Virus record (IMG/VR): IMGVR_UViG_3300031637_000014
Location: 1 to 23,721 of that record
Source of the DNA: a virus
Length of the DNA: 23,721 nt
Direction: 5' to 3' (one strand)
The notes under the pieces were generated by a model that searched no databases, had not been told where the DNA came from, and was given only the letters and a program-made list of their open reading frames with translations. Position 1 is the stretch's first letter. Every line of letters begins with the position of its first letter. This document shows, piece after piece, positions 1 to 23,721 of the stretch. Both the position numbers and the translations under genes were made by a program.

Positions 1-380
1 TTAGCTACTTTCTCGGCAGTTGCCTTAGCTTGCTCAACATCATTGTTAGCTTTCTCGACAGTGCTTTTAAGAGCGTTAAACTCTGCTTGCATGTCTTTTA
101 GCTGTCCATGAAGTCGAGGAACCTCGGCGTCGTACATCCCCTGTAGGGTTTTGTACTTTTGCTGCCAAACTTTCGCGTCGTCGTCTTCTTGTTTTTCTGG
201 CTCTGCCTCAACAGGTTCGGGTTCTAGCTGCTTAACGGGTGCAGTTGACTGCTCTGCTTCTGGAGTGACAACTTCCGCTACTGGCACATCTGGGTCAGTA
301 GGCTGTTGGTCTCCATATAGCTGCTTCTCAATAGCATCTAATTCTGCTGCTTGGTCTCTAACTTGTTTTGGTAATGCCAT
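1..380 (-). CDS. Probable scaffolding protein, N-terminal part (cut by window edge)
   Basis: A leftward reading frame opens at 380 and runs off the left edge without a stop (about 126 residues visible). It starts MALPKQVRDQAAELDAIEKQ behind a GGAGATAGAG ribosome site. Residues about 20-70 are Pro/Glu/Gln/Asp-rich and acidic; from about residue 70 a Lys/Glu/Ala-rich, probably coiled-coil segment follows (LQGMYDAEVPRLHGQLKDMQ). An acidic, helical, low-complexity protein encoded just after the portal gene is the usual profile and place of a phage capsid scaffold, which guides procapsid assembly and is later removed. No family motif was recognised, so the function rests on composition and position. 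The C-terminal part, where a coat-binding helix would lie, is outside the window. Confidence 0.65.
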   Translation of the reverse strand, partial: MALPKQVRDQAAELDAIEKQLYGDQQPTDPDVPVAEVVTPEAEQSTAPVKQLEPEPVEAEPEKQEDDDAKVWQQKYKTLQGMYDAEVPRLHGQLKDMQAEFNALKSTVEKANNDVEQAKATAEKVA

Positions 381-453
381 CTCTATCTCCTAAAGCTCCA
401 ACTCTGCTACGCGCTCCTAACGGTGTGCGTGTAACGTAATGGTTTGCCGGACG

Positions 454-702
454 TTACTGCGGGCTATCAACCCGCGCTAATACCTCGGACGATGTTTCCA
501 CCGCGTCGAGAAAATCTTGTAGTGCTTTCGCTATGCCTTGCAAGCGATGTATATTTACTGAGTCCTCTGCCCGCACCAGCGCCTTCTTTGTGTCTTCTAG
601 TGCGGAAGCAAATAAAGCCTGTAAGTGGCTATGGCCTGTCCTGCACTCCGAAAGCGCCTGTAAGTGGTGCCTATTGGGTTTGTACCCTATAAATATGTTC
701 AT
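454..702 (-). CDS. Small helical phage protein (82 aa), unknown function
   Basis: The C-terminal half, with SALEDTKKALVRAEDSVNIH followed by a RLQG motif and a hydrophobic/acidic helix, resembles small proteins I associate with other phage structural regions; this is recognition by memory, not a search result. The N-terminal part carries a 13-residue tandem duplication (HLQAL appears twice), from a 12-bp direct repeat at 617-628 and 656-667. There is no clear Shine-Dalgarno before the ATG at 702, so the true start may be further inside, or the gene may depend on coupling. It lies between the portal-linked small gene and the scaffold candidate, on the same strand. Confidence 0.5.
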   Translation of the reverse strand: MNIFIGYKPNRHHLQALSECRTGHSHLQALFASALEDTKKALVRAEDSVNIHRLQGIAKALQDFLDAVETSSEVLARVDSPQ

Positions 703-807
703 TACGGCAAATCTATACTAAGTTTGCAACAATCGCAACTAGTTGTTGCGTAGTTGTACTTATAACAGTTGTTAAAGGGTTGATTGACCATATGGGTACT
801 ATCATAG

Positions 808-969
808 TTAGGCTTTCTTTTTTGCCGTAGCTGACAAGTCTTTAAAGTGAAACAACTTGACGCTTGTTTTGCCGTGGGTCTTGCCTGTGTGTAGCGAGCC
901 ATCAGGCATTTTATGAGTACCGCCGGTGTATACAGTGCCGTCTTTTTTGTAGTGCTTTACACCTTTCAT
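808..969 (-). CDS. Small basic phage protein (53 aa), overlaps portal stop
   Basis: This short frame starts MKGVKHYKKDGTVYTGGTHK and ends in LSATAKKKA. Its ATG overlaps the portal stop codon (ATGA), which indicates translational coupling in the leftward operon. The protein is Lys/His/Gly/Thr-rich, with the repeated pattern GGTHKMPDG / HTGKTHGKT, suggesting small beta-hairpins. It has no Cys, membrane segment or known catalytic motif. Similar little proteins accompany portal genes in other phages as far as I recall; the role (virion accessory, nucleic acid contact) is unknown. Confidence 0.7.
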   Translation of the reverse strand: MKGVKHYKKDGTVYTGGTHKMPDGSLHTGKTHGKTSVKLFHFKDLSATAKKKA

Positions 970-3077
970 CCGTTGCTCCCTGTAGCCACATTCCGCATGA
1001 AGTTACCATCTTTGCCGCCTACAGGCGCTCCGTCAGGCTGTAATGGAGCAGGGCTTCCGCCGCCGCCACTAGGAGCCTGTACGGGCGCGTTGGGGTCTTG
1101 TGGCATTTGCTCTAGCATCATTTGCATCTGCTGCATCTGCTGCTGCATTTGCTCTATTTGCTTGTTTTTCTGTTCGAGAATTGTCATTTGCCCGCTGTTG
1201 GGTACAACTTTGTCGACGTTCATATTTAAGTTGCTAGCGGCATCTCGCAACAACTCTGCTGCGCCTGACTGCCCAACGACCTCAGTAGCTACAGGGCTAT
1301 TGAGTACAAGGTTAAGGAACTCAGCGCGACGTATAGCGTCAGCTTCCTTGACGACTAATGAGCTAGCGCCCCGTGCAACTATGTGCATATCGCCAATAAT
1401 ATCTGGGTCTTCACTATAGCGTAGGTTGTCGTGATATAGCCGCTCTATTGCGGGCACTATGACGTTCTTATCTATGTTGTTAATAACCTGCTTTATGCCT
1501 TTCCCTGCGTTTGAGATCATCATAGACAGTCCAGACGACGTTCTCCCTGCTCCGGGGGTGTGTTGCCCCGACATGTACTTAGGAATCATAGTGTCTTCAT
1601 CTGCCCTGTCAGAAAACTTTTCCAATACAGCCATTAGTTCTTGTGCGTTAGACGGGGGCGTAAAAAACTCTAAAGGCTTCGTACCGTCGTTATACTCACT
1701 AGACTCAAACTGCCATATTTTCCATGGGTGAAGGTCAGTAATATCTTCCCCCGGAGGCATACGGCTAACATTTACGCCAACTTGTGGGCCAGATGATATA
1801 CCCATATTGTTAGCTAGCGCCCGTGCTGAGGCGTTAACCATAGACTGGGAGTCTCTACACAAATCTGCGACTCCATTGCCATCAACAGACCCCGGTTTAG
1901 CTTCATAAGAAGTGAGGTAGTATGGCTTGCGGCCAATAGGGTCGTAGTTAAGAACTGCCCTAATTACTGTGTCGCCCATAAGCCACACTTCACATGGGTA
2001 GCTTAGCGAAGGGTCAGGTATCTGTTCTTCGTCCATGCCCCACTCAAGTAGCAAGCTACCTTCTATGGAGTCCCAAAGCTGTACAGCGTCTATTAAATCT
2101 TCGGAGTTTTCAGCGTCGTAGGGCTTACCTTCGGCTTCAGATATAGCTGAGTCCGTCCACAGCCAATCAGTAAAGCTGCCGCCACCAAAGTCGCTAAGTA
2201 CAGCGCGTATAGCGTCCTCGTTGTATCCCGGCACTCCTATAAACGCTTGGAGGCTATCTCTAGTTAGCTTGTGACGCTCAATGATAAAACCATCATTTAT
2301 GTCCCACGCCCAAGGTGCCCAGTAGAGCATAAACGGGTCTACACGCTCCCACTCGTTGCGGATTGTCTCTACGGCTTGCATAGAGCCTTCTTTCCACTGC
2401 ATTATTTTGCGGCGACGTTTTATCGGCCCTTTGATGCACGCGAAAGGAAATGTCACTACATCGTCTATAAATTCATTAAAGGCTTTGCTCCACCCGCCTT
2501 CTGTGAGTTGGTCTTCCATCTTGCGCTCCATACGACGAACGCGCATTTCTGCCTCGTCTTGGTAGGCGCGATATGCTTCGTCCTCCATTTCTTGCGCTAT
2601 CTCTCGGAGCTGCCCTTCATCTGGCATGGGCATACCTTGCTGCATCTCGGCTTGTAGCTGTGTGGCTAGCTCAGCCTTGATGATATTTAAAACATCTTCA
2701 GGTAGGTCAGGTTCTGGAGTAGGGTCTATTGACCAAGGCTTGTCAGTACCCTTACCGAGCAAAGTGTCACGCAGCCAACTAGTTGCCGCTCTACACTTGA
2801 CGCTGGTGGTGCGGATAAATATTTCAGACCCACCCTGTTGCTTAATATCGGAAGACATAGACGGGTCGTACTCGCCGTTGCGTTGGCGCAAACACTCCAG
2901 CATCCTTTCTTCTAGGTCACGTCGGCCATCCCTAGCTGTTTCCCAGCGGCGTCTTACATGTGCCGCTAAACCCTGTAGCGTCGCACTTGCTTGCATTTCC
3001 GTGTTCCGCTTTTTAGAATCACGCTCTAAATCAGCAACACTCGCCGCTGGCACTAGCATTGGCCCCATTTTGTCCAT
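966..3077 (-). CDS. Portal protein (head-tail connector)
   Basis: The 703-residue product forms the dodecameric ring at one capsid vertex through which DNA enters and leaves and on which terminase docks. Support: size, its place directly downstream of large terminase, and a portal-like sequence: an N-terminal helical part with RTTSVKCRAATSWLRDTLLG (about residues 88-108), a long charged helix (about 140-190), a wing/crown region rich in Trp and Pro, and a late stretch YMSGQHTPGAGRTSSGLSMM with Gly/Ser-rich turns before a helical stem. The C-terminus is a Gln/Met-rich coiled coil (repeats of QMQQQMQQM) followed by a Gly/Pro-rich tail. The start is preceded by AAAGGG. It is larger than the roughly 500-residue T7-type connector and close to the P22-like size class. 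Confidence 0.85.
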   Translation of the reverse strand: MDKMGPMLVPAASVADLERDSKKRNTEMQASATLQGLAAHVRRRWETARDGRRDLEERMLECLRQRNGEYDPSMSSDIKQQGGSEIFIRTTSVKCRAATSWLRDTLLGKGTDKPWSIDPTPEPDLPEDVLNIIKAELATQLQAEMQQGMPMPDEGQLREIAQEMEDEAYRAYQDEAEMRVRRMERKMEDQLTEGGWSKAFNEFIDDVVTFPFACIKGPIKRRRKIMQWKEGSMQAVETIRNEWERVDPFMLYWAPWAWDINDGFIIERHKLTRDSLQAFIGVPGYNEDAIRAVLSDFGGGSFTDWLWTDSAISEAEGKPYDAENSEDLIDAVQLWDSIEGSLLLEWGMDEEQIPDPSLSYPCEVWLMGDTVIRAVLNYDPIGRKPYYLTSYEAKPGSVDGNGVADLCRDSQSMVNASARALANNMGISSGPQVGVNVSRMPPGEDITDLHPWKIWQFESSEYNDGTKPLEFFTPPSNAQELMAVLEKFSDRADEDTMIPKYMSGQHTPGAGRTSSGLSMMISNAGKGIKQVINNIDKNVIVPAIERLYHDNLRYSEDPDIIGDMHIVARGASSLVVKEADAIRRAEFLNLVLNSPVATEVVGQSGAAELLRDAASNLNMNVDKVVPNSGQMTILEQKNKQIEQMQQQMQQMQMMLEQMPQDPNAPVQAPSGGGGSPAPLQPDGAPVGGKDGNFMRNVATGSNG

Positions 3078-3084
3078 TATTTAT

Positions 3085-3348
3085 CTACCCTTTTAATGAT
3101 TTGGCCCCAGAACATTTCCATCGCTTGCGCGACAAATTATTAGGGGTGTTGGGGTCGGCCGCTTTTTTCTTAGATAAGCCTTTTTTAATTCCTAAACTTC
3201 TTGCGCAGTAGCTGTCGCCTTTAGAAGTTCCAGCTTTGACTCTGGCACCGCCCCCTTTGGCTTTGCCCGCCTGACCATAACTAACTTTCTTGCCGCTGGC
3301 CGTTATCTTTACCTTAGCCTTTCCTTTGGCGGGTTTACGCGTTGCCAT
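3085..3348 (-). CDS. Small basic Lys/Gly-rich protein (87 aa) between terminase and portal
   Basis: The sequence begins MATRKPAKGKAKVKITASGK and continues with GQAGKAKGGGARVKAGTSKG, then DSYCARSLGIKKGLSKKKAA and a PNTPNNLSRKRWKCSGAKS end. It is strongly basic with two Cys. I recognise the layout (SYGQAGKAK, GTSKGDSYCARS, PNTPNNLSRK) as a conserved phage family of unknown function, possibly DUF6321; that number is from memory. It lies 7 bp before the portal start and 14 bp after the terminase stop, so it belongs to the packaging operon. A nucleic-acid-binding or virion role is plausible but unproven. Confidence 0.75.
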   Translation of the reverse strand: MATRKPAKGKAKVKITASGKKVSYGQAGKAKGGGARVKAGTSKGDSYCARSLGIKKGLSKKKAADPNTPNNLSRKRWKCSGAKSLKG

Positions 3349-3362
3349 TGTTAATTTACCTG

Positions 3363-4796
3363 TTAAGTATAAACATAGCTAGACTTTACCACATTGCGGC
3401 GAGTGTTACGCTGCGCAACACCCCGAACGTGCATGTCCATAATACTGTCTGCGTATTGGTTTGCGTCGTGGATGTGTGAATATTCGTTCTTCTCTGGTGA
3501 ATTCTCAAGCTCCCCACTTCTTTTCTTTTTGTACCTGTACCCATGCTGGAAGCCTTTTATCAGCATTTTGCACGATGTATCTATAAGATACGCGCCTTCT
3601 CCATCTAGCTGCTGAGACAATAGCCGCTCAACTGCTTGGATTCTATAGTCTGGCTTGTTTGAGGGAGGCTTTACACACCTATACCCCGCGTTGCGCAGTG
3701 CGTCTACCAGCGTTAGCTCATTCAACTGCTGCTTCATAAACCCTGCTGGGTCAGGCGCACAGACTATGTCGTAACCAGCGTACTTGTTTGCTATATGCGG
3801 TGTCAACTTTAAGCGAATAAAGGTTTCTATGCCCATATTCTCTGAGGTCAGCTCTGACAGAGTGATTACACGTCCGCGAGGGTCGCGTTGTTTAAACACT
3901 GCCGCTGGTGTCCTACCGAAGTCAATCCCCACAATTATAGGGTACTCATAGCTCTCAATAGGCAGTAGCTTATCTTTGGCGATGTGAAAGCCAGAGTTAA
4001 AAACTTTGTCGTACACAGGGGTTCCTGCTAAAGAACGCCCAAACTTGTTGTGTATGTAAACAGCAATCCAGTCCTCAGTCTTACCTTCTTTGAGGTTGTC
4101 GTAGTACCCGTCTACTAGGTACTCCAGCCAGTCTGCTTCTGGTGAGATCGCGCTCGGCTGTTGGAATATCTTTGCGTTTATGGGAGGGTCTTGCATGTAC
4201 TCCTCCCAGTAGGTATCAGCATCTGGAGCGTTAGTCGCACCCCACAAATGGTGGTTCGGACTGCCATCCTCCATGACGCAGCCGCCATTGGCTACCGAGG
4301 GGTAACGGCCTACACGCCCTTGTAGTGCGTTGAAAATATCTGGGTGAATCTCTCGGTACTCGTCAAGTACGCCGAACGACGCTTCTAGCGACAATAGCCG
4401 CCTAACGTCATTAGCGTCATCTAGTCCCCTGAACAACACTTCGCACTCTACGTCGTCAAAGCGTAAAAAGAACCGTTTATCTGTCCGCGCAAACGTGCCC
4501 GCTACGCCCTCTGGGAACCACGTCATAAACGTAGGAATAGTGGCGTCTGTGAGCATCTGGTTCGTATTCCTTACCACCACTGCTCTGGAGCGCCTCACTC
4601 CGTCCCTCCCAGCGCGCATTTGCTTCGCGTGGTACGCTATTTTCATCATGGCAGCGGACGATTTACCGCTTCCTACAGGGCCAGAAATCAGCGAAACAAA
4701 GCTCTGACTGGTCAAAAACGGCGCTAACGACGGTGGTGGGGTGTAATTTACCTGATTATTGGGCGTACTTATGGGATTATTGATCGCAGAGGGCAT
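3363..4796 (-). CDS. terL: Terminase large subunit (packaging ATPase and nuclease)
   Basis: The motor protein (477 aa) that pumps DNA into the procapsid and cuts the concatemer. N-terminal ATPase: Walker A GPVGSGKS at residues 39-46 and Walker B FGVLDE at 141-146, with catalytic Glu146. C-terminal RNase H-like nuclease: IIVGIDFGRT with first acidic residue Asp292, a second candidate at CAPDPAG (Asp349), and the last at HIHDANQYAD (Asp444). Length is typical. An AGGAGG site lies at the very end of the upstream small-terminase candidate, seven bases before the ATG; that gene stops 2 bp before this one, so the two are translationally linked. Confidence 0.95.
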   Translation of the reverse strand: MPSAINNPISTPNNQVNYTPPPSLAPFLTSQSFVSLISGPVGSGKSSAAMMKIAYHAKQMRAGRDGVRRSRAVVVRNTNQMLTDATIPTFMTWFPEGVAGTFARTDKRFFLRFDDVECEVLFRGLDDANDVRRLLSLEASFGVLDEYREIHPDIFNALQGRVGRYPSVANGGCVMEDGSPNHHLWGATNAPDADTYWEEYMQDPPINAKIFQQPSAISPEADWLEYLVDGYYDNLKEGKTEDWIAVYIHNKFGRSLAGTPVYDKVFNSGFHIAKDKLLPIESYEYPIIVGIDFGRTPAAVFKQRDPRGRVITLSELTSENMGIETFIRLKLTPHIANKYAGYDIVCAPDPAGFMKQQLNELTLVDALRNAGYRCVKPPSNKPDYRIQAVERLLSQQLDGEGAYLIDTSCKMLIKGFQHGYRYKKKRSGELENSPEKNEYSHIHDANQYADSIMDMHVRGVAQRNTRRNVVKSSYVYT

Positions 4797-4798
4797 AT

Positions 4799-5572
4799 TC
4801 AGTCCTCCTCGTCGTCGTAGTCGTTATCGGTGAATTCTAGCTCCACAGACGCCTCGTCACCGCCTTCTAGGAAGTCATTAGCCCATGCAGATAGCTGCAT
4901 CATCTCTCGCTGGGTGCTATCGGGCCTTCTTAGGGGCACCACATCGCCAAAAGTAGTTGGTTGTGGGATAAAGTCTTCTTCTGGCTGGGATTCGGGTGTT
5001 TCAGTGAATTCTTCGTTGGGGTCTAGGGCTTCTAGCTCCGCCAAAGTGTCACTTATTGACAAAACACCACTGCTATCGTCACTTTCGTCACTAAATTCCC
5101 CTTCCAAATCCAAACCTTCTTCACTATCGTCCGAATTAGTGGGCACAAGGGAGATCGTAGCCATCTCTGGCTGTGTTAAATTGATATTTATGGAAAATCC
5201 TGCGCTACCACCCGCCATAACGTCCGTTTTAGGCTCTAATTTGCCCCATTTGACGAGGCTTTCCATGATTTTAGCCCTCACAGGGGCTGGCGTGTCCATA
5301 TCTCGGCCTAAATTGTAGAACCCGGGCAACATATCCTCTGCTAAGAGCTTACATTTGGCCTCAAACGAGAATCCAGAGTCAGTTAGCTCTTGCTCGTACT
5401 TCGCTAGGTGCCTCTGGAACGTCGGATTAAGTTCAATGTCATGGTACTCAGCGAGCGTAAGCCCCTCGCTTTTCATAACTTGATGTATCGGTATCGCCGC
5501 GCCCACGTTGTTGCGAGCTACAGCGAGCGCGAGAGATTGTAAGAATACTTCTGCTTTTACGGCGTTTTGCAT
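4799..5572 (-). CDS. Probable terminase small subunit / DNA-recognition partner
   Basis: 257 residues. The N-terminal 130 residues are helical and contain a plausible helix-turn-helix region (AIPIHQVMKSEGLTLAEYHD), then an oligomerisation-like stretch (AEDMLPGFYNLGRDMDTPAP). After a short beta-like segment (FSININLTQPEMATISLVP), the C-terminal 110 residues are very acidic (Asp/Glu/Ser-rich, ending in DNDYDDEED). An N-terminal DNA-binding part with an acidic tail, directly upstream of and coupled to large terminase, fits a small terminase that selects the packaging site. No sequence family was recognised outright. It is the first gene of the leftward operon; AAGGA precedes the ATG. An alternative is an unrelated regulator that happens to lead the operon. 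Confidence 0.6.
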   Translation of the reverse strand: MQNAVKAEVFLQSLALAVARNNVGAAIPIHQVMKSEGLTLAEYHDIELNPTFQRHLAKYEQELTDSGFSFEAKCKLLAEDMLPGFYNLGRDMDTPAPVRAKIMESLVKWGKLEPKTDVMAGGSAGFSININLTQPEMATISLVPTNSDDSEEGLDLEGEFSDESDDSSGVLSISDTLAELEALDPNEEFTETPESQPEEDFIPQPTTFGDVVPLRRPDSTQREMMQLSAWANDFLEGGDEASVELEFTDNDYDDEED

Positions 5573-5725
5573 TAAGACTAGTTCCTTCCCTATCCCGTTT
5601 TAGCGGGTGGGAGTGTCTGTGGTGGTTCTCGCGAGTGTACCAAGGATTTTACCTTGAAGAAAGCGCATGATTAGGGCAGCATAGCATGGCGAGTTAAAAA
5701 TCAAATAGATAAGGATTAAATTATT
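5573..5725. promoter_or_regulatory. Divergent intergenic region between the two arms
   Basis: This is the only divergent gap feeding the leftward packaging operon, so promoters for that operon, and perhaps for the first rightward genes, should lie here. I see two small hairpins, CCCG-TTTTAG-CGGG around 5594-5608 and CAAGG-ATTTTA-CCTTG at 5641-5656, but no convincing -35/-10 pair on either strand. The role is inferred from position only. Confidence 0.35.
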
Positions 5726-6007
5726 ATGACTATGACGCCTCAAGCTAGACGAGCAGCTTTAAGAAAATCCACCGCAGCGAATAGTCAAGCAGCGACTGGC
5801 GCAGCAACTAAACAGCGTCAATCGCGCAGTCGCCCTGCTTCTGGTGGCATTAGCGCAGCGGTGTCAGGCGCAGCAACTTCTGTTATGAACGCCAAATCTA
5901 CAGTCGAGGGTCTAAAAAAGGCCAAATTAAAGAAACAAAGGGCTAGCTTAAAGCCTGTAAAAGTTACCGCTAAGAAAAGACCAGTAAAACCGAAGCAAGC
6001 GTACTAA
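5726..6007 (+). CDS. Basic Ala/Lys/Arg-rich protein 1 (93 aa)
   Basis: First rightward gene, about a quarter Lys+Arg, mostly disordered and histone H1-like in composition (RRAALRKSTAANSQAATGAA; KAKLKKQRASLKPVKVTAKK). It is related to the next gene: both carry an L(R/K)KSTAA-S-AAT block, then a (I)..AVSG block, then a K-rich block ending in (A)SL.P(V/I).V.AK. AGGA stands ten bases before the ATG, with an alternative ATG six bases later. Such proteins in phages are often DNA-condensing or internal head proteins, but nothing here shows which. Confidence 0.7.
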   Translation: MTMTPQARRAALRKSTAANSQAATGAATKQRQSRSRPASGGISAAVSGAATSVMNAKSTVEGLKKAKLKKQRASLKPVKVTAKKRPVKPKQAY

Positions 6008-6034
6008 ATAACTAAATAACTAAGGGGAAGTATT

Positions 6035-6514
6035 ATGGCTAGAACAATCGCCCAAGCTAAACGAGAGGGTAAGTCCACGTTCACTGGTAAAGATGGTAAG
6101 GAGAAGGCTGCCGTAACCCGCGAAGAACTTACTGCGTGGGAAAAGAAAACTGGCTCCAAGGGTTTGCGCGCGTATCTCAACGCCCAAAACCGAAGTAAAA
6201 AGGCTGCTGCCCTAAAGAAATCCACCGCAGCGTCTAGCAAAGCAGCTACTACTGCGGCAGCTACACAACGCCAAGCGCGTAGCGGCTCCAAAGTTGCTTC
6301 CGCTGTTGGTAATATCCGCGAAGCGGTGTCAGGTGTTAGTAATGCTGTTTCAAAGGTCAAAAGGAAAGTTCAGGGTGCTAGCTTACAACCTATAGAAGTT
6401 AAGGCTAAGAGGAAGGTGCCTAAGCCTAAGCCCAAAGCGCGCACCAGTGTTGGGGAAAACTACAAGAAAATGGCTGCTAGTAAAGCGGGCGTTCCCGGCA
6501 AGCGGAAGAAATAG
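6035..6514 (+). CDS. Basic Ala/Lys-rich protein 2 (159 aa), paralog of the preceding gene
   Basis: N-terminal about 60 residues form a compact-looking part (MARTIAQAKREGKSTFTGKD ... EELTAWEKKTGSKGLRAYLN) absent from its neighbour. Residues about 60-135 repeat the neighbour's layout (LKKSTAASSKAATTAAATQR; AVSGVSNAVSKVKRKVQGAS; LQPIEVKAKRK), followed by a basic tail ending KAGVPGKRKK. AAGGGGAAG precedes the ATG. The pair probably arose by tandem duplication with gain or loss of the N-terminal part. A nucleic-acid-binding role is suggested by charge alone. Confidence 0.75.
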   Translation: MARTIAQAKREGKSTFTGKDGKEKAAVTREELTAWEKKTGSKGLRAYLNAQNRSKKAAALKKSTAASSKAATTAAATQRQARSGSKVASAVGNIREAVSGVSNAVSKVKRKVQGASLQPIEVKAKRKVPKPKPKARTSVGENYKKMAASKAGVPGKRKK

Positions 6515-6540
6515 GTAAGTGAGGAATAAGGGATAAAAAA

Positions 6541-6627
6541 GTGGGGAAACTGAAGGCTGCCGTTATTTGTTTGTGGGCAGTCTGGGTCATCTTCATAGTC
6601 ACTTGCTTATTGACCGGCCCCGCTTAG
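6541..6627 (+). CDS. Membrane micro-protein, GTG start (28 aa)
   Basis: The frame reads VGKLKAAVICLWAVWVIFIV and ends TCLLTGPA. It is essentially one transmembrane helix after a short basic N-terminus, so it would sit in the inner membrane with the N-terminus inside. Its stop codon lies inside the following terminator. Only a loose purine-rich site (AAGGG) precedes the GTG. A start on such a short frame cannot be proved; composition and the snug fit before the terminator are the evidence. A holin- or lysis-accessory-like role is possible but speculative. Confidence 0.45.
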   Translation: MGKLKAAVICLWAVWVIFIVTCLLTGPA

Positions 6628-6641
6628 GGCCGGTTTTTTTT
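6613..6641 (+). terminator. Rho-independent terminator
   Basis: Perfect 8-bp stem ACCGGCCC / GGGCCGGT with a six-base loop, followed by eight T. It ends the first rightward transcript (5726-6627). The opposite strand lacks an equally good U-run, so its effect on the convergent gene at 6652-6840 is uncertain. Confidence 0.9.
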
Positions 6642-6651
6642 CGACCGTTTT

Positions 6652-6840
6652 TTAGACCCTGCGTCGTCTTGTCGGAGTTGCAGGGGGTTTTGGCTTAGGT
6701 CTAGGCTTAGGTCTAGGCTTTGGTTTAGGTTTAACTGGGGGTTTAGGTTTAACTGGGGGTTTAGGTTTCGGCTTCTGTGCATCGCCAAGCGCCCTGTCAA
6801 TCTTGTTTTTGTTTCTATTGTTGCCGCCCATAAAATCCAT
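6652..6840 (-). CDS. Pro/Lys/Arg repeat protein (62 aa), lone leftward gene
   Basis: Starts MDFMGGNNRNKNKIDRALGD and then becomes a run of KPKPPV and KPRP units ending in RRRRV. The start at 6840 is chosen because AAGGAG sits seven bases upstream; the longer frame from further upstream has no ribosome site. The Pro-Lys repeat would form an extended basic tail, as in some phage nucleic-acid- or wall-binding proteins. It is convergent with the rightward genes before the terminator and the only leftward gene right of 5573, so it probably has its own promoter in the 6841-7139 gap. Confidence 0.65.
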   Translation of the reverse strand: MDFMGGNNRNKNKIDRALGDAQKPKPKPPVKPKPPVKPKPKPRPKPRPKPKPPATPTRRRRV

Positions 6841-7139
6841 TTTGTTCTCCTTAAATTTGTTGTCGTGTCGACTGTACCATAAAAAACAAAAAAATTTTAG
6901 GTTTCTTGGCTGAGCGGGACGGGTACTGGAAAGTACTGTATGGATATACAGGTAGTTCAAAAAATAGACCTTGTTATGCGAGTAACGGATATTGGGTTGT
7001 TTTTGGTGGGGGGGTTGGGGGCCATACCCCCCTACTACTATCAAGACCTTGTGGACAGGCGGGTGTAGGTAGGTAGAATAGCTTCATCGGGTTGAGGCAA
7101 CCTTGCCAGACCGACCCGAGTATGACTGGAGTAGTCAAC
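6841..7139. promoter_or_regulatory. Divergent intergenic region with motif TACTATCA and G/C-run hairpin
   Basis: This 299-bp gap separates the leftward Pro/Lys gene from the rightward gene at 7140, so it should hold promoters for both. Visible elements: an imperfect palindrome CTGTATGGATATACAG near 6937-6952; a long G run at about 7007-7013 followed by a second run at 7017-7021 that can pair with CCCCCC at 7027-7032; and one copy of CTACTACTATCA at 7032-7043. No clean sigma-70 promoter was found. Confidence 0.4.
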
Positions 7140-7685
7140 ATGAACGAAGTAAAAAAGAGCGCGAAGGTAGTAGCAGCGATAAAGGAAGCATGTGCAGCGA
7201 ACGCTTCTGTATATGGATACTTGCAAGACGCGGCAGAGTTCGCCGCTGACGAACTGAACGTGTCCATCCCTATAGGTGAGTCGGTCGATGAGGTAACTAC
7301 ACGATACGTGGATTGCTTTAAGGATAATCACAACCTCAAGTCCCAGTTTAAGAACCTGTTAGTCTGCCATTTTGGAAGCGAAGTCCCTGTATCCATTGAC
7401 ATGGGTAAAGACAAGGAACCGAACCATACTACGGCAGCGCTAGCTACACGGTTATCTAGGCATAAGATGGACTCGGCAGCTAAACAGGTTCGCGAAGCAT
7501 ATGGAACGGCACGCGAAGGCGGCGGCGGCCGAACCCCCCGAACCCCCGAAGCCCCGAAGGTAGTGGACTGGACTGTAGCATTCATCGATAAAATGGAGAC
7601 TGATGATGGGAGGGAGGATGTCAAAGCCGTGTTGGCAGTCCTTGGATGGCAGTTACGCAAAGCCCCAGCGAAGGCCAAATCATAG
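7140..7685 (+). CDS. Unknown phage protein (181 aa), first of two paralogs
   Basis: Starts MNEVKKSAKVVAAIKEACAA; the ATG at 7140 is chosen because GGAG lies ten bases upstream and because its paralog begins MNEVV. Ala-rich helical N-terminal half; the best conserved part is KEPNHTTAALATRLSRHKMD, then QVREAYGTAREGGGGRTPRT, a Gly/Arg/Pro linker, before a Trp-containing C-terminal domain. It aligns along most of its length with the gene at 8513-9175. No known domain recognised. The linker and Lys-rich end would be compatible with nucleic-acid binding, but this is a guess. Confidence 0.75.
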   Translation: MNEVKKSAKVVAAIKEACAANASVYGYLQDAAEFAADELNVSIPIGESVDEVTTRYVDCFKDNHNLKSQFKNLLVCHFGSEVPVSIDMGKDKEPNHTTAALATRLSRHKMDSAAKQVREAYGTAREGGGGRTPRTPEAPKVVDWTVAFIDKMETDDGREDVKAVLAVLGWQLRKAPAKAKS

Positions 7686-7825
7686 TGGAGTTCCTAGCGC
7701 TCGGCCTATTTGGGGTCGGCGCTAACCTTACAGGGACAGATTGGTTCTATATCAATTTCTTTGTGGTTAGCTCAGTTGCCATCGCTATGATCGGAACAAT
7801 AGTCTTTAGTATTGTTGACCGATAA
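7685..7825 (+). CDS. Small membrane protein, GTG start (46 aa)
   Basis: Reads VEFLALGLFGVGANLTGTDW, then a second hydrophobic stretch (INFFVVSSVAIAMIGTIVFS) and ends IVDR. Two probable transmembrane helices separated by a short polar loop. The GTG shares its first base with the TAG stop of the previous gene, an overlap typical of coupling, and the stop lies seven bases before a strong terminator. Function unknown; a small inner-membrane effector is the simplest reading. Confidence 0.55.
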   Translation: MEFLALGLFGVGANLTGTDWFYINFFVVSSVAIAMIGTIVFSIVDR

Positions 7826-7831
7826 CATCCA

Positions 7832-7857
7832 GCCCGCTAGAACGCGGGCATTTTTTT
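7832..7857 (+). terminator. Rho-independent terminator (copy 1 of a repeated unit)
   Basis: GCCCGC / GCGGGC stem with a six-base loop, then A and seven T. The sequence after it, through the TAACTACTATCA motif ending at 7882, is nearly identical to that after the terminator at 8236-8261. Confidence 0.9.
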
Positions 7858-7963
7858 GTCTGTAAAACCTTAACTACTATCATGTAACTCTGGCGCAAAT
7901 CTATAGCGGGCGTATAATTGACAAGTCGGTGCTATGCGCACCCTATGCCCGGAGGGCAAGATT

Positions 7964-8218
7964 ATGGCTTTAAAATCTCATTCCAATCTACACACTTATA
8001 AGATAAATTTTCGCGATTCTCGCAGTGATACAGGTGACTCGGGACATGGTTATGTTCACACCACTGTAGAGTATATAGAAACGTCTGTTTCTAACGCTAT
8101 GAATAGACTGTACCGCGAATACGGCGCGAGTGATGACGACCTATGCCAGATCGTAATGGTGCGTAACAAGAAAGCCCAAATGCGTGCGGAGCGCGATGAG
8201 TATGGTCGGTGGCGGTAA
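7964..8218 (+). CDS. Unknown small protein (84 aa)
   Basis: Starts MALKSHSNLHTYKINFRDSR; GGAGGG lies eight bases before the ATG at 7964, which makes this start better than the longer frame from 7934. Mixed alpha/beta look: HTYKINFRD and HTTVEYIETSVSNAMNRLYR, then a charged Lys/Arg/Glu tail (RNKKAQMRAERDEYGRWR). It is a single-gene transcription unit bounded on each side by matching terminators. A TATAAT at 7913-7918 could be its -10 element but has no good -35. Function unknown. Confidence 0.65.
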   Translation: MALKSHSNLHTYKINFRDSRSDTGDSGHGYVHTTVEYIETSVSNAMNRLYREYGASDDDLCQIVMVRNKKAQMRAERDEYGRWR

Positions 8219-8235
8219 TCCCACCACGCGCAACA

Positions 8236-8261
8236 GCCCGCCATCGTGCGGGCATTTTTTT
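8236..8261 (+). terminator. Rho-independent terminator (copy 2 of a repeated unit)
   Basis: GCCCGC / GCGGGC stem with a six-base loop, then A and seven T. Same stem and same following sequence as at 7832-7857, differing mainly in the loop. Confidence 0.9.
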
Positions 8262-8275
8262 GTCTATAAAACCCT

Positions 8276-8330
8276 AACTACTATCATGTAATCCCACGGG
8301 ATTAACTCACCGCTCGCGGTGATAGTAGTT
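8276..8330. repeat. Nested inverted repeats around a variant palindrome
   Basis: AACTACTATCA at 8276-8286 is mirrored exactly by TGATAGTAGTT at 8320-8330. Between them lie the variant palindrome (8289-8304) and a tight inverted repeat TCACCGC-TC-GCGGTGA at 8307-8322 that overlaps the right arm. The stack lies just upstream of the 8384 promoter and looks like a multi-operator control region; no binding protein is known. Confidence 0.6.
8289..8304. repeat. Variant copy of the 16-bp palindrome
   Basis: TAATCCCACGGGATTA: one base differs from the 14 perfect copies, at the centre (CA-CG instead of CA-TG), so it has lost exact symmetry and the ATG. It is the leftmost member of the family. Confidence 0.8.
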
Positions 8331-8350
8331 GAGCGGTTCCGCCAAATTTT

Positions 8351-8366
8351 TAATCCCATGGGATTA
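8351..8366. repeat. 16-bp palindrome, copy 1
   Basis: Exact TAATCCCATGGGATTA, with one more symmetric base on each side. It ends 17 bp before the -35 box of the 8384 promoter. Confidence 0.95.
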
Positions 8367-8383
8367 ACTAGTGGTGGCTTCAT

Positions 8384-8411
8384 TTGACATAAATATTAAA
8401 ACATGTATAAT
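8384..8411 (+). promoter_or_regulatory. Consensus sigma-70 promoter
   Basis: Perfect TTGACA at 8384-8389 and perfect TATAAT at 8406-8411, spaced 16 bp. It faces the gene at 8513. The promoter at 12107 shares its context: CATTTGACATAA, the 16-bp spacing, GTATAATGGT and a similar leader. Palindrome copies at 8351 and 8453 flank it, 102 bp apart, which suggests regulation by a bound protein. Confidence 0.9.
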
Positions 8412-8452
8412 GGTTATATGGATTGGGGATACTGAGCCTTTCCTAAAAGAGT

Positions 8453-8468
8453 TAATCCCATGGGATTA
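8453..8468. repeat. 16-bp palindrome, copy 2
   Basis: Exact copy, one extra symmetric base on each side, 41 bp downstream of the -10 box in the leader of the 8513 gene. Followed by GACTTACTTACT. Confidence 0.95.
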
Positions 8469-8516
8469 ACTGACTTACTTACTGATATGATTATATTATT
8501 ATGGCACAATCAATGA
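8460..8516 (+). other. Possible leader peptide starting in the palindrome (18 codons)
   Basis: The ATG of palindrome copy 2 opens a frame MGLTDLLTDMIILLWHNQ whose TGA overlaps the ATG at 8513 as ATGA. AGAG stands eight bases before the ATG. The downstream gene has no ribosome site of its own, so translation of this leader could deliver ribosomes to it. Whether it is translated is unproven. Confidence 0.35.
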
Positions 8517-9175
8517 ATGAAGTAGTTTCAAAGTGCGCGGCGCGTGATGCTAAAGTTGCGGGCCAAATTAAGGAAAGTGTAACGATGGCAAACAATGCGC
8601 TGGTGTGTATGCGTGATGCTGCTATAGCTTTCGTCAATACTGTTAATCCCATGGGATTAACTAGTGCCATGTTTGCGGATGTCGTGAAACATGGGAAAGA
8701 GTTGTACAAAACTGAGCTGGCTAATGCTGAGTATTTAAAACAGCATTTTGGTAATGTCGCGCTGTTAGCACTGGCGGCTGATATGCCAATTTCCTTTGAA
8801 GTTGATCGCACTGTACAAGGCGTGAAAGGGAAAGAACCAGTACATACAACTGGTGCAAAAGCGACAAAGTTGAGCAAAAACGATGTTACACTGGCCGCGC
8901 AAGCGGTACGCGAGGATATCGGTACGGCTCGCGCTGAGGGTGGTGGTCGCACACCACGTACGCCTAGTGCTACGCTTTCGATCTTTTCACTAGTTGAGTT
9001 TAAAGCGCAACTGAAAGGCTTGTTCACTTCAAGTGGTGCCGTAGCAGTTGTGCGCAACAACTTGAAGGAATACGGTGTCGAGGTAATGATAACTAGTGAT
9101 CTGAAAGCGTTGAATGACGAAATCAAAGCACTAAAATCGGCTCTGGTGAAAGCCAAAAAAGCCGCTAAAAAGTAG
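8513..9175 (+). CDS. Unknown phage protein (220 aa), second paralog, with in-frame palindrome
   Basis: Starts MNEVVSKCAARDAKVAGQIK, matching the MNEV start of the paralog at 7140; an ATG at 8501 would add only MAQS. Neither has a Shine-Dalgarno. The shared core is KEPVHTTGAKATKLSKNDVT with QAVREDIGTARAEGGGRTPR, followed by a different, longer Lys/Ala-rich C-terminus (ALKSALVKAKKAAKK). Palindrome copy 3 lies inside the gene and encodes N45-P-M-G-L49, where the paralog has unrelated residues; this segment is about four residues longer here. Function unknown. It is a single-gene unit between the 8384 promoter and the terminator at 9195. Confidence 0.8.
   Translation: MNEVVSKCAARDAKVAGQIKESVTMANNALVCMRDAAIAFVNTVNPMGLTSAMFADVVKHGKELYKTELANAEYLKQHFGNVALLALAADMPISFEVDRTVQGVKGKEPVHTTGAKATKLSKNDVTLAAQAVREDIGTARAEGGGRTPRTPSATLSIFSLVEFKAQLKGLFTSSGAVAVVRNNLKEYGVEVMITSDLKALNDEIKALKSALVKAKKAAKK
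8644..8659. repeat. 16-bp palindrome, copy 3 (inside a gene)
   Basis: Exact copy inside the 8513-9175 gene, read as Asn-Pro-Met-Gly-Leu. All wobble bases match the intergenic copies. Followed by ACTAGT, as is copy 1. Confidence 0.95.
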
Positions 9176-9194
9176 TTCGACCCTAGTCCAGTTT

Positions 9195-9217
9195 AGCCCG
9201 CGCAAGCGGGCTTTTTT
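9195..9217 (+). terminator. Rho-independent terminator
   Basis: Seven-bp stem AGCCCGC / GCGGGCT closed by a GCAA tetraloop, then a T run to 9217. It ends the 8513-9175 transcript. Confidence 0.92.
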
Positions 9218-9246
9218 ATGCCTGAAAATCGGCAACACAAAACAAC

Positions 9247-9278
9247 CTATTACTATCAAAAACACCCCATTACTATCA
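9247..9278. repeat. Direct repeat of motif CTATTACTATCA / CCATTACTATCA
   Basis: Two copies (9247-9258 and 9267-9278) exactly 20 bp apart, about two helical turns, so on the same DNA face. The octamer TACTATCA also occurs at 797, 7036, 7875, 8279, inverted at 8320 and at 10377. Candidate paired operator; no binding protein identified. Confidence 0.5.
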
Positions 9279-9303
9279 GAGTTGTCGCGCCTAATATATG
9301 TCT

Positions 9304-9319
9304 TAATCCCATGGGATTA
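9304..9319. repeat. 16-bp palindrome, copy 4
   Basis: Exact copy in the 9176-9921 non-coding stretch, with one more symmetric base on each side. It is the only copy not next to or inside a called gene. Confidence 0.95.
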
Positions 9320-9380
9320 AAGTCACCAGATTGGCTAAATTTATGTACAATTCCATATCACAACCATGGGTTATACACTT

Positions 9381-9802
9381 TGTCTATTTTAAGTCGTTGA
9401 TAACTATAGGAATAGACATTCTACGTTCTGGAATTGTACAAAGTGTCTACGGTTTTGTCTAATTTGAAACCCGCACTACCACTGGGTTTGTCTACAAAAA
9501 AGTACCTTATTCTACATATAATAGACAAATAGACAGTTATAAAACTACAACCCCCCGGAGGGCCGTTTTATTGCCTCCTAGACGTTTGGGCCTGTGTGTA
9601 TGCAAATCAAACTGTCTAATGTCTATTTGTCTATTTTAGACAAAGTGAGGCCCAGCCTAGGTTTGTCTAAGATTTGTATACAAATTTGTATCCGTTTTGT
9701 AGATTTCCGTATCCATATGTACTCAAATTATGTCAAAAACATGGAACTCCAACCCCCTATTTTAGACATCCCCACCTCAAAACTGTCTACCAATTCTGTC
9801 TA
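9381..9802. repeat. TGTCTA/TAGACA array (15 copies) in a 746-bp AT-rich gap
   Basis: Copies start at 9381, 9413, 9444, 9456, 9489, 9522, 9530, 9613, 9620, 9628, 9637, 9664, 9763, 9784 and 9797, in both orientations; chance would give about 0.2 in this length. Four are packed into 30 bp (9613-9642), forming the inverted repeat TTTGTCTA-TTT-TAGACAAA (9626-9644). Also present are the palindrome ATTTGTATACAAAT (9672-9685) and distant arms TGTACAATTCC (9344-9354) / GGAATTGTACA (9430-9440). No convincing gene lies in 9176-9921. This looks like an iteron-type binding region: a replication origin, a multi-operator, or both, probably recognised by the product of the next gene. Confidence 0.75.
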
Positions 9803-9803
9803 T

Positions 9804-9831
9804 TTCACAAATATTTCTTTGACTTTATAAT
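9804..9831 (+). promoter_or_regulatory. Probable sigma-70 promoter for the 9922 gene
   Basis: TTCACA at 9804-9809 (5 of 6 consensus) and perfect TATAAT at 9826-9831 with a 16-bp spacer, the same spacing as the 8384 and 12107 promoters. The last TGTCTA copy (9797-9802) ends one base before the -35 box, so a protein bound to the array would touch RNA polymerase. Confidence 0.65.
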
Positions 9832-9921
9832 ACATATCCTGATATCCTAACTTTATGGATTGTACATTCCATAGTATTAGCAGTACATACTAAGCATTTA
9901 TTTCACATGGAGATACTACAT

Positions 9922-10449
9922 ATGTCAGAATTAACGCCCAAAACAGGCCAAAAACAAGACTTTAGCTCTAAAGTAGTCACGCCTCGCAACGAGCTAGCAC
10001 AGGTGCAACTCACAACTGACGAGAAGAAAGTGCTGGTCGGATTAGCAGGGATTCACGCAATTCCGCTCTCTCAATATCTACGATCTTTGATCTCTGAGCA
10101 GTACCAAAAACACGGCAAACTTGTAGACAAATGGGTGAAGGAAAACACCCTAAGATCATACAAAACTCCCACCGAAAAAGCAGCCATCCGAGAGGCTATA
10201 TTAAAGCGCCATGCCAATGGTGAATCAGCCTATAATCTAGCGGATGAATATGGGTATTCAAGGGGGGCCATCTACGCTATGGTTAACCGCAACAAACCTA
10301 AGAAGCTGACAAAGCAAGATGTAGATAACTATTATAAGAACCTGCCAACCCCAACAGACCCTAGAACTACCCCTATTACTATCACGACCGAAACCGCCAC
10401 AGATGCGGATACAACAGAGCCTAACCCGCTGAACATAAAATGGGAGTAA
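9922..10449 (+). CDS. Two-part DNA-binding protein (RHH-like plus HTH), candidate regulator or initiator
   Basis: 175 residues. Residues about 25-60 (VQLTTDEKKVLVGLAGIHAI then PLSQYLRSLI) fit a ribbon-helix-helix fold: a short strand, then two helices with a hydrophobic pattern ending in YLRSLI. Residues about 88-122 (REAILKRHANGESAYNLADE ... YGYSRGAIYAMVNR) fit a resolvase/transposase-type helix-turn-helix. The tail is Thr/Pro-rich. The start at 9922 is preferred over 9907 because GGAG lies ten bases upstream. It follows the TGTCTA array and its promoter, so the natural hypothesis is that it binds the array, to repress itself or start replication. It leads the long rightward operon. Confidence 0.8.
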   Translation: MSELTPKTGQKQDFSSKVVTPRNELAQVQLTTDEKKVLVGLAGIHAIPLSQYLRSLISEQYQKHGKLVDKWVKENTLRSYKTPTEKAAIREAILKRHANGESAYNLADEYGYSRGAIYAMVNRNKPKKLTKQDVDNYYKNLPTPTDPRTTPITITTETATDADTTEPNPLNIKWE

Positions 10450-10453
10450 GTAT

Positions 10454-10711
10454 ATGCACACACTGGGCATGACAGAGCATACGCTGAGGCTGCTAAAGGC
10501 GCGGAAGAACGCGCTACTAGCAGACTACAATAGACGCTACACCGTGGTAAACACCGAGACTGCTGAACTGAAAAGAGCAATGGCTGAGATAGAGGAGATT
10601 CGGTGTGAGATAGACGCGGAGCTTAAAACCCGCCTGAAAAGACGACGGGCCAGCGATTTTAATGACATGGTGAAGAAAGAGAGAACTAGTTATGATTTTA
10701 AAGACGAATAA
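10454..10711 (+). CDS. Coiled-coil small protein (85 aa)
   Basis: Almost wholly helical, rich in Arg/Lys/Glu with heptad-like spacing: LRLLKARKNALLADYNRR, then ETAELKRAMAEIEEIRCEID, then a basic KTRLKRRR patch. GGGAGTAAG precedes the ATG. It overlaps the next gene by 20 bases and follows the regulator by four, so it is co-transcribed. No family recognised; a dimeric accessory protein is likely. Confidence 0.7.
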   Translation: MHTLGMTEHTLRLLKARKNALLADYNRRYTVVNTETAELKRAMAEIEEIRCEIDAELKTRLKRRRASDFNDMVKKERTSYDFKDE

Positions 10712-10943
10712 GCATATCGACACAGATGACGGGGAGCAACCTGTGGTGGTGGAATATGAGTACCAGCCAGCCGAACCTGATGTAAACGTGCTAACCCCGT
10801 CTGTCTTTGTCTATTCGATAGTGGCGGTTGGCAAGGGGACGTATGGGCGAGAGATAATCAACACGCTACCTGAGTCGCAAGTAGACCAGTTGGCTGAAGA
10901 AATCCTTGGCACGCACGCGGAAGAAGCCTATGACGGGCATTAA
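10692..10943 (+). CDS. Unknown acidic small protein (83 aa)
   Basis: Begins MILKTNKHIDTDDGEQPVVV, with a beta-rich middle (VVVEYEYQPAEPDVNVL; VFVYSIVAVGKG) and an acidic helical end (QVDQLAEEILGTHAEEAYDG). A GAGAG site precedes the ATG, which lies inside the upstream gene. No membrane segment or metal motif. Function unknown. Confidence 0.65.
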   Translation: MILKTNKHIDTDDGEQPVVVEYEYQPAEPDVNVLTPSVFVYSIVAVGKGTYGREIINTLPESQVDQLAEEILGTHAEEAYDGH

Positions 10944-10986
10944 ATAAGAAGCAAAAGCTGAGAAAGCAAAAGAAGATGTTATCCTT

Positions 10987-11002
10987 TAATCCCATGGGAT
11001 TA
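10987..11002. repeat. 16-bp palindrome, copy 5
   Basis: Exact copy in the gap between the genes ending at 10943 and starting at 11022. Its ATG opens a 20-codon frame (MGLVEGMVLHGRVEEYARNR) that overlaps the start at 11022, without a clear ribosome site. Confidence 0.95.
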
Positions 11003-11021
11003 GTTGAGGGTATGGTTCTTC

Positions 11022-11180
11022 ATGGCAGAGTGGAAGAATATGCGAGAAACCGATAATAAACGCAGTAGGACAGCAGTGCGCTGTAGGTATGTAAAACATA
11101 AGAAAAAGCAGGACAAGAAGCGCAAGCAACGCGCCCTGCGCGAAGGCAAATGGCAAACGGATGACCAGCAGTATGACTGA
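11022..11180 (+). CDS. Small very basic protein (52 aa)
   Basis: Reads MAEWKNMRETDNKRSRTAVR, then a run of Lys/Arg (KHKKKQDKKRKQRALREG) and an acidic-polar end (TDDQQYD). GAGGG lies eleven bases before the ATG. It overlaps the next gene. A highly charged short helix like this commonly contacts RNA or DNA, but no direct evidence is present. Confidence 0.55.
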   Translation: MAEWKNMRETDNKRSRTAVRCRYVKHKKKQDKKRKQRALREGKWQTDDQQYD

Positions 11181-11376
11181 GTATGAGAAAGTAGTCGGTA
11201 GGACAAGAAAGCTAGAAGTATTCCTCGATGAACGGTTGTCCATAGCTGAGAAGGCATACGGGCTAGCCAAGTCGGAAATGGCACGGGCAGAGCGAGAGGC
11301 ACAGATGGCGGCACAGAATGTGGCTATCGCACAGGTAGAGCTACAAAGGATAAAACAGAAGATGAAGCAGCGATAG
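11161..11376 (+). CDS. Coiled-coil small protein (71 aa)
   Basis: Ala/Glu/Lys/Gln-rich with continuous heptads: RKLEVFLDERLSIAEKAYGL, then KSEMARAEREAQMAAQNVAI and QVELQRIKQKMKQR. Two ATGs (11161 and 11173) are possible and neither has a strong ribosome site; both overlap the preceding gene, so coupling is likely. The stop lies one base before the oxygenase-like gene. Confidence 0.65.
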   Translation: MTSSMTEYEKVVGRTRKLEVFLDERLSIAEKAYGLAKSEMARAEREAQMAAQNVAIAQVELQRIKQKMKQR

Positions 11377-11377
11377 A

Positions 11378-12055
11378 ATGGACGTTACCAAAGTTACAGT
11401 ACTAACTAGTGAACAGTGTGGTGGAATATCCGCGACGGTGGACAAGCTAAGAGACTTTTGGCTAGACCGCAAGTGGGGGTACACACTGGGCGCTGCGACC
11501 TACCAAGACCCGCCCCTTCTCTATCCCGCTCTTTCTAGCTACACCAACGTGGTTTTACGAGAGTGCTTTGACGACATGTACACGGCTGTGTCTAGGGCGT
11601 TAAGTGAAGTGAGAGGTAAAGAGATCATAACGATGAGCGGCACAGCACTGCCCGGGTTTCACATATTTACTCCCCGCGTCAACAACATAAAGGACGGCGA
11701 TGAGCGGCAGCATGGGCATCCGCATATAGACACACCGTATGACTCTGTGTTCTGGCCCTGCGCTATATCTGACCCGTTTAGCTTCACACTACCTGTGGCT
11801 ATACCTGCGTGTGGGGCGGGCATGGGGTTCTGGGATGACGTTACAGAGAAGGAGATGGACTTGTATGCGCAGAGCAACCAGATACCTGAGCCGACTATAT
11901 ATGACTATGAGCTGGGCAGTATGTACCTGCATGATGGGATGACACCACACCGCATAGAGAACATGGGGAACATAAGAGACAACGAGTTGCGGATAACCCT
12001 ACAGGGGCATGGGGTGACGATGGAAGATACGGGGCAGGTAGTGGCATATTTCTAG
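11378..12055 (+). CDS. 2OG-Fe(II) oxygenase-like protein (225 aa)
   Basis: The sequence fits the double-stranded beta-helix dioxygenases, which use iron and 2-oxoglutarate to hydroxylate a substrate. Likely iron triad: His116 and Asp118 in GHPHIDTP, and distal His191 in GMTPHRIENM; Arg205 (NELRITLQ), 14 residues later, fits 2-oxoglutarate binding. Strand-like stretches (FSFTLPVAIPACG; YDYELGSMYLHDG) separate the motifs. Substrate unknown: phage members act on proteins or on modified bases. It is the last gene before the 12107 promoter. Confidence is good for the fold, low for the substrate. Confidence 0.65.
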   Translation: MDVTKVTVLTSEQCGGISATVDKLRDFWLDRKWGYTLGAATYQDPPLLYPALSSYTNVVLRECFDDMYTAVSRALSEVRGKEIITMSGTALPGFHIFTPRVNNIKDGDERQHGHPHIDTPYDSVFWPCAISDPFSFTLPVAIPACGAGMGFWDDVTEKEMDLYAQSNQIPEPTIYDYELGSMYLHDGMTPHRIENMGNIRDNELRITLQGHGVTMEDTGQVVAYF

Positions 12056-12106
12056 TCCCACACTCTGCTAACGCGAAAACAACGCTGAAACTAGAAGTAT
12101 GTTCAT

Positions 12107-12134
12107 TTGACATAAGCTCAGAATGCTGTATAAT
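12107..12134 (+). promoter_or_regulatory. Consensus sigma-70 promoter, sister of the 8384 promoter
   Basis: Perfect TTGACA (12107-12112) and TATAAT (12129-12134) with a 16-bp spacer. Context matches the other promoter: TTCATTTGACATAA before, GTATAATGGT around the -10, then a G-rich and TTCCT-containing leader. It would drive the DUF3150-MoxR-VWA stretch. An ACTT x5 run (12175-12194) and palindrome copy 6 follow. Confidence 0.9.
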
Positions 12135-12193
12135 GGTACATGAGATGGGGGATTAGACATTCCTTTCTCACAACACTTACTTACTTACTTACT

Positions 12194-12209
12194 TAATCCC
12201 ATGGGATTA
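12194..12209. repeat. 16-bp palindrome, copy 6
   Basis: Exact copy directly after five ACTT units, 59 bp downstream of the -10 box. Its ATG (12201) is in frame with the next gene and would extend it by seven residues. Confidence 0.95.
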
Positions 12210-12221
12210 GAGGATGACATT

Positions 12222-12338
12222 ATGAAAAAGCAAAACGCATTCGGCGCACGGTTACTTCGCAAGGGCAAACGCGTAAGCGGCACACTCCCTGTCAACAAGG
12301 GTAACAAGCACAGGATGAAGTCTGTAGCAAAGAGCTAG
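12222..12338 (+). CDS. Small basic protein (38 aa)
   Basis: Reads MKKQNAFGARLLRKGKRVSG and ends HRMKSVAKS; nearly one third Lys/Arg. AGGA lies eight bases before the ATG. An in-frame ATG at 12201, inside the palindrome, would give an N-terminal MGLEDDI extension, but no ribosome site precedes it. First gene behind the 12107 promoter. Function unknown. Confidence 0.55.
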   Translation: MKKQNAFGARLLRKGKRVSGTLPVNKGNKHRMKSVAKS

Positions 12339-12375
12339 AGGTGGTTGTAAAAGCAGTAACATTTATTCACTTACT

Positions 12376-12391
12376 TAATCCCATGGGATTA
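12376..12391. repeat. 16-bp palindrome, copy 7
   Basis: Exact copy after CACTTACT. Its ATG (12383) opens the 11-codon frame MGLVIIDWRTK, whose TGA overlaps the start of the 12415 gene as ATGA. Confidence 0.95.
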
Positions 12392-12414
12392 GTCATTATT
12401 GACTGGAGAACGAA

Positions 12415-13581
12415 ATGAGTATTAAAGAGAACGCTTTGATTGTTAGTGTCAACGTCGAGATGCCTACCAAGGCACGTACCGACAAGAAAGCCATTGACGA
12501 GGTAGCCAAGAAGTTTGGCGTTGCCGCGAAATCAATAGACATGCGCAAAAGCCTGTACCCCAAAGAACTGCTAATGCCGATTGACAATGTTGTTTACAAG
12601 GCTAGACAGCACTGCGCATGTGATACCTACATGTGGGCTAGGGGCGAGTTCCTGTTACCTTCTACAGAGTACATGGAGTTTGCTTCCACAGGTGGCGACA
12701 TAGAGTTGGAGTTCCAACAAAATGTGACTGCATTCCTCAACAACTGGTCTAACGTACTAATAGGTGCAGAAAAAGAGCTGGCTGGCTTGTATGATGCTGG
12801 GCTGTACCCCTCTCTGGAGGAGTTGCGGCAGCAGTTTTCCCTCAAGTTCAAGTATCGACAAGTGACAGACGAGCAGGATTTCCGCGTGTCTATGCAACAA
12901 GAGGAGCTTGACGACCTGCGCGCTAGGACTGAGGCTGACACGATAGACCGCATGGCTGGGCTACAGCGCACGCCAATCGCGAACCTCAAGAAAACGCTAG
13001 ATATCCTTTCTGCTAAACTAGATGAGCCTATGCGGGAGATCAAGGATGAGTTCGGCAACTTATCTGAGCTGCGGCACGCTATCTTTCGCAATTCGACTGT
13101 CGATAACATCACCGATGAGTGCAAGAAAATCATTATGTTCGGAGATTCTGTTATTGGCACTAACGCCGTGTCTATGGCAATCAAAATAAAAGATAGCTTA
13201 CCTGACCCCGACCACATCCGTAGTCGCGAAGCCAGTCGTACCATAGCGCAAGTACAAGCTAAGGCGTACTCCAAGGAATGCGATGACCTTATGGCTTCTA
13301 TGCGTGGGCAATGGGAAACCCCTGTTGTAGCAGTTAATCCCATGGGATTAGTGGAGGAGCATTTGGAGACTGGAGGGGTACTTGGTGTGAAGGCATATAA
13401 GGCTTCCGAGGTGGAACCCATAGATGACCTGCAAGGTACGCCAACTATTGTAAAGGTAGAGCCACCGTTTGAGCCGCCAGCTAGTATACAGATACCGCCA
13501 GTTGAGGCGACTGTAATCCGTTCCGAGAGTCAGATTAAGATTGACACTCTGGAGCAAGAAATCAACGACATGTTCGGCTAG
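12415..13581 (+). CDS. DUF3150-like protein, partner of the MoxR/VWA pair
   Basis: 388 residues. The N-terminal third (LIVSVNVEMPTKARTDKKAI; KSLYPKELLMPIDNVVYKAR; ARGEFLLPSTEYMEF) follows the layout I associate with DUF3150, a family usually encoded beside CobS-like ATPases and CobT-like VWA proteins; both are found downstream here. The middle is helical (about 160-300), and the last 80 residues are a Pro/Glu-rich linker and short helix. Palindrome copy 8 is in frame there and encodes N308-P-M-G-L312. GGAG lies eight bases before the ATG, which also overlaps the stop of the palindrome-started leader. Likely an adaptor or substrate-handling subunit; family assignment is from memory. Confidence 0.65.
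   Translation: MSIKENALIVSVNVEMPTKARTDKKAIDEVAKKFGVAAKSIDMRKSLYPKELLMPIDNVVYKARQHCACDTYMWARGEFLLPSTEYMEFASTGGDIELEFQQNVTAFLNNWSNVLIGAEKELAGLYDAGLYPSLEELRQQFSLKFKYRQVTDEQDFRVSMQQEELDDLRARTEADTIDRMAGLQRTPIANLKKTLDILSAKLDEPMREIKDEFGNLSELRHAIFRNSTVDNITDECKKIIMFGDSVIGTNAVSMAIKIKDSLPDPDHIRSREASRTIAQVQAKAYSKECDDLMASMRGQWETPVVAVNPMGLVEEHLETGGVLGVKAYKASEVEPIDDLQGTPTIVKVEPPFEPPASIQIPPVEATVIRSESQIKIDTLEQEINDMFG
13335..13350. repeat. 16-bp palindrome, copy 8 (inside a gene)
   Basis: Exact copy inside the DUF3150-like gene, read as Asn-Pro-Met-Gly-Leu in the C-terminal linker, the same frame as in the 8513 gene. Confidence 0.95.
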
Positions 13582-13591
13582 GGGGTGAGCT

Positions 13592-13831
13592 ATGAAAGCA
13601 AAACCAAGTAGGACACTCAAACCCTATAACCGCAGAAAGAAGGGTCGCTGTATGGGTAGTTACATCATCAAACCACGAAAGCATATGACCTATCGGATGA
13701 TTAAGAGAAAGCATCGACCCAACCGTTTCTTTGGATGGCGTATCAAACAAAGACGGGACTACAATGTAAGAAACAAGATGTTTAAACTTTACGCTTACGT
13801 TACACCAGCGATACTAAGGAGAACGAGATGA
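13592..13831 (+). CDS. Very basic small protein (79 aa)
   Basis: Starts MKAKPSRTLKPYNRRKKGRC; about 35% Lys/Arg with many aromatic residues (MTYRMIKRKHRPNRFFGWRI). GGGGGTGAG lies before the ATG, and its stop overlaps the next start as ATGA, both supporting reality. Net charge suggests nucleic-acid or ribosome contact. Family not recognised. Confidence 0.65.
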   Translation: MKAKPSRTLKPYNRRKKGRCMGSYIIKPRKHMTYRMIKRKHRPNRFFGWRIKQRRDYNVRNKMFKLYAYVTPAILRRTR

Positions 13832-14331
13832 AAAATGCAGATGGCAGTGACCTTACGCTCCAACAACTAGTGGCGATTATCCAACATGAGATAAAGCACC
13901 ACGAAGAACGTAAACGCAGACTGGAGTTGAACCAATACTCGCCCTTGCCAGCATCCTTTTGGGATAGGGACGAACCAACCTTTAGCAAGGATATGCAGGA
14001 CGCTTTACATAAACTGATGGTGGGCTTCCCAAACATTGGGCAACCTAAGCCGTTTTTAGATTCAGACGAATCGAAAGCACCGTTAAAGCAGACGGTAGAA
14101 AACCTGCAAAAAATCATGGCGCGAGATGGTGAGTTGATACGCGAGATGGACAAGGAGATCAAACAGCTCAGGGACAAAAACCAGAGGCTTGCCGATAGGC
14201 TTGCCAAACCCAAAAAACAACAGAAAGAAAGTGCATTGGACGCAGAGCAAGACCTAGCCCTAAACAAGTTAGGTCAGATGCGCGCTAGGAAGCACCTCTT
14301 TTATGTTGATCGCAAGGGAGGAAAGCTATGA
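13828..14331 (+). CDS. Coiled-coil protein (167 aa)
   Basis: Two helical segments flank a Pro-rich middle. N-terminal: LQQLVAIIQHEIKHHEERKR. Middle: NQYSPLPASFWDRDEPTF. Then a long coiled coil, LIREMDKEIKQLRDKNQRLA to DRLAKPKKQQK. AAGGAGAA stands before the ATG, and start and stop both overlap neighbours as ATGA. No enzyme motif. Possibly a structural or accessory member of the neighbouring ATPase system, by position only. Confidence 0.75.
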   Translation: MKNADGSDLTLQQLVAIIQHEIKHHEERKRRLELNQYSPLPASFWDRDEPTFSKDMQDALHKLMVGFPNIGQPKPFLDSDESKAPLKQTVENLQKIMARDGELIREMDKEIKQLRDKNQRLADRLAKPKKQQKESALDAEQDLALNKLGQMRARKHLFYVDRKGGKL

Positions 14332-14642
14332 AGAACAGTGGATTAGATACGGAGCTGACTTTGCCCGAACAGGCACAACAACTAACCTTGTTGGCTATTA
14401 GGCTGAAGAAGCAAATTTTCAAAATGGAGGAGTTGAACGTACTTGCTATAGACACAGACTATTTCTGTGAGCGGGTAATGATGATGTGTGGTGAAGTAGT
14501 TGATAGCTGGGGTGTAGCTAAGCCCGTAGCTAACGGTTTCGAGTGTCAGCACACAACCTATGACATAGACGCCCAGAGTGGCGCGTCCTACTGCGCGCAG
14601 TGTGGGAAAAGCAAGTTGGAGATAAACCGTGAGCGGGGGTAA
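14328..14642 (+). CDS. Small zinc-finger-like protein (104 aa)
   Basis: A helical N-terminal two thirds (LPEQAQQLTLLAIRLKKQIF) is followed by a C-terminal CQH...CAQCGKS segment (about residues 73-93). The Cys/His arrangement (CxH, CxxC) fits a small treble-clef or zinc ribbon. GGAGG lies before the ATG, in the end of the upstream gene. Function unknown; such modules bind nucleic acid or proteins. Confidence 0.7.
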   Translation: MKNSGLDTELTLPEQAQQLTLLAIRLKKQIFKMEELNVLAIDTDYFCERVMMMCGEVVDSWGVAKPVANGFECQHTTYDIDAQSGASYCAQCGKSKLEINRERG

Positions 14643-14796
14643 AGGGTCACGCGAACGCCGCGAGAATAGGCGGTACAAGGAGTTAGTGGAGGAGAACAGG
14701 CTGCTAAAGGAGAGGGTTAATTACTTGACCGCTCAAGTAGAGCAGCGTGGCCCTCTACGGCTAAAGATTGTTATGCGTGATGAGAAGGAGGTTTAA
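14629..14796 (+). CDS. Coiled-coil small protein, GTG start (55 aa); stops in the palindrome
   Basis: Reads VSGGKGSRERRENRRYKELV, then EENRLLKERVNYLTAQVEQR and ends IVMRDEKEV: a basic helix running into a leucine-zipper-like coiled coil. GGAG lies nine bases before the GTG, which overlaps the upstream gene by 14 bases. Its TAA stop is the first three bases of palindrome copy 9, and its last codons form the ribosome site of the next gene. Confidence 0.65.
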   Translation: MSGGKGSRERRENRRYKELVEENRLLKERVNYLTAQVEQRGPLRLKIVMRDEKEV

Positions 14797-14809
14797 TCCC
14801 ATGGGATTA
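14794..14809. repeat. 16-bp palindrome, copy 9: stop and start in one element
   Basis: Exact copy. TAA (14794-14796) ends the upstream gene and ATG (14801-14803) starts the next, with a perfect AAGGAGGT at 14785-14792. This is the clearest case of the palindrome serving as a gene junction. Confidence 0.95.
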
Positions 14810-15184
14810 GGGAAAAAGATGTTCAAACGCCGTAAGGTTAATAGGATAAAACAGGAGAGAAGTATGGGTATGACAAACCAAATGCCGATTGGCAGCATGA
14901 CGCTAGGGGCTTTAACTGAGCTTATAGATAGTCAGATAGAGTTTCAGCGAATAGAAGCGGAAGATGAGTTCCTTAGCCTTAACTACGAGGAGATGTTAGA
15001 GGCTAGTGAGATTGTCATACTGCGGGCTGAGCTTGAGGCTACTAGAACAAAACTGTCTGTAGCAGAACTAGCCCTAGACAAGTCGCGTGAAACTGCCTCA
15101 GCACTAGCAAGTTACCTGATTACAGGCAGAACCGCCGAAGAACCAGAACTTTGGCCGATGAATGACCAAGGAGGTGTGATCTAA
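14801..15184 (+). CDS. Helical acidic protein (127 aa) whose start lies in a palindrome
   Basis: From the palindrome ATG the product begins MGLGKKMFKRRKVNRIKQER, a basic N-terminus, then MGMTNQMPIGSMTLGALTEL, then a long Glu/Leu-rich coiled coil (SEIVILRAELEATRTKLSVA). AAGGAGGT nine bases upstream supports 14801. A second start at 14864 (MGMTNQ) also has GGAGAG, so two products are possible. The TAA stop is the first codon of palindrome copy 10, so this gene is bounded at both ends by palindromes. Function unknown. Confidence 0.7.
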   Translation: MGLGKKMFKRRKVNRIKQERSMGMTNQMPIGSMTLGALTELIDSQIEFQRIEAEDEFLSLNYEEMLEASEIVILRAELEATRTKLSVAELALDKSRETASALASYLITGRTAEEPELWPMNDQGGVI

Positions 15185-15197
15185 TCCCATGGGATTA
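15182..15197. repeat. 16-bp palindrome, copy 10
   Basis: Exact copy; its TAA is the stop codon of the 14801 gene. Its ATG opens only an 11-codon frame. Confidence 0.95.
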
Positions 15198-15259
15198 GTT
15201 ATGGTTTTACATTTACTAACTTAAACTTATTTACTAGGCTTAACAGCCGGAGAATTATT

Positions 15260-16270
15260 ATGCGTATTAAACATGTTGCACCTGTAATCGTTAAGCGTTA
15301 CATGAACCCACAAGTCCGTAAGCGGGCTATGTTCCTACTCGGTAAGTCTGGCGTAGGTAAATCAGAGGTAGTCTTTCAGGCTTCTGATATGCTTGCTAAG
15401 CACGTACCTAATTGGCAGGGTGTTACAGACCTTCGCCTGTCGCAGATGGAACCCACCGAGCTGCGTGGTATGCCCGCTGTAGACATGGCTAAGCTGGTTG
15501 CTAGCTGGTGTCGCTTCGACCTCTTACCTACTGACGGTGCAGGGATTATCTTTCTTGACGAGCTGACCTCCGCCCCTAAGATGCTGCAAGCTGCGGCATA
15601 CCAGCTAGTTCTCACACCTGCTGACTTTGGCATACCTGATACATGGATGGTGGTGGCTGCTGGTAACTTCCAGAGCGACCGTGGCGTTACGTACCAGATG
15701 GCTGCGCCGCTGGTCAATCGTTTCAACTACTTAGAAGTTGACACAACGCTTGACGACTTCTTGGAACACGCTGTAGTCAATGGCTTACGCCCAGAGATCA
15801 CATCGTTCTTACAAGATCGCCCTGACTACCTGCATCACTTCGAGGCTACTGGCGAGACCAAGCCCTTCCCTTCACCTAGGTCATGGTTTGCCTGTAGCGA
15901 TGCGCTGGCGTTGGATTTGCCAGAGGAAGTGCGACCTGAGATAATCCGTGGTGACGTTGGTGAGGAAGCGGGTATTGCGTTCGATGCACACCTCCGCGTG
16001 TTTGGCGAGATGCCTCGCATAGACGACATACTTAGTGGTGTAGAAGTAGAAGTACCGACCAAGCTCAACGTAGTGTACTGCTGCGCTATGGGTCTGGCTG
16101 CAAGGGTAGACAAGAGTAACTTCGCTAACGCGTGGAAGTTCCTGTCTAAATGCCCGGGCGATGTGCAGACACTTACTGTTAAGTTAGCGTACAAGCGTGA
16201 CAAAGAGATCGCTAAGTCCCCTGCTTACTCGCAGTGGGCTATGCAGAATCAGGACGCGTTCGCCGCCTAA
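15260..16270 (+). CDS. MoxR-type AAA+ ATPase
   Basis: 336 residues. Walker A GKSGVGKS (28-35), Walker B IIFLDE (96-101), sensor-1 Asn136 (VVAAGNF) and an arginine-finger-like NRF (Arg154) give a complete AAA+ core of the MoxR/CobS branch. It would form a ring that uses ATP to remodel or load a partner, and MoxR ATPases nearly always act with a VWA-domain protein, which is encoded 63 bp downstream. GGAG lies seven bases before the ATG. Pairs like this are known in some phages (for example the N4 gp24/gp25 type), with no settled role. The TAA stop is the first codon of palindrome copy 11. Confidence 0.88.
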   Translation: MRIKHVAPVIVKRYMNPQVRKRAMFLLGKSGVGKSEVVFQASDMLAKHVPNWQGVTDLRLSQMEPTELRGMPAVDMAKLVASWCRFDLLPTDGAGIIFLDELTSAPKMLQAAAYQLVLTPADFGIPDTWMVVAAGNFQSDRGVTYQMAAPLVNRFNYLEVDTTLDDFLEHAVVNGLRPEITSFLQDRPDYLHHFEATGETKPFPSPRSWFACSDALALDLPEEVRPEIIRGDVGEEAGIAFDAHLRVFGEMPRIDDILSGVEVEVPTKLNVVYCCAMGLAARVDKSNFANAWKFLSKCPGDVQTLTVKLAYKRDKEIAKSPAYSQWAMQNQDAFAA

Positions 16271-16283
16271 TCCCATGGGATTA
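16268..16283. repeat. 16-bp palindrome, copy 11
   Basis: Exact copy; its TAA is the stop of the MoxR gene. It lies in the 63-bp gap before the VWA gene. Its ATG opens a 14-codon frame. Confidence 0.95.
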
Positions 16284-16333
16284 AAAACGCTGGCTGTAAC
16301 AGGCCAGCAGACTTATTAACTGAGGTAATTGAT

Positions 16334-17725
16334 ATGACAAGTTTAGCAAAAACATTACTAGTCACTGACCCGATTGTAGACGTTGAGTACGAGCGTAAGC
16401 GGGTAGAGACTGCTTATAACAAGCTGGGCATACGGGAGCCGTTCGTTGCGGCTGTAATGTCCAAGATAAAGCGCGAGGTAGTTGTTGACCCTAGGATACC
16501 TACGGCAGCTACCAACGGTGCGTGGGTTAAGTACAACCCCAACTTCACTGCCAAGTGTACCGACCCCCAGTTGTTTGGGCTGGTACTACACGAATCCCTG
16601 CATGTAATACTGATGCACATGTGGCGTAGAGGTCAGAGGCACCCCGGTCTGTGGAACTATGCGAATGACGCGATAATCAACTTATATATACGTAGTCGTG
16701 GCTATGAGTTACCAGAGAACGGCGTGGATGTTAAGTGGGTTACGGAGGCTATGTCGTCTGAGTTAGTATATAAGCGCATGAAAGACGAGCTGCCCGAACC
16801 ACCTGAAAAGCCTGAGCCACCTGCTGGCGGTAAGCCTTGCGAGGATGGTGAAGGCGAAGGTGAAGGTGAAGAAGAAGGAGAAGAAGGTGATGATAAAGGT
16901 GGCAGCGGCAGTGGAGGTGGTGATGACGATGATGACAGTGCTGATGATGGCAGTGGCAGTGGCTCTGGTTCTGGTTCTGGCGGCAGTGCTGACGGCAGTG
17001 GTGGCGATGAGGGGCCAGAGGATGACGGCATTCCCAAAGGCGGCTGGGACAATAGCGGCGACCTACTGGACGCGGATGACGAAGCGAGTAAAGCTGATCT
17101 CGAAGCGACTATTATTACTGCTGCCCAAATGGCTAAGACCTGCGGACAAGGTTCGGCGTTAATAGATCGCATCCTTGGCGACATAGGTAAGCCGTCTGTA
17201 AACTGGGAGGATGTGTGCAGGGAGATGCTAACTAGTAGTGCGCGTACTGACTTCTCTTTCTCACGACCTAATCGTAGGTACGTGTGGCAGAATATCTTTA
17301 TGCCTTCCCTACTTAGCGAAGCAGTAGGCGCGTTGTTGATTGGCTTTGATGTGTCAGGTTCTATGTCACAATCCGAAGCGAACCAAGTAGCCGCAGAAAT
17401 TACGGCTATCGCGTCAGACCTAAATCCTGAGTTTGTGGAAGTAGTGTACTGTGATACCCGCATTACAAAAGTAGAACGCTTTGAGCAAGGCGACGATGTA
17501 GTGCTGAATGTAGTTGGTGGTGGTGGCACTGAGTTTGCCCCTGTGTTTGACTACTTAGCAGCAAGCGAGGAGCAGTACGCTGGCATGATCTACTTTACGG
17601 ATATGTGCGCGCGTACTTCTCACTTAGTCCAGCCTGATATACCTGTTATCTGGGCTGACACAAGCGGTCATTACGGCAAGGAAAATCCACCGCCGTTCGG
17701 TGTCCTCGTAGATGTGAAGCTGTGA
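16334..17725 (+). CDS. Metallopeptidase-like / VWA-domain protein, partner of MoxR
   Basis: 463 residues in three parts. N-terminal: metallopeptidase-like fold with HESLH (residues 86-90, an HExxH zinc motif). Linker (about 152-255): Glu/Asp/Gly/Ser low complexity, made by GGTGATGAC-type DNA repeats. C-terminal VWA domain: MIDAS motif DVSGS (339-343), Thr399 in GGGGTEF and Asp423 in YFTDM, all needed to bind Mg2+. This architecture matches CobT-like/DUF2201-type partners of MoxR ATPases. If HExxH binds zinc, the protein could be a regulated protease; otherwise it is a scaffold. GAGG lies eight bases before the ATG. Its TGA overlaps the next GTG. Confidence 0.85.
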   Translation: MTSLAKTLLVTDPIVDVEYERKRVETAYNKLGIREPFVAAVMSKIKREVVVDPRIPTAATNGAWVKYNPNFTAKCTDPQLFGLVLHESLHVILMHMWRRGQRHPGLWNYANDAIINLYIRSRGYELPENGVDVKWVTEAMSSELVYKRMKDELPEPPEKPEPPAGGKPCEDGEGEGEGEEEGEEGDDKGGSGSGGGDDDDDSADDGSGSGSGSGSGGSADGSGGDEGPEDDGIPKGGWDNSGDLLDADDEASKADLEATIITAAQMAKTCGQGSALIDRILGDIGKPSVNWEDVCREMLTSSARTDFSFSRPNRRYVWQNIFMPSLLSEAVGALLIGFDVSGSMSQSEANQVAAEITAIASDLNPEFVEVVYCDTRITKVERFEQGDDVVLNVVGGGGTEFAPVFDYLAASEEQYAGMIYFTDMCARTSHLVQPDIPVIWADTSGHYGKENPPPFGVLVDVKL

Positions 17726-17898
17726 TTGGCACAACGCTTGGTGCGTATGCGTGGTTAGATGATGTAATGGCACACTCTGATACGGATATTCACTACGCCG
17801 TAGAGTTGTGCCTAACTTATACGTGTACGTTTAGCAGTTACAAGGCGAGACAGTGGTTTCGCCGCCACTTGATTACTAGATACAAGGAGGAGGTATGA
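17722..17898 (+). CDS. Small protein, GTG start (58 aa)
   Basis: Reads VIGTTLGAYAWLDDVMAHSD, then AVELCLTYTCTFSSYKARQW and FRRHLITRYKEEV. Its GTG overlaps the VWA stop (GTGA) and its TGA overlaps the next ATG (ATGA), which strongly supports translation as part of a coupled chain. Its last codons carry the AAGGAGGAGG site of the next gene. Helical, with two Cys and no recognised motif. Confidence 0.65.
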   Translation: MIGTTLGAYAWLDDVMAHSDTDIHYAVELCLTYTCTFSSYKARQWFRRHLITRYKEEV

Positions 17899-18113
17899 AT
17901 CCCCACGACGTAAGTTCAAGATTAAGCAGCTTGGAAAGCAGCCTTAGAGATCAACGCGACAACTTGAGGGAGCGAATACGCGAAAGTTCCCGTGATGAAA
18001 CGGTGCTGATTCTTAAAGAATTTGTAGCTGTGCTGCGGGAGCAGTTGGCGGCGGGGGCAACCCTAACGCCAGAATTTATTGATGATGCTATCAACGAACT
18101 TAAAAAGGATTAA
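17895..18113 (+). CDS. Helical small protein (72 aa)
   Basis: Starts MNPHDVSSRLSSLESSLRDQ, continuing with heptad-rich RERIRESSRDETVLILKEF and a short C-terminal helix (TPEFIDDAINELKKD). A strong AAGGAGGAGG precedes the ATG. Likely a coiled-coil dimer. It resembles the start of the next gene (both have a RL..LE/SLE pattern), but too weakly to call them paralogs. Confidence 0.75.
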   Translation: MNPHDVSSRLSSLESSLRDQRDNLRERIRESSRDETVLILKEFVAVLREQLAAGATLTPEFIDDAINELKKD

Positions 18114-18118
18114 ATGTA

Positions 18119-18427
18119 ATGAACAACGAAGATGGTATTATCAAACGACTATCTAGGTTGGAGAAAGAAACTCTTAGCCGATTGGTTAGAGTGGAAAGCA
18201 AACTGGTGCGCGGGTTTGAGGAGCTAGGTATTAGCACCGACAAAGACGATGACTGGTTATCCGTGGACAACGCCGCACGTATAGTTTACGTTAGCACGAT
18301 TGGACGTTCGCTTATGGTGCTGCTGTCTGACATGGGAAGGCTAGGAGCTACGCACTATGGTGACAACTATGAGGTGATACACAAGGGCGTCACTATAGCG
18401 GTAGTAGAATTACGGAAGGTTGTTTAA
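18119..18427 (+). CDS. Unknown small protein (102 aa); stops in the palindrome
   Basis: A coiled-coil N-terminus (IIKRLSRLEKETLSRLVRVE) is followed by a compact mixed domain with strands (ARIVYVSTIGRSLMVLLSDM; DNYEVIHKGVTIAVVELRK). AAGGA stands before the ATG. The final codons GTT TAA run straight into palindrome copy 12, whose TAA is the stop. Function unknown. Confidence 0.7.
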   Translation: MNNEDGIIKRLSRLEKETLSRLVRVESKLVRGFEELGISTDKDDDWLSVDNAARIVYVSTIGRSLMVLLSDMGRLGATHYGDNYEVIHKGVTIAVVELRKVV

Positions 18428-18440
18428 TCCCATGGGATTA
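18425..18440. repeat. 16-bp palindrome, copy 12
   Basis: Exact copy; TAA is the stop of the 18119 gene. It is followed by TTACTTACTTACTTATTTACTGG up to the next ribosome site. Its ATG opens a 20-codon frame that overlaps the next gene out of frame. Confidence 0.95.
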
Positions 18441-18477
18441 AAAAAATTACTTACTTACTTATTTACTGGAGAAACAC

Positions 18478-19698
18478 ATGAAAAGAATTACTAAGCAGGT
18501 TGTACTTGGTAGCAAGAAAGCTAAGTTTAACGTCAGCGATTACATTAGAGGCTTGGGTAATACTGGCTCTGGCGGCTACTACGCGCGCAGAGGAGGCAAT
18601 TCAGCGAGTCCGTTTGCCAATACCTCAGAACACTTTGAGGATACTAAGACTGCGTTTAATGAGGACTGCTACGCTAAGATACCCAAAATAGACGACATAG
18701 TTAGTGACAAGCAGCAGCAAGCCATACAGTGCAGGGATTCCATAAAGAAGTACGGCTTCTATATGCACAGGAAATTGCACGACGCGGTAGATGAGATACT
18801 TTTGTCCATGCCCTACTTACGTCTGTTCCCCTACTTCTCTGCAAATGAGCTGGCTAACAAAAGCTACCCCACTGGCACAGGTGCGCCGTCAGTAGGATTT
18901 ATACACGAAGGCGACGACTACCCGTGCGGTGCTGTAAGCTGGGAACACTACTCCAGCAGATACACCTTGTTCTGCCCGCTAACTTCAGAAAAGCGCAATG
19001 GCAAACACTTCACGGAAAATCCCGAAAGGTTGGCTGCTCTAGCTAGGCAGTACTTTAAGTATAGAACCCCCGCAAAGATCGCGCCTTTCGTTGCGTTTCA
19101 GCGGGCGGGTAAGACTGAGCTAGAGGGTGAGGCTAGAGATAACAGCTACAAACTGCGCAGACTCTTAGAGAATGTTAATTCCTACGGTGGTAACAAGGAC
19201 ATATCCAAAGAGGTGTACTCCCACTTACGTAGCCTACACGACCAAGGGCATGTGTTTGGTGACGGCCAGCTCAATGATTTGTTCAGCGAAATAACTAGCC
19301 GCCGCCACGAAGAAAGCAAATACCATGAATTGTCTACGTGCATAATGTACGCAAAGATGCGCAGCGACAGCACGGTAGAATATTCGTTCTATTACAAAGA
19401 ACCGAAAACAAGTTACTACACTGACGTTACTGCGTTTCAGAATAAGCACGCAGATTACGACCTTTGTTCCACTATGTATAATACTCCTGTGTCTGGTATG
19501 CCACCTGAGTTCATTGTGCCTATGTCGCAGTTGGCATTAGAGGAACCAGCAGTTATTGTCGAAGGCTTGGGAGTAAGAATCAACCAGTATGAGTACGTGC
19601 TTTACTCCAACGGAGCAGAGGATATTCTGGACGAGGACGCTATCAATAACATTTGCGCTGAGGAAATAATGGAGCAATCGTTGGAGTCTAATCCTTAA
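18478..19698 (+). CDS. Unknown phage protein (406 aa); stops in the palindrome
   Basis: Starts MKRITKQVVLGSKKAKFNVS behind GGAG. A Gly/Ser-rich N-terminus (GNTGSGGYYARRGGNSASPF) is followed by a large mixed domain with many Tyr, Cys and His (CRDSIKKYGFYMHRKLHDAV; CGAVSWEHYSSRYTLFCP) and an acidic end (EDILDEDAINNICAEEIMEQ). No Walker, nuclease or helix-turn-helix motif was found. It is one of the largest genes of unknown function in the arm and directly follows the MoxR/VWA stretch, so a link to that system is possible but unsupported. Its TAA is the first codon of palindrome copy 13. Confidence 0.8.
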   Translation: MKRITKQVVLGSKKAKFNVSDYIRGLGNTGSGGYYARRGGNSASPFANTSEHFEDTKTAFNEDCYAKIPKIDDIVSDKQQQAIQCRDSIKKYGFYMHRKLHDAVDEILLSMPYLRLFPYFSANELANKSYPTGTGAPSVGFIHEGDDYPCGAVSWEHYSSRYTLFCPLTSEKRNGKHFTENPERLAALARQYFKYRTPAKIAPFVAFQRAGKTELEGEARDNSYKLRRLLENVNSYGGNKDISKEVYSHLRSLHDQGHVFGDGQLNDLFSEITSRRHEESKYHELSTCIMYAKMRSDSTVEYSFYYKEPKTSYYTDVTAFQNKHADYDLCSTMYNTPVSGMPPEFIVPMSQLALEEPAVIVEGLGVRINQYEYVLYSNGAEDILDEDAINNICAEEIMEQSLESNP

Positions 19699-19711
19699 TC
19701 CCATGGGATTA
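19696..19711. repeat. 16-bp palindrome, copy 13
   Basis: Exact copy; its TAA is the stop of the 18478 gene. Its ATG opens a 21-codon hydrophobic frame ending at 19768 (begins MGLTNYLLVGLTTLLV), which could be a membrane micro-peptide but has no ribosome site. Confidence 0.95.
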
Positions 19712-19721
19712 ACAAACTATT

Positions 19722-19750
19722 TACTAGTAGGGCTAACTACCCTACTAGTA
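19722..19750. repeat. Perfect 11-bp inverted repeat (hairpin or operator)
   Basis: TACTAGTAGGG (19722-19732) and CCCTACTAGTA (19740-19750) around a seven-base loop. No T run follows, so it is not a standard terminator. It lies between palindrome copy 13 and the small gene ending at 19914, and could be an RNA hairpin controlling that gene or a protein-binding site. Confidence 0.65.
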
Positions 19751-19821
19751 TCGAGGTATCTATCATAAACGGAAACGAGCAACTAACCGAAGCCATCTAC
19801 CAATTTTCACAAGGTCTGAGG

Positions 19822-19914
19822 ATGATGGCTGATTCACTAGAGCTAATTGTTGATTTAGCTGAACAGGAGCAACAAGAACGTGAAAGAAAGACTGAAAACG
19901 ACAGGGAATTATAA
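19822..19914 (+). CDS. Small acidic helical protein (30 aa, perhaps 49 with a non-AUG start)
   Basis: From ATG 19822 (AAGG seven bases upstream) the product is MMADSLELIVDLAEQEQQER and ends TENDREL. The same frame is open further upstream and encodes NGNEQLTEAIYQFSQGLR, which looks like real protein, but contains no ATG, GTG or TTG. An ATA at 19765 with GAGG eight bases before it would be a possible rare start. It overlaps the HTH gene that follows. Function unknown. Confidence 0.4.
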   Translation: MMADSLELIVDLAEQEQQERERKTENDREL

Positions 19915-20113
19915 AAACCGCTTAGAGCTAGAAGAAGCTATAACTAGTATGAAAGGTACACACAAGTATATAGCGTCCAAGACAGGAGTATCCGCCTGTA
20001 CAGTAAGCCGCATACGAGCAGGGAAAGACATAGTGTCAAGCTCGCCCTCCTTTAAACTTTCTAAACGCTTAGACAGTCTGTGGAAAATAACTAAGAGCGT
20101 TGACGATGAGTAA
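19880..20113 (+). CDS. Small HTH DNA-binding protein, GTG start (77 aa)
   Basis: Residues about 25-48 (KGTHKYIASKTGVSACTVSR, then IRAGKD) form a classic helix-turn-helix (IASKTGVSACTVSRI), with a basic N-terminus and tail, as in small Cro- or XRE-like regulators. AGGAG lies ten bases before the GTG at 19880. The gene is nested between overlapping neighbours. It is a candidate binder of the palindrome family, because a short HTH protein acting as a dimer fits a 16-bp symmetric site, but nothing in the sequence proves that. Confidence 0.65.
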   Translation: MKERLKTTGNYKNRLELEEAITSMKGTHKYIASKTGVSACTVSRIRAGKDIVSSSPSFKLSKRLDSLWKITKSVDDE

Positions 20114-20291
20114 TTTAGAAACAATAAAGTGCCCAGTTTCTTCATGTGAAAGCGACATGCAAGAAATCATACACGCAGAAGCTAACATAAGAAAAGGCTG
20201 GTGGTGCCAAAAGTGTAATCACTGGATAACAACAACAGGTAGAGAGAAGTTCTTACCCCTCGCGTCTGACGACCCTAGGAACACTGACTAA
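20106..20291 (+). CDS. Zinc-ribbon-like small protein (61 aa)
   Basis: Starts MSNLETIKCPVSSCESDMQE; the Cys pairs CPVSSC and CQKC (in WWCQKCNHWITT) fit a zinc ribbon of the type that reads nucleic acid. The ATG at 20106 overlaps the end of the HTH gene. Its stop lies five bases before palindrome copy 14. Function unknown, perhaps a transcription or replication accessory factor. Confidence 0.65.
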   Translation: MSNLETIKCPVSSCESDMQEIIHAEANIRKGWWCQKCNHWITTTGREKFLPLASDDPRNTD

Positions 20292-20296
20292 CTTAC

Positions 20297-20312
20297 TAAT
20301 CCCATGGGATTA
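20297..20312. repeat. 16-bp palindrome, copy 14 (last)
   Basis: Exact copy. Its right end overlaps TAAGGA, the ribosome site of the DNA polymerase gene (ATG at 20323), so a bound protein or folded RNA would hide that site. No further copy lies to the right in this window. Confidence 0.95.
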
Positions 20313-20322
20313 AGGAACTATT

Positions 20323-22164
20323 ATGGATGTAATATTCATAGATTTTGAGACTTATTACGACCAAGAGTACTCACTTAGCAAGATGCAGACTGATGCCTAT
20401 GTGCTAGACGATAGGTTTGAAGCCATCATGGTAAGCATACGGCTGAACGGTAAGACTGTAACCTTGCACGGTACAGAGGAATCCCTACAGTACCAGCTTA
20501 CTAACTTACTAGACTGGTCTAAGTACGTGGTGGTAGCACACAACATGATGTTCGACGGCTTTATCATGGCCCAACGATATGGGATAAACCCACGCATGTG
20601 GCTATGTACTTTGGCACTTACTAGGATGGTTAAGCCGTTTTTACGGTCACACTCCCTGTCTAATATATCTAAGTACTTCGGTTTCCAAGAGAAAGGGCAC
20701 GCAGTACACAACATGAAGGGTGTGCATCGGGCAGACATGAGTGACGCAGATTTTGAGGCGTACAAAGAATACTGCACTAATGACGTAGACCTGTGTGAGA
20801 AAATCTACAACGAGGTAATAGGATTCTGCCCGCTGCTTAGCCAAGTACTTGTAGATATGACCATCCGCATGTTTACAGAGCCTTTGTTCGTAGGTAATAA
20901 ACCTATGATGGCCGACCTACTGGAGAAGGAGATAGCCCGTAAGGAAGGACTAATGACCTTAGCAATGGTGTCGCGGGATGAGATAATGTCCAACGCCAAA
21001 TTTGCTGAAAGGCTGCGGGACTTGGCGGTTACACCGCCGACTAAAGTAAGCCCGCGCACAGGTAAGACTACGTTCGCGTTTGCCAAGACCGACAAAGAAT
21101 TTATGGAGTTGCTGGAGCATCCAGACAGCGAGGTTCAGGCGTTGGTAGGCGCAAGAGTCGGAGCGAAAACTACTATTGCCCAGACTCGCGCTGAGCGGTT
21201 TATAGAAATGACCGACAGAGGCCCGCTTCCTGTGTACTTGCAGTGGTGGGGCGCAAAGACGACTGGTCGCTACTCTGGCGGCAACAAAGTTAATTGGCAG
21301 AACTTACCTGCGCGTGGCTTATCCGCTGGTTTGCGTAATGCGCTAGAAGCACCATCGGGATACACGGTAGTTGTTGGCGATTCGTCTAATATAGAGCTGC
21401 GCACGGTCATGGCTCTGGCTGGACAAGAGGACGCGTTGGAGAAGTTACGTGCTGGCGTAGATATGTACTGCCATTTCGCTAGTACTTTGTATGGGCGAGA
21501 GATAACCAAGGCCGACAAGCTAGAACGGTTCTTAGGCAAGACGGCTATGCTGGGACTACAGTACGGTGCAGGTGCGCCTAGGTTCGCAGAGATGGTTCGC
21601 ATACAAGGAAAGGCTATGGGCGCAGAGCCTATAGAGCTGGAGAAGGCGTACGAAACGGTGGAGCTGTATCGCGGCATATACAGCAGAGTAACCGCCCTGT
21701 GGAGGCATTGCGAGCGTTCTATACTGCCTGATATAGCTACGCGGTGTGACCACTTGCGAGTTGATGTAAACGGCTGGTATGTGACGCAGTACGAGGGGTT
21801 TGGTAGGCCCGGGGAACCCGGAGTTGTTTACCACAACCTGCGTTTCGACTCCGAAAAAGATGAGTATATATACGACCAAGGGCGCGTGATAGGCAAGAAG
21901 ATTTACGGGCCTAAAGTAGTAGAGAATCTGTGCCAGCACGCCTCCATGCAGATCGTTATGTGGCAGACAGCTAGGATACACCAGCGATACCCTGTTAAGT
22001 TGTCTGTGCATGATGAGGCTGTATGTATCGTGCCAGACTCCGAAGTTGCTGACTGCGTAGCGTGGATGGAGGACTGCCTGTCCACTACCCCTGAATGGTG
22101 CAAGGGTAAGATACCCGTAGTGGGCGAAGTAGAAGTAGGTAGGTCTTATGGTGCTGCCAAATGA
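20323..22164 (+). CDS. DNA polymerase, family A, with 3'-5' exonuclease domain
   Basis: 613 residues, the phage replicative polymerase. N-terminal DEDDy exonuclease: Asp7/Glu9 (FIDFET), Asn74/Asp78 (AHNMMFDGF), Tyr150/Asp154 (YCTNDVD). C-terminal polymerase: motif A GDSSNIELR (Asp353, Glu358), motif B RFLGKTAMLGLQYG (Arg402, Lys406, Tyr414), motif C VHDEA (His563, Asp564). All catalytic acids are present. The length is close to the T7-like class and lacks the 5' nuclease of Pol I. AAGGA precedes the ATG and overlaps palindrome copy 14; the stop overlaps the next gene. Presence of proofreading implies faithful replication. Confidence 0.95.
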   Translation: MDVIFIDFETYYDQEYSLSKMQTDAYVLDDRFEAIMVSIRLNGKTVTLHGTEESLQYQLTNLLDWSKYVVVAHNMMFDGFIMAQRYGINPRMWLCTLALTRMVKPFLRSHSLSNISKYFGFQEKGHAVHNMKGVHRADMSDADFEAYKEYCTNDVDLCEKIYNEVIGFCPLLSQVLVDMTIRMFTEPLFVGNKPMMADLLEKEIARKEGLMTLAMVSRDEIMSNAKFAERLRDLAVTPPTKVSPRTGKTTFAFAKTDKEFMELLEHPDSEVQALVGARVGAKTTIAQTRAERFIEMTDRGPLPVYLQWWGAKTTGRYSGGNKVNWQNLPARGLSAGLRNALEAPSGYTVVVGDSSNIELRTVMALAGQEDALEKLRAGVDMYCHFASTLYGREITKADKLERFLGKTAMLGLQYGAGAPRFAEMVRIQGKAMGAEPIELEKAYETVELYRGIYSRVTALWRHCERSILPDIATRCDHLRVDVNGWYVTQYEGFGRPGEPGVVYHNLRFDSEKDEYIYDQGRVIGKKIYGPKVVENLCQHASMQIVMWQTARIHQRYPVKLSVHDEAVCIVPDSEVADCVAWMEDCLSTTPEWCKGKIPVVGEVEVGRSYGAAK

Positions 22165-22772
22165 GCAAACAAGACTACAGAATAAGTTTAGTAGACAAGC
22201 AGTCTTGCGAGAGCATACTTATGAAGTGGCACTACCTAAAAGATATAAGCGTGGGCTTTAAGAGTGGCGTTAACTATGGTCTATTTACAGGCGACAAACT
22301 ATGCGGCGTATGTATATACACAGCGTTGCCAGTGCCAGAACTAGTTAAAGGTATGTACGGACTGGAGCGAAACGACCAAGAAGGGTTCTTTGAGTTGAGT
22401 AGGCTCTGCCTAGAACCAGAGGTACAGAAGGTAGAACACAATCTAGCTAGTTGGTTTGTGAGTAAGACAATTAAAGAGTTGAGAAAAACACACAAGGTCA
22501 GGTCTATTCTTAGTTACGCAGATAACGACCACCACAAGGGTATTGTTTATAGGGCGTGTAACTTTAACTACTATGGGCTAACCGCAAAGAAGAAAGACTT
22601 TTGGGTGTTGCAAGGTGACGGCAGCCATAAGAAACTTTCGAGGGGGAAAACAAAGGGCGTTGCTGGGGAGTGGCGAGACAGGAGCCAAAAACACAGGTTT
22701 GTTATGACGTTTGACAAGACGTTAAATATGCTTTGGGAGTTAACTAAAATAAAGGAACTTGAATATGAGTGA
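22161..22772 (+). CDS. Mom-like DNA modification protein (GNAT-fold)
   Basis: 203 residues. It matches the phage Mu Mom pattern: GVCIYTALPVP (about 49-59), ELSRLCL (78-84), then SYADNDHHKGIVYRACNFNY (118-137) and KHRFV (177-181). Mu Mom converts adenine to N6-carbamoylmethyl-adenine, shielding DNA from many restriction enzymes. A gene here next to DNA polymerase and recombination-type nucleases would fit genome protection. It overlaps the polymerase stop as ATGA and the nuclease start by eight bases. Basic, GNAT-like fold; identification is by pattern memory and the exact chemistry in this phage is unknown. Confidence 0.72.
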   Translation: MSKQDYRISLVDKQSCESILMKWHYLKDISVGFKSGVNYGLFTGDKLCGVCIYTALPVPELVKGMYGLERNDQEGFFELSRLCLEPEVQKVEHNLASWFVSKTIKELRKTHKVRSILSYADNDHHKGIVYRACNFNYYGLTAKKKDFWVLQGDGSHKKLSRGKTKGVAGEWRDRSQKHRFVMTFDKTLNMLWELTKIKELEYE

Positions 22773-23454
22773 CAAGATGGCGCTGTCATACAGCAGACTA
22801 AGTACGTTTGAGAACTGCCCAGCACAATTTGATTACGTCAACGTGTCTAAGTCAGTGAGCATACGCGGCAGTGAGGCGATGGACTACGGGAACCGCGTCC
22901 ATGAAGTATTGGAGAAGCACGGTAAGGGAGAACTAGATGCAGGTGTTATGACTGAGGAAGATACTCTGTCTATTAAGAAGTGGGGCAGCATCGTAGATGT
23001 AATAACATCCCGCCCCGGCGTTAAGTACTTCGAGTACCAGATGGCGATAAACGAGAAACTAGAACCTGTTGGGTGGTTTGACAAAGATGTGTACTTTAGG
23101 TCTATTGCAGACGTATTAGTAGTTGACGGGGACACAGCTTACTGTTTAGATTACAAGACGGGAAAGGTGAGAGAGTCACCAACACAGTTACAGTTTTTTG
23201 CTGCAATAGTGATGTATCACTTTCCAGAGGTTACAACTGTTAAAACGTCATTTATATGGCTACGGTTTAACCAAACGACTAATTCAGAGTATCAGCGCAG
23301 GTATCTAGCGCCATTGTGGGACGCACTCAAGCCAAGGCTTGACGCAGTGCATGACGCTATTGACCTTGGAGTTTTTGACTTTAAGCCTAGTGGCTTATGC
23401 CCATGGTGTCCCGCTCAAGATATATGCCCTAACGCAAGGAAGAAACACAGATGA
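22765..23454 (+). CDS. Cas4/RecB-type PD-(D/E)XK nuclease with probable Fe-S cluster
   Basis: 229 residues. PD-(D/E)XK core: His46 (GNRVHEVLEKH), Asp116 (IADVLVV), Asp129 and Lys131 (CLDYKTGK), and a QLQFFA motif at 141-146. Four Cys, Cys18 (FENCP) plus Cys212, Cys215 and Cys221 (CPWCPAQDIC), match the iron-sulfur arrangement of Cas4 and AddB. Likely a 5'-3' or end-processing exonuclease in replication/recombination. AAGGA precedes the ATG at 22765; the stop overlaps the next ATG. A CRISPR function is not implied, as phages carry such genes alone. Confidence 0.88.
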   Translation: MSDKMALSYSRLSTFENCPAQFDYVNVSKSVSIRGSEAMDYGNRVHEVLEKHGKGELDAGVMTEEDTLSIKKWGSIVDVITSRPGVKYFEYQMAINEKLEPVGWFDKDVYFRSIADVLVVDGDTAYCLDYKTGKVRESPTQLQFFAAIVMYHFPEVTTVKTSFIWLRFNQTTNSEYQRRYLAPLWDALKPRLDAVHDAIDLGVFDFKPSGLCPWCPAQDICPNARKKHR

Positions 23455-23630
23455 CACAGAAGTGGAAGGTAGAAGAAAACATAGCTAGAGCCGCCGCGCA
23501 GGGAGTAGCAGAAAAATTGCGCCCTATAATAGAGGAACGCGATGCAACTATTCTTGCGCTGCGAGAGTTATTGCGAAACGCTTTAGGGTTTAGTGACAAA
23601 GAATTTGAGGAGTACATGGATGAACAATGA
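23451..23630 (+). CDS. Small helical acidic protein (59 aa)
   Basis: Reads MTQKWKVEENIARAAAQGVA, then EKLRPIIEERDATILALREL and a short acidic end (SDKEFEEYMDEQ). The ATG overlaps the nuclease stop (ATGA) and the stop overlaps the next gene. Coiled-coil-like with no catalytic motif. Function unknown; possibly an accessory of the nucleases on each side. Confidence 0.7.
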   Translation: MTQKWKVEENIARAAAQGVAEKLRPIIEERDATILALRELLRNALGFSDKEFEEYMDEQ

Positions 23631-23721
23631 AGCAGATGTTAAAAAAGCTGTGCGTAAAGTACTAGACTCACTACCTAAGTGTTACTACTTCATGCCACCC
23701 GCCAACGGCTATGGTCGTTCG
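23620..23721 (+). CDS. VRR-NUC-like endonuclease, N-terminal part (cut by window edge)
   Basis: 34 residues are visible: MNNEADVKKAVRKVLDSLPK, then CYYFMPPANGYGRS. A helix (VKKAVRKVLDSLP) followed by a strand with YGRS is the opening of the VRR-NUC nuclease family, where the Gly-Arg-Ser loop precedes the catalytic Asp; that residue and the ExK motif lie beyond the window. GAGGAG stands before the ATG. Family members cut branched or flapped DNA in repair and replication. Confidence 0.6.
   Translation, partial: MNNEADVKKAVRKVLDSLPKCYYFMPPANGYGRS

Follow-up and report, generated by a model that had tools for sequence, protein, structure and literature searches.

What function is served by a long gene-free gap in which one hexamer recurs in both orientations up to the edge of a promoter? 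This question is raised by the genome of an uncultured bacterial virus represented by the 23,721-nt virus record IMGVR_UViG_3300031637_000014, the whole of which was analysed here and is referred to as the window. Outside the T4-, T7- and lambda-like phages, replication origins are, to our knowledge, mostly unmapped. The gap (9176..9921, 746 bp) extends from the end of a conserved gene (8501..9175, plus strand) to the ATG at 9922 and holds the whole element. A preliminary description of this DNA had read it as an origin or a many-operator control region and had tied it to the product of the 9922 gene; the first part of this reading fits the anatomy and the comparative data, and the tie to the 9922 protein was not supported. 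We consider the chances somewhat better than even (a probability of roughly 0.55) that the gap is an iteron-type replication origin joined to an early promoter, resembling those of SaPI/PICI elements. Its origin function, the identity of its initiator and its coupling to early transcription are what we infer from the organization of the locus and its relatives.

The hexamer array and its surroundings

The gap contains 15 exact copies of TGTCTA or TAGACA between 9381 and 9802, 10 forward and 5 reverse, which bears out the array as originally described. Chance would place this hexamer ~0.3 times in 500 bp, and for 15 copies in a gap of this length the Poisson tail is ~1e-17. The 1 kb after the upstream gene holds 16 copies against 0.66 expected from base composition, and none of the dinucleotide shuffles of this same 1 kb came near that count. 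The remainder of the window has 21 copies in 22.5 kb with no more than 4 in any 700 bp, and of all hexamer clusters in the window the array scores highest. The window gap therefore shows a feature of iteron origins, namely short repeats that cluster more than chance allows where no gene is encoded.

The copies fall into groups that we describe as putative iterons. Left peripheral copies (9381..9494) lie at 9381 (+), 9413 (-), 9444 (+), 9456 (+) and 9489 (+), and the spacings of 32, 31, 33 and 33 bp in the left half are near three helical turns, a remark made post hoc. The core consists of two TAGACA copies (9522..9535, minus strand) and an inverted cluster at 9613, 9620, 9628 (+) and 9637 (-) (9613..9642), separated by a spacer (9536..9612). 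A single forward copy (9664..9669) is followed by promoter-proximal copies at 9763 (-), 9784 (+) and 9797 (+) (9763..9802), all three of which are kept in the relative G001. The perfect 8-bp inverted pair, the 14-bp perfect palindrome ATTTGTATACAAAT (9672..9685) and the distant 11-bp arms CACTTTGTCTA/TAGACAAAGTG (9376-9386 and 9637-9647) noted at the outset are all present. Two further symmetries had been missed, namely 12-bp perfect inverted arms TGTACAATTCCA (9344-9355 and 9429-9440) and 19-bp arms with 95% complementarity (9517-9535 and 9620-9638), in which iterons are paired around the core.

The core spacer with its flanks (9511-9640) could form a long stem-loop in the window (DNA fold z -5.5), and the corresponding core in most relatives folded no better than shuffles. 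A conserved core hairpin was dropped as a candidate element and, since it is not strong in most relatives, is put down to the inverted iterons, of which it would be a by-product. An Rfam search matched no RNA family.

Several other elements share the gap. The upstream gene ends in an intrinsic terminator (9195..9217, plus strand) with a 7-pair GC stem followed by a T run, and two ATTACTATCA boxes stand 20 bp apart behind it (9249..9278, plus strand). Boxes of the TACTATCA type occur in the window at 7035, 7874, 8278, 8320, 9249, 9269 and 10375; they are often paired after terminators, near the 7092 and 8501 genes and the start of the gap, and are conserved in relatives. A 16-bp palindrome, TAATCCCATGGGATTA (9304..9319), belongs to an element dispersed genome-wide. 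This element, TAATCCCnnGGGATTA with at most one mismatch, is found 15 times in the window and only on the rightward arm (8289, 8351, 8453, 8644, 9304, 10987, 12194, 12376, 13335, 14794, 15182, 16268, 18425, 19696 and 20297), and at several sites its first letters are the TAA stop of the gene before it. It is also present in relatives, with TATTCCCnnGGGAATA in its stead in G020, L021 and L026, and looks like a genome-wide operator or processing site. A box B-like site (AAATCAAnGACTTR, minus strand) at 9390..9403 has two mismatches and is weak in the window and strong in several relatives.

At the right end of the gap are two overlapping sigma70-type promoter candidates on the plus strand, TTCACA-16-TATAAT (9804-9831, 11/12 matches) and TTGACT-18-TATCCT (9819-9848, 9/12). 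The last iteron (9797-9802) reaches the first of them, so that the contact between array and promoter in the original account holds. The 40 bp richest in AT within the window gap are found at the promoter; the gap has a modest AT tract and a degenerate box B.

Conserved layout and changing repeat word

The window codes for a portal-like protein, a terminase, a MoxR/VWA pair, a family A DNA polymerase, a Mom-like protein and a PD-(D/E)XK nuclease. Relatives were collected by scans with the terminase and polymerase, which provided large sets including contigs of 58-61 kb. The family comprises tailed phages of ~58-61 kb, and the window phage is read as a tailed phage of ~60 kb. In the shared gene order, terminase and portal genes run leftward and the genes corresponding to 7092 and 8501 rightward up to the gap, beyond which follow a few variable genes, p12415, moxR, vwa, p18119, the polymerase and a recB-like nuclease. 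Genes for a SNF2 helicase, an ssb-like protein and a primase-helicase of ~985 aa lie to the right of the window in relatives and are present in 33 family contigs and loci, some of which are redundant.

The genes at 7092-7685 and 8501-9175 are paralogues, and in relatives one or two members of their family immediately precede the gap; no recognised domain was found in this family, which has a basic GGGR-type stretch. The stretch 12415-17725 is a conserved cassette of p12415, a MoxR-type ATPase and a DUF2201 metallopeptidase/VWA protein. A further family, p250 (~220-309 aa), is among the first genes after the gap in phages with other repeat words (G005, G009, G011-G013, G019, G020, G022, G023, G026, G028, G031, G039 and G040) and was not found in the TGTCTA phages.

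When polymerases are compared, Rhizobium phage RHph_TM3_14A (34%) comes closest among cultured phages, together with Pseudomonas phages such as KPP25 (30%). In RHph_TM3_14A the corresponding place is taken by an AT-rich gap of ~770 bp that has a box B-like site and no clear iteron, and comparison of the gap DNA with cultured phages found no similarity. Among uncultured relatives, the closest is G001, where a contig end (L001 1-300) breaks inside the array so that the full array is not covered; L005 had no match to the window gap. A 14-bp iteron pair, used as bait, matched at least 120 stretches and was too unspecific for finding new arrays.

We extracted 22 non-redundant gaps, the window included. 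Readable relatives keep a non-coding gap after the 7092/8501-type genes at the same syntenic place, with a common layout of a terminator, TACTATCA boxes (two or three in all 22 gaps), inverted repeat clusters around a spacer of ~64-112 bp, and, directly behind the last copy, a sigma70 promoter close to consensus. The inverted arrangement is a tendency of lineages with a clear word, in which the spacer is typically 64-112 bp. Many relatives additionally have a TATATATA tract in the core, GAGAG...CTCTC flanks and box B, and the repeat copies often neighbour such tracts and box B sites; at no more than one mismatch, box B occurs 21 times in gaps versus 5 times elsewhere in 11 contigs. A sigma70-type promoter matching at 10-12 of 12 positions is found at the right end in 14 of the 22 gaps (window included) and in G001, where TTGACT-16-GATAAT occupies the matching place behind the retained last copies of the array. 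Promoter matches of at least 11/12 are 25-fold denser in gaps than elsewhere, and the closest array copy is usually 1-37 bp upstream.

The repeated word itself varies by lineage. In about 13 of the 22 gaps, a short word, picked per gap after the fact, exceeds dinucleotide shuffles. TGTCTA is the word of the window, G034 and L007, and a TGTCTA array stands at the same place in L159 and L096. Other lineages have CAATCTA/AATCTA (G005, G023, L029), CTACTC(A) (TCTACTC; G009), ACTAAT (L064, L073 and L077, weaker in G013 and G011/G012), CTGCTAA (G031) or GTCTAGA (L021); G026 has mixed words, and the gaps of G019, G020, G022, L026, L056, L059 and L069 showed no clear single-hexamer array. In 15 phages the best 700-bp cluster of the phage's own word falls inside the gap and not in any other part of the contig. 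When all hexamers are allowed, repeats elsewhere, including some inside genes, outscore the gap in several genomes, and the gap ranks first or near first only in G000, G009, G034 and G031. What the comparison shows is the array, its conservation in synteny, its inverted layout, the promoter, the occurrence of the primase-helicase in relatives and, where the array is clear, a change of word from lineage to lineage.

The gene at 9922 as a possible regulator

The gene directly behind the gap (9922..10449, plus strand) encodes a 175-aa protein that had been described as having an RHH-like and an HTH-like part, a description that gains weak to moderate support, the RHH part mainly by way of relatives. 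The N-terminal half is RHH-like by a match to a NikA-like Pfam family that passes the threshold only in the G031 homologue (2.5e-6). The second half has weak Pfam and PHROG matches to HTH families, and AlphaFold predicts helices at 83-123 with pLDDT ~75-85 in an otherwise poor model. Foldseek gave no significant match with this low-confidence model, and a PDB profile search with four RHH+HTH proteins returned nothing significant, the best being a KorA domain at 0.07. No homologues were found in cultured phages, none were confirmed in GTDB contigs, and plasmids gave one insignificant match.

Short repeats are bound by RHH proteins of the CopG, omega or ParR type, and the 9922 protein could by analogy be a master regulator that binds the hexamers cooperatively and governs both the early operon and the promoter of its own gene. 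The gene is the first after the gap in all five of the genomes in which profile searches of the contigs of relatives found it (G000, G001, G026, G028 and G031), the last copy in the window touches the promoter, and the gaps of the gene-bearing G026, G028 and G031 have CTGCTAAA(G)-type sites that could be operators of this protein. In the operator and centromere arrays of omega, ParR and CopG, too, an RHH gene is preceded by numerous short repeats that point either way. Unlike those arrays, however, the array of this phage family is kept where the RHH gene is absent, and no partner ATPase was recognised. Four relatives (G034, L007, L159 and L096) retain the TGTCTA array without the gene, several more lineages retain arrays of other words without it, and the inverted core is also present in its absence. 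Because these four relatives keep the same array alone, the array does not depend on the 9922 gene; the two are not a constant pair, and the proposal that the protein is the initiator or an obligate regulator of the array finds no support. We regard control by this protein as an unlikely account of the gap. The protein is probably an accessory regulator that certain lineages have, and may still bind at the array even though the array is independent of its gene.

A candidate initiator and comparison with known systems

If the gap is an iteron-type origin, the initiator is likely the conserved primase-helicase and not the 9922 protein. This ~985-aa fusion of an AEP primase and a DUF927 helicase, read in relatives, is encoded ~13-17 kb from the gap. 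It matches DUF927 (8e-19) and PHROG primase/helicase families, and in the PDB 8tch, a SaPI-type protein entered as 'Pathogenicity island protein' (5e-10), and a PrimPol AEP domain (0.004). We compared 16 windows of the protein, not preselected, for excess likeness in same-word pairs beyond overall identity. The C-terminal segment 901-960 ranked first with 11 genomes (max-corrected p 0.023), and with 13 genomes it had the lowest single-window p (0.0014; max-corrected p 0.015); segment 541-600 was nearly as strong (p 0.008). Within segment 901-960, TCTA-type phages have N in front of a conserved PGQ, where ACTAAT-type phages have S and [AG]CTAA-type phages A. That the C-terminal segment tracks the repeat word better than other segments is suggestive only, because independent changes and lineages are few.

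In the proposed mechanism, the TGTCTA/TAGACA hexamers would be iterons for this initiator, which would bind them through its C-terminal segment in the manner of SaPI Rep proteins. The inverted clusters at 9522-9535 and 9613-9642 would form the core, where two initiator complexes could face each other and melt the DNA between them, and the outer copies would be additional binding sites that reach as far as the early operon's sigma70 promoter and could thereby couple initiation to early transcription. GC skew had been suggested as a check. Its detrended minimum in near-complete relatives falls 2.6-7.6 kb downstream of the gap, a position that is confounded by transcription direction and does not point to the gap.

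A second alternative confines the gap to early transcription, where another conserved phage or host protein would bind the repeats and activate or silence the sigma70 promoter, and gives it no part in replication. The promoter is close to consensus and varies least in position among the elements, and copies usually lie just upstream of the -35; but most copies are hundreds of bases away from it and inverted around a spacer, which is more than an operator needs, and the word covaries with a segment of a replication protein, so that we consider this account rather improbable. Partition centromeres can be short-repeat arrays bound by RHH proteins, and the terminase genes are only ~4 kb left of the gap, but a partition or packaging (pac/cos) site is the least probable reading, as no ParA/ParM-like ATPase was seen among the scanned neighbours (the sole nearby ATPase being the MoxR-like one of the MoxR/VWA pair), contig ends are scattered over the map and IMG/VR classing gives no end repeats.

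The iteron origin reading carries a further, more tentative proposal, which we hold to be possible but doubtful: that the iteron word has been switched repeatedly (TGTCTA, AATCTA, TCTACTC, ACTAAT, [AG]CTAA, GTCTAGA) at a fixed place, with matching C-terminal changes in the fused AEP-DUF927 initiator. If true, these phages would form a natural series of initiator specificities, which attack directed at origins or competition from satellites may have driven. Should the iteron origin reading be right, the family would offer a natural series of at least five iteron words together with a candidate recognition segment, and a signature by which the origins of a widespread, uncultured group of phages could be recognised.

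Among known systems, the lambda-type origin combines iterons for the O protein with an AT-rich region, its four iterons of 18-19 bp being situated inside the O gene. The window phage would resemble it in a phage-encoded initiator, iterons and transcription through or near the origin, as well as in an AT-rich tract, which is modest in the window, whereas its hexamers stand in a non-coding gap. SaPIs and PICIs have DUF927 or D5-type self-loading helicases in pri-rep. In the PLE satellites of Vibrio cholerae, the DNA-binding domain of the initiator RepA covaries with its origin, the two diversifying together while the rest is conserved (PMC8263062), similar to the pattern suggested here.

The predicted origin resembles those of SaPI/PICI elements. 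In PICI origins an AT-rich region is invariably flanked by two iteron sets (PMC6092414), and two sets flanking a central region are likewise found in our lineages with a clear word; element-specific words, and short iterons on either side of a region that in the phages is a putative melting region, are common to both (PMC6092414, PMC7581432). SaPI/PICI elements also encode an AEP primase, alongside or in fusion with a DUF927 helicase, SaPIbov1 Rep has relatives among the DUF927 helicases, and SaPI Reps bind iterons by their C-terminal domain (PMC7581432); the phage relatives encode an AEP primase with a SaPI-Rep-like helicase, in a gene outside the window. The SaPI origin is directly 3' of rep, whereas the rep-like gene of the phage family is distant from the gap, and the phages differ further in having tailed-phage genomes, a position upstream of an early operon promoter, and the extra box B and TACTATCA elements. 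Because gene order differs, the gap, itself a predicted origin, is not filed as a PICI ori; if the reading is right, it would be a phage counterpart of SaPI/PICI origins.
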